Positions 1-60,821 of a DNA stretch of 60,821 nt are shown piece by piece. A program made the position numbers and the translations under genes. The stretch spans positions 1-60,821 of the forward strand of contig JAFZKA010000003.1 in assembly GCA_017551925.1 (NCBI GenBank). The letters run 5' to 3'. Position 1 is the stretch's first letter. Every line of letters starts with the position of its first letter. The DNA comes from Bacteroidaceae bacterium (GTDB lineage: Bacteria > Bacteroidota > Bacteroidia > Bacteroidales > Bacteroidaceae). Under the pieces are notes generated by a model. The model was not told the origin of the DNA, did not search any database, and was given only the letters and a program-made list of their open reading frames with translations.

Positions 1-28
1 CCTGAGCCAGGATCAAACTCTTCTTTGT
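1..28 (-). rRNA. rrs: 16S ribosomal RNA, 5' end only (partial)
   Basis: The reverse complement reads into the universal 16S start AGAGTTTGATCCTGGCTCAG. Aligned by eye to the E. coli numbering, base 1 of the mature RNA falls near position 28. The gene runs off the window to the left, so only the extreme 5' end is present. Its promoter and leader lie to the right. Confidence 0.95.
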
Positions 29-262
29 AAATTTTACCGTATTTCGAGCAGGTCCATAAAAAAACGTGCATTGAAGCACGCATCTCATTAAACCTGCAAG
101 TTTGTCTTTCTGTTTGCTCAGGTCCGTCTCTATTCCTTTCTTTCCAAATTGACGGTTCGTATTACCCTTGGACATACTTTTTTCAAGTACGCCCGTCGTA
201 CTACTTGTCTGTATGAAATCGTATCAAAGATCGTCTTAGCGATGCTGTTCCTTTCGGAAAGC
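29..262 (-). other. rRNA operon leader (transcribed spacer before 16S)
   Basis: This stretch lies between the rrn promoter (268-299) and the 16S start and holds no credible ORF. A stem-loop, CGTGC/GCACG around a six-base loop, lies at 64-79, close to the mature 5' end, where a precursor processing stem is expected. The transcript is inferred to start near 262. I could not identify a convincing boxA. Confidence 0.6.
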
Positions 263-267
263 GGATG

Positions 268-299
268 CAAAGGTAGTGCTTCTAAACATACCCACCAAA
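268..299 (-). promoter_or_regulatory. rrn operon promoter (Bacteroidetes -33/-7 type)
   Basis: On the minus strand TACCTTTG (268-275) matches the Bacteroidetes -7 consensus TAnnTTTG. A TTTG -33 box lies 20 bp upstream (296-299). The arrangement and distance to the 16S gene fit the main rRNA promoter. Confidence 0.75.
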
Positions 300-355
300 C
301 AATATCACAACTTTTTCACTGAAAATTTAGTTAATAAATATAACTCACTGACAAC

Positions 356-388
356 AAAAGAGGTGCAGCCAAAGGCGACACCTCTTTT
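356..388. terminator. Bidirectional hairpin terminator between rprY and the rrn promoter
   Basis: A perfect 10-bp inverted repeat AAAAGAGGTG/CACCTCTTTT with a 13-base loop has T-runs on both strands. It would stop read-through from rprY into the rRNA promoter region. Confidence 0.7.
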
Positions 389-402
389 ATATACGCACGT
401 GC

Positions 403-479
403 GTGACGCAAAAGGGACGGTTCCTTCCGCGGACGGTTGGAACAAATGTCCGCGGAAGGAACCGTCCCTTTTGCGTCAC
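403..479. repeat. Perfect 32-bp inverted repeat, REP-like, at the 3' end of rprY
   Basis: The arms at 403-434 and 448-479 are perfect reverse complements over 32 bp with a 13-base loop. Each arm contains GGGACGGTTCC. The right arm includes the stop codon of rprY (476-478). The arm resembles the GGGGACGGTTCT sequence at 43803-43816, so it may belong to the same dispersed REP-like family. It can also act as a strong 3' hairpin for rprXY mRNA. Confidence 0.85.
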
Positions 480-1174
480 TCAGCTTCGGGAACAATGAGT
501 TTGTAGCCCTTGCCGTGAATGTTGATGATCTCAACAGAGGGATCATCCTTAAGATGCTTACGCAGTTTGGTGATGTAAACATCCATGCTGCGTGCATTGA
601 AGTAGTTGTCATCAATCCAGATTGACTTGAGCGCAAAGTCACGCTGAAGTATCTCGTTCTGGTGAGCGCAAAGCAATGCAAGCAGTTCAGACTCCTTGGT
701 GGTGAGTTTGGTTGACTTGTCACCTATTGAAAGGATCTGTTTCTTTGAATCAAAGTTGAATTTACCAATCTCATATACGGTAACCTCACGACTCTTCTTG
801 CCGCGGATACGACGAAGAATAGCCTCCATACGGAGAGTGAGTTCCTCCATGCTGAAAGGTTTGGTAATGTAGTCATCGGCACCAATCTTGAATCCTTCAA
901 AGACATCGTCCTTGAGGTTCTTGGCGGTAAGGAACATAATAGGAACTTCGGCATTAACAGCGCGTACTTCCTTTGCAAGAGTAAAGCCGTCTTTCTTTGG
1001 CATCATCACATCAAAAACGCAGATGTCATATTTGCCCTTGATGAAAGCCTTGTAACCGGCCTCTCCGTCAGGACAGAGTTCTGCATTATAACCCTTTGCC
1101 TGAAGATACTCACGCAGGAGCATACCCAGATTCTCATCGTCCTCACAAAGGAGGATGTTCAGTTTTTCTTCCAT
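476..1174 (-). CDS. rprY: Response regulator, OmpR/PhoB type (RprY)
   Basis: This 232-aa two-domain regulator has a receiver domain at about residues 5-118. The acidic pocket is E11/D12/D13, the phospho-acceptor D55 sits in VFDVMMP, T83 in FLTAK and K105 in TKPF. A winged-helix DNA-binding domain follows at about 130-228, ending in GKGYKL. It lies 2 bp after the histidine kinase gene, forming a kinase-regulator pair. The overall sequence resembles RprY of Bacteroides fragilis, which acts in stress and metabolic regulation. The stop codon is inside a 32-bp perfect inverted repeat, so the 3' end of the mRNA should be strongly folded. Confidence 0.93.
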   Translation of the reverse strand: MEEKLNILLCEDDENLGMLLREYLQAKGYNAELCPDGEAGYKAFIKGKYDICVFDVMMPKKDGFTLAKEVRAVNAEVPIMFLTAKNLKDDVFEGFKIGADDYITKPFSMEELTLRMEAILRRIRGKKSREVTVYEIGKFNFDSKKQILSIGDKSTKLTTKESELLALLCAHQNEILQRDFALKSIWIDDNYFNARSMDVYITKLRKHLKDDPSVEIINIHGKGYKLIVPEAE

Positions 1175-1176
1175 AG

Positions 1177-2760
1177 TTAATCGTTATTATGCGGTAATGT
1201 AATTATAAACTTGGTTCCGTTACCCAACTCACTCTCAGCCTTGATGCTGCCGTTATGGTTAAGGATAACTTTCTTGACGTATGCCAGACCCAGACCGAAT
1301 CCCTTTACATCATGACGGTTTCCGGTATGGACGCGGTAGAACTTGTCAAATATCTTTTTGATGTCATCTTTCTTGATTCCTATTCCGTTATCGGCTATTG
1401 AAATCATCAGTTTGCCGGGCTCATTCCATGTGCGGACCTCAAGATGCAACGGGACATCGGCACGCTTGTACTTTACGGCGTTGTCCATCAGGTTGAAGAT
1501 AACGTTGGTAAAGTGCATCTCATCGGCCATGGCAAACGGATCCTCAGTCTCAAAGCGGGCGTCAATAGTACCACCGATGTTCTCAACCTTAAGTTTGAAG
1601 GTGTTGACCACGCCGTTGATGAGTTCGTCAATATCCATCTCCTTGAGTTTCATTGTGTTGCTCTGACGCTCGAACATTGACATCTGGAGCACTTTCTCCA
1701 CCTGGAAACGCAGACGCTTGGTCTCATCATTGATTACGCCCGATATATGATTGAACATCTGCGGTGACTTGGCGACCGACGGGTCATTGAGCATCTGGGC
1801 AGCCAGTGATATGGTCGATATAGGAGTCTTGAACTCATGCGTCATGTTGTTGATAAAGTCATTCTTGATCTCAGTGACCTTGCGCTGACGCAGCACAATG
1901 AAGAGCGTGAATGCGAATGTCACCATCAGGATGGCTATGAACAGAAGTGACGGCAGCATGAATCCTACAGACTTGTTGATATAGTCATCAAGTGTGGGGA
2001 AATAGACCCTGAGCACAGCCATACGGTTAGGCGAATCATTGCGGAATATGGTCTGCGAATAGGTATCCTTGAGTACGTTCTGGTTAAAATCACGGCAGCA
2101 TGAATAGAACACACGTCCGGTATTGGTGGTTACCACATAATGGAACGGAATGTCTATGCCGTTGCTGCGGAACTGGTCATTGAGTTCATCGGCCAGGAAT
2201 GAATTGTCAATTCGTTGCGGGAGCGGTTTGTTGCCCGATGCACTGAGCATGCTGTAGATAACCTCATCAACGAGCGACTTGTTTGCAAGATAGTGTTCCA
2301 ACTGACGCTGCTGCAAGGCTCTGGAGCGCTCGGATATCTCACCGCTATTGTCAGACTGCGCACGCGGCACCTGCAATGATGGCATGGTAGGTTGTTGCGT
2401 TTGAGGAACCGGAGGTTGTTGTGCCGATGGGTTTGGCGCCTGCACGGGCGGCTGAACAGTCTGGCTGAATGAGAACATTCCGTTCTGGAATGAGAATGTC
2501 TGGCTGTAGAAGCCGTCAATAGGATAATTACCGAAGTTTGAGTTACGCTCCATCTCCTGGATATCCTCCTCAAGATACCTCTTGGCCTCAGCGAGTTCCA
2601 ACTGGTGGGCCACATCATACAGACTGCGCTTGACCAACTCGTCAAACTGCTGACGACGCATGGTGGTCATCTCATTAATGTAACTGAACTGCAAAGAGAG
2701 CAGCAGAACAAATGAGATGCATATTACACCACTCAATATCCAAACTATTGACTTTTTCAT
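1177..2760 (-). CDS. rprX: Sensor histidine kinase (RprX)
   Basis: This 527-aa membrane kinase should phosphorylate RprY. One membrane segment lies at about residues 5-27 and a second at about 267-291, bracketing a periplasmic sensor region. The HisKA box reads NNMTHEFKTP with H308. The N box (NLMDNAVKYK), G1 (ADNGIGI) and G2 (GFGLGLAYVKK) are intact, so it looks active. Residues about 102-133 of the sensor region form a Pro/Gln-rich tract without obvious fold. The ATG is only 5 bp after a TATATTTG -7 box, so its mRNA may be leaderless. Confidence 0.92.
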   Translation of the reverse strand: MKKSIVWILSGVICISFVLLLSLQFSYINEMTTMRRQQFDELVKRSLYDVAHQLELAEAKRYLEEDIQEMERNSNFGNYPIDGFYSQTFSFQNGMFSFSQTVQPPVQAPNPSAQQPPVPQTQQPTMPSLQVPRAQSDNSGEISERSRALQQRQLEHYLANKSLVDEVIYSMLSASGNKPLPQRIDNSFLADELNDQFRSNGIDIPFHYVVTTNTGRVFYSCCRDFNQNVLKDTYSQTIFRNDSPNRMAVLRVYFPTLDDYINKSVGFMLPSLLFIAILMVTFAFTLFIVLRQRKVTEIKNDFINNMTHEFKTPISTISLAAQMLNDPSVAKSPQMFNHISGVINDETKRLRFQVEKVLQMSMFERQSNTMKLKEMDIDELINGVVNTFKLKVENIGGTIDARFETEDPFAMADEMHFTNVIFNLMDNAVKYKRADVPLHLEVRTWNEPGKLMISIADNGIGIKKDDIKKIFDKFYRVHTGNRHDVKGFGLGLAYVKKVILNHNGSIKAESELGNGTKFIITLPHNND

Positions 2761-2765
2761 ATGGG

Positions 2766-2795
2766 CAAATATACAGAGGTTTTCTGAAATGCAAA
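2766..2795 (-). promoter_or_regulatory. rprXY promoter, start codon at the predicted transcription start
   Basis: Minus-strand TATATTTG (2766-2773) with TTTG (2792-2795) 18 bp upstream fits the Bacteroidetes promoter. Only five bases separate the -7 box from the rprX ATG. Confidence 0.6.
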
Positions 2796-2830
2796 CAATT
2801 AACTTAATTTTTTGTGCAAATTTTAGATAA

Positions 2831-2861
2831 AAAAGGCGGAATCGCAGTGATTCCGCCTTTT
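2831..2861 (-). terminator. Rho-independent terminator of the EF-G2 gene
   Basis: A 12-bp inverted repeat built on AAGGCGGAAT/ATTCCGCCTT with a 7-base loop is followed on the minus strand by a run of T. It lies 28 bp after the stop codon of the EF-G-like gene and upstream of the rprX promoter. Confidence 0.85.
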
Positions 2862-2889
2862 GAAGTTGTCAAAATAACAACTACAGTTA

Positions 2890-5040
2890 TTATTCCTCTT
2901 CTTTCTGTTTTGCCTCGAACTCCTTGATGAGTTTGTCCTGAACATCGGTGGGAACAAGTTCGTAACTGCTGAAACTCATTACGAATGAACCGCTACCGCC
3001 GGTGATTGAACTGAGTGATGTTGAATAGGTTGACATCTCCTTGAGAGGCACCTTGGCGCGGAGCACCTGATAGTTACCCTCGCTCTCCATACCCATGATC
3101 ATGCCGCGACGGCCCTGCAGGTCACTCATTACATCACCCATGTACTCTGCGGGTACAAGTACCTCAACATCATAAACAGGCTCCAGAATCTTAGGACCGG
3201 CCTCCTTGAAGGCCATGCTGAATGCGTTACGGCCTGCAAGCAGGAATGAGATTTCATTTGAATCAACGGGGTGCATCTTACCATCATATACTATCACGCG
3301 TACGTCACGTGCGTATGAACCGGTAAGCGGGCCCTGCTCCATGCGCTGCATGATACCCTTAAGGATAGCGGGCATAAAGCGTGCATCGATAGAACCACCC
3401 ACGATACTGTTAACGTAAACCAGTTTACCACCCCACTCCAGCGGATATTCCTCAACGCCCTTAACGGTCATCTTGAACTCCTGGTTGCCGAACTTGAACA
3501 TATCAGGCATTGGCTTGCCGTCCTCATAAGGCTCAACAATGAGGTGAACCTCACCGAACTGACCGGCACCACCTGACTGTTTCTTATGACGATAGTCTGC
3601 GCGGGCTGCCTTGGTAATGGTCTCACGATAAGGAATCTTGGGCTCCTCAAAGTTGATCATCATCTTATCATTGTTCTCAATGCACCACTTGAAGGTACGC
3701 AGATGGAACTCACCCTGACCTGACAGGATAACCTGACGCAACTCCTTGGACTGCTCAATTACGAGTGTGGGATCCTCCTCACGCATACGGTTGACGATGG
3801 TCATCATCTTTTCCATATCGGCCTCATTGACGGGCTTCAAGGCACGTGAATACTTTGAGTTAGGATATTTGATGAAGTTGAATGAACGGTCAGCGCCCTC
3901 ATTAAGGGTATTGCCGGTACGTACATCCTTGAGTTTTACGGTGCAACCTATATCGCCCGGCAGCAGTTCAGGAACCTGTACGCGGCTGTTGCCCTGGCTT
4001 ACAAAGATCTGAGCAACGCGCTCCTTTGAGCCACGGTCTGCATTGAGCATGTCCTGACCCTCATGAGCCTTGCCACACATTACCTTGAAGTATGATACTG
4101 CGCCGATATGCGGCTCGATTGTTGTCTTGAAGAAGAAGAGTGATGTGCCCGATGCATCAAACTTAACGGTCTCACCCTTGGTATCCTGAACCTCCTTGCC
4201 CTGCAGGGGTGACGGAGCGACATTGCCCAGGAACTCTACCAGACGGCTGACACCTACGTTAGGTGCAGCGGCTGTGCATACAATGGGGAACAGGCCGCAG
4301 GTCTCGATACCCTTGCGGAAACCGGCGCGGATCTCATCAATTGAAAGTTCGCCCTGATCAAAGAATTTCTCCATGAGTGCCTCATCATTCTCAGCGGCTG
4401 ACTCTGTTACGGTGTCACGCATGGTCTGAGCCTTGTCTGCAACGGCACCGGGGATATCCTCGGCCTTCATTGCTGAACCGTCAGCGAATGTGAGTTTCTG
4501 ATTGAGCAGTACGTCAATTATGCTCTTGAATGAGGGACCTGCCTGCTCAGGGAACTGGATTGGTACGCATGTTGTGCCGAATGTTGAACGAATCTGCTCA
4601 ACTACGTTGTCATACTCGCACTTGTCGCTGTCAACATGGTTGATTACAAAGAATGCGGGCTTGTTCAACTTCTTGACGAGACGGTAACTATTGATAAGAC
4701 CTACGTCAACACCGCGGGAGCCGTTTACTACCAGAATGGCTGAATCACAGATGTTCAGGGCGGTTACTGCCTGACCGGAGAAATCATCGGAGCCCGGGCA
4801 GTCAAAGAAATTGAATTTCTTGCCGAACATCTCTACAGCGAATACTGTTGAATAGACTGAATAGCCGTATTCAAGTTCTACTGCTGCGGTGTCACTTACT
4901 GTATTCTTGGAATTTACTGAGCCACGACGCTTGATTACGCCTGCTTCAAAAAGGATACTCTCGGTGAGAGTGGTTTTTCCTGATCCGGCTCCGCCAAGTA
5001 TGGCGATGTTCCGGATCTCTTCTGTTTTATAATTCTTCAT
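2890..5040 (-). CDS. fusA2: Elongation factor G paralogue with altered G3 motif (EF-G2 type)
   Basis: This 716-aa translational GTPase homologue has EF-G length and domain order. G1 is GGAGSGKTT (residues 16-24) and G4 is NHVD (134-137). G3 reads DCPGS (80-84), where canonical EF-G has DTPGH, so the catalytic His is replaced by Ser84. Bacteroides are reported to carry an EF-G2 that promotes translocation without GTP hydrolysis and supports gut colonisation; this gene has the same motif change and is probably that protein. It is monocistronic, with its own promoter, a hairpin at the mRNA 5' end, and a strong terminator. A standard fusA must lie elsewhere in the genome. Confidence 0.88.
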   Translation of the reverse strand: MKNYKTEEIRNIAILGGAGSGKTTLTESILFEAGVIKRRGSVNSKNTVSDTAAVELEYGYSVYSTVFAVEMFGKKFNFFDCPGSDDFSGQAVTALNICDSAILVVNGSRGVDVGLINSYRLVKKLNKPAFFVINHVDSDKCEYDNVVEQIRSTFGTTCVPIQFPEQAGPSFKSIIDVLLNQKLTFADGSAMKAEDIPGAVADKAQTMRDTVTESAAENDEALMEKFFDQGELSIDEIRAGFRKGIETCGLFPIVCTAAAPNVGVSRLVEFLGNVAPSPLQGKEVQDTKGETVKFDASGTSLFFFKTTIEPHIGAVSYFKVMCGKAHEGQDMLNADRGSKERVAQIFVSQGNSRVQVPELLPGDIGCTVKLKDVRTGNTLNEGADRSFNFIKYPNSKYSRALKPVNEADMEKMMTIVNRMREEDPTLVIEQSKELRQVILSGQGEFHLRTFKWCIENNDKMMINFEEPKIPYRETITKAARADYRHKKQSGGAGQFGEVHLIVEPYEDGKPMPDMFKFGNQEFKMTVKGVEEYPLEWGGKLVYVNSIVGGSIDARFMPAILKGIMQRMEQGPLTGSYARDVRVIVYDGKMHPVDSNEISFLLAGRNAFSMAFKEAGPKILEPVYDVEVLVPAEYMGDVMSDLQGRRGMIMGMESEGNYQVLRAKVPLKEMSTYSTSLSSITGGSGSFVMSFSSYELVPTDVQDKLIKEFEAKQKEEE

Positions 5041-5070
5041 ATTGCTAATATTGATTTGTCAACTAGGTAA

Positions 5071-5099
5071 AGCCTTTCATGCAAAGGCTCGCAAATTTA
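5071..5099 (-). promoter_or_regulatory. Promoter and 5'-terminal hairpin of the EF-G2 gene
   Basis: Minus-strand TAAATTTG (5092-5099) is a -7 box. Immediately downstream AGCCTTT/AAAGGCT (5071-5077 and 5083-5089) can form a 7-bp stem with a 5-base loop almost at the predicted transcript 5' end. This could protect the mRNA or take part in control. Confidence 0.55.
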
Positions 5100-5151
5100 T
5101 TTAATAATACGAAGAATACCAAACTTTTTTCAACAGAACTTCTTTGCCTCC

Positions 5152-5341
5152 GCCGAACCATTAGACGTGAGACCAGAACCTTCGGGCTACTCCGGGCCCC
5201 TACAACCCCTAAACGGCGAACTTCCCACTTTTAATCGCCTGCGGCGCTTAACGTGGCGCGAACAAGCGCCGTTTTTAACGGGGTTTCCAAGGCCCTACGC
5301 TTAACGCCCTACGCTGATGGTCTCCCATCTAACGGTTCGGC
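5152..5341. repeat. 190-bp hairpin element, copy A1
   Basis: The element is bounded by 24-bp inverted repeats (5152-5175 and 5318-5341, 21 of 24 positions pairing) starting GCCGAACC. It is non-coding and shows about three-quarters identity by eye to the element at 13323-13512, which has exactly the same length. Shared blocks include TTTTAATCGCCT, GGCGCTTAACG and GCTTAACGCCCTACGCTG. I do not recognise a named family. Confidence 0.8.
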
Positions 5342-5421
5342 TACTGCAAACGGCAACAGTAGTGAATCGGGCGGCCATGGTTCTTGAGACTATATCCTTC
5401 AAGTTTTTGCTCGGGTCGCAA
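5342..5421. other. Spacer between hairpin elements A1 and A2
   Basis: The spacer contains a small stem CTACTG/CAGTAG (5341-5362). A block around 5385-5408, GAGACTATATCC, resembles 13769-13785 in the second locus. No gene is visible. Confidence 0.5.
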
Positions 5422-5647
5422 GCCTTCAGCGGAAATCCGGCTGGGCTATGGTTTTTCCAAGCATTAGCGGAGGGCGTTAAGCGGAAAGCCCTGGAAATGC
5501 CGGGTAAGACATCACTTGTTTGACGACGAATAGACACCGAAGGTGGCTATGATGGAGGAGTTTGATGTTAAGGCATTGGAGGGGCTTGGAGTAGCCCGGA
5601 GGTGCTGATTGGAAAAATTATAGCCCAGTCGGAGTTTTGCTGAAGGC
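5422..5647. repeat. Hairpin element, copy A2, inverted relative to A1
   Basis: The outer arms 5422-5460 and 5609-5647 pair along about 39 positions (GCCTTCAGC/GCTGAAGGC at the outer ends). The inside, read on the minus strand, matches the interior of the 13323-13512 element more closely than it matches A1, for example CAAACAAGTGATGTCTT and CATTTCCAGGGCTTT. The stem sequence differs from the other copies but pairing is kept. It ends 11 bp from the hemW stop codon. Confidence 0.75.
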
Positions 5648-5657
5648 TTTTGAAAAA

Positions 5658-6770
5658 CTACCGGAACAGACTGCAGATGATAGAATCTGAGATGAAGAGG
5701 GCAGATTCACTTAGGCGCAGGAATGAGCCTGTGTGGAGCAGTTGGGAGCGGGTGATGAAAGGCTGGGCGGATTGCAGGACAGAGGAGCGGTCCTGGGGGG
5801 TGAGGGCAGAGAGGTCCAGGCCGCGGCTGGTGCGGAGGCTCAGCATGATTTTCTCGTTGAAGAGGTCATTGGCAGAGAGGTGTTCGGATTCAAAGGCAGG
5901 AGCGTTCTGCTCTATGGCAGTCATGTAGGTGTCAAGGTTTGAGGGAGACCACTGGCGAGAGGTGCCGTTGTAGGAATGGGCAGCGGCGCCAAGACCAAGG
6001 TAAGGGGTGCAGGTCCAGTAACTGCTGTTGTGACGGGAGTGGTAGCCGGGGCGACAGAAGTTGGAGATTTCATAGTGATCATAGCCGGCATCGCGCAGAG
6101 TGCTGCACATAAGGGTGAACATCTGCGAGCAGAGGTCATCGGATGCGGGGGTAACACTGCCCTGGTCACGGAGAGACTGCAGAGGCGTGCCCTCCTCATA
6201 TGACAGGCAGTACGATGAGATATGCTGCACATCGGCTGAAAGGGCGGTTTCAAGGTCTGCACGGAACATCTCAAGGGTCTGGCCGGGGAGTCCGTACATC
6301 AGGTCTATGCTGATGTTGGCGATACCGGAATTGCGGCATGTACGGACTGCATTCAGGGCCTGGGCAGCAGTGTGACGGCGGTGCAGAAAACTGAGCAGGG
6401 TGTCATTGAAGGTCTGCACACCCATACTTATGCGGTTCACTCCAAGAGAGCGCAGGGCAGTGACGTAATCAGGAGTGATGTCATCAGGGTTGCACTCTAC
6501 GGTGAGTTCCTCAAGACTGTTCAGGCCGAACACGGAATCTATGGCCGATATTATGCGGCCCAGTTGTTCCGGGGTCAGGCACGACGGGGTTCCGCCGCCA
6601 AAATAGAGGGTATTGACAGGTACTCCTTCAAGGTAATCCCTGCGCAGTTCCAGTTCACGGCAGACGGCGCTGACATAACGTGCGGCTTCTCCCTGACGCA
6701 CAGTCGAGAAGAAGCCGCAGTATATACAGCGTTTGGCACAAAACGGGATATGTACGTATATGCCCGCCAA
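5658..6770 (-). CDS. hemW: Radical SAM heme chaperone HemW (HemN-like)
   Basis: This 370-aa cytoplasmic protein has the radical-SAM cluster motif C11-x3-C15-x2-C18 and GGGTP at 58-62, followed by a HemN-type C-terminal region. Sequences with this short N-terminus are HemW heme chaperones and not oxygen-independent coproporphyrinogen oxidases. It starts 4 bp after glmM and is last in the comEC-nrnA-DUF4827-glmM-hemW run. The region after its stop codon is occupied by hairpin element A2 and not by an ordinary T-tailed terminator. Confidence 0.88.
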   Translation of the reverse strand: MAGIYVHIPFCAKRCIYCGFFSTVRQGEAARYVSAVCRELELRRDYLEGVPVNTLYFGGGTPSCLTPEQLGRIISAIDSVFGLNSLEELTVECNPDDITPDYVTALRSLGVNRISMGVQTFNDTLLSFLHRRHTAAQALNAVRTCRNSGIANISIDLMYGLPGQTLEMFRADLETALSADVQHISSYCLSYEEGTPLQSLRDQGSVTPASDDLCSQMFTLMCSTLRDAGYDHYEISNFCRPGYHSRHNSSYWTCTPYLGLGAAAHSYNGTSRQWSPSNLDTYMTAIEQNAPAFESEHLSANDLFNEKIMLSLRTSRGLDLSALTPQDRSSVLQSAQPFITRSQLLHTGSFLRLSESALFISDSIICSLFR

Positions 6771-6774
6771 ACGG

Positions 6775-8157
6775 TCAGATCATTGAGTTGATCACATTCA
6801 TGACATCCTGGCCTATTGCATTGGCAGCCTCCATGGTCGAAGCCTCAGAATAGACGCGGATGATAGGCTCTGTGTTGCTCTTGCGCAAGTGTACCCACTT
6901 ATCGGGGAAATCAATCTTTACACCGTCAATGTCATTGATCTCCTCCTTTGCATAGATACCCTTGACCTTGTTGAGGATAGCGTCAACATCGGTACCGGGC
7001 TTGAGGTCGATGCGGTTCTTGGCTATAAAGTAAGGAGGATATATCTTGCGCAGTTCACTTACCTTCATGTTCATGTGTGCCAGATGGCTCAGGAACAGGG
7101 CGATGCCTACCAGAGCGTCACGGCCGTAGTGCAGAGCGGGATAGATGACTCCGCCATTGCCCTCACCGCCTATAACGGCACCGGTCTCCTTCATCTTGGT
7201 GGTGACATTCACCTCACCTACGGCAGCAGCGTTGTACTGGCCACCGTACTGACGTGTCACGTCACGCAGAGCACGGGTAGAACTCAGGTTTGATACGGTA
7301 TTGCCGGGAGTGTGGCGCAGAACGTAGTCTGCAACGGTAACAAGAGTGTATTCCTCACCGTACATCTGACCGTTCTCATCAATGAATGCCAGGCGGTCAA
7401 CATCGGGGTCAACCACGAATGCAACGTCACGGCCACCCTTCTTCATGAGGTTCATTATGTCACCCAGGTTCTTTTCAAGAGGCTCGGGGTTATGCTGGAA
7501 ATCACCGGTAGGCTCGCAGTAGAGTTTGTCAACGCTCTTAACGCCCAGTGCGTCAAGCAGTTCAGGCAGTATAACGCCGCCAACTGAGTTCACGCAGTCA
7601 ATAGCCACCTTGAAGCCGGCTTTCTTAATAGCCTCAACATCAACCAGGTCAAGAGCCAGAACAGACTCTATGTGACGGCGGTTCATGGTGTCATCAGTTG
7701 AATAATGGCCCAGTTGGTCAACATTGGCATAGTTGAAATCCTCTTTCTCAGCAATTTCAAGTACGCGGTTGCCATCGGCAGCAGTCAGGAACTCGCCCTT
7801 GCTGTTGAGCAGTTTGAGAGCATTCCAGTGACGGGGGTTATGGCTGGCTGTCAGGATAAGACCGCCATCGGCCTTGAGCCATGTTACGGCAAGTTCTGTG
7901 GTGGGAGTAGTGGCCAGACCGATGTCTGTCACGTCAAAGCCCATACCCATAAGGGTACCGCATACCACCTGGCGAACCATCTCGCCTGAAAGACGGGCGT
8001 CACGGCCCACAACTATCCGCTTGGCAGCAGGGTTACCCTCACGTACCCATGTTGCGTAAGCCGATGTAAACTTCACTATGTCCAGAGGGGTCAGGCCATT
8101 ACCGGCAGGACCGCCTATTTCTCCGCGCAAGCCGGAGATTGATTTAATCATTGCCAT
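6775..8157 (-). CDS. glmM: Phosphohexomutase, probable phosphoglucosamine mutase GlmM
   Basis: This 460-aa alpha-D-phosphohexomutase should interconvert glucosamine-6-P and glucosamine-1-P for UDP-GlcNAc and cell-wall synthesis. The active-site loop TASHNP (103-108, phosphoserine S105), the metal loop DPDVDR (250-255), the sugar loop GEGNGG (331-336) and the phosphate-binding RKSNTEP near the C-terminus are all visible. The sugar loop differs from the EQSGH of proteobacterial GlmM, so a phosphomannomutase or phosphoglucomutase role is not excluded. It overlaps the 3' end of the DUF4827 gene by 10 bp, indicating translational coupling. Confidence 0.85.
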   Translation of the reverse strand: MAMIKSISGLRGEIGGPAGNGLTPLDIVKFTSAYATWVREGNPAAKRIVVGRDARLSGEMVRQVVCGTLMGMGFDVTDIGLATTPTTELAVTWLKADGGLILTASHNPRHWNALKLLNSKGEFLTAADGNRVLEIAEKEDFNYANVDQLGHYSTDDTMNRRHIESVLALDLVDVEAIKKAGFKVAIDCVNSVGGVILPELLDALGVKSVDKLYCEPTGDFQHNPEPLEKNLGDIMNLMKKGGRDVAFVVDPDVDRLAFIDENGQMYGEEYTLVTVADYVLRHTPGNTVSNLSSTRALRDVTRQYGGQYNAAAVGEVNVTTKMKETGAVIGGEGNGGVIYPALHYGRDALVGIALFLSHLAHMNMKVSELRKIYPPYFIAKNRIDLKPGTDVDAILNKVKGIYAKEEINDIDGVKIDFPDKWVHLRKSNTEPIIRVYSEASTMEAANAIGQDVMNVINSMI

Positions 8158-8765
8158 TTCTCAGGAGTATAATCAATTTCATAAAAAGCAGGATAAACAC
8201 TTGACGCAGCCTTCTGCGTACCCTGATTGTGGGGTACTATCAGACGCACCTTGGCGCTGCGTGAGTTAAGGAAACCGGGCGTGATATAAGGCAGCGGCAT
8301 GAGCCATGCATTGGGAACGGAATAACCGTATCTTGAAGCCATTATGCCCGATGTAAACGACGCACTGTAATTGTCACCGTCACGCTTTACGTAAAACACG
8401 TCAGGGTTGATCTCAAGGCGGTTCATACTCATTGTATCACCCGTCTGAGGATAAATCTCAACGTATCTTACATTAATGGTCCACTTTTCATCTTTACCAA
8501 GGATACGCCCTTCACCACGTTTTACAATCTGCATATAGACGCCGTTGTCAGAGAACAGCACATACTCATTCCTGTTGACATCGGTCACGGTGTCCTTAAG
8601 GAATTCGTCCAGTTCTATGACTTGTATGTTGTTTCTGGCTATATAGTCCATTATCTGATTCTTTTCACGCTCTTTCTGCTCAGCATAAGTCTCCTCATCA
8701 TCACATGACGGGAACACAGAAAGCATCGTTGCCAGACAAACGGCCAAATACACGAATCTTTTCAT
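8148..8765 (-). CDS. DUF4827 lipoprotein
   Basis: This 205-aa protein has a lipoprotein signal peptide ending in SVFPSC (lipidated C21), followed by acidic DDEET. The mature part matches my recollection of the Bacteroidales DUF4827 family, thought to have a peptidyl-prolyl-isomerase-like fold; no catalytic residues can be assigned. It begins 1 bp before the nrnA stop codon region and overlaps glmM by 10 bp, so it is cotranscribed with envelope-precursor genes. The function is unknown. Confidence 0.8.
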   Translation of the reverse strand: MKRFVYLAVCLATMLSVFPSCDDEETYAEQKEREKNQIMDYIARNNIQVIELDEFLKDTVTDVNRNEYVLFSDNGVYMQIVKRGEGRILGKDEKWTINVRYVEIYPQTGDTMSMNRLEINPDVFYVKRDGDNYSASFTSGIMASRYGYSVPNAWLMPLPYITPGFLNSRSAKVRLIVPHNQGTQKAASSVYPAFYEIDYTPEKWQ

Positions 8766-8766
8766 T

Positions 8767-9828
8767 TCACTTTTTTATAAAAAGTTGTTTTATACACTCC
8801 TCTGTGGACTTGGACCATTCGTCAAGTCCTTTCATGAATTTCTGCACAGCCTCATCAAGCGTACCGTGGAACTCGCCTCCTGCAGCATTCAGATGACCGC
8901 CTCCGTTAAAGAAATCAGTGGCGAAACGGTTGCAGGGCACATCACCTACCGAGCGGAACGAGAGTTTTATGAGACCTGCCTCCCTGTCCTCACGGAAAAA
9001 GGCCGACATATAGACTCCGTTTATCTGCAACGGCATATTGACGAACCCCTCAGTGTCACCCTTGCGGTATGAGAATCTCTGCAACTCCTGATCAGACAGA
9101 GTGATGAGTGAGGTTGAGAATTCAGGGAACACTTTCATCTTTTCATTCAGCACATAACCCTGAAGCCTGAGCCTTGACTCTGAATAGTTGTAATATACCT
9201 TGCGGTAGATTTCATCCTTGTCAACCCCTATCTCAAGCAGATGGGCCACAGCCATGAACAGCGAATAACTGTTGCTGTTGTATGACAGGGCGCCGGTATC
9301 GGTCATTATGCCGGTATAGATGCAACGTGCAACGTCAAGAGTTATTTCACGGTATCCGCCCAGAGCGCAGATAAGGTGAAATACCATCTCTGATGTTGAC
9401 GATGCCTCAGGATGCGACAGTATCACGTCAAAATTGGCACCCGGATAGAGGTGATGGTCCAAAAGGAATTTCTTGGCTTTTGAATAGAGGAAACTGGCGG
9501 CAACCTTGCCTATGCGGCCCACCACATTGAAATCAAGGCAGCAAATAACATCGGCCTTATAGACCAGTTCCTCTGCCCCGGCGGGATCATCGGCATAAAC
9601 CCTGATGTCAGTGAAACCCGGGAGCCATGAGAGAAAGTCAGGTGCGGAATCAGGTATAATGACAACCGCATCCTTTCCCTTACCCTTAAGATAGTGGCAC
9701 AGCGCAAGTGACGAACCTATTGCATCACCGTCAGGCCCGATATGGGTCAATATGACATAACGGTCAGCCCATTCCATCCATACGCGGAACTCGGCTACAT
9801 CACTACCTGAAAAGATGTTTTCTATCAT
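8767..9828 (-). CDS. nrnA: DHH-family nanoRNase / pAp phosphatase (NrnA)
   Basis: This 353-aa protein has a DHH domain with HIGPDGD (H29, D33, D35), D99 in CCLDFN and DHH at 124-126. A DHHA1 domain with the GGGH...AAGG substrate-binding motif follows near the C-terminus. NrnA degrades 2-5-nt RNAs and dephosphorylates pAp. The reading frame is open further upstream to 9987, but the extension overlaps comEC and lacks similarity. The ATG at 9828 gives the family length and sits 7 bp after a good -7 box. Confidence 0.88.
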   Translation of the reverse strand: MIENIFSGSDVAEFRVWMEWADRYVILTHIGPDGDAIGSSLALCHYLKGKGKDAVVIIPDSAPDFLSWLPGFTDIRVYADDPAGAEELVYKADVICCLDFNVVGRIGKVAASFLYSKAKKFLLDHHLYPGANFDVILSHPEASSTSEMVFHLICALGGYREITLDVARCIYTGIMTDTGALSYNSNSYSLFMAVAHLLEIGVDKDEIYRKVYYNYSESRLRLQGYVLNEKMKVFPEFSTSLITLSDQELQRFSYRKGDTEGFVNMPLQINGVYMSAFFREDREAGLIKLSFRSVGDVPCNRFATDFFNGGGHLNAAGGEFHGTLDEAVQKFMKGLDEWSKSTEECIKQLFIKK

Positions 9829-9835
9829 AATCGTG

Positions 9836-9866
9836 CAAAGGTACACAGAATGATTCAAACCACAAA
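9836..9866 (-). promoter_or_regulatory. Internal promoter for nrnA within the comEC 3' end
   Basis: Minus-strand TTTG (9863-9866), 19 bp, TACCTTTG (9836-9843) is a near-perfect Bacteroidetes promoter. The ATG of nrnA is only 7 bp downstream, so the transcript would be leaderless or nearly so. Confidence 0.7.
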
Positions 9867-11414
9867 GCATTGGATGGTTGCTGCTACACTTGCCGCCGCT
9901 ATACATGCAAGAGCCTGGACCAGCCTGCGGGTGCGCCGCTCCTTGAGCCACAGGTACAGCAACAGCACGACAGCATATATCGCCCACACTGTCAGCGGTT
10001 TATCTATGCTTATGTCAAGACGCGAATGGGGCAGTGAGACAATCCTGTCAAGGCACCGGTTCTCAACCGACACCAACAGCGTTAGCAGTCTGACCACACC
10101 CCATCGTAGCGGCGCAATCCACCCCGCCACCCAAAGTGACATTGACAGGCACACCGTAAGGAACATAAGCGGCACAATCATCAGGTTGGTAATCAGAAAG
10201 TATGTTGAAAAGTTTGAGAATGAGTACATTATTATGGGGGCGGTTCCTATCTGCGCCGCTATTGAGACCGCTGTCAGGTCACGTATGTATCGGCCCACAG
10301 CGGTTACGGGTTCCCACAGCGAGGCTATTTCAGGCTCAAGAATCAGTATAAAGAGCACCGCAAGGAATGAGAGTTGAAAACCCATGTCATAAACCGCGCC
10401 GGGATTGCATATCAGCATGACAAGCGCCGCCAGAGCCAGGGTGTTTACCGATGAACTGTCCCTGCGCAATGCCCTGCACAATGCCAGCAGGGTGAACATT
10501 ATCAGCGAGCGGGTGATTGACAGGGGCAAACCAATGATAAATGCGTAGCCCCACATTATGAGCATGACCGTCATCTCCCTGACCCAACGTTTTGGGAACA
10601 GGAAAGCCGGCAGCATGAAATAGAGGAAAACGCACATTATGCCCACATGCAGTCCCGATACAGCCAGCACATGACTGGCTCCCGATGTGGAATATTTCTG
10701 TTTGAGTTCCTGGTCAAGTTCACGTTTTATTCCAAGTGACACGGCAGATACAACGGCCAGGGCATCGGCCTCAAGCCCCCACTCCCTGTACTTTTCAAAC
10801 ATACGGTGACGCAGTCTTGCAGTCCTGGTGCTGAAAGGCTCCGCCGCCGATGATGCTGTTTTGCGCCAATGGTTCTGCGGCACCCACAATGTTCCGGATA
10901 TGCCGTGACGGTACAGATATGCCCTGTAGTCAAAATCAGGCGTTCCCTGATTTGAAGGCTCATTCACAACGCCATGGAACAGGATATGTTCACCCGGTTC
11001 AAGCGCCGCGGCAGCCGAATCCTTGGGTACGTACAGATATATCTTTCTGCCCTGATACGGACTGTCCTGAAGTGTCAGATCCAAGCGGTAACTGCGCTCA
11101 CGCTCAAGCGGATACTCGGTAACCATTCCCTGATGAGTGGCCGCCGCTGCAGGCCAGTTTACATGTACGCGCTGCTGCTGGACTGAATACAGCAGTGCTC
11201 CTATGCACATAAAAGATAACGACAGGCCGGCACCATACAACGTGGCCAGTCTGTCGCTATATAAAAAAGACAATATAGTGAGCGCAAAAGTGCCCGAAAG
11301 CAACGCTACCGATACCGTCACTACGGTATGGGTGTCATCAATGGTATCCGATATTATTATCCCTGCTATAAGGGGAATGACCAGCCTTAAAGAGGGCCAG
11401 TCCTGAAATCTCAC
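9855..11414 (-). CDS. comEC: ComEC/Rec2-family DNA-uptake channel protein
   Basis: This 519-aa polytopic membrane protein has N-terminal hydrophobic segments, then an OB-like DUF4131 region (about 90-190), and the competence domain with HVLAVSGLHVG near residue 233, followed by several membrane helices. ComEC moves single-stranded DNA across the inner membrane. The C-terminal metallo-beta-lactamase-like domain of long ComEC proteins is absent; the protein ends after the last helices with basic WLKERRTRR. It follows rpe by 6 bp. No other competence gene is visible nearby. Confidence 0.85.
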   Translation of the reverse strand: MRFQDWPSLRLVIPLIAGIIISDTIDDTHTVVTVSVALLSGTFALTILSFLYSDRLATLYGAGLSLSFMCIGALLYSVQQQRVHVNWPAAAATHQGMVTEYPLERERSYRLDLTLQDSPYQGRKIYLYVPKDSAAAALEPGEHILFHGVVNEPSNQGTPDFDYRAYLYRHGISGTLWVPQNHWRKTASSAAEPFSTRTARLRHRMFEKYREWGLEADALAVVSAVSLGIKRELDQELKQKYSTSGASHVLAVSGLHVGIMCVFLYFMLPAFLFPKRWVREMTVMLIMWGYAFIIGLPLSITRSLIMFTLLALCRALRRDSSSVNTLALAALVMLICNPGAVYDMGFQLSFLAVLFILILEPEIASLWEPVTAVGRYIRDLTAVSIAAQIGTAPIIMYSFSNFSTYFLITNLMIVPLMFLTVCLSMSLWVAGWIAPLRWGVVRLLTLLVSVENRCLDRIVSLPHSRLDISIDKPLTVWAIYAVVLLLYLWLKERRTRRLVQALACIAAASVAATIQCFVV

Positions 11415-11420
11415 CTCGGC

Positions 11421-12071
11421 TTAAAGTTTCTTCAGTTCAAGGATAGCGGCTTCAGGATCTGGAGCGGAGAATACTGTATTGCCCGATACAAGCACATCGA
11501 CACCTGCTGCCACCAGACGGGGAGCGGTCTCAAAGGTCACGCCTCCGTCAACCTCAATCAGGGCGTGTGAGCCTGTTTCTGCAATAAGACGGCGCAACTC
11601 CTTTACCTTGTCAATAGAATGCTCAATGAACTTCTGACCGCCGAATCCGGGGTTCACTGTCATGAGCAGCACCATGTCAACGTCACGTATGACATCGGCA
11701 AGCATGCATACCGGTGTTGACGGGTTGAGTGTAACGGCAGCCTTCATGCCGCGTTTCTTTATCTCAAATATTGTGCGGTTCAGATGAGTGCAAGCCTCAT
11801 AGTGAACATTATATGTTGACACGCCCAGTTCCTGAAAACGGTCCAGGAACTTTTCAGGCTCTACTATCATAAGATGCAGGTCAAGCGGCTTTTTGCAATA
11901 CTTGGCCACATATTTGAGTACAGGAAAACCGAACGATATGTTTGGTACGAACACACCGTCCATAATGTCCAGATGGAGCCAATCAGCCTGACTGCGGTTG
12001 ATCATCTCCAGATCATTGCGTAAATCGCCGAAATTTGCCGAAAGCAATGAGGGTGCTACAATGGTGCCCAT
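11421..12071 (-). CDS. rpe: Ribulose-phosphate 3-epimerase
   Basis: This 216-aa TIM-barrel enzyme interconverts ribulose-5-P and xylulose-5-P in the pentose phosphate pathway. Typical landmarks are APSLLSANFGDL at the N-terminus, the metal ligands H33, D35 (HLDIMDG) and H66 (LHLMI), MTVNPGFGGQ, and the second catalytic Asp in EVDGG. The length is normal. It has its own promoter and probably drives comEC. Its product links the arabinose genes at 38-42 kb to tkt and rpiB at 49 kb. Confidence 0.95.
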   Translation of the reverse strand: MGTIVAPSLLSANFGDLRNDLEMINRSQADWLHLDIMDGVFVPNISFGFPVLKYVAKYCKKPLDLHLMIVEPEKFLDRFQELGVSTYNVHYEACTHLNRTIFEIKKRGMKAAVTLNPSTPVCMLADVIRDVDMVLLMTVNPGFGGQKFIEHSIDKVKELRRLIAETGSHALIEVDGGVTFETAPRLVAAGVDVLVSGNTVFSAPDPEAAILELKKL

Positions 12072-12117
12072 TTTATTCTATTGTGTTATTTCATTGGATT
12101 CCTGCTGAATCCTGGCG

Positions 12118-12125
12118 CAAAATTA
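12118..12125 (-). promoter_or_regulatory. rpe promoter, -7 box
   Basis: Minus-strand TAATTTTG matches TAnnTTTG, 46 bp upstream of the rpe ATG. The -33 region is T-rich but has no clear TTTG. Confidence 0.5.
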
Positions 12126-12141
12126 GTGAATATTTGATATT

Positions 12142-12169
12142 AAAAAAAGAAAGCAGGATGTTATCCTGC
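12142..12169 (-). terminator. Terminator after the ECF sigma operon
   Basis: The hairpin GCAGGAT-3 nt-ATCCTGC (12153-12169) is followed on the minus strand by a T-run (12142-12148). It separates the small ORF at 12197 from the rpe promoter. Confidence 0.8.
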
Positions 12170-12196
12170 CATATTCTTTTTTGATTGTAGAATCAA

Positions 12197-12376
12197 TCAG
12201 TTGAGTGAGTAGGCCGATGCCTCATCGGGCAACTCGTTTACGAACCTTATACCTGCTGCAAAACTGCGTATGAACTCAAGCGTTCTTTCGGCCGGTTTGC
12301 CGTATGACACACTCTTGAGAGCGGCGCGTATCAGGTTTTCAGAAAAAGAAGAAGTTGAAGTAGAGGTCTGATCCAT
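12197..12376 (-). CDS. Small conserved protein after the ECF sigma gene
   Basis: This 59-aa ORF (starting MDQTSTST) is acidic at the C-terminus, with a central amphipathic stretch LKSVSYGKPAERTLEFIRSFAAG. The frame is open to 12436, but the first 20 residues look like translated leader, so the internal ATG is preferred. It lies 103 bp after the sigma factor gene and before a clear terminator, so it is probably cotranscribed. I recognise no domain. Its position suggests a role linked to the sigma factor, such as a modulator, but nothing in the sequence shows this. Confidence 0.6.
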   Translation of the reverse strand: MDQTSTSTSSFSENLIRAALKSVSYGKPAERTLEFIRSFAAGIRFVNELPDEASAYSLN

Positions 12377-12479
12377 AGGCGTCCTTTTGTTAAGTTCACT
12401 AATTAAACGCGAGCCCAACAAAAATAGTATATGCACCAGATTAAAAAAAAGTGAAAATTTATACCAAAGCGGTTTTGGC

Positions 12480-13076
12480 TCAATCTGCGATGGTCAGGGC
12501 TATGCCTTTTTCAACTGACATCTTGCGGATGTTGATAAGGGCATAACGCATGCGGCCTAGCGCTGTATTGATTGAAACGCCTGTGATATCGGCTATCTCC
12601 TTGAAACTCAGGTCCTGATAATAGCGCATGAATACCACCTCACGCTGGTTGTCAGGCAGGGCATCGACCAGACGGCGCACGTCAACCAGGGTCTGCTCGT
12701 TGATCATTGAGTCCTCGATGTTTGACTCTGACAGGTTTGCATTGTTCAGCAGGTCATACTCCTGAGCGTCATTGCTTACTGTATTTTCATTCTTGTCCTG
12801 ACGGAAATAGTCTATTATCAGGTTATGGGCTATACGGGTCAGCCAGGCGCCGAACTTGCCGGTGCTGGTGTAGTTACCTTTCTGCAGGGTTACTATTGCT
12901 TTTACGAATGTCTCCTGGAATATGTCATCGGACAGATCACGGTTGCGTACAACAAAATTGATGTACGAGTACAACTTGTCCTGATAACGTGTTAAGAGGG
13001 TATCGAACGCCTTATTGTTACCGTTTGAATAAAGAGCCACCAACTGATCGTCAGTAAGCTGATTCAAATTTTCCAT
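12480..13076 (-). CDS. RNA polymerase ECF-type sigma factor
   Basis: This 198-aa sigma factor has region 2 (YQDKLYSYINFVVRNRDLSDDIFQETF, about residues 30-57) and region 4 (LPDNQREVVFMRYYQDLSFKEIADITG, about 139-166). No anti-sigma factor is adjacent, in contrast to the sigma/anti-sigma pairs of polysaccharide loci. That suggests a housekeeping or stress ECF sigma factor regulated in another way. Two TATCTTTG boxes precede it, so it may have tandem promoters. The only neighbour in the transcript is the 59-aa ORF. Confidence 0.9.
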   Translation of the reverse strand: MENLNQLTDDQLVALYSNGNNKAFDTLLTRYQDKLYSYINFVVRNRDLSDDIFQETFVKAIVTLQKGNYTSTGKFGAWLTRIAHNLIIDYFRQDKNENTVSNDAQEYDLLNNANLSESNIEDSMINEQTLVDVRRLVDALPDNQREVVFMRYYQDLSFKEIADITGVSINTALGRMRYALINIRKMSVEKGIALTIAD

Positions 13077-13159
13077 TACTTCTTCTTTACTTGGTTTATT
13101 GGAGTAAAGTTCAGTCTATAGGCAGTTCGGTTTAGTGAATAATTGTGTTATTGTTGCGG

Positions 13160-13189
13160 CAAAGATAGTGCAAGCGAGAGTAGAAACAA
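13160..13189 (-). promoter_or_regulatory. Proximal promoter of the ECF sigma gene
   Basis: Minus-strand TTG (13187-13189), 19 bp, TATCTTTG (13160-13167), 84 bp before the ATG. Confidence 0.6.
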
Positions 13190-13236
13190 GCTTGTTTGTT
13201 TATACCGAGCGCAGCCTATCTTGGCCGGTTTTCCGG

Positions 13237-13244
13237 CAAAGATA
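13237..13244 (-). promoter_or_regulatory. Possible distal promoter of the ECF sigma gene
   Basis: A second TATCTTTG lies 77 bp upstream of the first. It is followed directly by a GCCGG-TTTT-CCGGC hairpin (13224-13237), which would be at the 5' end of this longer transcript. Confidence 0.4.
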
Positions 13245-13322
13245 ATGTGAATTATTCTTAAAAACCAAACAAAATCCGTTTTTTAACACTTTGGGAGGGA
13301 ATTTTCCTCTTTTAGGGGCACC

Positions 13323-13512
13323 GCCGGACCATCAGATAGAAGACCAGAACCTCCGGGCTACTCCAAGCCCCTACAATGCCTAAACATCAAACTCCTCCCT
13401 TTTAATCGCCTACGGCGCTTAACGGTCGTCAAACAAGTGATGTCTTTGCCGGCATTTCCAGGGCTTTACGCTTAACGCCCTACGCTGATGGTCTCCTATC
13501 TGATGGTCCGGC
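13323..13512. repeat. 190-bp hairpin element, copy B1
   Basis: It is bounded by 24-bp inverted repeats at 13323-13346 and 13489-13512, 23 of 24 paired, beginning GCCGGACCATCAGATAG. It has the same length and orientation as copy A1, and its interior resembles both A1 and A2. No gene is visible. It lies between the ECF sigma promoters and the fmt stop codon. Confidence 0.82.
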
Positions 13513-13522
13513 TCACTGCAGA

Positions 13523-13797
13523 GAGGAAAATTGGAGGGTATGGTCGTTCGCTTGCGATTTGCAGAAGCAGAACTATCAGGTTGGGGAGTATCAGCAACAC
13601 GGCGTATAGCGCCAGACCTTGGGAGGATCCCGTTAAAAACGGCACTGTCCGAGGAACGTTCGACCCCGTAGGGGGCGATAAGGACGAGTTTGCCGTTTAG
13701 GGTCCGGAAAGGTATGGCGTAGCCGTGGAGCGTTGACTCCCCAAACTGATAGTTCTGCGTTGCCTCGGAGACTATACCCTCCAATTTTCCGGGGGTT
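13523..13797. repeat. Second long imperfect hairpin module (B2) next to fmt
   Basis: Arms at about 13523-13619 and 13709-13797 pair in blocks: GGAAAATTGGAGGGTAT with ATACCCTCCAATTTTCC, and AACTATCAGGTTGGGGAGT with ACTCCCCAAACTGATAGTT. The sequence differs from the 190-bp core, except that its right end resembles 5385-5411. It ends 11 bp from the fmt stop codon. A minus-strand frame is open through it but starts out of frame inside fmt, so I do not call a gene. Confidence 0.75.
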
Positions 13798-13807
13798 CTG
13801 AAACTAT

Positions 13808-14773
13808 CTATAGAAAGGAGCAGTTTGACATATCCGCACCGCAGAGGAAGGAGCAGACGGGCATGCGTTTTTTGCCGGCAATCTGGACCTCCTGGAGGCG
13901 GAGGGCACCGTCGGCGGTGGATACGCAGAGAGATTTGCGGGCTTCGCATGTTATTGTGCCTGGAGGCAGGATGGGGGCATTCTCTACGGGGTCTGCTGCA
14001 AAGATCTTGAAATCCAGATTTTCGCCTGATGAGGTGTGCAGGACAGTCCAGGCGGCGGGGTATGGGGAGAGGCCGCGGATAAAGTCATTTATGCGGGCAG
14101 TAGGCTGGTTCCAGTCTATGCGGCAGGTATCCTTGAAGATCTTGGGAGCAGGACGCAGTTCTGACTCAGCCAGGGACTGCTGGCTTACCTGCTTTACGGT
14201 GCCGGCAATGATGTCATCAAGGGTCTTGACGGTGAGGTCGGCACCCAGAGCCATCAGTTTGTCATGCATGGTGCCGGCGTTATCTTCGGGCAGTATAGGG
14301 ATACGGGCCTGATGGATAATATCGCCGGTATCAATCTCATGCTTAAGGAAGAAGGTAGTCACACCAGTCTCCTTATCGCCGTTTATTATGGCCCAGTTGA
14401 TGGGAGCGGCACCGCGGTATTGGGGTAGCAGGGAACCATGCAGGTTGAAGGTGCCCATAGGGGGCATGCTCCACACCACCTCGGGCAGCATACGGAACGC
14501 AACAACCACCTGGAGGTCTGCCTTGAGGGCTCTGAGGGCTTCAAGGAACTCAGGGTCCTTGAGTTTTTCAGGCTGCAGTACAGGTATCCCCTGCTCTACC
14601 GCGTATTTCTTGACAGGGCTGCTTTGGAGCACACTGCCGTGACGGCCCATGGGTTTATCGGGCATGGTCACAACACCTATTATATTATATTGGTCCTGAA
14701 CCAGCCTGCGCAGAATGAATTCCGCAAACTCAGGGGTTCCCATGAATACTATCCTAAGGTCACTCTTTTGCAT
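13808..14773 (-). CDS. fmt: Methionyl-tRNA formyltransferase
   Basis: This 321-aa enzyme formylates initiator Met-tRNA. The N-terminal Rossmann motif is LRIVFMGTPEFA. The catalytic residues appear as N and H in FNLHGSLLPQYRGAAP and D in EIDTGD. The C-terminal OB domain ends in AGKKRMPV. The start MQKSDLRIVF is chosen because it matches family N-termini; an ATG 7 codons upstream (14794) is possible. The last 14 residues (CSFLCGADMSNCSF) are Cys/Ser-rich and border hairpin module B2, so the end may have been altered by that insertion. It is last in the long operon that includes prfC and tsaC. Confidence 0.9.
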   Translation of the reverse strand: MQKSDLRIVFMGTPEFAEFILRRLVQDQYNIIGVVTMPDKPMGRHGSVLQSSPVKKYAVEQGIPVLQPEKLKDPEFLEALRALKADLQVVVAFRMLPEVVWSMPPMGTFNLHGSLLPQYRGAAPINWAIINGDKETGVTTFFLKHEIDTGDIIHQARIPILPEDNAGTMHDKLMALGADLTVKTLDDIIAGTVKQVSQQSLAESELRPAPKIFKDTCRIDWNQPTARINDFIRGLSPYPAAWTVLHTSSGENLDFKIFAADPVENAPILPPGTITCEARKSLCVSTADGALRLQEVQIAGKKRMPVCSFLCGADMSNCSFL

Positions 14774-14800
14774 AGTCAGAAATGTTTCCGGCACGCCGCA

Positions 14801-16588
14801 TCACTCCTCAGAGAGTTCAAGCAGCACGCTACGGTATGAATTGAAAATCTTGGACTTTGAAACAAAGCCTATGTAATGTCCGTCTGCATCCTCGACAGGC
14901 AGGTTCCAGGCACCGGTCTCATCAAACTTTTTCATTACGGTGTCCATGGGATCGCTGACGGACAGACGGGCAGGCGGCAGTTCCATCAGTTTCTGGACAT
15001 TGAAGCGGTGGTACAGTTCCTGGCGGAACATTATATTGCGGATGCTCTCCAGGCTGACCACTCCCACCAGGCAGCCGTCATCATCAAGCACCGGGAACAG
15101 ATTGCGTTTGGAGCGGGCTATTATGTTTACCAACTGGCCAAGGTCCATATCGGGCTTGACGGTAAGGAACTCCTTTTCAATAAGGTTGTCCATGCTCATA
15201 AGCAGGAGCACTGACTGGTCCTTGTGGTGAGTCATAAGTTCACCTTTCTGGGCAAGACGCATTGAATAGATTGAATGCGGCTGGAACAGGCGTATTGTGA
15301 GATATGACATGATTGATACCATCATGAGCGGCAGGAACATGGAGTAACCGCCGGTGAGTTCGGCTATCAGGAAGACACCGGTTAAGGGGGCATGCATTAC
15401 GCCTGACATCAGGCCGGCCATGCCGAACAGCGCAAAGTTCTGGACCGATATATCGGAACCGGGTGACAGGCGGTTCATGAGTTCGCCGAATATGAAACCG
15501 GTAAGGCAGCCCAGGAACAGACTGGGTGCAAATATACCGCCGCAGCCTCCTCCTGCATTGGTGGCAGTCGATGCAAATACCTTGGTAAGCACTATCAGAC
15601 CCAGGTAGAGCAGCAGGTTGCCGCCATAGAAGAGCGAGCCGTCCATTACCTTGGCAGAGTCCTCATTTACATCAAGCAGCATGGCGATGGTATCATAACC
15701 CTCACCAAACAGTGACGGGAACAGAAATATGAGCACGCTCAGAATCACCGCACCCAAAACAAACTTGATCCAAGGGCTCCGGAACCGTTTGAACCAGGTC
15801 TCAAACCAGTGCATCGTCTGTGAAAAATAGAGTGAAACCATTCCGCAGGTGACGCCCAGCAGCAGCGCAAACGGTATGCGTGACAAATCAAAGGCATGGG
15901 CCGATGCAAAATGGAACATTGAATCAGTTCCCGTAAACACGTATGATATGGTGGCTGCCGTAACTGATGATACCAGCAAGGGCAAAAGCGAGCCCATGCT
16001 AAGGTCAAACATCAACACCTCAAGCACAAATACCAGTCCCGCAATAGGTGCTTTGAATATGCCTGCAATGGCACCGGCCGAACCGCAGCCCACCAGCAGC
16101 ATCAGCGTACGGTGTTCCATCTTGAACATACGGCCTATATTGGAACCTATGGCTGAGCCCGTGAGCACGATAGGACTCTCAGCACCCACAGATCCGCCCA
16201 TACCTATTGTAATGGCACTGGCAATGACCGATGAATACATGTTGTGAGGCTTGATACGCCCGTTTTTCTTGGAGAGCGCATAAAGTATCTTGGTAACGCC
16301 GTGACCTATATCATCACGCACAATATACCTTATGAACAATCCTGACAGCAATATACCGATAACCGGATAGATAAGCAGGCTGTAGTTCTCCTGACTGATG
16401 AACAGATGGTCTGAGATAAAGCCGTGAATCAATGAAATCAGATATTTCAGCAGCAGTGCGGCAAAGGCCGTAAAGATACCTACCACCAGACTCAGCAGCA
16501 GTATAAACTGACGTTCACTTATATGGTCACGGCGCCACAAGTTGAACTTGTTGAGCAATGACTCTGTCTGTATTTCCCTCTCGTCCAT
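14801..16588 (-). CDS. ClC-family chloride channel/transporter with CBS pair
   Basis: This 595-aa membrane protein has a ClC core of about 420 residues carrying GGSVGAESPIV (the gating Glu is kept) and GGIFAPSLFLG, followed by two CBS domains (about 455-590) facing the cytoplasm. ClC proteins move chloride, often in exchange for protons; the CBS pair usually senses adenine nucleotides. It shares one base with tsaC (stop/start overlap) and is followed by fmt, so it belongs to the same operon. The substrate could also be another anion. Confidence 0.88.
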   Translation of the reverse strand: MDEREIQTESLLNKFNLWRRDHISERQFILLLSLVVGIFTAFAALLLKYLISLIHGFISDHLFISQENYSLLIYPVIGILLSGLFIRYIVRDDIGHGVTKILYALSKKNGRIKPHNMYSSVIASAITIGMGGSVGAESPIVLTGSAIGSNIGRMFKMEHRTLMLLVGCGSAGAIAGIFKAPIAGLVFVLEVLMFDLSMGSLLPLLVSSVTAATISYVFTGTDSMFHFASAHAFDLSRIPFALLLGVTCGMVSLYFSQTMHWFETWFKRFRSPWIKFVLGAVILSVLIFLFPSLFGEGYDTIAMLLDVNEDSAKVMDGSLFYGGNLLLYLGLIVLTKVFASTATNAGGGCGGIFAPSLFLGCLTGFIFGELMNRLSPGSDISVQNFALFGMAGLMSGVMHAPLTGVFLIAELTGGYSMFLPLMMVSIMSYLTIRLFQPHSIYSMRLAQKGELMTHHKDQSVLLLMSMDNLIEKEFLTVKPDMDLGQLVNIIARSKRNLFPVLDDDGCLVGVVSLESIRNIMFRQELYHRFNVQKLMELPPARLSVSDPMDTVMKKFDETGAWNLPVEDADGHYIGFVSKSKIFNSYRSVLLELSEE

Positions 16589-17160
16589 TACTCCCTTATA
16601 ACTTTTACCAGTCCGCCCGAACCAAGTTTTATTATCCCTGATGCAACCGATCTGGTCTGTTCATTCTGACGATATTCAACAATGTAATCAACCCCCTGCT
16701 TTATGACATCGGCAATCTCACTGAAATTGGCAGCCGACGGCTGGCCGCTTATGTTGGCCGATGTGGATACCACTGCCCCACCCATGCGGCGGCACAACTC
16801 CTTGGAGAATGCCTCACGGGTAACCCGGATGCCTGCGCTGCCATCGTCGGCCAGCAGTTCAGGTGCCAGATGACGCACGTTGTCATAGATGATGGTGAGG
16901 GGCTTCTCAGCCAGATCCATCAGGTCATACGCCACGTCAGGGATATCGGGCACATAGTAGCCTAGTTTGGCATCGGAGTCAATGAGCGAGAGCATTGACT
17001 TGCTGTCTGAGCGCTGCTTGAGTTCAAAGATACGGCGCACGGCGGCAGAGTTGGAGGCATCACAACCTATTCCCCAGATGGTATCTGTGGGATAGAGGAT
17101 TATACCGCCATCGCGCATCACCTGCACAGCACGTTTTACATCTTCAATAAACTCCTGCAT
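16588..17160 (-). CDS. tsaC: L-threonylcarbamoyladenylate synthase (TsaC/YrdC type)
   Basis: This 190-aa single-domain YrdC protein makes threonylcarbamoyl-AMP for the t6A37 modification of ANN-decoding tRNAs. The conserved N-terminal YPTDTIWGIGCDA and following LKQRSDSKSMLSLI nucleotide-binding segments are clear. Later VVSTSANISGQPS is typical. It lacks the extra Sua5 domain. It overlaps prfC upstream and the ClC gene downstream by one base each, so all three are translationally coupled. Confidence 0.9.
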   Translation of the reverse strand: MQEFIEDVKRAVQVMRDGGIILYPTDTIWGIGCDASNSAAVRRIFELKQRSDSKSMLSLIDSDAKLGYYVPDIPDVAYDLMDLAEKPLTIIYDNVRHLAPELLADDGSAGIRVTREAFSKELCRRMGGAVVSTSANISGQPSAANFSEIADVIKQGVDYIVEYRQNEQTRSVASGIIKLGSGGLVKVIRE

Positions 17161-18725
17161 CAGAACTCGCTTGTAAAGTGGAACTTGATATGCTTAAAGT
17201 CAATCTGCGCCATCTGCAGCACATAGCCGCTGTCAGCCAGGAACACGTCACGACCCTCCATATCGGTAGCCATGAACTGATACTTGCGTTTCTTGAACGC
17301 CTCCAGTTCCGCCTCATCATCACTCTCAATCCAGCAGGCCTTGTAGAGACTGGCCGGTTCCCAACGACATAGGGCATTGTACTCATGCTCCAGGCGGTAT
17401 TGGATAACCTCAAACTGCAACTGACCCACCGTACCTATCAGTTTGCGGCCGTTGAACTGGTTGATGAACATCTGGGCCACACCCTCGCCCATCAACTGGT
17501 CAATACCCTTGGCCAGTTGCTTGGCACGCATGGGATCAGCGTTCTCAATGTATTTGAACATCTCAGGCGAGAAACTGGGCAGGCCCTTGAAATGGAGTTT
17601 CTCACCCTGAGTGAGCGTATCACCTATCTTGAAGTTACCTGTATCGGGCAGACCTATTATATCACCCGGCCACGCCTCCTCAATGGTGCTCTTGCGCTGC
17701 GCCATGAACTGCGTGGGCGATGAAAAGCGGAACGTCTTGTCCAAACGCACGTGATAATAGGGTTCGTTGCGCTGGAACCGGCCCGAGCATACCTTGCAGA
17801 ATGCTACCGATGAACGGTGGTTGGGATCAATGTTTGCGGTAATCTTGAATATGAATCCCGTGAACTTGCTGTCCTCAGGTTCCACCATTCGCTCAAGCGC
17901 CTGTGTAGGACGCGGACTTGGAGCAATCTGTACAAAGCAATTAAGCAGTTCCTGCACACCGAAATTGTTCAGGGCTGAACCAAAGAACACCGGAGCAAGT
18001 TCACCGCTCAAATACTGTTCACGGTCAAACGGCTCATATACACCATCAATCAGTTCCAGGTCAGCACGCAGTTTTGCTGCCTCACGCTCACCTACATGAG
18101 CCTCAAGGTCAGTGCTGTTTATATCAACTGCGACCTTTTCTGTCACCTTCTGCTTGTCAGGAGTAAAGAGGTCCAGTTTCTGCTCATAGATATTATAGAC
18201 ACCCTTAAAGCGGGCACCCTTCTCAATAGGCCAACTCAAGGGGCGTACGTGAATCTGCAACTCCTCCTCAAGTTCGTCAAGCAGGTCAAAGGGGTCATTA
18301 CCCTCACGGTCCAACTTGTTTACAAAAACAATGACCGGAGTCTTACGCATGCGACACACCTCCATAAGGCGGCGCGTCTGCAACTCAACGCCCTTGGCGC
18401 TGTCAATGACAATGATAACACTGTCAACGGCAGTCAGCGTGCGGAACGTATCCTCAGCAAAATCCTGGTGACCCGGAGTATCCAGAATGTTTATCTTGTA
18501 ACCTTCATAATCAAACTCCATGACCGATGTGGTCACTGATATTCCACGCTGTTTCTCAATGTCCATCCAGTCTGATGTGGCGGTCTTGCGTATCTTGTTT
18601 GACTTGACCGCTCCGGCAACCTGAATCTGGCCGCCGAACAGCAGGAATTTCTCAGTAAGTGTTGTCTTACCGGCATCGGGGTGCGATACAATCGCAAATG
18701 TTCTACGTCTGTTTATCTCTTCCAT
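17160..18725 (-). CDS. prfC: Peptide chain release factor 3
   Basis: This 521-aa GTPase removes RF1/RF2 from the ribosome after peptide release. G1 is [12 protein letters not shown]3 [11 protein letters not shown] with the catalytic His present, and G4 NKLDREG. Length and domain order are those of RF3, with the C-terminal RF3 domain ending FHFTSEF. It follows the DUF4924 gene by one base and overlaps tsaC. The intact G3 histidine contrasts with the EF-G paralogue at 2890-5040. Confidence 0.95.
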
Positions 18726-18726
18726 A

Positions 18727-19272
18727 TTATTCTAAATCCAGCGTACCGGCCTTATCCTCCTTGTAGAGCATGGCCAGTTTTGAGATGAATGCCGATACAG
18801 CCTGCACTGCCTGAGCGGTACCGGCGCTTACGGGCTTGTCCTGCAGTTTGAGCATCCATACTCCGTACAGCAAATTAAAACAGTCACGCAACTCCTCATT
18901 GCTCTCCTCATGGTTCCTGGCGCGGAACTCAACTATAAACGGCAGCGCCTTGTAGTACAGGTCCCTGTATTCGGGCTGCTTGTGTGAATCCAGCAGCCTT
19001 GCATGCAGGTCCTCCAACAACACAAGCACGTTCTCATTTATCTGCAGATGGCCATGTTCGGTCTTGCCCTCGGTACGCATCATCTCTATCAGATCATCAT
19101 ACCACTGTTTCCACTTGAGGCAATCCTGCTGGCTGCGCCCGCTGCCCTTAATGACTGTTTCATACAGACGGTCGCTGTCAAGACCGGCTGCACGTAACAT
19201 ATCCTCAACCTGCCACATATAGAGCAAGAATTCGGCTATATTCTTGTTTCTTAAATCCTCTTGAACAAACAT
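18727..19272 (-). CDS. DUF4924 family protein
   Basis: This 181-aa, largely helical, soluble protein has no signal peptide or membrane segment. It matches my recollection of the Bacteroidales DUF4924 family, which is usually found next to prfC and a LysE-type exporter, as it is here. The N-terminus [24 protein letters not shown] is typical. It abuts lysE on one side and prfC on the other (one-base gaps). No catalytic motif is visible and the function is unknown. Confidence 0.75.
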
Positions 19273-19920
19273 TTACAAATTAATCAGTATATATGTGCAC
19301 CAACTTACCGATGCTACTATCAGTATGGTGCCAAGTATTCTGTTTATAATCCACAGTCCGCGCAGGTCAAAGCGGTTACGCACCTTGTTTATCAAGGTTG
19401 AAAGCGTAAGCCACCAGCAGACATCACCCATTATGGTAAACGCATAAGTCTGCATCTTGACTCCTGTACTGAAATCATCGACCGGCAGTGAAAAGAACGC
19501 AAACAGTCCCATGTAGAAAAAGACCACAAGCGGATTCACTATGGCCACCAGAAAACCTGTCAGGGTAAACTGGCCCAATGATTCCTTTTTGACCGAAACC
19601 TCTTTTGACTTGGCAAGCGGATTGTTCCTTACCGTGGTAATGCCAAATACCATGAGCAGTACGCATCCTGCAAGTTTCACCACTAAAGCAATATTAGGAT
19701 TTTCAAGATAACCGAGTACCAATGAGAGGCACATCATGGTGATGAATATATAGACTGCATCACTCAATGACACTCCAAGGCCGGTAAGAAATCCCTTCCA
19801 CCGGCCTTTGTTCAATGTTCTCTGAATGACAAGCACCCCCGACGGTCCCGCCGGGGCTGCTGCCAGAAATCCTATTGCCATTCCTTTGAGCAACAACTCA
19901 AAGACTGATACTTGATTCAT
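19273..19920 (-). CDS. LysE/RhtB family exporter
   Basis: This 215-aa inner-membrane protein has about six hydrophobic helices. The N-terminal signature AAPAGPSGVLVIQRTLNKG followed by GLGVSLSDAVYIF is that of LysE/RhtB amino-acid exporters. The substrate cannot be told from sequence. It starts 8 bp after the DUF5723 gene and its stop codon abuts the DUF4924 start, so it is part of the long operon. Confidence 0.85.
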   Translation of the reverse strand: MNQVSVFELLLKGMAIGFLAAAPAGPSGVLVIQRTLNKGRWKGFLTGLGVSLSDAVYIFITMMCLSLVLGYLENPNIALVVKLAGCVLLMVFGITTVRNNPLAKSKEVSVKKESLGQFTLTGFLVAIVNPLVVFFYMGLFAFFSLPVDDFSTGVKMQTYAFTIMGDVCWWLTLSTLINKVRNRFDLRGLWIINRILGTILIVASVSWCTYILINL

Positions 19921-19928
19921 TCAGGCTG

Positions 19929-21323
19929 TCAACGCTTGTCTCCAAAAGCAAGATTCATACCCAGGCTGAAACTGAGTCCGAAATCTTTCATAGGAATAAA
20001 CTGAGGGTTAAACTCTGCTGCTATACGGTCAACTGCAAAGAAGAAATTGAATCCTCTTGGATGCAGGTTGAGCAAAAGTCCCATGGAATTACCCATAGTT
20101 GACAGGCCAATGTTACCGGTAACATCAAACCATTCACTTGGTGACATGCATATTGATGTCCTTGACTCAAAGTACGGAACCAGGCCAGTACGCAGTGTCA
20201 TGACTTCACCGAATGAAAGCCAGTCAGCAAAAGGCATCTCATACTCTGCACCTGTGCGGAACGTTGCATCAAGAGTTACTGACTTGTTCTCAGGCTCCCC
20301 CTGGCGATAGAGTTTGATCATATCCTTGTACTTGTTGCCTATATCCTCAAGTTGGGTATCCTTATCCTTGTCTTTTGCCATCACATCATAGTTCTCAAAA
20401 CCGTCAAACCTGACATACTCCTGATTGTCTGTGGCAAAAGTGGTGGTTTCACCCCAGTTGATGAAACCTATGTCAGTGATTGCGGCCGAAATCTTGAGTC
20501 CGTCAACAATATCCTTGAAATCATATTCGGCACCCAGATCAACAGCAAAACCGTAACTTGAAGGCATCTTGAAATCATACTTGTCTTTGAAACCGTCAAA
20601 CACATTCTCATCATTCACCTTGTACTCCATTCCGGGAACAGCAAGGTTCATGGTTCCGTTGCTCTTTACAAGCCACTCGTTTGCACCCAGGCTGGCATCA
20701 ATCTCATCAATGTTGAGACTTGCGTAAGCACCTCCTTCCAGGAATTTCAGGGCGCCACCGATTGTCAGGTGATCACCGATCTTGTGTGAATGTGCAACTG
20801 AATACTCCACATAGGTGATACTGGTTACATTAATGTCCTTGATAAGATAGTCACCCTGGCTGAAACTGGATTTCATGAATGAGAACAGGTCCTTGGGCAG
20901 TGAAACCTTTTCACTGTTACGCAACTTTACGTTGATTGTGGTGAACCAGTTCTTGCTGCCGAATCCGAATCCAAGAATATCCATATTCACGTCCACGTTA
21001 AACTGGGCTGCATCGGGCAGTGCATCAAGGAAATCCTTTGCGTCAATATCAGAACTCATGAATGTGGTCAGCATTCCGGGTTTTGATTTTGACTCAAATA
21101 TAAAGTGTGACATACCTACGGAACCCTCACCGTTGAATTGTATATTGCTGAGACCGGGCAACTCAACATAAGCCGGACGCTCAGGGGCGAAAGCCGGGTT
21201 CAGTTGGTAACGCTGATTGTAACCCTCAACAAAATATCCGGAAATACTGCTCTGTGCGTATGATGACGCAGACAGAACCAACATGGCTGAAACTGCCAAT
21301 GTATTCAATATATGCTTTTTCAT
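19929..21323 (-). CDS. DUF5723 outer-membrane-like protein
   Basis: This 464-aa exported protein has a signal peptide ending SASSYAQ at about residue 24. The mature part is rich in alternating amphipathic beta strands, contains Asn-Pro-Ala-Phe near its start, and ends with a strand-like LSFSLGMNLAFGDK, consistent with a beta-barrel of the FadL/PorV-like kind seen in DUF5723. The ATG at 21323 is preferred because the upstream ATG at 21350 would add nine residues before the signal peptide. It follows the 1012-aa lipoprotein gene by 26 bp, and the two may form an envelope pair. Confidence 0.75.
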   Translation of the reverse strand: MKKHILNTLAVSAMLVLSASSYAQSSISGYFVEGYNQRYQLNPAFAPERPAYVELPGLSNIQFNGEGSVGMSHFIFESKSKPGMLTTFMSSDIDAKDFLDALPDAAQFNVDVNMDILGFGFGSKNWFTTINVKLRNSEKVSLPKDLFSFMKSSFSQGDYLIKDINVTSITYVEYSVAHSHKIGDHLTIGGALKFLEGGAYASLNIDEIDASLGANEWLVKSNGTMNLAVPGMEYKVNDENVFDGFKDKYDFKMPSSYGFAVDLGAEYDFKDIVDGLKISAAITDIGFINWGETTTFATDNQEYVRFDGFENYDVMAKDKDKDTQLEDIGNKYKDMIKLYRQGEPENKSVTLDATFRTGAEYEMPFADWLSFGEVMTLRTGLVPYFESRTSICMSPSEWFDVTGNIGLSTMGNSMGLLLNLHPRGFNFFFAVDRIAAEFNPQFIPMKDFGLSFSLGMNLAFGDKR

Positions 21324-21349
21324 ATCCTTATTCTTTTTGAGGTTACACA

Positions 21350-24300
21350 TTACTTGTCTTCAGTAAAATCAACATTCACACCATTCGGCATATTCAGCAC
21401 AATATCATGGAGTTGAACGTACTGACCTTTCTGAATGCTGGACTGCTTGCCGTTTACCGACTCGCATTCAGCCTTGAATCCTATCGCCTCAAGTTTTTCA
21501 AGAGCACCTTTCTTTTTGAGATTAACGGCAATATGCACGTCAACCTCGGTACCATCCTTGCTGCCTGCATTAATGAGACACTTTTCAATTGAAATATCCC
21601 TTATCTCACGGTTCTTGTAGTCAAGAGGAACAGCGGTAATGGTTACGCCCAGCGGAATGGTGCTGAAAGCCTTGGCGTCAATGAAGATCTCAGCCGATTC
21701 AATCTTGTCAGCCACATCCTTGAGATTATCACCCAGATCCTTGATTGTATCTGAGTATTCCATATACAGGTTATTGAATGAAAGCGGAACCTGAACGTCA
21801 TAACTTCCCTCAACCGTGAGTTCACGTGTGATATCAACCTCATAGGCGTTGCTTGTGTCTGCAGTTGCAGTCAGGTCAAACTGAATCTTGTCAGGTATGG
21901 TTGTCATGAGGTCTGACAGACGGCTCATGCGCACGTAAAGCGGATTCGGCAGATCTGTTGAAGGCATCTTGTCCTTGTAGATAATCATTGTAGTAACATG
22001 TTTTTCCTCATTAAGCGGACATGCCGGCAACTTTATGATACCGTTGTTCTCATCGGCCACAACCGGACTGGCGGGTATCGGTTTGTTGTCAGAGTCTGTT
22101 GAAGTGAGTTGAAGGGCAAGATTGATGGGCACCGTGACCGAACTGGTGAGTGAAATGACAATCTCAGGATCACTCAAGGTAAACCTGTTGCCCTCATTCT
22201 TGAGGAAATCAACGTCACTGCCGAGTGAAAGTTCCACATCCTCATGGATGGGGTCTATCTCAGGATCAACCTTACCGATGATTGACTGAACCTTAACGCT
22301 CGCAAAGTTGACATTGGGAATCACTGTTATCTCATCCATATCACCGCTGTTGACAGTCTGGCCGTCAACTGAAACGGAACCTTTTATACGGACCTCCTGG
22401 TCTGAGAGCACCAGATGGTGCTGTGCATTGATTCTTTGAGGTGTGCTGAACTCCATGCCTTCAATCTGCAGGCCCTGGATGACGAATCCGTTTCCGTAAT
22501 CTGACAACTCGCCTTTATCACGGGTAAGGTCTCCGTCAATGATCAGTTTGCCTGACTCAAGTTTGACACGTGAGTCATTACCGTAATAACCCAGACGCAG
22601 GAAATCAGGGAATTCAATGGTGACATTTGAGAATGTCAGGGCGTCAATGGTCTGGGGAATACCCTGGAACTTGAGTCCTACTGCCATAGCGGCAGGATTA
22701 ACCAGGTTGATCCGGCTTACCTCAACAAGGGCCTTGTCAATCTTTTCATCAATTGATACATAAGTCGTATCATCAATGGTGGTCTCTATCTTGTCTGTCT
22801 GGACATTGGCATTCTTGACCTTAAGAGTACCGGAATATGCAAAGTTGAGTTCCTTGTCATTGAGAGCCTCAAGTGCGCTCTTGTCCAGATTATTTGCGGC
22901 AGCGATAACAATTTCAGCGTCATACTGCAGATTATTGCTGATGGTGATTGAGTTGTTCACCACTTTCTGCTGGACATCAAGAGAATTCACATTAAGAACA
23001 ACGGTCTTGCCTTTTGCCTTTCCGGGCCATATGTTGAGTTTGTTGTACTGAAGTTCATCCCACTGGCCGATGGCAACGTTATTGTCAAATACCTTGCCGT
23101 CAGAACGTTTTTCAAATGAGATTGCAGTTGGGAATGTGAGTGAGATTGCGCTTGACTCCTTAAATGTGAACGGAGCAATGTCAAAATCACCTATCTCCAA
23201 ACGGATCTCACTGTTTGCAGGATCAAATTCAACATACCTGACCTCTTTTATGTTATCCAGGTCAGTAATATTGAATGATGAAACGATTGACGCCGGCTCA
23301 AGAGAGATTGATTTCTCATTTGTGTTGACTGAGAAATCAGCCATCTGCAGAGTCTCCAGAATACCCACCTTTACGCCTGGTTTAAACGTACCTGGCTTTG
23401 TGGTCGTACCGGATATTGCAAGATTCAGAGAATAAGACAACTTATCCTTATATATGATTTGCGTACCGTCACTTGTCTCAATGCCGCAATTTGAGAAATC
23501 TGCCTCAACGACATTGAAAGAGATTGGCAGATTCTGGGTTTCCTTCGTTCCCGTTACATATACGCCATCAGGCATATTAATAGAGAAACTGTTATTGTTA
23601 ACGGTCACGTAATCTGCACTGATATATGCATCCAGTTCACTGTTTTTAGAGAGCGTAAAATTGTCAGGCAACTGGATTGAAAGACTCTTAACGGTGATTT
23701 TTGGATCATCCGTTACAGCATAAAATGATGACAGGTCAACATTAAGGGTAAGCTTCTGTCCTAATGATGTAGAGTTGGGATCTCCAAAAAACACTTTGTT
23801 AAGGCTTTTGACATCCTTAGGTAACAGATAGTCAAAATTGCAATCCACATATCTGGTAGGAACCGGAATTTCATATGGACCGAATGCCATGTTATCAGGA
23901 ACACCCACTTCGATGCCCAAAGAAGCATCATAATCATTCTTCAGTTCAGGCAGGCTTTGATTGATTGTCTCGAGACTGACAGAGGTTATTGCAAGGGTAT
24001 CATTCTGCGTCTTGCCTGTAATCTGCACATCATCAATATCGGTATTGTCAAAACTTGAACTGATGGGATCAATATCCGGTTTGGGGATATCAATGGTCAC
24101 ATCGTCAATGTCAACCTTGACCTTCTTGATGGTTCCGTCCATTGTAATGCCGTACAATCCGTTGTCAAGAGTGTCAAGGGCAGAATCATCATTGATCTTG
24201 ATAAGTGAGTCAATGTAGATCTTGCTCAGACTGCCCACAGGAATCTTAAGGCCATCGGGGGCTATCCGCATGTCAAGACTAAGTTTTTTCTTATCCAAAT

Positions 24301-24388
24301 CAAGTTCTTCGGATGTGGAAATACACGAGCCTAGGCCTAATGCAGCCGTCAAGCCGCATAAAAGCAATGTTCCGCAGTTTTTTCTCAT
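21350..24388 (-). CDS. Very large surface lipoprotein, unknown family
   Basis: This 1012-aa protein has a lipoprotein signal peptide with lipobox LGLGSC (C22), followed by ISTSEELDLDKK. The rest lacks membrane helices and is rich in Ile/Val/Asp and Thr, predicted as many beta strands. Recurrent phrases such as LPxxLxxL and NVDLSSF suggest tandem beta-sandwich domains, but I cannot define repeats by eye. I recognise no enzyme motif. It is the first gene of the operon and precedes a DUF5723 barrel protein, so a joint role at the outer membrane is the simplest guess. Similarity to a known adhesin was not apparent. Confidence 0.8.
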   Translation of the reverse strand: MRKNCGTLLLCGLTAALGLGSCISTSEELDLDKKKLSLDMRIAPDGLKIPVGSLSKIYIDSLIKINDDSALDTLDNGLYGITMDGTIKKVKVDIDDVTIDIPKPDIDPISSSFDNTDIDDVQITGKTQNDTLAITSVSLETINQSLPELKNDYDASLGIEVGVPDNMAFGPYEIPVPTRYVDCNFDYLLPKDVKSLNKVFFGDPNSTSLGQKLTLNVDLSSFYAVTDDPKITVKSLSIQLPDNFTLSKNSELDAYISADYVTVNNNSFSINMPDGVYVTGTKETQNLPISFNVVEADFSNCGIETSDGTQIIYKDKLSYSLNLAISGTTTKPGTFKPGVKVGILETLQMADFSVNTNEKSISLEPASIVSSFNITDLDNIKEVRYVEFDPANSEIRLEIGDFDIAPFTFKESSAISLTFPTAISFEKRSDGKVFDNNVAIGQWDELQYNKLNIWPGKAKGKTVVLNVNSLDVQQKVVNNSITISNNLQYDAEIVIAAANNLDKSALEALNDKELNFAYSGTLKVKNANVQTDKIETTIDDTTYVSIDEKIDKALVEVSRINLVNPAAMAVGLKFQGIPQTIDALTFSNVTIEFPDFLRLGYYGNDSRVKLESGKLIIDGDLTRDKGELSDYGNGFVIQGLQIEGMEFSTPQRINAQHHLVLSDQEVRIKGSVSVDGQTVNSGDMDEITVIPNVNFASVKVQSIIGKVDPEIDPIHEDVELSLGSDVDFLKNEGNRFTLSDPEIVISLTSSVTVPINLALQLTSTDSDNKPIPASPVVADENNGIIKLPACPLNEEKHVTTMIIYKDKMPSTDLPNPLYVRMSRLSDLMTTIPDKIQFDLTATADTSNAYEVDITRELTVEGSYDVQVPLSFNNLYMEYSDTIKDLGDNLKDVADKIESAEIFIDAKAFSTIPLGVTITAVPLDYKNREIRDISIEKCLINAGSKDGTEVDVHIAVNLKKKGALEKLEAIGFKAECESVNGKQSSIQKGQYVQLHDIVLNMPNGVNVDFTEDK

Positions 24389-24444
24389 ATTAAAAATGTT
24401 TGATTGATAATCAAGTTTGCAGCCCGGGTCAAGGGCATCAAATG

Positions 24445-24452
24445 CAAATGTA
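24445..24452 (-). promoter_or_regulatory. Promoter -7 box for the lipoprotein-DUF5723-lysE-prfC-fmt operon
   Basis: Minus-strand TACATTTG matches TAnnTTTG, 56 bp before the ATG of the large lipoprotein. Upstream lies a GC-rich palindrome GCGCATGCGC (24475-24484) close to the gldE stop codon. Confidence 0.55.
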
Positions 24453-24493
24453 TGAAAAAGTACGGTATGTACGCGCGCATGCGCACGATTTTT

Positions 24494-25807
24494 TCAGGAA
24501 CGCCTTACAGTTACCCTGATACCTGACAGGCGGCGCTCCTTTTTCTCCATTACCTTGAACTGGAGATCCTTGCAGACAAGTTCCTCATCCTTGCGCGGGA
24601 AATCACCCTTGAGTTCCAGCAGAAAACCGGCCAGAGTATCGGCCTCACCGGTATATTGGGCGTAATCATCCTCATCAAGGTCAAGGATTCTGAAAAAGTC
24701 AGGCAGCAGAGTCTTGCCTTCAAAAATATAAGAATCAGGTCCTATCTTGCGGTAACTTACCGAGTCCTCATCAAACTCATCATTAATCTCACCCAGAATC
24801 TCCTCAATGACATCCTCAAGAGTGACCAGCCCTGATGTTCCGCCGAACTCGTCAACCACAATGGCCATATGGATGCGGCCTGTCTGAAAGTCATGAAGCA
24901 GGTCATCAACCTTGCGGCTCTCAGGCACAAAGAATGCGGGTCGTATGAGTGACTGCCAGCGAAAACCGTCGCCCTTTTCAAGATAGGGCAGAAGGTCCTT
25001 TATGTAAAGAATTCCCTTGATATTGTCAGACGTTCCCGAATAGACCGGAACACGTGAATAGAAGTTCTCTCCTATGCATTTCATGACATCGGAATATGAG
25101 GCTTTGATGTCAAGCATCACCATGTCAATTCTGGATGTCATCACATCGACAACCGTTTCATCGCCGAAACGGATCACGCCCTCAAGCATCTGCTGCTCAT
25201 CATGTATGTCATCAGAGTCAGTAAGTTCAAGGGCATGCTCCAGCTGATCTACTGATATGTTGTAATTTTTCTTAGGCTGGACATGGTCTGATATCGCCTT
25301 GGAACGCATGAGCAATGACGACACCGGACGCAGCACGACAACCATGACGGAGAGCAGCGGAGCCGCCATAACGCAGAACTTGAGCGAGTTGTTTGACGAG
25401 TACAACTTGGGAATTATCTCACCGAACAGCAGCAGTATGAAAGTAAGCAGAACCGTGAGCACCACGAACTCAACCCAATCAGCCCCGAAATTTATCATCT
25501 GGGCGAAAGCCAGGTCAAGCAGCAGTATGATTGCCACGTTCACCAGATTGTTTGCTGTCAGTATTGTAGCCAGGAGCCGTTCCGAATCAGACAGCAGCGC
25601 ATGAGCCTTGCCGCTGCCCGGTATATCGCCGTCAGACAGGCGTTTCAGTTCATCGGGTGAGAGTGAAAAGAATGATGTCTCTGAGGCCGAAACAAAGCCT
25701 GAAAGCAGCAAAAGAAGCAGGGCCGTCACCAATGCGATGACAGACCCCGCTGTGGGAGCACAGAATGTGACAGCACCTGATGCTGCCGCTCCTGCCGTTA
25801 AAAACAA
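24494..25807 (-). CDS. gldE: GldE-like CNNM/CBS/CorC membrane protein
   Basis: This 437-aa protein has an N-terminal CNNM (DUF21) domain with about four hydrophobic segments (to ~residue 160), two CBS domains (~190-330, including VVDEFGGTSGLVTLEDVIEEILGEI split around the second) and a C-terminal CorC/transporter-associated domain. It resembles the gliding protein GldE, found next to ssb across Bacteroidetes. This lineage probably does not glide, and the protein may act in Mg2+/Co2+ handling or lipoprotein export. It starts 29 bp after ssb. Confidence 0.85.
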   Translation of the reverse strand: MFLTAGAAASGAVTFCAPTAGSVIALVTALLLLLLSGFVSASETSFFSLSPDELKRLSDGDIPGSGKAHALLSDSERLLATILTANNLVNVAIILLLDLAFAQMINFGADWVEFVVLTVLLTFILLLFGEIIPKLYSSNNSLKFCVMAAPLLSVMVVVLRPVSSLLMRSKAISDHVQPKKNYNISVDQLEHALELTDSDDIHDEQQMLEGVIRFGDETVVDVMTSRIDMVMLDIKASYSDVMKCIGENFYSRVPVYSGTSDNIKGILYIKDLLPYLEKGDGFRWQSLIRPAFFVPESRKVDDLLHDFQTGRIHMAIVVDEFGGTSGLVTLEDVIEEILGEINDEFDEDSVSYRKIGPDSYIFEGKTLLPDFFRILDLDEDDYAQYTGEADTLAGFLLELKGDFPRKDEELVCKDLQFKVMEKKERRLSGIRVTVRRS

Positions 25808-25836
25808 ATCCGGTTCTATAAGGCTGAAAGTCTAAG

Positions 25837-26250
25837 TTAGAACGGAGTATCGGATTTTCCGACCTCCGGCTGCTGTGGTGCAGCCACGGGAGCGCCCTGG
25901 GCATCCTTTTGGGACGTTCTTGCCGTGAGCATCTCCATATTGTCCACAAAGATTTCAGTCACGTAACGTTTTACGCCGTTCTGATCATCATAACTGCGGT
26001 TGCGGATACTGCCCTCAACGTAAAGTTTGTCACCTTTATGGACGTATTTTTCAACGGTCTCGGCCAACCCGCGCCAAAACACAAGGTTGTGCCATTCTGT
26101 TCTCTCAGGCACCTGAGTGCCGTTCTGAGCAACGTAACCTCTCTCTGACGTAGCCAGAGTAACATTTGCCACACAAATGTGGTTGTCCAGATATCTTACA
26201 TCCGGATCTTTACCCACATTGCCAATAAGAATAACTTTGTTTACTGACAT
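25837..26250 (-). CDS. ssb: Single-stranded DNA-binding protein
   Basis: This 137-aa OB-fold protein starts MSVNKVILIGNVGKDPDVR. It has WHNLVFWRGLAE and the KGDKLYVEGSIRNRSY strand typical of SSB. The tail is short and ends KSDTPF, a weak form of the acidic DDDIPF tip that recruits partner proteins. The frame is open for 37 codons upstream, but the ATG at 26250 matches the family and has a -7 box 26 bp upstream. In many Bacteroidetes mutY lies before ssb; here HU is the upstream divergent neighbour and mutY is absent. Confidence 0.93.
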   Translation of the reverse strand: MSVNKVILIGNVGKDPDVRYLDNHICVANVTLATSERGYVAQNGTQVPERTEWHNLVFWRGLAETVEKYVHKGDKLYVEGSIRNRSYDDQNGVKRYVTEIFVDNMEMLTARTSQKDAQGAPVAAPQQPEVGKSDTPF

Positions 26251-26276
26251 AGTAATTAGAATTAATATTTCATTCG

Positions 26277-26284
26277 CAAATTTA
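26277..26284 (-). promoter_or_regulatory. ssb-gldE promoter -7 box
   Basis: Minus-strand TAAATTTG with a TTTG about 20 bp upstream. Confidence 0.55.
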
Positions 26285-26421
26285 GCATTTACTCCACACA
26301 AAACCAAAACTCGCATACCTTTTTTTATCCTCAGTTGGCAGCAGAAATGAATTGAATACACAAAAGGATAAAAAAACGCATAAAAACATAGAAAAAGTTT
26401 TCACCATCACCAAAAATAAAC

Positions 26422-26429
26422 TACATTTG
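26422..26429 (+). promoter_or_regulatory. HU gene promoter -7 box
   Basis: TACATTTG matches TAnnTTTG, giving a leader of about 40 bases before the HU ATG. The 26251-26475 gap holds only this and the divergent ssb promoter. Confidence 0.6.
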
Positions 26430-26475
26430 CAGTCCGAAAAAGAAAACAACTTTTCAGACTTAAATTATTGACAAT

Positions 26476-26751
26476 ATGACAAAAGCAGATGTAGTTAGCG
26501 AGATTGCAAAGAAGACCGGCATTGACAAGGCCGACGTTCTTGCTTGCGTAGAAGGTTTTATGGAGGTAGTGAAAGGTTCACTTGAAAATGGTGAGAACGT
26601 TTACCTCAGAGGTTTCGGAAGCTTTATCACAAAGAAAAGAGCTGCCAAGGCCGCACGTGATATCCTCAAGAACACAACAATCACTGTTCCTGAGCACAAC
26701 ATTCCGGCTTTCAAGCCTGCCAAGACCTTTGCTACCGCTGTTAGAAAGTAA
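26476..26751 (+). CDS. HU-family nucleoid protein
   Basis: This 91-aa protein has the full HU/IHF fold: an N-terminal helical pair (MTKADVVSEIAKKTGIDKADV), then GFGSFITKKRAAKAARDI with the beta-arm, and the tip residues VPEHNIPAFKPAKTF. It is likely a dimeric, abundant architectural DNA-binding protein. It has its own promoter and is followed 24 bp later by a 29-codon basic ORF, with which it shares a terminator. Confidence 0.94.
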   Translation: MTKADVVSEIAKKTGIDKADVLACVEGFMEVVKGSLENGENVYLRGFGSFITKKRAAKAARDILKNTTITVPEHNIPAFKPAKTFATAVRK

Positions 26752-26775
26752 TATTAACTCCTAAATATCAACAGT

Positions 26776-26865
26776 ATGCCCAGCGGTAAAAAGAAAAAAA
26801 GACATAAGATGTCAACGCACAAGCGTAAAAAAAGACTGAGAAAGAACAGACATAAGAGCAAATAA
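26776..26865 (+). CDS. Very small basic AURKAIP1/COX24-domain protein
   Basis: This ORF of 29 codons encodes MPSGKKKKRHKMSTHKRKK followed by RLRKNRHKSK. It is almost entirely Lys/Arg/His. The pattern matches the bacterial AURKAIP1/COX24 (mS38-like) mini-proteins, annotated in many Bacteroidetes and thought to bind the ribosome. It lies between HU and a hairpin terminator and upstream of rng, and is too short for most gene callers. Confidence 0.85.
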   Translation: MPSGKKKKRHKMSTHKRKKRLRKNRHKSK

Positions 26866-26888
26866 GCCTGTTGTCTGCAAAACTCTGA

Positions 26889-26931
26889 AAGAACAAACTT
26901 GCCGTGAACCAAACCCGTCAGGTTTGTTCTT
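26889..26931 (+). terminator. Terminator after HU and the COX24-like ORF
   Basis: Arms AAGAACAAAC (26889-26898) and GTTTGTTCTT (26922-26931) form a perfect 10-bp stem followed by TTCTTT. The 23-base loop contains a further weak pairing. Confidence 0.65.
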
Positions 26932-26964
26932 TTCTTTATCAAACAATTGAACCATTAGACCCTG

Positions 26965-28536
26965 ATGACAAGCGAACTGACGATTAACGTCCAGCCCGAC
27001 AGCATACAGATAGCAATTACTGAAGACGGCGATCTGGTGGAATACCAGAAAGAGTCCCAGGAGGTGTCTTTTGCTGTAGGCAACCTGTACCTAGGCCGAG
27101 TCAAGAAACTTATGCCGGGACTTAACGCCTGTTTCGTTGACGTAGGGTGTGACAAGGAAGCGTTCCTGCACTACCAGGACCTGTGCCCGCAGTTCGCTTC
27201 ACTCAAACAATATGTAAAACAGGTCCGCTCCAACCGCAAGAAACTTGCACCGTTCGCCAAAGCGCAGCGGGTTCCGCTTGACGACAAGAGCGGGAGCATA
27301 ACATCGGTCGTAGAACAGGGCGATGAGATTATTGTCCAGGTAATCAAGGAGCCCATTTCCACCAAGGGGCCGCGCCTGACTGCCGAGGTCTCCATTGCAG
27401 GGCGTTTTGTAGTCCTGATACCTTTCGGCGACAAGGTTTCAGTATCATCAAAGATAAAGTCACCCGAGGAGCGCGCACGCCTCAAGCAACTCGTTCACAG
27501 CATCAAGCCCAAGAACTGCGGCGTAATAGTACGCACGGTGGCCGAGGGCAAACGTGTAGCGGAACTTGACAGCGAACTCTCCATACTGTATCGCCGGTGG
27601 GAGGACAGCCTTGTGCTTGCCCAGAAAGCCGAAAAACCGCCGCACCTGATATATGAGGAGACCAGCCGCACCATAGCCGTACTGCGCGACCTGCTCAACG
27701 CATCATTCACATCAATCCATGTAAATGATGAAAAGACATACAACGAGATCCGCGACTATGTTGAACTGATTGACTCCGACAAGGCTAACATTGTCAAACT
27801 CTACCAGGGCGAACTGCCCATATTTGACAATTTTGCCATAACCAAGCAGATCAAGTCATCATTCGGCCGCATTGTTTCATACAAAAGCGGCGCATACCTT
27901 GTAATAGAGCACACCGAGGCCCTGCATGTGGTCGATGTCAACTCCGGACACCGCATTAAGGCCGGAACACAGGAGGAGAACGCGCTTGAGGTGAACCTGG
28001 GTGCCGCCGATGAACTGGCACGCCAACTCCGTCTGCGCGATATGGGAGGAATCATTGTGGTTGATTTCATTGACATGGCATTGGCCGAGGACCGACAGAA
28101 ACTGTATGAACGCATGTGCCAGAACATGGAACGCGACCGTGCCAAGCACAACATTCTGCCATTGAGCAAGTTCGGTCTTATGCAGATTACCCGTCAGAGA
28201 GTCCGTCCGGTCATGGACGTACCTGTTGACGAGACCTGCCCCACATGTTTCGGCAAAGGCACTATAAGACCCTCAATACTGTTTGCCGACCAACTTGAGA
28301 ACAAGATAAGCCGTATGGTGAGACAGATGAAGATACGCCATTTCACTCTGTTTGTACACCCATACGTGTATGCGTACCTTACAAAAGGATTCTTTACGAT
28401 AAAACTGCGCTGGCAGTTCAAATACGGATTCGGAATCAATCTGCTCCCTGACCAGAACATGCCGTTCCTCTCTTACCGTTTCATAGACCTCAAGGGAGAG
28501 GAGATTGACATGAAGGAGGAATATGAAATCCTCTGA
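26965..28536 (+). CDS. rng: Ribonuclease E/G family endoribonuclease
   Basis: This 523-aa enzyme of RNase G length matures or degrades RNA. The N-terminal S1-like segment LYLGRVKKLMPGLNACFVDVG is followed by the catalytic Asp pair in VDVNSGHR (~300) and VVDFIDMA (~344). The Zn-link CPTCFGKG near residue 425 supports dimerisation. It lacks the long disordered C-terminal scaffold of RNase E. The gene converges on the glucosaminidase gene with only 4 bp between the stop codons, so the two transcripts must overlap at their 3' ends. Confidence 0.93.
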   Translation: MTSELTINVQPDSIQIAITEDGDLVEYQKESQEVSFAVGNLYLGRVKKLMPGLNACFVDVGCDKEAFLHYQDLCPQFASLKQYVKQVRSNRKKLAPFAKAQRVPLDDKSGSITSVVEQGDEIIVQVIKEPISTKGPRLTAEVSIAGRFVVLIPFGDKVSVSSKIKSPEERARLKQLVHSIKPKNCGVIVRTVAEGKRVAELDSELSILYRRWEDSLVLAQKAEKPPHLIYEETSRTIAVLRDLLNASFTSIHVNDEKTYNEIRDYVELIDSDKANIVKLYQGELPIFDNFAITKQIKSSFGRIVSYKSGAYLVIEHTEALHVVDVNSGHRIKAGTQEENALEVNLGAADELARQLRLRDMGGIIVVDFIDMALAEDRQKLYERMCQNMERDRAKHNILPLSKFGLMQITRQRVRPVMDVPVDETCPTCFGKGTIRPSILFADQLENKISRMVRQMKIRHFTLFVHPYVYAYLTKGFFTIKLRWQFKYGFGINLLPDQNMPFLSYRFIDLKGEEIDMKEEYEIL

Positions 28537-28540
28537 AAAC

Positions 28541-29437
28541 CTACCTTAACAACAGAGTCATACCGGTAACCAGCGGATTGTCATCAGATATCCTGTTACG
28601 TTTGGACAGTGATGACACTTTTATGCCGAACTGCTGTGAAATTGACCACAGACTGTCACCTTTCTTTACCACATAGGTCCTGTGCTCCTTATCGGCACGG
28701 GCCTTTTTTCGTTCAAGATAGATAAGCGTTCCGACCGGAGGGGTAAACTTGCGGTTCACCTCATTGAAACGGCGCAGAAGACTGAGTTGCATGCCGTACT
28801 CGCGGGCGATATCCTTTAATGTTTCATCTTCACGCAGGCGGACGCAACGCTGCCCGTTGACCAGCAGGGGCTGATGCGGAACCTGACCGGGTTTAAGACG
28901 GACCCCGCTGCGGCCGTCAAAGCGGTCAAGCCCGTAGCGCTCTATAAGTTCAATGAGTTTAGTGGCGTATGTAGGACTGGTGGCGTAACCGGCAGCCTTG
29001 AGGCCCTTTGCCCACCCCTTGTAATCAGTGGCTCCCAACTTGAAAAGCGACTGATAGCGTGCACCGTTGACAAGGAACAGGGAGTGGTCACTGAAAGACT
29101 CCTCGGCATTGCGGTAGCAACGGAAACACTCCTGCCTTTCATCATCGTCATGGTACATCTTGCGGCCCTTCCAGTCACTGTGACACTTTATGCCGAAATG
29201 GTTGTTGCATTTTGAAGCGAGCGTGCTGCGCCCCGCATCGGACTCAAGCAGACCTTGCGCAAGGGTAATACTGGCCGGAATTCCGTATTTTTTCATCTGT
29301 TCCACAGCCAGCCCGCTGTATTTGGATATATAATCAGAATAGGCATCCTTGACGTTTCCGTTGACCGCGGTATTCTGTACCGAGCATGAAGTTACCGCTA
29401 AGAGCAGAAACAGTATGGCTGGGCGGATTGTTTTCAT
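28541..29437 (-). CDS. Glucosaminidase-domain lipoprotein with LysM repeats
   Basis: This 298-aa lipoprotein has a signal peptide ending AVTSC (C18). A FlgJ/LytG-type glucosaminidase domain (about 40-170) carries LAQGLLESDAGRS, whose Glu is the likely general acid, and FGIKCH. Two LysM modules follow (about 200-245 and 252-298, the second starting TYVVKKGDSLWSISQQFG) for peptidoglycan binding. It should cut glycan strands in the periplasm. It is divergent from cdd and convergent with rng. Confidence 0.88.
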   Translation of the reverse strand: MKTIRPAILFLLLAVTSCSVQNTAVNGNVKDAYSDYISKYSGLAVEQMKKYGIPASITLAQGLLESDAGRSTLASKCNNHFGIKCHSDWKGRKMYHDDDERQECFRCYRNAEESFSDHSLFLVNGARYQSLFKLGATDYKGWAKGLKAAGYATSPTYATKLIELIERYGLDRFDGRSGVRLKPGQVPHQPLLVNGQRCVRLREDETLKDIAREYGMQLSLLRRFNEVNRKFTPPVGTLIYLERKKARADKEHRTYVVKKGDSLWSISQQFGIKVSSLSKRNRISDDNPLVTGMTLLLR

Positions 29438-29458
29438 TATGATGCCGATTGGATAGTG

Positions 29459-29485
29459 CGAAGTTAAATAAAAAAACTAACTTAG
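29459..29485. promoter_or_regulatory. Possible divergent promoters between the glucosaminidase gene and cdd
   Basis: Minus-strand TAACTTCG (29459-29466) and plus-strand TAACTTAG (29478-29485) each match TAnnTTTG with one mismatch, at suitable distances from the two start codons. Confidence 0.35.
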
Positions 29486-29508
29486 CACCCCGAACAACAG
29501 ACAACAGT

Positions 29509-29991
29509 ATGAAAAAGTTCAGCCATACCGTAAATTGGAGCGTATTGAGCCAGGAAGAACTGGAAAACAATGACCTGATGCTGGTAAAGGCAGCCCAGGA
29601 GGCTACGGCCGGCAGTTGGTCACCCTACTCCGGTTTCAGCGTGGGTGCCGCACTTCTGCTTGATGACGGCACCGTGGTTACAGGCAGCAACCAGGAGAAC
29701 GCCGCATACCCTTCAGGGCTATGCGCCGAAAGAACGGCACTGTTCGCAGCCGGACACGCCCACCCCGGCAAGGCGGTGGTGGCATTGGCCATAGCCGCAC
29801 GCAATAAAAATGGATTCACGGCGCAGCCCATTACCCCATGCGGAGCCTGCCGTCAGGTACTGGCCGAGACTGAGCAGCGCGGAGGCAAACCCATCCGTTA
29901 CATACTTTACGGAACCCAAGGCACCATGATCATTGAAGGCGGTACAGACGCCATACTGCCATTCTGTTTCGGTGCGGACTCAATGAAATGA
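29509..29991 (+). CDS. cdd: Cytidine deaminase
   Basis: This 160-aa enzyme converts cytidine and deoxycytidine to uridine forms in pyrimidine salvage. Zn ligands are C72 (CAE, with catalytic E74) and C111/C114 in PCGACRQ, the pattern of small tetrameric Cdd. The substrate motif SPYSGFSVGAALL is present. The start MKKFSHT is chosen; 20 extra in-frame codons upstream lack similarity and overlap the promoter region. Confidence 0.93.
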   Translation: MKKFSHTVNWSVLSQEELENNDLMLVKAAQEATAGSWSPYSGFSVGAALLLDDGTVVTGSNQENAAYPSGLCAERTALFAAGHAHPGKAVVALAIAARNKNGFTAQPITPCGACRQVLAETEQRGGKPIRYILYGTQGTMIIEGGTDAILPFCFGADSMK

Positions 29992-30011
29992 CTTTTATAA
30001 TTATTTAATAT

Positions 30012-30071
30012 GCCACAGTGTCACAATGAATGCTGTGGCACAATGTTTGTTGCATAATGTGCAGCATTATA
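30012..30071. promoter_or_regulatory. Inverted repeats between cdd and grpE
   Basis: TGCCACAG (30012-30019) pairs with CTGTGGCA (30034-30041). ATAATG/CATTAT (30056-30071) forms a second, shorter repeat 14 bp before the grpE ATG. No T-run follows the first, so it looks more like an operator or leader structure than a terminator. It is not a CIRCE (HrcA) element. Confidence 0.4.
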
Positions 30072-30084
30072 AGTACAAGCAGAA

Positions 30085-30693
30085 ATGAGTAAAGGAAACA
30101 AACATAAGATGTCAGAAAAATTCCAATCTGAAAAAGACCAGGAGAAAGAGATTCTGAACGATGCCGGCCAGCAGGACGCATCGGCACAGGAACAGGAGAC
30201 AGCAGAACAGCAGCAGGAAGAACCTAAGGAGGAGACCGTTGAGGACAAGTTAGCCAAGGCCGAAGCTGAGGCAGCAGACCTCAAGGACCGCCTGCTCCGC
30301 CAGATGGCCGAGTTTGACAACTACCGCAAACGCACCATGAAGGAGAAAGCCGACATTATACTGAACGGCAGTGCCGGCGTTGTAACTGACATTCTCCCTG
30401 TGATAGATGATCTTGAAAGGGCTATCGCCAACTCTGCAAAATCAGAGGATTTCGGCGCGCTGAAAGAGGGCATTGAACTCATCTACAACAAACTGATGCA
30501 TATTCTTGAGCAGAAGGGTTTGCAGAAAATCTCGCCCAAGAACGAACCTTTTGACACTGATTTCCATGAGGCCATTGCCATGATTCCCGCTCCCAGCGAG
30601 GATCTCAAGGGCAAGGTTCTGGACTGTGCTATTGACGGATACAAACTGAATGACAAAGTACTGCGCCATGCAAAAGTGGCCGTAGGAGAATAA
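30085..30693 (+). CDS. grpE: Nucleotide exchange factor GrpE
   Basis: This 202-aa cochaperone of DnaK has a Glu/Gln-rich disordered N-terminus (about 1-65), a long coiled coil (about 66-130, including [19 protein letters not shown]) and a C-terminal beta-wing ([16 protein letters not shown]). It releases ADP from DnaK. dnaJ follows by 4 bp, so the two cochaperones are made together; dnaK is not in the window. Confidence 0.95.
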
Positions 30694-30697
30694 AGAT

Positions 30698-31867
30698 ATG
30701 GCAAAAAGAGATTATTACGAGGTGCTTGAGGTCCCCAAGACCGCTACTGCCGATGAGATAAAGAAGGCTTACCGCAAAAAAGCCATCCAGTACCACCCTG
30801 ACAAGAACCCCGGTGACAAAGAGGCCGAGGAGAAATTCAAGGAGGCTGCCGAGGCATACAGCGTATTGAGCGACCCTGACAAACGTGCCAAATATGACCA
30901 GTTCGGATTTGAGGGCCTGAACGGCGCATCCGGATTCGGCGGAGGCGGCGGATTCAGCGGTGCCGGTATGTCAATGGACGATATATTCTCAATGTTCGGC
31001 GACATTTTCGGCGGCGGCGGATTCGGCGGTTTCAGCGGATTCGGCGGCAGCCGTACACGTCAGCGCGGTGACCGCAAGCAGCGCGGCTCAGACCTCAGGG
31101 TCAAGGTTGCGCTCACCCTTGAGGAGATAAACACCGGCGTAACCAAGAAATTCAAACTCAAGAAACTGGTTCCCTGCCAGCACTGCAAGGGTACAGGAGC
31201 AAAAGACGGTTCTGCCGCAGAGACCTGCCCTGACTGCCACGGTTCAGGCGTGGTGATGCGCACCCAGCAGAGTTTCTTCGGTGTGGTACAGACGCAGACC
31301 GTATGCCCCCGTTGCGGCGGTGAAGGCAAGATTATCAAAGACCGTTGCCCGCACTGCAGCGGTGACGGCGTGGTTTACGGTGAAGAGATTGTTGAGATAA
31401 ACATACCAGCCGGTGTTGCCGAGGGCATGCAACTCTCAGTTGAGGGCAAGGGTAATGCCGGCAAGCACAACGGCTACAACGGCAATCTGCTGGTTCTGAT
31501 TGAGGAGATTCCCCACAAGGATCTGGTGCGTGACGAGAACGACCTGGTTTACAACCTGCTGCTCACGGTACCGCAGGCCGCACTTGGAGGAGCCATTGAG
31601 ATACCCACGCTTGACGGTGCCGTCAAACTCAAGATAGAGCCGGGAACACAGCCGGGCAAGATGCTGCGTCTGCGCGGCAAGGGACTGCCCGAACTGAACA
31701 GCAGCCGCCGCGGCGACATGATTGTGAACGTAAGCGTATATATACCCGAAACACTGTCCAAGGATGAGAAACAGGCCATGGAGAAGTTCCAGACATCGGA
31801 CCATTTCCAGCCCACCCAATCAATCAAGGAAAAGTTGTTCCGCAAGTTCCGCAGTTATTTTGACTAA
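30698..31867 (+). CDS. dnaJ: Chaperone protein DnaJ
   Basis: This 389-aa class A J-protein has a J domain with YHPDKNPG (HPD at 33-35), a Gly/Phe-rich linker (about 75-125), a zinc domain with four CxxCxGxG repeats ([32 protein letters not shown]) and the C-terminal substrate-binding domains. It stimulates the DnaK ATPase and delivers unfolded clients. It is cotranscribed with grpE, and folC follows by 6 bp. Confidence 0.97.
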
Positions 31868-31873
31868 ACGATA

Positions 31874-33187
31874 ATGACTTATCAGGAAGCTGTAGAGTAT
31901 CTCTACACACAGACACCCCTTTTCCAGAACGTAGGCCAGGAAGCATACAAGGAAGGCCTCTACAACACGGTGACGATTGACCGTTACCTGGGTTGCCCCC
32001 ATAAACTGTACAAAACCATACACGTGGCCGGCACCAACGGCAAAGGCAGCGTGTCACACACCCTGGCCGCCATACTGCAGGCATCGGGTTACAAGACCGG
32101 ACTTTACACCTCACCCCATCTGACCGATTTCCGTGAGCGTATTAGGGTCAACGGCAAGCCCGTAAGCCCCGACTTTGTAGTCAAATTCATTGAAAAGAAC
32201 CGCGATTTCCTGGAGCCGCTGCACCCATCATTCTTTGAGGTTACCACGGCAATGGCTTTCAGTTGGTTCGCCGAGCAGGAGGTTGACATTGCAGTTATTG
32301 AAACAGGTCTTGGAGGCCGTCTTGACTGCACCAACATAATCAAACCGGTACTTTCCATAATCACCAACATAGGTTTTGACCACACAAAATTCCTTGGCAG
32401 CACACTGCCCGGGATTGCCTTTGAAAAGGCCGGAATAATCAAGAAGAACGTTCCGGTAGTGATAGGCGAATATACCGATGAGACCCGTCCTGTTTTTGAG
32501 CGCAAGGCCGAAGAGGTGGGCACGCGGATAGTGTTCGCTCAGGATGATTGTAAAATCATTTCGCACAAATACGTAAATCCGTCAAAGGTTGTCTATGAGA
32601 CGGCCGAACTGCCGCAACTGGAGAGCGGACTGGCCGGTTTGTGTCAGGACAAGAATGCCAACACCATTCTGACAGCAGTGAGTGAACTCAAGCGCAAGAA
32701 GTTTGACATCACTGAGGCCGCCGTCAGAAAAGGATTCAAGGATGTCTGCCGCATGACAGGTCTGCGCGGACGCTGGCAACTTGTCAGAAAGAAGCCTGAC
32801 ATTATTTGTGACACCGGCCACAACAGCCACGGTCTCAAATACATAGCACAGCATCTGGAGGAACTCTCGTCAAAACCAGGATTCGGCCAGTTGCGCATAG
32901 TGTTGGGCATGGTGAATGACAAGGACGTGTCTCAGGTTCTGGCCATCATGCCGCGCAATGCAAGGTATTATTTCACCCAGGCATCGGTCAAGAGGGCGCT
33001 TGACGCAAGTTCGCTCAGGGAGATGGCACGTGAAGCCGGACTGACGGGAAGAGTCTATCGGACCGTGGCACAGGCAGTCAGCACGGCACAGCGTGAGGCA
33101 TCAGCCAACGACCTGATTTTTGTGGGAGGCAGCACATTCGTGGTGGCAGACCTGCTTACAATGCGCGAATTCTTTATTCAAGGCTGA
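31874..33187 (+). CDS. folC: Folylpolyglutamate synthase / dihydrofolate synthase
   Basis: This 437-aa Mur-ligase-family enzyme has the P-loop GTNGKGSVSHTLA (about residue 53), then the folate loop YTSPHLTDFRERIRVNG, IETGLGGRLDCTN and the C-terminal ligase domain with CDTGHN. It adds glutamates to folates and may also form dihydrofolate. It follows dnaJ closely and is the last gene before the sugar operon promoter. Confidence 0.93.
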   Translation: MTYQEAVEYLYTQTPLFQNVGQEAYKEGLYNTVTIDRYLGCPHKLYKTIHVAGTNGKGSVSHTLAAILQASGYKTGLYTSPHLTDFRERIRVNGKPVSPDFVVKFIEKNRDFLEPLHPSFFEVTTAMAFSWFAEQEVDIAVIETGLGGRLDCTNIIKPVLSIITNIGFDHTKFLGSTLPGIAFEKAGIIKKNVPVVIGEYTDETRPVFERKAEEVGTRIVFAQDDCKIISHKYVNPSKVVYETAELPQLESGLAGLCQDKNANTILTAVSELKRKKFDITEAAVRKGFKDVCRMTGLRGRWQLVRKKPDIICDTGHNSHGLKYIAQHLEELSSKPGFGQLRIVLGMVNDKDVSQVLAIMPRNARYYFTQASVKRALDASSLREMAREAGLTGRVYRTVAQAVSTAQREASANDLIFVGGSTFVVADLLTMREFFIQG

Positions 33188-33220
33188 AAAAAACCGCTTT
33201 TCACTTGGAATAGTATCTGA

Positions 33221-33270
33221 AATTGGCTTAATTTGCGTTGTTTTATTTTAATAACAATATAAAGCCAATT
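33221..33270 (+). promoter_or_regulatory. Promoter and candidate operator of the galactose/arabinose operon
   Basis: TTAATTTG (33228-33235) is a near-match to the -7 box. It is enclosed by a 9-bp inverted repeat AATTGGCTT (33221-33229) and AAGCCAATT (33262-33270). The repeat spans the expected transcription start and ends 7 bp before the galM ATG, so it could be an operator or a leader stem. Confidence 0.5.
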
Positions 33271-33277
33271 ATACTAT

Positions 33278-34363
33278 ATGAGCAATTTCTTTGTGAAAGA
33301 CAATCTGGCCGGCCTCAAAAGGGAGGATTTCCAGGCTACAGTTCAAGGTAAAAACGTTGACCTTTTCATTCTTAAGAACAAGAAAGGCAGTGAGATAGCA
33401 GTCACAAACTATGCCGGCGCACTGTGCGCGGTCATGATGCCTGACCGTAACGGCAAGATGGAGAGCGTGGTCTGGGGCCACGACAGTCTGCAGCACGTGA
33501 TTGACAGTGAGGAAATTTATCTGAGCGTGCTTATCGGCCGCTACGGCAACCGCATTGCAAACGGCAAGTTCTCACTTGACGGCAAACAATATACACTGGC
33601 CATCAACAATGACCCCAACAGCCTTCACGGAGGTCCCACAGGTTTCCACAAACGTATTTTTGACGCAGAACAAACTGACCAGCAGACTCTGCACCTGCAC
33701 TATCTGTGCAAGGACGGTGAGGAGGGTTTCCCCGGCAACCTGGACGTAAATGTGACCTACCGTCTGACCGATGACAACGAACTGGCCATAGAGTATGAGG
33801 CAACTACTGACAAGAAGACCGTTGTATGCCTTACCAACCATGCCTATTTCACACTGAACGGCATGAAGAAAAACCCCCTGACGGTTCTTGACTATGACCT
33901 GACAATAAACGCCGACCATTATATTCCTATTGACAATACAGCCATACCTCTTGGCACGATTGACAAGGTTGAGGGCACTCCGTTTGATTTCCGCACCCCG
34001 CACAAGGTGGGTGACCGCATTGAGCAGGGTATCCAGACCAAGAACGGCAACGGATATGACCACTGCTGGGTACTCAACAAGCGCGAGCCCGGTGAACTGA
34101 GTTTTGCTGTAAAGTGCGTTGATCCCGCAAGCGGCCGCACCCTGGAGTGCTACACCACAGAACCTGGAGTACAGTGCTATTCAGGCAACTACTGCAGCGG
34201 CAGCACCTGCGCCCACGGCTCCACACTGCCCAAGCGCTGCGCCATCTGCTTTGAGGCCGAGCACTTCCCCGACAGTCCCAACCGTCCTTACTTCCCAAGC
34301 ACGGTACTGAATCCGGGAGAGGTCTATACACAGACAACAATCTATCGTTTCGGAGTGGAATAA
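33278..34363 (+). CDS. galM: Aldose 1-epimerase, cytoplasmic
   Basis: This 361-aa mutarotase has no signal peptide. Typical GalM elements are GRYGNRIANGKF, LHGGPTGFHKRIF, the catalytic His in TNHAYFTLNG and the C-terminal Glu in CFEAEHFPDSPN. It converts beta- to alpha-galactose for the kinase encoded 9 bp downstream, and could also act on arabinose or glucose. It is the first gene of the operon and one of three epimerases in this locus. Confidence 0.92.
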   Translation: MSNFFVKDNLAGLKREDFQATVQGKNVDLFILKNKKGSEIAVTNYAGALCAVMMPDRNGKMESVVWGHDSLQHVIDSEEIYLSVLIGRYGNRIANGKFSLDGKQYTLAINNDPNSLHGGPTGFHKRIFDAEQTDQQTLHLHYLCKDGEEGFPGNLDVNVTYRLTDDNELAIEYEATTDKKTVVCLTNHAYFTLNGMKKNPLTVLDYDLTINADHYIPIDNTAIPLGTIDKVEGTPFDFRTPHKVGDRIEQGIQTKNGNGYDHCWVLNKREPGELSFAVKCVDPASGRTLECYTTEPGVQCYSGNYCSGSTCAHGSTLPKRCAICFEAEHFPDSPNRPYFPSTVLNPGEVYTQTTIYRFGVE

Positions 34364-34372
34364 TCCCTGTCT

Positions 34373-35527
34373 ATGGATACAGCCATTCTGAGAAACAGGT
34401 TCCGCGAGCAGTTCGGTACAAGCGGAGACCTGTACTTTTCGCCCGGGCGCATCAACCTGATCGGTGAACACACTGATTACAATGGCGGTTTTGTATTTCC
34501 AGGCGCCGTTGACAAGGGCATTACCATAGAAATATACCGTAACGGTTCACGCAAGGTATGCCTGCTGGCACTTGACCAGAAGGAGCACAACTACGTGGAG
34601 TTCACGCTCGATGACACCTCAAAACCAGAGGAGCATTGGGCGTGTTACGTTTTCGGTGTATGCAAGGAGTTGGAAAAGCGCGGAGTCACGCTGGGTGGAT
34701 TCAATGCCGCCATTACAGGTGATGTTCCGCTTGGAGCAGGCATGTCATCATCGGCAGCACTTGAAAGCGTGTTTGCATTTGCGCTGAACACCATGTTCGC
34801 CGGCGGACGCGTTGACAAGTTTGAACTGGCCAAGATAGGTCAGGCCACCGAGCACAACTACTGCGGAGTGAACTGCGGAATAATGGACCAGTTCGCCTCT
34901 GTGTTCGGCAAGGAGGGGTGCCTTATCCGTCTGGACTGCCGCTCACTGGAGTACGAGTATTTCCCGTTTGATCCAAAGGGATACACTCTGGTGCTCATTG
35001 ACTCATGTGTAAAGCACACTTTAGGAAACGAGTATAACGAGCGTCGTGAAAGTTGTGAGAAAGCGGTGGCCGCAGTGGCAAGCCAGTGGATTGGTGTAGA
35101 GTCTCTGCGCGATGTTGACTACGCCATGCTGGATTCGGTAAAGAGTATGATTTCAGACACCGACTACCGCCGCGCCAAATATATTCTTGATGAAAAAGAA
35201 CGCGTACTGGCCGTGTGTAGCGCCCTGAATGAGGGCAACTACCAACTGGTGGGACAAAAGATGTATGAGACCCACTGGGGGCTGAGCCGTGATTACACGG
35301 TAAGTTGCCCGGAACTGGATTTTCTGGTAGAGACGGCACAGGAGTGCGGTGTAACCGGAAGCCGCATAATGGGCGGCGGATTCGGAGGCTGCACACTCAA
35401 TCTGGTGCGTGACACCCTTTATGACAAATTCATTTCAAAAGCCACCCGTGAGTATTCACGCAAGTTCGGAATCATACCCAAGGTCTATCGCGTGGTTATC
35501 GGTGACGGCTCAAGGAAACTGCAATAA
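34373..35527 (+). CDS. galK: Galactokinase
   Basis: This 384-aa GHMP kinase has the galactose signature GRINLIGEHTDYNGG, the ATP-binding loop PLGAGMSSSAALES and motif 3 GSRIMGGGFGGCT. It phosphorylates alpha-galactose at C1. galT and galE of the Leloir pathway are not in this window. It is placed between two aldose epimerase genes, 9 bp after the first and 29 bp before the second. Confidence 0.95.
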   Translation: MDTAILRNRFREQFGTSGDLYFSPGRINLIGEHTDYNGGFVFPGAVDKGITIEIYRNGSRKVCLLALDQKEHNYVEFTLDDTSKPEEHWACYVFGVCKELEKRGVTLGGFNAAITGDVPLGAGMSSSAALESVFAFALNTMFAGGRVDKFELAKIGQATEHNYCGVNCGIMDQFASVFGKEGCLIRLDCRSLEYEYFPFDPKGYTLVLIDSCVKHTLGNEYNERRESCEKAVAAVASQWIGVESLRDVDYAMLDSVKSMISDTDYRRAKYILDEKERVLAVCSALNEGNYQLVGQKMYETHWGLSRDYTVSCPELDFLVETAQECGVTGSRIMGGGFGGCTLNLVRDTLYDKFISKATREYSRKFGIIPKVYRVVIGDGSRKLQ

Positions 35528-35556
35528 TTCATTAATCAACTAAATAACAAACCAAA

Positions 35557-36705
35557 ATGAAAAAATCAAGTTTTATTGCTCTGGTGGCAGGTATGCTTGC
35601 ATTGACAGCCTGTTCACAGAAGGAGGCTCCGGTTCTCAACAGGGCCGACTTTCAGATGGAGTTTACAGGAAAGCAGACTGACCTGTACAAACTGACAAAC
35701 GCCAACGGCTGCGAGGTTTGGGTAACCAACTTCGGCGCACGTATCGTTGCAATCATGGTTCCTGACAAGAACGGAAAGATGCAGGATGCAGTCATCGGTT
35801 TCGGTAACATCAAGGACTACACCACACTGGCCAGTGACTTTGGCTCAACAGTAGGCCGTTATGCAAACCGTATCAACCAGGGGCAGATTACCCTTGACGG
35901 CGTTACATATCAGTTGCCGCAGAACAACTTCGGTCACTGCCTGCACGGAGGTTGCGACATTACCATTCCTCTGGGTTGGCAGAACCTTGTATGGGATGTA
36001 AAGGAGGTAAAGAACAACTCAATTACCCTGGTTATGAACTCAGCCGACGGTGAGGCCGGATTCCCGGGCAACGTTGTAGCCACTGCAACCTATACACTCA
36101 ATGACAAGAACGCCATTGACATTGTATGGAAGGCTACCACAGACAAGAAGACCGTTGTCAACATGACCAACCACAGTTACTTCAACCTGAACGGTGACCA
36201 CTCAATTCCTGTCACCAACCACATTCTTACTCTGAATGCTGACAATTTCACTCCCTGCGATGACACATACATGACCACAGGCGAGATTCTTCCTGTTGCA
36301 GGCACTCCTATGGATTTCACCAAGGGCAAGGCCATCGGCAAGGAGATCAACAACTATAGTTACGTACAACTCAAGAACGGTAACGGTTATGACCACAACT
36401 GGGTGCTGAACACCAAGTGTGATGATACCAAGTGCGCCGCCAAACTCTACAGCCCCATCACCGGTATCTACGTTGAGGTTTACACCAACGAGCCGGGTAT
36501 CCAGTTCTATTCAGGTAACTTCCTGGACGGTTCAGGCATTGACAAGCAGGGCAACAAGATGGAGCAGCGTACAGGCTGCTGCCTGGAGACGCAGAAGTTC
36601 CCCGACAGCCCCAACAAGTCAAATCTGCCCGGCTGGTACAGCGCAGAACTTGTTCCCGGTCAGGAGTACTACAGCCACTGCATCTACCAGTTTGGCGTAG
36701 AATAA
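35557..36705 (+). CDS. Aldose 1-epimerase, lipoprotein
   Basis: This 382-aa mutarotase has a lipoprotein signal peptide (ALTACS, lipidated C19), so it acts in the periplasm or at the cell surface. The family motifs are GRYANRINQGQ, LHGGCD, TNHSYFNLNG and the Glu in LETQKFPDSPN. It probably equilibrates sugar anomers before import by the symporter encoded next. About half of its core matches the epimerases at 33278 and 42652. Confidence 0.9.
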   Translation: MKKSSFIALVAGMLALTACSQKEAPVLNRADFQMEFTGKQTDLYKLTNANGCEVWVTNFGARIVAIMVPDKNGKMQDAVIGFGNIKDYTTLASDFGSTVGRYANRINQGQITLDGVTYQLPQNNFGHCLHGGCDITIPLGWQNLVWDVKEVKNNSITLVMNSADGEAGFPGNVVATATYTLNDKNAIDIVWKATTDKKTVVNMTNHSYFNLNGDHSIPVTNHILTLNADNFTPCDDTYMTTGEILPVAGTPMDFTKGKAIGKEINNYSYVQLKNGNGYDHNWVLNTKCDDTKCAAKLYSPITGIYVEVYTNEPGIQFYSGNFLDGSGIDKQGNKMEQRTGCCLETQKFPDSPNKSNLPGWYSAELVPGQEYYSHCIYQFGVE

Positions 36706-36737
36706 TCACGAATTTCTAATTACAAACAAATAACCAA

Positions 36738-38663
36738 ATGAACAACAGTATTATTGAAGCATTGTCAAATAACGGTTTCAAGCCTATTGACTATGTTGTA
36801 TTCGTTGCCTATCTGGCAATCCTTATTTTCTTGGGTTTCTTCCTTTCACGCAGTAAAGACGGTAAAGAAAAAGATTCAAAAGACTACTTCCTGGCAGGTA
36901 ATACCCTGACATGGTGGGCAGTAGGTGCATCACTGATTGCAGCAAACATCAGTGCCGAGCAGTTCATCGGTATGTCAGGTACCGCATTCGCATCAGGTAT
37001 CGCAATTGCCGCATATGAACTTATGGCTGCAGCCACCCTGCTGGTTGTAGGTAAGTTCCTGCTCCCCGTGATGATTGAGAAAAAGATTTTCACCATTCCG
37101 CAGTTCCTTCGTGACCGTTACAACCCGGGCACAGGTCTGGCATTCTCAATCTTCTGGCTTTTCCTGTATGTATTCATCAACCTGACATCAGTTGCATGGC
37201 TGGGTGCTCTGGCCATCAAGCAGATTCTGGGTCTGCCCAAGGTTCCGGGCATGTTCCTGGGTATGGAGGTTGATATGACTCTGCTGGTTATCATCCTGGT
37301 TCTTTACCTGATTGCCGGTATCTATTCAATCTACGGCGGTCTGTCATCAGTTGCATGGACCGATGTTATGCAGGTTACCTTCCTGGTAGGCGGCGGTCTT
37401 ATCACTGCTTATGCCGCTCTGGTGGTTATCGCAAAGGATCTGGGTCTTGAGGGTGGCGCTTTTGCAGCACTTGGAGAGGTTTACCAGAAACTGACATCGA
37501 CAGCGGGAGACTCGCACTTCAACCTGGTTGTGAACCAGGCCAAGACTCCCGATGCATACTTTGACATTCCGGGTATCGCCGTTATCGTAGGTGCCCTGTG
37601 GCTGACCAACCTGGGTTACTGGGGTTTCAACCAGTACATCATCCAGAAGGGTCTTGCAGCCAAGAGCCTGAGCGAGGCCAAGAAGGGTATGGTATTTGCC
37701 GCATTCCTCAAGATTCTGATCCCGTTCATCGTCTGCATCCCCGGTGTATGCGCATTCTACATCATGAAGGAGCAGCCTGAACTGTTCTCAAAACTGGCCG
37801 GCAGCATTGAGCGTTCTGACGATGCTTATCCTTTCCTGATCCGCAACTTTACTCCGGTATTCGTAAAGGGTCTGTCATTCGCCGCCCTGTCAGCAGCCGT
37901 TATCTCATCACTGGCTTCAATGTTCAACTCAACATCAACCATCTTTACGATGGATATCTACAAGCAGTACTTCAAGAAGGATGCAAGTGAGAAGCGTCTT
38001 GTGAACGTAGGCCGTATCACATCAGTTTGCGCTCTTATCATTGCTCTGATTGCCGTTTATCCTATCATGGGTGGTGCTGACCAGGCATTCCAGATCATTC
38101 AGGAGTATTCAGGATTCGTATATCCGGGCGTTGTAGTAATCTTTGGTCTGGGTCTGCTCTGGAAGCGTGCTTCTGGTCCCGCAGCCGTTGTTACCGCCAT
38201 CGGTACATTCGCATTCTCAATCCTGTTCAAGATTATCATGCCTAACACTCCGTTCATGCTCCGCATGGGTTATGTATTCCTGGTACTGGTTGCCATATTC
38301 ATACCTATGTCACTCTACAACAAGAAGAACGCTGTTGAGGCCGATAAACTTGACCAGCACACCATTGACGCTCAGATGAAGTGGTCAACAATCCTCTTCA
38401 CAATAGCCGCTATCTGCCTGGTATTTGCCGTTTACGGCGTTATTGATCCGGTTCTGCGCGGTTGGGGCTTTGAGGCTATGTTCTTCCTGACAGCCATCCT
38501 TGCCGTTCTTGGTATTTACCTGCGTTCAAATGCCAAGGATAAAGTTCAGGATGCCAAGGCCGTTGGTATTGACCTGGAACTCTTCCGCACCGACAGGACA
38601 TTCAATCTGGGTGCACTGGGAGTTATCGTGATTCTGGTTATCCTTTATGTAAGTCTCTGGTAA
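36738..38663 (+). CDS. Sodium/solute symporter (SSS family), sugar type
   Basis: This 641-aa inner-membrane protein has about 14 hydrophobic segments. The N-terminal [30 protein letters not shown] is the SGLT-like sugar-symporter signature, and [19 protein letters not shown] is the conserved helix-9 region. The neighbours suggest galactose or arabinose as substrate with Na+ coupling. Bacteroides arabinose loci carry an AraP transporter of this family, which makes arabinose likely. It is 1 bp from araD, so the two are tightly linked. Confidence 0.88.
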
Positions 38664-38664
38664 T

Positions 38665-39369
38665 ATGCTTGAGGAACTTAAAGAAAAGGTATTCAAGGCT
38701 AACCTTGACCTTGTAAAGCAAGGTCTGGTGATATTCACCTGGGGTAACGTTTCGGGCATAGACCGCGAAAAGGGACTTGTTGTCATCAAGCCCAGCGGCG
38801 TGAGTTATGACGAGATGAAGGCCAGTGATATGGTTGTTGTCTCCCTCGAGACCGGTAAGGTCGTTGAGGGAGACCTCAATCCTTCATCGGACACCCCCAC
38901 TCACCTGGTGCTCTACAGGAATTTCCCCAACATACAGGGCGTGGTTCACACCCACTCCACCTACGCTACCGCCTTTGCTCAGGCAGGCCGTGACATTCCG
39001 AACATAGGAACCACACACGCTGACTATTTCTACAAGGATATTCCCTGTACGCGTGACATGACTGAGGCCGAGGTTAAGGGACAGTATGAGTTGGAGACCG
39101 GCAATGTGATTGTGGATGAGATTCTCAATATCCGCAAGATCAACCCTGACCACACTCCTGCCGTTCTGGTCAAGAACCATGGTCCGTTCTCATGGGGAAC
39201 ATCGCCCGACAATGCGGTGTATAACGCCAAGGTGATGGAGCAGTGCGCCAAGATGGCGTTCGTGGCTTTCTCAGTGAACCCTGACCTTACAATGAATCCG
39301 CTTCTTATTGAGAAGCACTATAGCCGTAAGCATGGACCAAATGCCTATTACGGCCAGAAAAAGAAATAA
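38665..39369 (+). CDS. araD: L-ribulose-5-phosphate 4-epimerase
   Basis: This 234-aa class II aldolase-type enzyme turns L-ribulose-5-P into D-xylulose-5-P. The Zn ligands are H95 and H97 (VVHTHSTYA) and H172 (KNHGPF). [10 protein letters not shown] and SSDTPTHL, which bind phosphate, are present. Length and motifs fit AraD and not fuculose aldolase, and the context (araA and a kinase) confirms it. Confidence 0.94.
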
Positions 39370-39390
39370 TCCACTTTAAAACTAAAGATT

Positions 39391-40923
39391 ATGTTTGAAA
39401 ACAATGAGATATGGTGGGTGACAGGAGCCCAGTTACTTTACGGAGGTGACGCTGTAGTAGCAGTTGACGGTCACTCAAAAGAGATGGTTGAAGGTCTGAA
39501 CAAGAGCGGCAACATCCCCGTTAAGATTGTTTATAAAGGTACTGCCAACAGCAGCAAGGAGGTTGAGGCTGTTATGAAGGCCGCCAACAATGACGAGAAG
39601 TGCATAGGTATCATTACCTGGATGCACACCTTCAGCCCCGCCAAGATGTGGATCAAGGGCCTGCAGGCTCTTGAGAAACCTCTGCTCCATTTCCACACCC
39701 AGTACAATACTGAAATTCCCTGGAGTTCAATCGATATGGACTTTATGAACCTGAACCAGAGCGCCCACGGCGACATCGAATTCGGTCATATCTGCACCCG
39801 TATGCGTGTAGCCCGCAAGGTTGTTGTAGGTCACTGGAAGAGCGTAGAGGCTCAGAAACAGATTGCAGTTTGGGCTCGCGCCGCTGCCGGCCGTGCCGAT
39901 GCACACAACGTACGCTGCCTTATGTTCGGTATGAACATGAACAACGTAGCCGTTACTGACGGTGACCGCGTTGAGTTTGAGCAGCGCATGGGTTACCATG
40001 TTGACTACTACCCCGTATCATCACTCATGGACTACTTCAAGAAGGTAACTGACGCCGAGGCTGACGCCCTTGTTGAGGAGTACAAGAAACTCTACACCAT
40101 CAAGATTGATGAGAGCGGTGAAAAGGTATATTGGGAGAAGGTAAAGAACTCTGCAAAGGCTGAGATTGCTCTGCGCCGCGTACTCAAGGATACTAACGCT
40201 ACCGCTTTCACCACAAACTTTGATGACCTGGGTGATGCAGATATCGATGCTCCTGATTTCTGCGGATTCGATCAGATTCCGGGCCTTGCATCACAGCGTC
40301 TTATGCAGGAGGGTTACGGTTTCGGCGCCGAGGGTGACTGGAAGACAGCCTGCCTGTACCGCACACTCTGGGTTATGAACCAGGGCATGCCCAAGGGTTG
40401 CTCATTCCTTGAGGACTACACCCTGAACTTTGCCGCTGACTGCACATCAAGCCTGCAGAGCCACATGCTGGAGATCTGCCCGCTCATCGCTACCGAGAAG
40501 CCCAAGTTGGAGGTTCATTTCCTTGGCATAGGTATCCGCAAGCAGCAGACCGCCCGTCTGGTGTTCACATCAAAGACCGGCCGTGGTATCAAGGCTACCG
40601 TTGTTGACCTTGGCAACCGCTTCCGTCTGATTACCAGCGAGGTTGAGTGCATCGAGCCCAAACCAATGCCCAAACTGCCGGTTGCATCGGCCCTGTGGGT
40701 TCCGCAGCCTTCATTTGAGATTGGCGCAGGCGCATGGATACTGGCAGGTGGTACACACCACAGTGCATTCTCATATGATATCACTGCCGAGTACTGGGAG
40801 GACTTTGCCGAGATGTGCGATATTGAGTACATTGCTATTGACAAGAACACCACCATCAGCAGTTTCAAGCAGCAACTCCGCAACAACGAGGTTTATTTCA
40901 TGCTCAATAAAGCCCTGAAGTAA
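39391..40923 (+). CDS. araA: L-arabinose isomerase
   Basis: This 510-aa enzyme converts L-arabinose to L-ribulose. N-terminal ENNEIWWVTGAQLLYG, the WMHTFSPAKMWI segment, GYGFGAEGDWKTA (with a metal Glu), FLEDYTLNF, SLQSHMLEICP and the C-terminal GGTHHSAFS (metal His) are all hallmarks. The length is normal. It is followed after one base by the kinase gene, so AraA and the kinase are coupled. Confidence 0.96.
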   Translation: MFENNEIWWVTGAQLLYGGDAVVAVDGHSKEMVEGLNKSGNIPVKIVYKGTANSSKEVEAVMKAANNDEKCIGIITWMHTFSPAKMWIKGLQALEKPLLHFHTQYNTEIPWSSIDMDFMNLNQSAHGDIEFGHICTRMRVARKVVVGHWKSVEAQKQIAVWARAAAGRADAHNVRCLMFGMNMNNVAVTDGDRVEFEQRMGYHVDYYPVSSLMDYFKKVTDAEADALVEEYKKLYTIKIDESGEKVYWEKVKNSAKAEIALRRVLKDTNATAFTTNFDDLGDADIDAPDFCGFDQIPGLASQRLMQEGYGFGAEGDWKTACLYRTLWVMNQGMPKGCSFLEDYTLNFAADCTSSLQSHMLEICPLIATEKPKLEVHFLGIGIRKQQTARLVFTSKTGRGIKATVVDLGNRFRLITSEVECIEPKPMPKLPVASALWVPQPSFEIGAGAWILAGGTHHSAFSYDITAEYWEDFAEMCDIEYIAIDKNTTISSFKQQLRNNEVYFMLNKALK

Positions 40924-40924
40924 T

Positions 40925-42523
40925 ATGGCATACGATCCCAAATCAGTTATAGAAAAAGGACAGGCCATTCTCGGTATAGAGTTTGGTTCAACACGCATCA
41001 AGGCTGTGCTCATAGACCCTGAATACAAGCCGATTGCCCAGGGTAGTCATACCTGGGAGAATCAACTGGTAAACGGCCTGTGGACATACAGCGTTGAGAG
41101 CATCTGGTTCGGACTGCAGGACTGCTACGCTGACCTGCGCAAGAACGTGCTCAAGCAGTACGAGGTTGAGATTGAGAATCTGGCTGCAATAGGTATAAGT
41201 GCCATGATGCACGGATACATGCCTTTTGACAAGCACGGTGACATTCTGGTGCCTTTCCGCACATGGCGTAACACCAACACCGGCAAGGCAGCAGCTGAGC
41301 TGTCAGAGCTGTTTGTGTTCAACGTGCCTCTGCGCTGGAGCATATCACACCTGTATCAGGCTATTCTTGATAATGAGCCGCACGTTAAGGATATTGATTT
41401 CCTGACCACTCTGGCAGGATTCATCCACTGGCAACTCACCGGCAAGAGAGTGCTTGGCGTAGGTGATGCATCGGGTATGATTCCCGTTGATCCCGCAACC
41501 AAGACCTACAACGCCACAATGGTTGACAAGTTTGACAAACTGATTGCCACCAAGGGTTATCCCTGGAAACTGCTTGACATTCTGCCCAAGTCACTTGACG
41601 CAGGTCAGGATGCAGGTGTGCTGACCGAGGCTGGCGCACGCAAACTGGATATCACCGGTCACTTGAAACCCGGTGCTCCCATCTGTCCTCCTGAGGGCGA
41701 TGCAGGCACAGGCATGGTTGCTACAAACGCTGTACGTCCGCGCACAGGTAACGTATCGGCCGGTACATCATCATTCTCAATGATTGTGCTTGAGAAAGAC
41801 CTCAAGAAACCGCATGATGTAATCGATATTGTGACTACACCTGACGGCAGCCCCGTGGCTATGGTTCACTGCAACAACTGCACCAGTGACCTGAATGCAT
41901 GGGTTAACCTGTTCAAGGAGTTTGAGGAGATTATGGGTATTCCTGTTGATATGGGACAACTCTTTACCAACCTGTTCAACGTGGCACTCAAGGGTAATCC
42001 TGACTGCGGCGGTATTATGAGTTACAACTATGTATCAGGTGAGCCTGTTACCGGTTTTGCCGACGGACGCCCGTTGTTTGTACGCTCAGCCAATGACAAG
42101 TTCAACCTGGCTAACTTTATGCGCGCTATAATAAGCGGTGCAATAGGTGTGCTCAAGGTTGGTAACGACATTCTGTTCAATGAGGAGAAGATCAAAGTTG
42201 ACCGTATTACCGGTCACGGCGGTCTGTTCACTACTCCCGGCGTAGGCCAGCGCATACTGGGTGCAGCCCTGAACTCACCTATCTCCTGCATGAAGACTGC
42301 AGGCGAAGGCGGTCCCTGGGGTATGGCTATCCTGGCATCTTACCTTATCAACAACAAGAAGAACCAGTCATTGGCTGAGTTCCTTGATGATCAGGTATTT
42401 GCCGGCGATACAGGTACATCGGTTGCTCCTACTCCTGAGGATGTGGCTGGATTCAATGCCTACATTGAGAACTACAAGCAGTGTCTGCCTATTGAGGAGG
42501 CTGCTGTCAAGTTCAAGAAGTAA
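40925..42523 (+). CDS. araB: FGGY-family sugar kinase, probable L-ribulokinase
   Basis: This 532-aa kinase has the N-terminal ATPase motif LGIEFGSTRIKAVLID, MMHGYMPFDKHG, the phosphate-binding GNVSAGTSSFSM and the C-terminal TGHGGLF region. By family it resembles xylulokinases, but it belongs to the Bacteroides-type kinases encoded in arabinose loci. Its place directly after araD-araA argues for L-ribulose as substrate; the name araB rests on that context. A palindromic insert follows its stop codon. Confidence 0.82.
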   Translation: MAYDPKSVIEKGQAILGIEFGSTRIKAVLIDPEYKPIAQGSHTWENQLVNGLWTYSVESIWFGLQDCYADLRKNVLKQYEVEIENLAAIGISAMMHGYMPFDKHGDILVPFRTWRNTNTGKAAAELSELFVFNVPLRWSISHLYQAILDNEPHVKDIDFLTTLAGFIHWQLTGKRVLGVGDASGMIPVDPATKTYNATMVDKFDKLIATKGYPWKLLDILPKSLDAGQDAGVLTEAGARKLDITGHLKPGAPICPPEGDAGTGMVATNAVRPRTGNVSAGTSSFSMIVLEKDLKKPHDVIDIVTTPDGSPVAMVHCNNCTSDLNAWVNLFKEFEEIMGIPVDMGQLFTNLFNVALKGNPDCGGIMSYNYVSGEPVTGFADGRPLFVRSANDKFNLANFMRAIISGAIGVLKVGNDILFNEEKIKVDRITGHGGLFTTPGVGQRILGAALNSPISCMKTAGEGGPWGMAILASYLINNKKNQSLAEFLDDQVFAGDTGTSVAPTPEDVAGFNAYIENYKQCLPIEEAAVKFKK

Positions 42524-42537
42524 AATATCACGCAGAA

Positions 42538-42624
42538 ATCACAGAAACCACAGAAAGGTCGGCCTTCGGCCTCAAAATTTTTCTAAGATTTTGAGCGAAG
42601 CGACCTATTTGTGGATTCGTGGTC
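42538..42624. repeat. Palindromic intergenic element between araB and galM
   Basis: The arms pair in blocks over about 85 bp: CACAGAAACCACAGAAAGG with CCTATTTGTGGATTCGTGG, and CCTCAAAAT with ATTTTGAG, around a short TTTTTCTAAG centre. It can fold into a long imperfect hairpin. The CACAGAAACCACAGAA phrase recurs in intergenic repeats of other bacteria as far as I recall. Confidence 0.65.
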
Positions 42625-42651
42625 AATAAAATGTCCTAATTACACTAACTA

Positions 42652-43797
42652 ATGGAAAATATGAAGAAAGTTTCTTTTAAACTGTTTGCACTGGCCGCAG
42701 CAATGGTTTGCTGTATGCCTGCTCTGGCTGCAAAGCCCAAGTTCCCGCTTCTGCCAAGCGCCCCTTATGATACCATTATTGATGGTCAGAAAGTAGCCCT
42801 TTATACTATTAAAAAAGGTAAGGTCGCTGCACAGATTATCAACTATGGCGGATTCGTGGTAGGTCTCTACTCACCCGATAAGAACGGTGAATACGCCAAC
42901 CTGGTCAACCACTATGATGATATCCATCAGTACATGCGTTACAACATGGGTATGATTGGCCCGGCTCTGGGTCGTTATGCCAACCGTATAGCAAACGGCA
43001 AGTTCACTCTTGACGGTGTTGAGTACAACATTACCAAGAACAGCGGCCAGCACACTCTGCACGGCGGCGCCAAGGGTTTTGACCACACCGCTTGGAAGGT
43101 TGTAAAGGCCAAGAAGAACAAACTGGTTCTCTCTTGTGTTCTGCCCGATGGTCTTGACGGTTTCCCCGGCACTCTCACAACTATTCTGACCTACTCCATT
43201 ACCAAGGACGGCGGTCTGCAGATAAGTTATGAGGCTACTACCGATAAGGCTACTGTTGTCAACCTGTCTAACCACACCTATTTCAACCTGGATGGTGCAG
43301 GCAACGGTGACATCATGGATCATGAGCTGATGATCAATGCCGGTTTCATTACCGAGACTGACCGCAGCAACATCCCTACAGGTGACTTTGGTATTGTTGA
43401 CGGCACTCCTTATGATTTCCAGAAACCCGTACGCATTGGTGACCGTCAGTACTCACCCCAGCCCGCACAGAGCGGTGCACGCGGTGGATTCGGCGGCTTT
43501 GGCGGACAGGTTCCTGAGGGTATGGTTCGCAGTTATGACAACAACTTCTGCCTGATTCATAATGAGCAGGGCAAGGTTGAGATGGTTGCATCACTCTACT
43601 CACCCAAGTCTGGCCGTTACATGGAGGTTTGGAACAACCATCCGGGACTTCAGGTCTTTACCGGTGCACGCACCGCTATCGCCCTTGAGTCACAGATGTA
43701 TCCTGACTCACCCAATCATGACTTCTTCCCCAGCACCACACTGCGTCCCGGTGAGAAGTATCAGCACACTGTAATCTACAAGCTCTCAGTAAAATGA
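42652..43797 (+). CDS. Aldose 1-epimerase, exported
   Basis: This 381-aa mutarotase has a cleavable signal peptide (MENMKKVSFKLFALAAA... ending PALAAK; MKKVSF at 42661 is an alternative start). It carries GRYANRIANGKF, LHGGAKGFDH, SNHTYFNLDG and LESQMYPDSPN. A Gly-rich insertion (GARGGFGGFGGQ, about residues 280-291) is absent from the other two epimerases here. It is the third epimerase of the locus and is separated from araB by a palindromic element, so its expression may differ. Confidence 0.9.
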   Translation: MENMKKVSFKLFALAAAMVCCMPALAAKPKFPLLPSAPYDTIIDGQKVALYTIKKGKVAAQIINYGGFVVGLYSPDKNGEYANLVNHYDDIHQYMRYNMGMIGPALGRYANRIANGKFTLDGVEYNITKNSGQHTLHGGAKGFDHTAWKVVKAKKNKLVLSCVLPDGLDGFPGTLTTILTYSITKDGGLQISYEATTDKATVVNLSNHTYFNLDGAGNGDIMDHELMINAGFITETDRSNIPTGDFGIVDGTPYDFQKPVRIGDRQYSPQPAQSGARGGFGGFGGQVPEGMVRSYDNNFCLIHNEQGKVEMVASLYSPKSGRYMEVWNNHPGLQVFTGARTAIALESQMYPDSPNHDFFPSTTLRPGEKYQHTVIYKLSVK

Positions 43798-43824
43798 TAC
43801 AAAAGGGGACGGTTCTGTTTTGTA
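43798..43824. repeat. REP-like palindrome after the third epimerase
   Basis: TACAAAA (43798-43804) and TTTTGTA (43818-43824) enclose GGGGACGGTTCTG. The core resembles the arms of the 403-479 palindrome. Confidence 0.5.
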
Positions 43825-43836
43825 CCGTATATTAGC

Positions 43837-43872
43837 AAAAAAGCGTTCAGAAACAAATCTGGACGCTTTTTT
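43837..43872 (+). terminator. Terminator of the sugar operon
   Basis: The stem AAAAAAGCGT (43837-43846) with ACGCTTTTTT (43863-43872) is followed by TTAC. It lies 40 bp after the galM stop codon and works in both directions. Confidence 0.8.
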
Positions 43873-43875
43873 ACA

Positions 43876-43902
43876 TACAATTGGGGACAGTCCCCAATTG
43901 TA
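43876..43902. repeat. REP-like perfect palindrome, GGGGACAGTCCCC type
   Basis: 13-bp arms TACAATTGGGGAC and GTCCCCAATTGTA are separated by one base. Nearly the same sequence recurs at 48315-48340. There is no repeat-bounded gene. Confidence 0.75.
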
Positions 43903-43979
43903 AAAGCGAACTTGTTTGTATTTAATTCCTTTTATTTCAACTGTTTTATATACTTTTGCATCATAAGCATATAACAAAC

Positions 43980-44285
43980 ATGAGCAGCAAAGAGTGTTTA
44001 AGCAAATTCACCCCAAATCTATTTTGGGATGTTGACCCAGCGGATTTATCGATGGAAGAACATTCATGCTACATCATCCAACGTGTCATGGAACATGGCC
44101 AGATGAATGATTGGCGGCTCATCAATCACTACTATGGCATAGACAAGATCGTTGAGGAGTGCAAACAGATGCGTACTCTTGACCCTGTTTGTCTCTCATT
44201 TATTACTACCATATCACACACCAACCAAGAAGATTACCGATGCTATCACTTCAGACAGTCTTTCCCGACACCCTGGAACTCTTGA
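43980..44285 (+). CDS. DUF6922-like antitoxin-type protein
   Basis: This 101-aa protein starts MSSKECLSKFTPNLFWDVDP. The pattern FWDVDPADLSMEEHSCYIIQRVMEHG with later LRLINHYYG-like sequence fits the DUF6922 family that usually precedes AbiEii-type nucleotidyltransferase toxins, as here. It overlaps the toxin gene by 46 bp, so the two are translationally coupled. The reading frame extends 8 codons upstream, but that part is AT-rich leader. The gene is clearly lower in GC than the sugar genes, suggesting horizontal origin. Confidence 0.75.
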   Translation: MSSKECLSKFTPNLFWDVDPADLSMEEHSCYIIQRVMEHGQMNDWRLINHYYGIDKIVEECKQMRTLDPVCLSFITTISHTNQEDYRCYHFRQSFPTPWNS

Positions 44286-44866
44286 AATCCTTGATGAATC
44301 ACCCCCTACTCAATGAAATGAGATTGGTAGGAGGAACATCGCTTGCACTACAATATGGCCATCGACGCTCAGTTGATTTGGATTTCTTTGGTATTACAAC
44401 TGAAAATACCGATGAACTTAATGCTGCAATGCAACAGTGTACAAAAAAGGTAGTACAAGGAAACTGCTCAAAAAGCATCAAATCTTATTATTTGAATGAA
44501 GTTAAAGTTGATATAGTCAACTACAATTATAAATGGATAGATGAACCGGTAATAGAACAAGGTCTTAGACTGGCTTCACCAAAAGATATAGCCGCAATGA
44601 AAGTCAATGCCGTAATGGGACGAGGCACAAAAAAGGATTTTGTTGATGTATATTTTTTGCTTCAGCATTATTCATTTGACGAAATAATAAAATTCTACCT
44701 ACAGAAATATCCGGAGGGTTCAGAATATCGTGCGTTATTGAGCATGACCTATTTCAACGATGCCGACCCTCAACCTATGCCATTTATGTTCCAACCCATT
44801 GACTGGTCAAACATAAAGCAGGAAATACGCAATCAGGTTGATTCCTATAACAAAAGACATTTGTGA
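44240..44866 (+). CDS. AbiEii/AbiGii-type nucleotidyltransferase toxin
   Basis: This 208-aa protein has the nucleotidyltransferase motif GGTSLALQYG followed by DLDFF (residues 31-50, catalytic D46 and D48), and later ASPKDIAAMKVNAVMGRGTKKDFVDVYFLL, a conserved AbiEii region. Such enzymes transfer nucleotides to tRNA or other targets in type IV toxin-antitoxin and abortive-infection systems. The start at MLSLQTVFPD is chosen from family alignment by eye. It is AT-rich and ends before a strong terminator, so the pair is a self-contained module. Confidence 0.85.
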   Translation: MLSLQTVFPDTLELLKSLMNHPLLNEMRLVGGTSLALQYGHRRSVDLDFFGITTENTDELNAAMQQCTKKVVQGNCSKSIKSYYLNEVKVDIVNYNYKWIDEPVIEQGLRLASPKDIAAMKVNAVMGRGTKKDFVDVYFLLQHYSFDEIIKFYLQKYPEGSEYRALLSMTYFNDADPQPMPFMFQPIDWSNIKQEIRNQVDSYNKRHL

Positions 44867-44887
44867 CATGACAGGTGACAATAATAT

Positions 44888-44928
44888 AATAAAGGCCGGA
44901 CAGTATGAATAACTATCCGGCCTTTATT
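44888..44928. terminator. Terminator after the AbiEii toxin gene
   Basis: A perfect 13-bp stem AATAAAGGCCGGA / TCCGGCCTTTATT with a 15-base loop is found 22 bp after the stop codon. Confidence 0.85.
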
Positions 44929-45016
44929 TATAAAATGACACAGCGATTCCTTTGTGCTCTAAACAAAGCTTTCATACGGTCAGTAATTTTGGTTCCTGCA
45001 AATTTAATCAAATATA

Positions 45017-45060
45017 TTTGGTTCGTTCGTTTTAATACATTTACTTTGTAGCGCAAAGTA
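45017..45060 (+). promoter_or_regulatory. Promoter with overlapping operator for the wHTH/DUF4153 operon
   Basis: TTTG (45017-45020), 20 bp, TTACTTTG (45041-45048) forms a promoter. The -7 box is the left half of the inverted repeat TACTTTG-5 nt-CAAAGTA (45042-45060). A protein bound there would block RNA polymerase. The winged-helix regulator encoded second in the operon is the natural candidate. Confidence 0.6.
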
Positions 45061-45081
45061 CTTTTCGAGCACAAAACATAT

Positions 45082-45729
45082 ATGAAAGAACAGGAGATTA
45101 AGGAGACACTGAGCGACATCAGGAATATGATGGAGCGGTCACAGAAGGTTATGTTTCTGAACGGGACATCGGGTGTTTTGGTTGCTGTCTGGGCTCTATT
45201 GGGGGCAGTTTTGGTCAGCAACATCCTTTACGGTTCAATATGGCCGCTATGGGGATCCACATCATTGCCTTTACAGGAAATAAATACCGGACGGTTCATC
45301 TGGGCGGCATTCTATTTTGCCTGTACATTCATTGCATCGTGCATCACCGTATGGCTCATGTCCAAGCACAGGGCGGAACGTAAAGGACTGGAGTTCAAAC
45401 TGGATGCCGGCGCAAAACAGTTGTTGCGCACTTTCTTTATAGTCATGATAATTGGCGGACTGTTCTGCCTCACTCCTTTCGGTAACGGACATTGGGAACT
45501 GGTTCCCGGTTACATGCTGGCATTCTACGGACTGGCGCTTGTGGTCATATCACCAATGGCTTTCAAAATATCCATCATAAAGTATTTCGGATTCATTCAG
45601 ATTGCAGTGGGATTGGCTGCACTGATACTACCTCAATATGGCATGATGTTCTGGACTATAGGATTCTGCATCCTGCACTTCATCTGGGGAATCTGGTTCC
45701 ATTTTGTTTTTGACCGCAAAGAAAGATGA
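45082..45729 (+). CDS. Membrane protein of the wHTH/DUF4153 operon
   Basis: This 215-aa protein has a short polar N-terminus with a helical stretch (MKEQEIKETLSDIRNMMERS) and five or six hydrophobic segments (about 27-48, 70-92, 113-133, 140-160, 168-205). I recognise no domain. It is the first gene of a three-gene operon, and its stop overlaps the start of the winged-helix gene by 4 bp. The context suggests it is regulated by, or senses for, that protein. Confidence 0.75.
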   Translation: MKEQEIKETLSDIRNMMERSQKVMFLNGTSGVLVAVWALLGAVLVSNILYGSIWPLWGSTSLPLQEINTGRFIWAAFYFACTFIASCITVWLMSKHRAERKGLEFKLDAGAKQLLRTFFIVMIIGGLFCLTPFGNGHWELVPGYMLAFYGLALVVISPMAFKISIIKYFGFIQIAVGLAALILPQYGMMFWTIGFCILHFIWGIWFHFVFDRKER

Positions 45730-46025
45730 CCAGTATTGAGAATCTTGACAAGGCATTTGAAAGCCGCGTTAGGCTGGGTATAATGTCGGTGCTGACCGGA
45801 GCGGGTCAGTCAGACTTCAACACCCTTAAGACGATGCTGGGCGTATCGGACGGCAATCTGGCCAGCCATATCCGTGCTCTGGAGGAACTGGGGTACATTG
45901 AAACCCGCAAGCAGTTCATCGGCCGAAAGCCCAACACCTCCTACTTTGTTACCGACGCCGGTCAAAAAGCATTCAGCGCCCACATTGATGCCCTGACTTC
46001 TCTACTTGGTATAAAATCAGAATGA
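45726..46025 (+). CDS. Winged-helix transcriptional regulator
   Basis: This 99-aa single-domain DNA-binding protein starts MTSIENLDKAFESRVRLGIMSVL. The recognition helix region is GVSDGNLASHIRALEELGYIE and the wing is RKQFIGRKPNTSYFVT, typical of short MarR/ArsR-like 'transcriptional regulator' proteins in Bacteroidetes. It overlaps the membrane protein gene (ATGA) and is one base from the DUF4153 gene. It probably binds the TACTTTG/CAAAGTA repeat upstream and autoregulates the operon. Confidence 0.85.
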   Translation: MTSIENLDKAFESRVRLGIMSVLTGAGQSDFNTLKTMLGVSDGNLASHIRALEELGYIETRKQFIGRKPNTSYFVTDAGQKAFSAHIDALTSLLGIKSE

Positions 46026-46026
46026 T

Positions 46027-47850
46027 ATGAGTACGATAGCAGAAAGGATAAGAGGTTTGGCCGATACGGTAAGGCGGGGCATTGAGAGGTTTCCGCTGAC
46101 GGTGGTGTTTGCTTTTGCGCTTACGGTATGTGAGATTATAATTGAGTATAAAGGATATCACGGCGTCAGTAATGAATGGAAGTTTTTCATGTCATGGTAT
46201 CCTGCTACGGGAATGGCTTTATCGTTAAGCCTTTCCCTGTGGCTAGAGGAGCATGCCGGCAAGATTGCCTATAAGCTGGCAGCAGTATTGTTACACATAA
46301 TCTGGCTGGGAGTAAGCACTTTGCTGATGCAGAACCAACACATATTGTTGAATGCACCATATAAATTCGTTATTGCAGCTCTGATTGCAGTTCTGGTGCT
46401 GTCACTGCTTGTACTCTCATTCCTTAAGGATAAGAATGATGTGGCGTTCTGGAACTTCACTATTCGCTCCATAGGCGCTGTGGTTACCGCGCTTGTGGTA
46501 AGCGGAATTGTATGCGGTGGATTGGAACTTCTTTTTGTCGCTATCGAGAAACTGTTCGGGGCATATATAAGTTCACACTGTTATGTCAATATCGTTATTG
46601 TAAGTTTCTGCTTATTGGCCCCCATACTGTGTATCCAGGCTATTCCCAATGGCACTCTCAAGCATGACTATGAGCCCATGTGCCTGCCGCGGCTCATTGA
46701 GAATGCCGTAACAAAGCTGTTCACTCCCATCGCCATGGCATACTTTATTACCTTGTATTGCTATGCAGCCAAAATACTGTTCACTTGGCAACTGCCTGAC
46801 GGTTGGGTGTCATGGCTGGTATCGGCATCAATGGTGGCTATGATCCTGTTCCTGACTATGGTCTATCCGTACCTGAAGAAGGTTTCCCTCAGTTCTTCAA
46901 ACTGGAACAGGATGGCTGTCAATATCATTACACGACGTATGCCCGTACTGATGCTTCCGCTACTCATGCTCATGAGCATAGGTATTGCCAGACGTTTTTC
47001 TGATTATGGGATTACCATACTGCGCCTCTATCTGGCAGCCTTCAATCTGTGGTGTTATGCGGTATGCATAGTTCTCATCATCAGGCGCAAAGCAGGCATT
47101 ATATGGATCCCGGTATCACTTGTCCTGACTTTTGCCCTGCTCACCCTGATGCCGGTAAACGTTTCCAGTTACGTGAGGAAGAATCTGACATCGGATGTGA
47201 CTGCTACCCTGCAGGAGAACGGGTGGAACGGAGCATCCATGAGCGATGGAGAATACACTCAATTCCTGAAAAGACTGGACCCCCAAACGGCAGCACAACT
47301 TGACAGCCGCATTGACTACCTGAAACGGCAGTTCTCACGCCAGACGGTGAAAGAGTTTATTGGAGAACATGTATTCACCGGACGCAATACAGAATCTGTC
47401 TTTGAGGATGAGATAAACGGTAAAATAGAGATACACCGCTACCGCAGCATACTTGGTGACATAACGTTCAATCTTCCACAGGGTGTTACCAGGATGTGTA
47501 TGATCGATGATATACCGGCTGATTTTGACAAAGAGAGCATAGATGATGACATCCTGACCGTGCATATACATATAAACACGTTCCACACCGATACTAAAGA
47601 CTGGCATATCCCGCTGGACTATGAGTTCCGTTTTCCGCTTTCGCAACTGCGTGGAATGGAGGAAGAGATGAAACCTGAGAATATGGGCAAGAACGATTAC
47701 AACCATGCCATCTGCTATACCGGCAGACTTGTTGAGGAAACCGATGAAGACGTTCCTGATACGGTGTATCTATATCTGGACACGTTCCATGTACGCTTTG
47801 ACGGCAAGGAGGGTTACTTCAATGCCAGCGGCCCTGTATTCTTTAAATAA
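46027..47850 (+). CDS. DUF4153 membrane protein
   Basis: This 607-aa protein has about ten to twelve hydrophobic segments in the first 390 residues and a large hydrophilic C-terminal domain (about 395-607) without further helices. The pattern fits the DUF4153 family. The function is unknown. The C-terminal domain has many acidic residues and aromatic beta-strand stretches such as TVYLYLDTFHVRFDG. It is the last and largest gene in the wHTH operon and probably the main target of the regulator. Confidence 0.8.
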   Translation: MSTIAERIRGLADTVRRGIERFPLTVVFAFALTVCEIIIEYKGYHGVSNEWKFFMSWYPATGMALSLSLSLWLEEHAGKIAYKLAAVLLHIIWLGVSTLLMQNQHILLNAPYKFVIAALIAVLVLSLLVLSFLKDKNDVAFWNFTIRSIGAVVTALVVSGIVCGGLELLFVAIEKLFGAYISSHCYVNIVIVSFCLLAPILCIQAIPNGTLKHDYEPMCLPRLIENAVTKLFTPIAMAYFITLYCYAAKILFTWQLPDGWVSWLVSASMVAMILFLTMVYPYLKKVSLSSSNWNRMAVNIITRRMPVLMLPLLMLMSIGIARRFSDYGITILRLYLAAFNLWCYAVCIVLIIRRKAGIIWIPVSLVLTFALLTLMPVNVSSYVRKNLTSDVTATLQENGWNGASMSDGEYTQFLKRLDPQTAAQLDSRIDYLKRQFSRQTVKEFIGEHVFTGRNTESVFEDEINGKIEIHRYRSILGDITFNLPQGVTRMCMIDDIPADFDKESIDDDILTVHIHINTFHTDTKDWHIPLDYEFRFPLSQLRGMEEEMKPENMGKNDYNHAICYTGRLVEETDEDVPDTVYLYLDTFHVRFDGKEGYFNASGPVFFK

Positions 47851-47862
47851 TAGCACAAACGG

Positions 47863-47877
47863 ACCGTATCCCTGTGT
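47863..47877. repeat. Single arm of the CCGCATCCCTGTG-type repeat
   Basis: ACCGTATCCCTGTGT matches the left arm of the palindrome at 49045-49087 at 14 of 15 positions, including the following T-rich bases. The complementary arm is missing. Confidence 0.4.
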
Positions 47878-47927
47878 CATTTCAAACCTTTTCTCCTTAT
47901 TACTGTCTAATGAAAAAAACGGAGAAA

Positions 47928-48305
47928 ATGAAGAAGATACTTTTTGTAGTGGTGCTGGCTCTTTTAGCGGCATGCAAGGGTGATTTTGATGACGGTGTAA
48001 TGCAGAAGAAAGGAAAGATTTATACAATCAACACTGAGACTATCTGCAACGCCCGTGGTTATCATGGGAATACGCCTGTCAAAGTCACGATCAAGAAAGA
48101 TGTAATAGTGAATGTTGAGGCCATGCCAAACCGTGAGACTCCGCGTTTTTTTGAGAGAGTTCAACAAAACATGCTGCCCAAGTTCAGAGATATAAAGTTC
48201 AAGGATTACGCAACGGTTGATTGCGTATCGGGCGCAACCATCAGCAGCAAATGCGTCCGCGAGAACATGAAAGCGGCGTACGAGTACTACACCGAGCACA
48301 AATAG
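47928..48305 (+). CDS. FMN-binding-domain lipoprotein
   Basis: This 125-aa lipoprotein has the lipobox LLAACK (signal MKKILFVVVLALL); an ATG 6 codons upstream (47910) is also possible. The mature part is a short FMN-binding domain. DCVSGATISS is the flavinylation motif, in which the Thr normally carries FMN covalently attached by ApbE. It should act as a periplasmic electron carrier. No ApbE or reductase partner is in the window. It stands alone between an unrelated operon and a terminator palindrome. Confidence 0.8.
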   Translation: MKKILFVVVLALLAACKGDFDDGVMQKKGKIYTINTETICNARGYHGNTPVKVTIKKDVIVNVEAMPNRETPRFFERVQQNMLPKFRDIKFKDYATVDCVSGATISSKCVRENMKAAYEYYTEHK

Positions 48306-48349
48306 AAAAAAAGTACAATTGGGGGACTATCCCCAATTGTACTTTTTTT
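48306..48349. terminator. Bidirectional terminator made from a REP-like palindrome
   Basis: Perfect 19-bp arms (48306-48324 and 48331-48349) start with seven A and contain GTACAATTGGGG, with a 6-base loop GACTAT. It lies directly between the converging FMN lipoprotein and vapC genes and shares ACAATTGGGG with 43876-43902. Confidence 0.85.
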
Positions 48350-48351
48350 AG

Positions 48352-48774
48352 TTATTTCTCATTGAAAATGAGATTCAATCCCTGCCTTCGGTAGAAATCA
48401 AAACGTGTATCGCTGGAAATAAGCGGTATTTTAAGTGTCATGGCATGGGAGATGATAACATGATCACTTGGATCGCGATGATTCTGGGAGTTGTTGATAC
48501 GCAATCGCGCATAAGTCCGCATTACTTCTTTCTGAATAGGCAAGATCTCAACAAAATATGTCTCCTCAATAGAACGGACCATATCCTCAGCTGTTTTCCA
48601 TTTCTTATTGCCCCAACCTTTGTTATTGTAAGCTACAATAAGTTCACGTACACTTTCAGTACTGATATACAACAAGGAATTAGGTTCACCAAACAAAGCA
48701 AGAATATCAAGATCAAGGCTATGATAATCAGTACTCAGGTATATAAAGATGTTTGTGTCAATCAGGTATCTCAT
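48352..48774 (-). CDS. VapC-type PIN-domain ribonuclease toxin
   Basis: This 140-aa PIN protein starts MRYLIDTNIFIYL. The acidic metal site is D6, E44 (or E40), D101/D104 in HRDPSDHVI and D122 in SSDTRF. PIN toxins cut tRNA or rRNA. A further upstream ATG (48819) would add 15 residues that overlap the antitoxin gene and is rejected. The antitoxin ORF ends 14 bp upstream. The pair is AT-rich, like the AbiEii module. Confidence 0.87.
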   Translation of the reverse strand: MRYLIDTNIFIYLSTDYHSLDLDILALFGEPNSLLYISTESVRELIVAYNNKGWGNKKWKTAEDMVRSIEETYFVEILPIQKEVMRTYARLRINNSQNHRDPSDHVIISHAMTLKIPLISSDTRFDFYRRQGLNLIFNEK

Positions 48775-48788
48775 AACTAACATCTTTA

Positions 48789-48947
48789 TTAAAGCAACAA
48801 CATAGGGTCTTTTACCCAAACTTCCCCTTGATGTTCCACAAATGCCTTCATACTTTTGCTTTGAGGAACAAAAGATTCAAAAAACGCTTTTCTCTCCTCA
48901 GGAGTATATTTCTTCCTTGGAGTTTTTCTTTCTTTTTTTGTTTCCAT
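48789..48947 (-). CDS. Small antitoxin-like protein partner of VapC
   Basis: This 52-aa ORF starts METKKERKTPRKKYTPEERK and ends WVKDPMLLL. The N-terminus is strongly basic and the C-terminus hydrophobic/aromatic, a shape often seen in small VapB-type antitoxins. It lies directly upstream of vapC on the same strand with a 14-bp gap. I do not recognise the DNA-binding fold, so the call rests on size, position and composition. Confidence 0.65.
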   Translation of the reverse strand: METKKERKTPRKKYTPEERKAFFESFVPQSKSMKAFVEHQGEVWVKDPMLLL

Positions 48948-49044
48948 GATTCAATAGTTTTAAAGTTTCGGTTGTAAAGATACAATCTCAAGCGGAAAAA
49001 ACAAAACGGCTGTTTGAAAATACAATATAATAGACACAGATGTA

Positions 49045-49087
49045 CCGCATCCCTGTGTTATTTTCTGGAAATGGCACAGGGATGCGG
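49045..49087. repeat. Perfect 13-bp inverted repeat, CCGCATCCCTGTG type
   Basis: CCGCATCCCTGTG (49045-49057) and CACAGGGATGCGG (49075-49087) enclose a 17-base loop. It lies between the antitoxin promoter region and the rpiB stop codon and could end rpiB transcription, although no clear T-run follows. Confidence 0.75.
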
Positions 49088-49106
49088 AACAATTGTGCTA
49101 TTTGCT

Positions 49107-49535
49107 TTACTTTACAGGGATGCTGTCAACGCGGAGTTGATGGCGGCCGCCCTCGAAGGGGGTGTTCAGGTACTCGTCCATGATCTTGCGGGCCATGTCA
49201 TTGTCTATGAAACGGCCGGGCATGACAAGCACGTTGGCATCATTGTGCTGACGGATAAGGTGAGCAATCTCAGGTATCCAGCACAATCCGGCGCGGATGC
49301 TCTGATGCTTGTTCAGAGTCATGGAGATGCCCTCTCCGCTGCCGCACATGGCTATACCCTTCTCTACCTCACCGTTCTCAATGCCGCGGGCCAGAGCGTG
49401 GCCGTAATCGGCATAGTTGCAACTGTCGGGAGTATAGGTGCCGTAGTCCTTGAACTCCAGCCCCTTCTCCTTCAAGTATTCTATCACGAACTGCTTCAAC
49501 GGGAAAGCAGCGTGGTCACTTGCAATTCCTATCAT
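49107..49535 (-). CDS. rpiB: Ribose-5-phosphate isomerase B
   Basis: This 142-aa RpiB/LacAB enzyme interconverts ribose-5-P and ribulose-5-P. IGIASDHAAFPLKQ, the catalytic Cys in MCGSGEGISMTLNK, and the His in RQHNDANVLVMPGR are present. Its start codon shares one base with the stop codon of tkt, so the two pentose-phosphate enzymes are coupled. Together with rpe it supports use of arabinose-derived pentoses. Confidence 0.93.
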   Translation of the reverse strand: MIGIASDHAAFPLKQFVIEYLKEKGLEFKDYGTYTPDSCNYADYGHALARGIENGEVEKGIAMCGSGEGISMTLNKHQSIRAGLCWIPEIAHLIRQHNDANVLVMPGRFIDNDMARKIMDEYLNTPFEGGRHQLRVDSIPVK

Positions 49536-51550
49536 TACTTGAGCAATGACTTAACCTGAGCATATACGTTCTCAGCGGTGAAACCGAGCTTCTCGTCGAG
49601 CACCTTGTAAGGAGCTGAGAAACCGAATGAGCTGAGACCCCAAACCTTACCGCTGGCACCTACCAGACCCTCAAGGGTTACAGGCAGACCGGCGGTGAGA
49701 CCGAACTTACGCTTGTTACCGGGCAGGATGCTGCGCTGATAAGCCTTGGACTGGCTGCGGAACAGACCCTCAGAAGGAACGCTTACGATGCGGCACTTGA
49801 TACCGTCCTTACGCAGGAGCTCAGCACCAGCAACCAGAGTTGATACCTCTGAACCTGAAGCGAGCAGGACAACGTCAAAGTCAGCATCGGAACCTGCAAC
49901 GATGTAAGCACCCTTGGCAGCCTGGCTGTAGTCATTACCTGCGGGCAGAGTCTTGATGTTCTGACGGCTCAGGATAAGACCTGTGGGTGAAGTGGTATTC
50001 TCCATGGCGAGCTTCCAAGCCTGTGTGGTCTCGTCGCTGTCGGCGGGACGGAGAACAAGCATTGAGTTCTTGCCCTTGTGAGTCTTGAGCTTCTCCATGA
50101 GACGGATCTGTGCCTCCTGCTCAACGGGCTCATGTGTAGGACCGTCCTCACCTACGCGGAATGCATCGTGAGTCCAGATGAACTTGACGGGGAGCTCCAT
50201 GAGAGCAGCCATACGTACGGCGGGCTTCATGTAGTCTGAGAATACAAAGAATGTACCGCAAGCGGGGATAACACCACCGTGCAGAGCCATACCGATGCAG
50301 CAGCAAGCCATGGTGAGCTCGGCTACGCCAGCCTGGAAGAATGCACCGCTGAAGTCACCCTTAACCATGTTGGTTGTATACTTGAGGAAACCGTCTGTCT
50401 TATCTGAGTTGCTGAGGTCGGCACTTGCGCAGATCATGTTGGGAACCTGCTGAGCGAGTTGGCTCAGAACTGCAGCTGATGCTGAACGTGTGGCGTCATC
50501 GGCCTTCTGCTCAACCTTGCTCCAGTCAATCTTGGGAGCCTTGCCGCTGAACCACTCCTTGAGGAGGGCAGCCTTCTCAGGATTTGCCTTCTCCCAGGCA
50601 GCCTTGCGGGCATACTTGGCATCCATGATCTTACGGAGTTCCTTGGCGCGGTCAGCATAGAGTTTCTTGACCTCGGGGAAGATCTGGAAAGGATTCTCAG
50701 GATCGCCGCCCAGAGCCTTGATGGTGTTGACATAAGCGTCACCACCCAGAGGAGCACCGTGAGTCTTGCAGTTACGCTCGTAACTGGTACCATCGGCCTT
50801 GAGGGCACCCTTACCCATGATGCACTTACCGATGATCAGGGTCGGTTTGCCGTTGGCGTTCTGAGCCATGGTCAGAGCACCGCGGATCTGGTCAACGCAG
50901 TTACCGTTAATCTCATATACGTTCCAACCCCATGCACGGTACTTGGCAGCGGTGTCCTCGGATGTAACCACCTTGGTCTCGGTTGAGAGCTGGATGTCAT
51001 TTGAATCATAGAACATGATGAGGTTGTCAAGACCCAGAGTACCGGCAATACGGCCTGCGCCCTGTGAGATCTCCTCCTGGATACCACCGTCAGAGATGTA
51101 AGCGTAGATCTTGTGGTTCATTACCTCACTGCCCAATACGGCTGCCAGATGCTTCTCGGCAATGGCGGCACCTACTGCGAATACATGACCCTGACCAAGA
51201 GGACCTGATGTATTCTCAATACCGCGTGCAACCTCAAGTTCGGGGTGACCGGTAACAGGTGAGCCCCACTGACGCAGTGTAGCCAGTTCCTCCATTGAGA
51301 ACTTGCCTGTAAGAGCAAGCTGTGAGTAAAGCATGGGAGCCATGTGGCCGGGATCCAGGAAGAAACGGTCACGACCCTCAAACTTCATGTTGCGGGGATC
51401 ATACTCCAGGAACTCGCTGAAAAGCACGTTAATGAAATCAGCACCGCCCATGGCGCCACCGGGGTGACCTGACTTGGCCTTCTCGACCATTGACGCAGCC
51501 AGAATACGGATATTATCGGCTGCCTTGTTCATCAATTCTTTACTGTTCAT
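49535..51550 (-). CDS. tkt: Transketolase
   Basis: This 671-aa thiamine diphosphate enzyme shows HPGGAMGGADF, the TPP/Mg motif SDGGIQEEISQGAGRIAGTLGL, the Asn in FYDSNDIQL, the glutamate motif GVAELTMACCCIGMALHGG and the C-terminal domain. It moves two-carbon units between pentose and hexose phosphates. Canonical enzymes have GDG at the TPP motif; here it reads SDG, a conservative change. The gene has its own promoter and drives rpiB. Confidence 0.95.
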   Translation of the reverse strand: MNSKELMNKAADNIRILAASMVEKAKSGHPGGAMGGADFINVLFSEFLEYDPRNMKFEGRDRFFLDPGHMAPMLYSQLALTGKFSMEELATLRQWGSPVTGHPELEVARGIENTSGPLGQGHVFAVGAAIAEKHLAAVLGSEVMNHKIYAYISDGGIQEEISQGAGRIAGTLGLDNLIMFYDSNDIQLSTETKVVTSEDTAAKYRAWGWNVYEINGNCVDQIRGALTMAQNANGKPTLIIGKCIMGKGALKADGTSYERNCKTHGAPLGGDAYVNTIKALGGDPENPFQIFPEVKKLYADRAKELRKIMDAKYARKAAWEKANPEKAALLKEWFSGKAPKIDWSKVEQKADDATRSASAAVLSQLAQQVPNMICASADLSNSDKTDGFLKYTTNMVKGDFSGAFFQAGVAELTMACCCIGMALHGGVIPACGTFFVFSDYMKPAVRMAALMELPVKFIWTHDAFRVGEDGPTHEPVEQEAQIRLMEKLKTHKGKNSMLVLRPADSDETTQAWKLAMENTTSPTGLILSRQNIKTLPAGNDYSQAAKGAYIVAGSDADFDVVLLASGSEVSTLVAGAELLRKDGIKCRIVSVPSEGLFRSQSKAYQRSILPGNKRKFGLTAGLPVTLEGLVGASGKVWGLSSFGFSAPYKVLDEKLGFTAENVYAQVKSLLK

Positions 51551-51593
51551 TGTTATATTTGTTTAGTGAATTTTGCAAAAACGCAGTAGCTTG

Positions 51594-51601
51594 CAAATTT
51601 A
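51594..51601 (-). promoter_or_regulatory. tkt-rpiB promoter -7 box
   Basis: Minus-strand TAAATTTG lies 43 bp before the tkt ATG, in the divergent gap 51551-51745. Confidence 0.6.
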
Positions 51602-51684
51602 GAAAAAATATAGCAGTAAAGAAAGCATGTGCGCTTTTTTGTATAATAAGGTATCGTCAATGCACCTATAAACCCATTTTTTAC

Positions 51685-51692
51685 TATTTTTG
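51685..51692 (+). promoter_or_regulatory. Phosphatase-ROK-GT operon promoter -7 box
   Basis: TATTTTTG matches TAnnTTTG, 53 bp before the ATG at 51746. No clear -33 TTTG is seen. Confidence 0.5.
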
Positions 51693-51745
51693 CATGCAAC
51701 AAACCAATTCTTTTCTTAAAAACCTACTAATTCTGACCTAAAAAG

Positions 51746-53122
51746 ATGAAGAAATCAATCATTATCAGTTTAGCGCTTCTGCTGCCGTTTGCACTTTGCG
51801 CAGAGATTACCAAGAAAGAAGACATCAACAAGGATAACCTCTACAAGTTCAGAGGAAGCATGACCCAGTATGAGGATCCCGGCGTAACCTATTCAAAGGC
51901 CCCCAAGGGTTTCAAACCATTCTATATGAGCCACTACGGACGCCACGGTTCACGTTACCTGCTCAACACACCGCAGTACAATGACCCGTTGACCATACTC
52001 CAGCAGGCCAATGACAAAGGCGTTTTGACCGATTTCGGTAAGGATGTTCTGCGCCGCATAGATATAATGGCAAAGGATGCTGACGGACACCTGGGCGACC
52101 TGACAATAGTAGGCCAGCAGCAGCACCGCGGTATTGCACGCCGCATGGTACGCAACTATCCGGAGATATTCAACAAGAACACCACCATTGTGGCACGTTC
52201 AACAACATCACACCGTGTAATGGCCAGTATGACTGCCGCCCTCATGGAGTTCTCAAGCATACTGCCCAAGATGAACATTGACTACAACGACAGTGATTTT
52301 GACAGAGGTTACATGAACTCTGAGGACAGGGCTATCAACAGCGCCAAGAACAGCCGCGAGAGAAACGCTGCAGTCAGCGAATTCAACGCCAAGCATAACA
52401 ATCCGGAGCGTCTGATGTGCGCACTCTTTACTGATACGACATTCATTACCCGCTATGAAAGGACATCTTCATCAGGTTCAGTTTCCGTATCGGACCGTTC
52501 AGATGATCTCTACACAAAGATATATGACATTGCAGCCAACATGGGCAGCCATTCATATCTGGGATTTGACCTTGATGACGTATTCACTTTTGACGAGTGG
52601 TATGACTGCTGGCTCCAGAACAACCTCTACTGGTTCTCAGTATCAGGTTACCACAAACTCACACAGAACCTGGTGCCTTACGGCCACGCCACACTGCTCC
52701 AGGATTTTCTTGACAAGGCCGATATAGCCATTGCGAACGGCACCCCCAGCGCAAACCTGCGTTACGGACATGACACTGCCCTTTATCCGCTGCTCTGCCT
52801 CATGGAGGTTAACGACTGCGGTTATGCACCCGATGACATTGAAGACCTGGCCAGCAAGTGGGTCAACTATGACATTGTACACATGGGCAGTAACATCCAA
52901 CTCATATTCTTCAAGGACAAGAACGGAAAGATCCTTGTAAGGGCACTGCTTGATGAAAAAGAGGCTACTCTGCCTGTTGAGTGCTACAAGGATGCCAAAG
53001 GCAAGGAGTATCCCTATTTCTACGAGTGGGACAAACTTGAGAAATACTACCGCGACATTCTGGCCAAGTGGGATAAGATTAAGGCCGAACTCCCCACCCC
53101 CACAACTTCAAGCAGATATTGA
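51746..53122 (+). CDS. Exported histidine acid phosphatase (MINPP-like)
   Basis: This 458-aa protein has a signal peptide (cleavage near ALCAE). The branch 2 histidine-phosphatase motif GRHGSR lies at residues 65-70 (H67 the nucleophile), with RYGHDTAL near 340 supplying the proton-donor HD. Length and motifs fit multiple-inositol-polyphosphate phosphatases of gut Bacteroides, which degrade phytate, but other phosphomonoesters are possible. Its stop codon overlaps the ROK kinase start (TGATG), so the two are coupled. Confidence 0.82.
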   Translation: MKKSIIISLALLLPFALCAEITKKEDINKDNLYKFRGSMTQYEDPGVTYSKAPKGFKPFYMSHYGRHGSRYLLNTPQYNDPLTILQQANDKGVLTDFGKDVLRRIDIMAKDADGHLGDLTIVGQQQHRGIARRMVRNYPEIFNKNTTIVARSTTSHRVMASMTAALMEFSSILPKMNIDYNDSDFDRGYMNSEDRAINSAKNSRERNAAVSEFNAKHNNPERLMCALFTDTTFITRYERTSSSGSVSVSDRSDDLYTKIYDIAANMGSHSYLGFDLDDVFTFDEWYDCWLQNNLYWFSVSGYHKLTQNLVPYGHATLLQDFLDKADIAIANGTPSANLRYGHDTALYPLLCLMEVNDCGYAPDDIEDLASKWVNYDIVHMGSNIQLIFFKDKNGKILVRALLDEKEATLPVECYKDAKGKEYPYFYEWDKLEKYYRDILAKWDKIKAELPTPTTSSRY

Positions 53123-54084
53123 TGCAACGGCTTGCAATTGGAATAGATATTGGCGGTCAATCCTCCAAATGCGGGGTTGTGACACAAGATGGGACCATAC
53201 TCGAACAGAGTGTGGTCACATCATTGATTGACAGTTTTGATGACTATCTGGCACTGCTTACCGATACAATCAAGGAACTGATACGCAAGACCGCCTCAAA
53301 AGGTACGCCTGCCGGAATAGGCATAGGTGCTCCCAATGCCAACCGTCTGGACGGCACGATACGTTACGCCCCCAACCTGCGATGGGCCCGTGATGCAGAG
53401 GGCAATCCCTGTATCATACATCTGGCAGAACGTCTGGAGGCTGCAACCGGCCTTCATGTACGCATAACCAATGACGCCAATGCCGCTGCACGCGGCGAAC
53501 ATATCTACGGCGTAGCCAAAGGCATAGATGATTTCATTATGATCACCTTAGGTACAGGTGTTGGCAGCGGAATAGTAACCCACGGCCGTTTGCTTTACGG
53601 TCATGACGGTTTTGCAGGTGAATTAGGTCATGTATGCGCAGTCCAGGATGGGCGCCAGTGCAACTGCGGCCTTAAGGGCTGCCTGGAGACATATGCCAGT
53701 GCAATGGGAGTGGCCCGCACGGCACGCGAGTTTCTGCAGAAGGACAGCAGAGAGAGCCTGCTCAGAAAACTTGATCCGGAAAAGATCTCATCAAAGGACA
53801 TCTATGACGCCGCCGTTCAGGGTGATGCGTTGGCACGTGAGATATTTGTATTTACAGGCCGGATACTGGGACGCGCATTGGGCGACTTTGTCAAGTTCAG
53901 TTCACCTCAGGCCATTGTTCTGTTTGGAGGTCTGACCAAGTCACGGGAGTTTTTCCATGACGAGATGGTCAAGGCTATGAATGACAACCTGATGCAGGTC
54001 TGGAAAGACAAGATCCAGATACTCTACTCATCACTCAAGGAATCAGACGCCGCAATACTGGGCGCAAGTTCAATGGTTTGGTAA
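53122..54084 (+). CDS. ROK-family sugar kinase (glucokinase-like)
   Basis: This 320-aa protein has the N-terminal ATP motif AIGIDIGGQSSKCGVV, the catalytic Asp in TNDANAAARGE, LGTGVGSGIV and the zinc-binding CNCGLKGCLETYAS. There is no helix-turn-helix domain, so it is a kinase and not a repressor. Likely substrates are glucose or N-acetylated hexoses. ATG at 53122 is preferred over the TTG at 53119. It overlaps the phosphatase gene by one base, suggesting that a sugar freed outside the cell is phosphorylated inside. Confidence 0.88.
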   Translation: MQRLAIGIDIGGQSSKCGVVTQDGTILEQSVVTSLIDSFDDYLALLTDTIKELIRKTASKGTPAGIGIGAPNANRLDGTIRYAPNLRWARDAEGNPCIIHLAERLEAATGLHVRITNDANAAARGEHIYGVAKGIDDFIMITLGTGVGSGIVTHGRLLYGHDGFAGELGHVCAVQDGRQCNCGLKGCLETYASAMGVARTAREFLQKDSRESLLRKLDPEKISSKDIYDAAVQGDALAREIFVFTGRILGRALGDFVKFSSPQAIVLFGGLTKSREFFHDEMVKAMNDNLMQVWKDKIQILYSSLKESDAAILGASSMVW

Positions 54085-54100
54085 ACGCCCCACCCTATAT

Positions 54101-55219
54101 ATGAAGATCGGTTTTGACGCAAAACGCCTCTACAACAACTTTACGGGTCTGGGAAACCACAGCCGTACAACCATTGACCTGCTCACTGAATTCTATCCCG
54201 GGAATGAGTACCTGTTATACACTCCCAAGATAAAGCAGAACGCAGTAACCGACCCTTACAGAGAGAAAGAGGGTTGCAGGACCATACTTCCAAAAGGCAT
54301 AGTCAAAGGCGGCCTGTGGCGGACATTCCGTCTTGCCGATGACGCCCGCAGGGACTCGGTTGACGTTTTCCATGGCCTTTCAAACGAACTGCCCGCGGGA
54401 CTGGACATTCCGTCGGTAGTAACGATACATGATGTGGCATTCAAAACATTCCCTGACATGTATCATGCAACAGACCGGTTCACATACAATCTGAAATGGC
54501 GTTACGCCTGCCGCAAAGCAGACAGGATAATTGCCATAAGCGAATCAACAAAACAGGATATAATACGTTTCTATGATGTGGATCCAGGCAGGATTGAAGT
54601 TGTATATCAGCCTGTAAACCGCTTGTTTTACACTGATTACAAGGGTGTATGCCCCGCAAGTCTTGCCGAACACGTAAACGGCAAGCCGTACATTCTGTAC
54701 GTTGGTTCCATCAACTCACGCAAGAATCTGCTGGGAGTGGTCAAGGCACTGGAACTCCTGCCAAAAGACCTTCAGATACCTGTTGTGGTAATCGGTGACG
54801 GGCGTGAATACAAACAGAAAGTGCTGAATTATATTGCCGGGCACAAATTGCAGGATAAGGTCATATTCACTCCTGAAAAAGTAGGCCTTGAAGGGTTACG
54901 TTACCTGTACAGCCATGCGCAGATGCTTGTCTATCCGTCATTCTATGAGGGTTTCGGACTGCCAGTGGTTGAAGCGCTCCTTTCAGGTTGCCCGGTAGTG
55001 ACCAGCAACGTCTCCTCACTGCCCGAGGCCGCAGGACCGCACTCACTGCTGGTTGACCCCAACAATATTCAAGACATCTCAGACAAGATGAGCAGCATTC
55101 TGACTGACAGCGCATTACGTTCAGACATCATAACCCGCGGATATGATTATGCCAGAAAACAGTTCAGCCCCGATGTTCTTGCCGCACAACTCATGAATAT
55201 CTACTCTGAACTGAAATAA
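54101..55219 (+). CDS. Glycosyltransferase family 4-like protein
   Basis: This 372-aa GT-B enzyme starts MKIGFDAKRLYNNFTGLGNHSR. The C-terminal nucleotide-sugar domain carries YVGSINSRKN and the EX7E motif in PSFYEGFGLPVVEALLSGCPV. The donor and acceptor sugars cannot be told; related proteins build O-antigen or capsule. It follows the ROK kinase gene by 16 bp and precedes a strong terminator, so it is last in the operon. No other polysaccharide gene is near. Confidence 0.85.
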   Translation: MKIGFDAKRLYNNFTGLGNHSRTTIDLLTEFYPGNEYLLYTPKIKQNAVTDPYREKEGCRTILPKGIVKGGLWRTFRLADDARRDSVDVFHGLSNELPAGLDIPSVVTIHDVAFKTFPDMYHATDRFTYNLKWRYACRKADRIIAISESTKQDIIRFYDVDPGRIEVVYQPVNRLFYTDYKGVCPASLAEHVNGKPYILYVGSINSRKNLLGVVKALELLPKDLQIPVVVIGDGREYKQKVLNYIAGHKLQDKVIFTPEKVGLEGLRYLYSHAQMLVYPSFYEGFGLPVVEALLSGCPVVTSNVSSLPEAAGPHSLLVDPNNIQDISDKMSSILTDSALRSDIITRGYDYARKQFSPDVLAAQLMNIYSELK

Positions 55220-55230
55220 CGCAGACTGAC

Positions 55231-55273
55231 AAAAAAATAAGGGGGCGTCACTTTTTTGTGTCGCCCCCTTATT
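55231..55273. terminator. Bidirectional terminator between GT and secG
   Basis: Stem AATAAGGGGGCG (55236-55247) with CGCCCCCTTATT (55262-55273) has A/T runs on both sides, serving both converging genes. Confidence 0.9.
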
Positions 55274-55291
55274 ATACGGCTGTTTCTACAA

Positions 55292-55639
55292 TTACTCCTG
55301 AGTAGGAAGATCCTGAATCTCAATAGGAGAATCAAATGTAGTGGTTGATGACTCAGGGTTGATCATCTGATTCTCAATAGCCTCACCCTCCATGACCGAA
55401 GTAGAGTTGACGGCCTTGGGTTTTGCAACATATGCGGTAATGATGCTGAGAACTGCGATGCTTGCAATCAGAGTCCATGTAGTCTTTTCAAGTATATCTG
55501 TAGTCTTGCGTACGCCCATAATCTGGTTTGATGATGAAAAACCGGCTGCCAGACCACCGCCTTTTGAATTCTGGATAGTGACAATAAAGCAAAGGAACAC
55601 TGCCAGAATCACAATGATAATGAGTAAAACCTTAAACAT
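55292..55639 (-). CDS. secG: Preprotein translocase subunit SecG
   Basis: This 115-aa inner-membrane protein has two helices (about 1-21 and 55-75) joined by the conserved loop QNSKGGGLAAGFSSSNQIMG. The C-terminal tail (about 75-115) is acidic and Thr/Ser-rich. It is a non-essential stimulating subunit of SecYEG. It follows the TPR gene by 5 bp in an operon with lptE. Confidence 0.92.
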   Translation of the reverse strand: MFKVLLIIIVILAVFLCFIVTIQNSKGGGLAAGFSSSNQIMGVRKTTDILEKTTWTLIASIAVLSIITAYVAKPKAVNSTSVMEGEAIENQMINPESSTTTFDSPIEIQDLPTQE

Positions 55640-55644
55640 TTCTA

Positions 55645-56109
55645 TTATTTTTTTTGATTTATCCTAACTAAAATCTCCAAATATCGGATTTGGTCCGCAA
55701 AGTAAATGCTTTTATTCGGAAAATTCAAATAAAGCGACTTAATTATTTCCAATGCCTTGTCGTATCTGTGCTGTTTCAGGAATATTCTTGCCAGCGTTTC
55801 GGTATAACAGGAATCATCAAGAGGCTCGTCTTTTTCTTCAACATCACAATCAGGCATATCTGCAGCGGCATTCAAGTCCAGTTTGATTGATTCACAGCCA
55901 CTTGACAGAAAAGCATTCAGCAACTCCTCTGCTCTGGAACATATTGCCTTATCCCCTTCGGACTCCGGAATATCAGCAACCCCATCCATATATGACGACA
56001 CATAATCTGACGGTGCGGCATTCAGTTCCGTCACATCAATATCATCCTTATTGTCGCCAAGAAACGAATCCAGGAGAAACGAGACTCTGGCATCGCGATT
56101 TTCTTCCAT
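55645..56109 (-). CDS. TPR-like cytoplasmic protein
   Basis: This 154-aa protein has an acidic, mostly unstructured N-terminal two-thirds (about 1-105) and a C-terminal helical repeat ETLARIFLKQHRYDKALEII followed by LNFPNKSIYFADQIRYLE. The latter fits a tetratricopeptide pair, as in Bacteroidetes proteins placed between lptE and secG. Its stop is 5 bp before secG and its start shares one base with the lptE stop codon. The function is unknown; the position suggests a link with envelope biogenesis. Confidence 0.72.
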   Translation of the reverse strand: MEENRDARVSFLLDSFLGDNKDDIDVTELNAAPSDYVSSYMDGVADIPESEGDKAICSRAEELLNAFLSSGCESIKLDLNAAADMPDCDVEEKDEPLDDSCYTETLARIFLKQHRYDKALEIIKSLYLNFPNKSIYFADQIRYLEILVRINQKK

Positions 56110-56627
56110 TACCAGTTTGCTACGGTTGCATTGAACACCTGGTCAACAATATCGTCAATCATCTGCTGTACCAACTCCTCCTGAACGGCAGAGAGTTGCT
56201 GCGATGCATCATATTCACGTGAAGCCGTAAACGACTTGTCAAAATCATCATTATGGTTCTTGTTGTTCCTGAACTTGACAGTAACGCTCATCTTTAACTG
56301 AACCATTGACGAATAGCCGTCGGCCGATATGGATTTGTTGGTCTGGTCATATGACGTTATCTCACCTGACAGCACCAGATCACCGTCACGCTTAACCTGA
56401 CGGAGTTTGGTCTGATTGTTATAGATATCACTCAACGACGTGTTGAACATGGGAGCCATAGGGGCCCACTGATATGCCGCACGGTTGGTGAAAGCCTCAA
56501 TCGTGATGGTTTTGATGAGATTGTAGTCTATTGATGCGCCATTCAACTTGTATTTGATGGAGCAGCCTGACACCGCTAACGATATTGTCAATACCGCAAG
56601 GACTTTCTTGAGAAACATGTTTTTCAT
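56109..56627 (-). CDS. lptE: LptE-family LPS-assembly lipoprotein
   Basis: This 172-aa lipoprotein has lipobox AVSGCS, then KYKLNGASIDY and a FTNRAAYQWAPMAPMFNTSL segment typical of the LptE family. It should plug the LptD barrel that delivers LPS to the outer leaflet. The start MKNMFLKK overlaps the sigma54 activator gene by 4 bp; MFLKK (56618) is possible. lptD is not in the window. Confidence 0.87.
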   Translation of the reverse strand: MKNMFLKKVLAVLTISLAVSGCSIKYKLNGASIDYNLIKTITIEAFTNRAAYQWAPMAPMFNTSLSDIYNNQTKLRQVKRDGDLVLSGEITSYDQTNKSISADGYSSMVQLKMSVTVKFRNNKNHNDDFDKSFTASREYDASQQLSAVQEELVQQMIDDIVDQVFNATVANW

Positions 56628-57841
56628 TCCAGATTATACTCTTTGATTTTACGGTACAACGTACGCTCCGATATATTCAAATCAGCGGCCGCACCACGAC
56701 GTTTGCCGCCATGTTTGGCAAGGGCACGCTTAATCATATCCTTTTCAACCTCATCAAGTGATAGGGTCTCCTCAACATAAACCTCAGTATCCTGAATGTC
56801 ATCATCAGGCTGGGTGCTCTTTCTTGAAGTTGAAGGTATGTTCTGGACAGTAGTAAGGCCCTCATCGGGGGTTATTATCGATACAGGCTGCTGAACCGGC
56901 TGCTGTCCCTGTGAGAGACTGCTCACCTGGGCCTTGAGGTCCGTAACGTCACGACGCAGGTCAAACAGTACCTTGTACAGTATCTCACGCTCATTCTCAA
57001 ATGAATTCTCCTGACGCTGTCCGCCTGCAAGCATGGGCAGCATTGAAGTGCGGCGGTCAGGCAGGTAATCCTGAAGCATCTCTGCGGTAATGACACGCTG
57101 GGTTGCCATTATTGAGATCTGCTCGGTTATGTTCTTGAGTTGGCGCACATTGCCCGGCCAGTGGTAGGTCATGAGCATCTGCTTGGCATCCTCCGATAGT
57201 TGCACTGCAGGCATGCGATATTTCTCTGCACAGTCTGCAGCGAACTTGCGGAACAGCAACTGGACATCGGCCCCGCGCTCACGCAATGAAGGCACCTTGA
57301 TTGGAATGGTACTCAAACGATAGAACAGGTCTTCACGGAAACGGCCCTGCTCTATTGCCTTGAGCAGATCAACATTTGTTGCGGCAACTATACGGACATC
57401 GGTCTTTTCAACGGTGCTGGAGCCCACGCGGATAAACTCACCTGATTCCAACACGCGCAGCAGGCGGGCTTGGGTTGCCAGCGGCAGTTCAGCCACCTCA
57501 TCAAGGAAAATGGTTCCGCCATCGGCCTCACCAAAATAGCCCTTGCGGTCACTTATAGCATTGGTGAAAGCGCCTTTTATGTGTCCGAACAGTTCTGAAT
57601 CAATGGTTCCCTCAGGTATTGCACCGCAGTTTACGGCCAGATACTTTTTGGTCTTGCGCAGACTGTTCTCATGTATGATTCGTGGAAAAACATCCTTTCC
57701 GGATCCGCTCTCACCGGTAATCAGAACCGTCAGGTCTGTTGGTGCAACCTGCATGGCTACGTCAATGGCGCGGTTCAGTTCAGGTGAGTTTCCGATAATC
57801 CGGAACCTCTGTTTCATTCTCTGTATCTCCTCAACGTTCAT
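56624..57841 (-). CDS. Sigma54-dependent transcriptional activator without receiver domain
   Basis: This 405-aa protein begins almost directly with the AAA+ domain (about 15-245). Walker A is GESGSGKD, Walker B GGTIFLDEVAEL, and the arginine-finger region RFREDLFYRL. The sigma54-contact loop reads GAFTNA where GAFTGA is canonical. A Gln-rich linker follows, then a Fis-type HTH (RRGAAADLNISERTLYRKIKEY) at the C-terminus. There is no N-terminal sensor or receiver domain, so control must be by level or a partner. It is first in the lptE-TPR-secG operon. Confidence 0.88.
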   Translation of the reverse strand: MNVEEIQRMKQRFRIIGNSPELNRAIDVAMQVAPTDLTVLITGESGSGKDVFPRIIHENSLRKTKKYLAVNCGAIPEGTIDSELFGHIKGAFTNAISDRKGYFGEADGGTIFLDEVAELPLATQARLLRVLESGEFIRVGSSTVEKTDVRIVAATNVDLLKAIEQGRFREDLFYRLSTIPIKVPSLRERGADVQLLFRKFAADCAEKYRMPAVQLSEDAKQMLMTYHWPGNVRQLKNITEQISIMATQRVITAEMLQDYLPDRRTSMLPMLAGGQRQENSFENEREILYKVLFDLRRDVTDLKAQVSSLSQGQQPVQQPVSIITPDEGLTTVQNIPSTSRKSTQPDDDIQDTEVYVEETLSLDEVEKDMIKRALAKHGGKRRGAAADLNISERTLYRKIKEYNLE

Positions 57842-57863
57842 ATAGTTCTTTTAAAAAGACTGA

Positions 57864-57871
57864 CAAAAATA
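57864..57871 (-). promoter_or_regulatory. Promoter -7 box of the sigma54 activator-lptE-secG operon
   Basis: Minus-strand TATTTTTG with TTTG 20 bp upstream, 22 bp before the ATG. No sigma54 -24/-12 site was seen here. Confidence 0.6.
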
Positions 57872-57915
57872 CACATTTTTGCCCATTTACTCAAATTTTG
57901 CGGAAATTTTGGCAG

Positions 57916-57953
57916 AAAAAACGGTCCTGTTTGCACTGTATCAAACAAGACCG
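57916..57953 (-). terminator. Terminator of the small outer-membrane protein gene
   Basis: Minus-strand stem CGGTCTTGTTTG with CAAACAGGACCG (one G-T pair) is followed by six T. Confidence 0.85.
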
Positions 57954-57974
57954 CATCTATATTTGGAAATATTC

Positions 57975-58562
57975 TCAGAATCTGTAGCGCAAGCCTGCAA
58001 GCAGAATGCCCTGTTCGCCACAGCCTGCTTCAACAAATCCGCGCAACTGCTTACCCACTTCAACGCCTAAAACAGAGACTTGCCAGTTAAAATGAACGTC
58101 AGTTTTATCAGTGTTATGCTCTGATCTTTCTCCATCAAACTCTCTGATTTCATTACGCAAAGTGACACCTGCACCCAACTTTGAATACAGGCTCACCACA
58201 TCACGACGCAACCAGTCAAACTTAAAGGCCGGCATTACGGTAAAATAGCGGTTAGACTTTTTTCCTACCTTATCCTCACCTTTATAACTGCCTTGAGTCA
58301 ACTGTCCATAGGTAGTTATAGCACCCACGCCAAGCCAAGGCTTGACATGATAGAAATACTCCAAGCCGACAGTCCCAAAGAATATGTCATCCTTATATGT
58401 TTCACCAAAAATAGCACCAATCATATTTTCAATTATGTCAAGCCATTCAGAATTTGCAAGCGCTCCATATGAAACCGCTATTTCATGTTTTGAATCACTC
58501 TGTGCCTTGACACCCGTTACAGTCATCATTGCAACTGCAATAAAAAGAATAATCTTTTTCAT
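57975..58562 (-). CDS. Small exported beta-barrel protein, unknown family
   Basis: This 195-aa protein has a signal peptide (MKKIILFIAVAMMTVTGVKAQ). The mature part alternates polar and hydrophobic residues in strands such as RYFTVMPAFKFDWLRRDVVSLYSKLGAGV and ends in GILLAGLRYRF, a C-terminal aromatic typical of outer-membrane barrels. The frame is open for 23 more codons upstream, but those overlap the promoter and are AT-rich. It is monocistronic, divergent from relA. Confidence 0.75.
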   Translation of the reverse strand: MKKIILFIAVAMMTVTGVKAQSDSKHEIAVSYGALANSEWLDIIENMIGAIFGETYKDDIFFGTVGLEYFYHVKPWLGVGAITTYGQLTQGSYKGEDKVGKKSNRYFTVMPAFKFDWLRRDVVSLYSKLGAGVTLRNEIREFDGERSEHNTDKTDVHFNWQVSVLGVEVGKQLRGFVEAGCGEQGILLAGLRYRF

Positions 58563-58599
58563 GTTGTTTATTTCTATTTGACAGTCCATTTTCGACAAA

Positions 58600-58607
58600 C
58601 AAAAATA
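58600..58607 (-). promoter_or_regulatory. Promoter -7 box of the small outer-membrane protein gene
   Basis: Minus-strand TATTTTTG lies 37 bp before the ATG. Confidence 0.5.
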
Positions 58608-58630
58608 CACATTTTTATTAAGAATCTGCA

Positions 58631-58638
58631 TACCTTTG
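58631..58638 (+). promoter_or_regulatory. relA promoter -7 box, 7 bp before the ATG
   Basis: TACCTTTG is a full match to TAnnTTTG. Seven bases separate it from the start codon, so the mRNA would have almost no leader. No strong -33 TTTG is present. Confidence 0.55.
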
Positions 58639-58645
58639 CAATACT

Positions 58646-60817
58646 ATGGATATTGCGTTGTACAGGGAGTTGGTAACGGCAGCAAAACCGTTATTTGAGG
58701 CCAATGAGTGGAGCAGGCTTAAGGGGTTGCTCCGTGAGGGTATTGCAAAAGGCGCGTACGGTACTGACCAGCATGGCGTTCCCGGGCTGGAACGCAGTAT
58801 CAGGACCGGCATTGTCATTCTTGAAAAGACCGGACTCAAAAAAGCATCTTTGCTTACCGCCTTGTTTGACCCCATGATTCAGCAGGGGCTTGTAGCACGT
58901 GAACAGTTCCAAAAAGAGTTCGGTGATGATGCTGCACGACTCATTGAGGATATGTGCCGCGTCAAGGAACTATACTCCAAGCATGATTCAATAGCCGATG
59001 AGAATTTCCGCAAACTGCTGGTTTCATTCGCCCAGGATGTACGCGTAATCATCTGCCTGATAGCAGACCGATATGTGCTCATGCAGATGCTGGCGAGCAC
59101 AACCGATACCGATTACCGCCTGCATGTAACTGAGGAGTGCCGTCTGCTCTATATCCCCATGGCCCACCGCCTGGGTCTGTACGCCATCAAGAGTGAGATG
59201 GAGGATATGGTTGTCAAGTATGAGCACCGTGACGTATATGATGACATAGCACGCCAGTTGAACGAGACCAAACGCGCACGTGAAGCCTATATCAAGTCTT
59301 TCATCGGGCCGGTAAAACAGCGTCTTGAGGAGGCCGGACTCAAGTTCACCATAAAGGGCCGAACCAAATCCATATCAAGTATCTGGAACAAACTGAAAGC
59401 CCAGAATACAACCCTGGACCATATCTATGACCTGTTTGCCATACGTATCATACTGGATTCTCCGGCCGATAAGGAGAAAGCGCAGTGCTGGCAGGTCTAT
59501 AGCATAGTGACCGATATGTACCAGCCCAATCCCAAACGGTTGCGTGACTGGCTGAGCGTTCCCAAGAGCAACGGTTATGAGTCACTGCATATTACGGTGA
59601 ACGGCCCTGAGAACCGATGGGTGGAGATTCAGATCCGAACCCGCCGCATGGACGATATTGCCGAGCGCGGTCTGGCTGCACATTGGTCTTACAAGGGTAT
59701 CAAGAGTGAAGGTGCGGCTGACAGCGTGATGGCCAGCATCCGTGAGATATTGGAGCATGACACAAGCCCTGATGAACTGCGCCAGAACTTTGCGCTTGAC
59801 ATGTATCAGGAGGAGATATTCGTATTCACTCCTAACGGTGAGGTGCGTCAGTTACCCAAAGGTGCCACCGTACTGGACTTTGCGTTCTCCATTCACAGCC
59901 GCATTGGTCTGACCTGCGTAGGTGCACGCGTGGGAGGCCGCAACGTGCGTATCAGCCACAAACTGCAGAGCGGTGATACGGTTGAGGTGCTTACATCGGC
60001 CACACAGGTGCCCAAGCAGGACTGGCTCAACATTGCCGTCACATCACGCGCCCGCATGCGCATACGCCAGGGCATCAATGAAATACGCAACCGTGAGGCT
60101 CAGGCCGGACGTGAACTGCTGCAACGCCGTTTCAAAAACCGCAAGATAGATATTGACGAGAGCGATATGTCACGCCTCATTGTCCGTATGGGCTACAAGG
60201 GGCAGACTCCTTTCTTCCATGCGCTCATGGAAGAGGAGATTACGGTCGATGACGTGCTCAAGGTGTATGAGGAGATGCACGCCCAGACTGAGGCCGAGGT
60301 TCACAGCGCTCAGGATTTTGACATAGAGAAGACCTTTGCTGACACTGAAAGAAAAAATGCGCAGGACAATGATGTACTGGTGATTGATGACGGACTTACC
60401 GGACTTGACTTCAAAATGGCAGGTTGCTGCCACCCCATTTACGGTGATGATGTAACCGGTTTTGTGAGCATTAACGGCGGCATAAGGATTCACCGCAGTT
60501 CCTGCCCCAACATTATCCGCATGAAAGAACGCTACCCCTACCGCATTGTACGTGCACGCTGGTCAGGCAAGAGCGGCAGCCAGTACAGCATCACCCTGAA
60601 CGTGGTGGGCCAGGATGACATCGGCATTATTTCAAACATATCATCAATAATAAACAAGGAACCCGATACTCTGCTCCGTTCAATCAACATTGACTCCAAC
60701 GGAGGATTGTTCCAAGGGCGCCTGACCGTACTGGTGAGTGACCTCTCATCACTTGACCGTCTGACCAAGAAACTGCGCCAGATCAAAGGTGTCAGAGAGG
60801 TAGAGCGTACGCATTAG
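58646..60817 (+). CDS. relA: RelA-type (p)ppGpp synthetase with degenerate HD domain
   Basis: This 723-aa RelA/SpoT homologue has a degenerate HD domain (about 1-170): where hydrolases have HDxxED it reads LFDPMIQQG, and the upstream HPL-type His is missing, so no hydrolase activity is expected. The synthetase domain (about 200-340) is intact, with RTKSISSIWNKL, DLFAIRII, YESLHITV and EIQIRT. TGS (about 385-450), a Cys/His zinc region with GCCHP, and a C-terminal ACT domain follow. Bacteroides carry a second, SpoT-like homologue elsewhere. The stop codon is 4 bases before the window end. Confidence 0.9.
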   Translation: MDIALYRELVTAAKPLFEANEWSRLKGLLREGIAKGAYGTDQHGVPGLERSIRTGIVILEKTGLKKASLLTALFDPMIQQGLVAREQFQKEFGDDAARLIEDMCRVKELYSKHDSIADENFRKLLVSFAQDVRVIICLIADRYVLMQMLASTTDTDYRLHVTEECRLLYIPMAHRLGLYAIKSEMEDMVVKYEHRDVYDDIARQLNETKRAREAYIKSFIGPVKQRLEEAGLKFTIKGRTKSISSIWNKLKAQNTTLDHIYDLFAIRIILDSPADKEKAQCWQVYSIVTDMYQPNPKRLRDWLSVPKSNGYESLHITVNGPENRWVEIQIRTRRMDDIAERGLAAHWSYKGIKSEGAADSVMASIREILEHDTSPDELRQNFALDMYQEEIFVFTPNGEVRQLPKGATVLDFAFSIHSRIGLTCVGARVGGRNVRISHKLQSGDTVEVLTSATQVPKQDWLNIAVTSRARMRIRQGINEIRNREAQAGRELLQRRFKNRKIDIDESDMSRLIVRMGYKGQTPFFHALMEEEITVDDVLKVYEEMHAQTEAEVHSAQDFDIEKTFADTERKNAQDNDVLVIDDGLTGLDFKMAGCCHPIYGDDVTGFVSINGGIRIHRSSCPNIIRMKERYPYRIVRARWSGKSGSQYSITLNVVGQDDIGIISNISSIINKEPDTLLRSINIDSNGGLFQGRLTVLVSDLSSLDRLTKKLRQIKGVREVERTH

Positions 60818-60821
60818 GGAC

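Follow-up and report, generated by a model that had tools for sequence, protein, structure and literature searches.

A dispersed family of fold-conserved, rod-shaped elements in Bacteroidota that probably codes for RNA

The window, a stretch of 60,821 nucleotides from a Bacteroidaceae bacterium, carries four copies of a rod-shaped hairpin element. They belong to a fold-conserved family, and it is close to certain that its copies share one shape while differing in sequence. The family probably codes for RNA. Our best reading is that they are rod-shaped RNA elements, dispersed in Bacteroidota, which move non-autonomously and have been amplified in this genome. As a whole, the explanation as a non-autonomous mobile element that is a rod RNA of about 200 nt is one that we hold with moderate confidence.

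The four copies form two head-to-head pairs, both of which lie in gaps between minus-strand open reading frames (ORFs). Copy A1 (5150–5348, minus strand) scores 183.2 bits with a covariance model termed R1 and 151.2 bits with a second model, R2; its likely RNA sense is the minus strand. Copy A2 (5432–5632, plus strand) is separated from A1 by 88 bases and scores 169.1 bits with R1 (5436–5631) and 140.2 bits with R2 (5432–5632). The other pair consists of B1 (13321–13520, minus strand; 202.6 bits with R1 and 181 bits with R2) and B2 (13560–13760, plus strand; 185.1 and 162.7 bits), 40 bases apart. R2 returns only these four matches in the window at E values up to 1. An earlier note on this sequence described three copies. 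A1, A2, and B1 are real, and the fourth, B2, was overlooked. Over 193 nt, A1 and B1 share 80 % identity; inverted A2 matches B1 at 86 % over 146 nt.

The arms of the basal stem, P1, are complementary at 21 of 24 positions in A1 (5152–5175 with 5318–5341) and at 23 of 24 in B1 (13323–13346 with 13489–13512), as the note had claimed. For A2, the 24-bp arm pairing at 5422–5647 is 20/24 and not 21/24. Only one in 20,000 random 190-base windows of the same sequence reached 21/24. By eye, P1 of B2 has 22 of 23 positions paired (5′ arm 13567–13589, 3′ arm 13736–13758). Outer arms specific to the A2 locus (5422–5430 pairing with 5639–5647) were also seen by eye, as was an outer inverted repeat of a type that we call P0, which flanks B2 with two mutually pairing halves (left 13525–13545, right 13770–13790) and occurs at other copies too.

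Pfam assigns elongation factor G domains and a radical SAM protein to the surroundings of the A pair, and a sigma-70-type factor and a formyltransferase to those of the B pair. Between A1 and A2, the stretch 5368–5400 (GGGCGGCCATGGTTCTTGAGACTATATCC) is similar to one end of the type II hairpin described below. Elsewhere in the window, an inverted repeat at 400–482 has 40-nt arms that are 93 % complementary and a REP-like GGGACGGTTCC motif. Palindromes like it lie directly beside several rod copies (for example at L127, L147, and L368).

The conservation of the fold was evaluated on copies collected from genomes of the genus. In all, 64 copies were aligned, matches shorter than 60 query bases having been dropped beforehand. 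A MAFFT alignment built without structure kept 56 of 65 trimmed copies; near-duplicates (L059, L086, and L087) and copies that are interrupted or irregular at their ends (L050, L051, L077, L078, L090, and L102) were omitted. RNAalifold found 56 pairs in this alignment, 43 of them with compensatory change, and a slightly edited structure shows changes on both sides in 45 of 56 pairs. The number of double-change cells is 547, compared to 164 (sd 12) in shuffled controls and 60–159 in slid controls. Of 3117 cells, 92.8 % are paired, compared to 75.8 % after shuffling and 34–48 % after sliding. The covariation by which a structured non-coding RNA is recognized is therefore present beyond both kinds of control. 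In the alignment used to train R2, every one of the 56 pairs shows changes on both sides, and the paired share of cells is 90.4 % (54.1 % when shuffled); this alignment, however, was itself fitted to the structure.

P1 is a helix of 23 pairs within the rod of about 200 nt, and several of its columns contain all four Watson–Crick types. Column pair 17–215, for example, is CG in 26, AU in 19, UA in 7, and GC in 2 of the 56 copies. Orthologous copies in different species carry compensated P1 differences (L079 and L082 are one case); in others (L196 and L093), some P1 changes give wobbles or go uncompensated. The paired changes on both arms that the earlier note had seen in a few positions thus hold generally across 56 copies. 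Its proposal of a conserved fold, in RNA or in single-stranded DNA, is borne out by many copies with strongly covarying pairs.

Conservation also extends to bases that do not pair. The stretches GGCGUUAAGCG, GUUAAGAA, UUUGACGA, GGAGGAGUU, and GGAGUAG recur as conserved unpaired elements. Column pair 116–129 is a mismatch, G.A in 30 copies, A.G in 23, and something else in 3. Since copies exchange P4 blocks, this swap may represent few events. These unpaired positions bear on the origin of the covariation. The earlier note had named gene conversion between the arms as a possible source. Taken furthest, such an explanation would make the rod a non-functional imperfect palindrome that is kept paired by templated correction from arm to arm and spread by gene conversion, the fold itself being under no selection. 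Arm-to-arm copying is seen at one copy, the second at L187 (2094–2297), whose outer arm is perfect where copies of the same site type have mismatches. Orthologous copies (L072/L096 and L065/L095) have equal P1 stems and quite different P4 blocks, as if their cores had been swapped by gene conversion. However, arm-to-arm correction would convert loops and mismatches into pairs. Neither the internal-loop modules, which remain unpaired in distant members as well as across copies, nor the exchange of G.A for A.G is explained by it. Arm-to-arm copying was thus rejected as the sole cause, and we regard an unselected palindrome as highly improbable.

On the preferred reading, each copy would encode a roughly 200-nt RNA, read from the complement of the strand in which the earlier note wrote A1 and B1. 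This RNA is predicted to fold into one unbranched rod in the order P1, L1, P2, L2, P3, L3, P4, and a short apical loop. L1 would consist of GCGUUAAGCGNAG opposite GGAGUAG, L2 of GUUAAG opposite UUUA, and L3 of UUUGACGA opposite GGAGGAGUU, with many G.A mismatches. The stems accept very different sequences provided that they pair, and conservation sits in the loop modules, which may serve a protein or RNA partner as points of contact. The rod is presumed to be transcribed and to behave as a small non-autonomous mobile element, recognized in trans through its folded shape. Recognition by shape is suggested because the arm sequences near the ends are not conserved. The element has multiplied to tens of copies in the genus, with core blocks seemingly exchanged by gene conversion.

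In distant members of the family, L1, L2, and L3 are kept while the stem sequences are unrelated, as judged by eye on 36 rods. A wider proposal would be a phylum-wide class of mobile RNAs coded by shape, in which stems hold next to no sequence information and are spacers that set the distances of three non-canonical loop modules. The rods of such a class would be recognized and copied by shape through a trans-acting factor distinct from both Y1 transposases and reverse transcriptases, and would join with other palindromes to form nested hairpins. We consider this proposal rather doubtful.

We consider it reasonably likely that the selected molecule is RNA rather than single-stranded DNA. The RNA sense is likely the reverse complement of A1 and B1 as the note wrote them. 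In 64 of 65 copies, this strand has the more stable fold. The dinucleotide folding z-scores of the two strands are equal (−7.2 and −7.4, n=65), so the gap in stability reflects composition. RNAalifold consensus energies were −53.2 for the strand of the earlier note and −40.7 for the opposite strand in the first alignment, and −57.8 for the opposite strand and −50.2 for that of the note in the 56-copy alignment. Fold energy was rejected as proof of the strand, since the z-scores are equal and the consensus energy of the first alignment favors the other strand.

The asymmetry of wobbles was also rejected as proof, since the result shifts with the choice of pairs. The ratio of G.T to A.C is 146:50 in the RNA-sense structure and 74:92 with pairs picked by folding the opposite strand. 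In the 42 pairs common to both foldings it is 70:36 (38:14 with 23 representatives), and in pairs that are at least 85 % Watson–Crick it is 31:32.

Distant members lend further support through the sequence that follows the rod. Over the next 35 nt, 21 of 40 distant rods have a run of at least five T; in the mirror test, which looks for A on the other side, the count is 3 of 40. The 40 rods include close relatives, so the 21 are not independent events. The other controls gave 12 of 40 (A after) and 4 of 40 (T before). These one-sided T-runs fit transcription. Type I copies show no asymmetry of 3′ U-runs (21 versus 19 of 138), and A-runs follow the element in 65 of 138, fitting their P0 arm. A candidate promoter was noticed by eye upstream, with TTTTTG and, about 20 nt on, ATTTG. 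The −7 box of Bacteroidota contains TA, which the candidate lacks.

The family is concentrated in one genus. A BLASTN search with B1 returned 16 matches from the genome of origin. Of 41 genomes searched, 19 matched; they belong to the genus of the genome of origin, which contributed 25 genomes, and the 16 genomes from other families gave no match. With R1, the genome of origin has 50 matches. From the list of 49 longest, which excludes a 42-base match, 46 span at least 189 bases, and one of these 46 long copies carries an insert. Matches at the ends of contigs C72 and C115 may be one copy counted twice; the assembly has 127 contigs and is rated 97 % complete. The earlier note had held that finding only its three copies would count against it, and the genome contains tens. 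Across the genus, R1 matches 29 of 37 genomes with 0 to 50 matches per genome, the genome of origin having the most copies. It matches 9 of 151 genomes in the family, 7 of them from the same genus, and 8 of 393 in the order.

R2 was built from 18 rows that include the distant members found in the order. Its matches there are weaker and fall in 19 of 393 genomes, a count that includes the genome of origin and the training genomes. In a sample of the phylum, 7 of 395 genomes have such weaker matches (E values 1e-9 to 2e-5): the genome of origin, two from the same order, two from other orders of the class, and two from other classes. A 20-base exact pattern matched 118 stretches of named genomes; each of the 80 matches listed carries the title Bacteroidales, Bacteroidaceae, or Prevotellaceae bacterium, often with mention of a ruminant. 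Phages and plasmids gave no match in a BLASTN search for distant matches to B1, and viral contigs gave none to one exact gapped pattern. In 400 kb of a one-contig genome (G057), R2 returned only three rods, which were already known. A regular expression recovered one of the three there and found none in shuffled sequence.

A small hairpin stands just before many of the distant rods, and a hairpin of the TTTTTTGGTTACTTTT...AAAAGTAAC type follows. The ORFs beside distant rods share no obvious common theme by eye. Some distant rods form head-to-head pairs (L389, L406, and, weakly, L142) and others same-strand pairs (L385 and L387). In a crude ORF call, the orientation of ORFs around copies is unbiased (19/14/13/12 of the 58 copies, from 64, that are flanked on both sides).

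This distribution weighs on a simpler view, that the rods are a family of housekeeping small RNA genes inherited vertically and never mobile. Several copies are indeed orthologous between species. However, 0 to 50 matches per genome within one genus, and the sporadic occurrence in the order (19 of 393 genomes), are at odds with it, and we give it very little credence.

We judge the element likely to be mobile. Thirty upstream regions of queA, of 330 bases each, were surveyed from 37 genomes with a queA match (in G052 only a paralogue-like one). The gene was identified by Pfam as Queuosine_synth, and the preceding gene is comF-like by eye, with no Pfam match at 1e-8. A rod lies upstream of queA in 7 of the 30 regions by eye (G000, G005, G008, G011, G020, G021, and G051). 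The same gap is empty in G019, and in G022, G049, and G010 it holds a different hairpin that resembles type II. The element is thus present or absent at one gap between species. Inserts of about 40–80 nt were seen inside rods at L102, at L151, and in the queA-upstream gap of G008 (L333).

Pairwise comparison of 45 copies from the genome of origin gave 804 homologies, of which 529 start 1–15 bases before the 5′ end. The 3′ side is less sharp: 277 end at most 5 bases from the end, 331 end inside, and 132 end at +15 to +34. The P0 inverted repeat (GAACTTTTTGGGGTATC and its inverse) flanks part of the copies. Sites of P0 at up to 2 mismatches number 43, compared to 6 for the reversed control. P0 also encloses type II hairpins (GGAAACCATGGCCGCCCGTGGGCTTGTGAAC...GGGAGGGATAGCGCGAAGCGCGTAGTTTC) and occurs as a solo stem. 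The type II hairpins at L368–L371 (contigs C2, C4, C8, and C49 of G000) lie inside the same P0 repeats and match neither R1, at E values up to 1, nor R2.

P0 could be read as the ends of a MITE of an ordinary DDE transposon. The excess of P0 sites over the control, the enclosure of an unrelated hairpin, the solo stem, and the 132 homologies that end in the P0 zone would all suit such an element. However, among the copies listed, many have no P0 or have other outer arms, including the one in the queA-upstream gap of G000, and no transposon with P0 ends was noticed. The rods have no conserved terminal inverted repeats of the kind that define a MITE, since P1 arms vary and P0 is present at only part of the copies. 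A DDE-type MITE therefore appears improbable to us.

An enzyme partner was sought with Pfam models. The Y1 transposase (PF01797) has no match in the genome of origin, which is rated 97 % complete, and is present in 23 of 37 genomes of the genus. The reverse transcriptase (PF00078, RVT_1) has no match in the genome of origin, where the 127 contigs make a missed gene possible, and is present in 7 of 37 in the genus. A RAYT as the present-day partner in the genome of origin was rejected for want of a Y1 match, as was SINE-like retro-mobilization there for want of a reverse-transcriptase match. The transposase partner that the earlier note had named as counting against its proposal was not encountered in that genome in the form of either model.

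The Y1 result also bears on the main alternative to RNA, in which the rod is a folded recombinogenic strand of DNA moved by an enzyme of the HUH/Y1 or integron-integrase kind and has no functional RNA. Like the rods, structure-recognized DNA sites combine conserved mismatches with freely varying stems, and DNA, too, forms G.T and G.A mismatches. The gaps that are occupied in one species and empty in another, and the REP-like GGGACGGTTCC palindromes that abut several copies, would also be expected of such an element. However, the genome of origin, the richest in copies within the genus, gave no Y1 match, and the one-sided T-runs of the distant members suit transcription. A purely DNA-level element seems to us rather unlikely, and an RNA element remains the preferred reading.

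The earlier note knew of no named family that fits, and Rfam 15 agrees: rods have no match when the window is scanned at gathering thresholds, at 5 loci with E values up to 5, or at 10 loci with distant rods, for which E values up to 2 were allowed. The proposals of the note, to collect copies, test covariation, and search Rfam, thus led to tens of copies, covariation above controls, and no Rfam match. The only Rfam matches stand beside rods. BTnc201 (RF04177) reaches 21.8 bits (gathering 105) next to L091, and Flavo-1 (RF01705) reaches 61.1 bits (gathering 42) at L399 1156–1247, about 250 nt from a distant rod. Both are structured RNAs of Bacteroidota, as we propose for the rods, but neither model matches a rod. 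Among the papers listed in a literature search, none deals with the rod element; subscription journals were mostly outside its scope, so this absence is unproven.

Several known systems are similar in part. REP/BIME elements with RAYT are described as dispersed, often intergenic palindromes in tens to thousands of copies, mostly head-to-head (PMC3733652). The same paper gives REP stems of 5–13 bp with a GTAG or CGTC tag, and takes G-T pairing as a sign of transcription (PMC3733652). The rods are likewise dispersed, palindromic, and found in head-to-head pairs. In contrast to the short tagged stem of a REP, the rod is about 200 nt long and has three conserved loop modules, and its genome of origin has no Y1 match.

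ERIC, NEMIS/Correia, BOX, and RUP are imperfect palindromes of about 100–200 bp that are intergenic, in some cases transcribed, and have conserved terminal inverted repeats. They differ from the rods, whose arms vary and whose conserved parts are the internal loops. Another Bacteroidales repeat is the MITE of Porphyromonas gingivalis, presumably the one named BrickBuilt. It is a non-autonomous element described as holding a minisatellite (PMC4596501). The rod is likewise a putative non-autonomous Bacteroidales repeat, and by description the minisatellite sets the MITE apart.

The attC sites of integrons keep their structure while the stem sequence varies, as the rods do. They have RYYYAAC and GTTRRRY at their two ends and form cassette arrays. 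Membership of the rods in this group was rejected by anatomy, since similar letters lie inside the rod and in another order, and the copies are dispersed.

If the rod acts as RNA or as folded DNA, it would be a prominent structured element of these Bacteroidales, with strong covariation, up to about 46 long copies per genome, and no entry in Rfam 15. Its freely varying stems would make it a good system for studying how recognition of an element by shape works. It also offers a system for the joint action of compensatory change, arm-to-arm copying, and gene conversion on one palindrome. Since matches range from 0 to 50 across the genus, a partner gene can be sought by comparison of these genomes.
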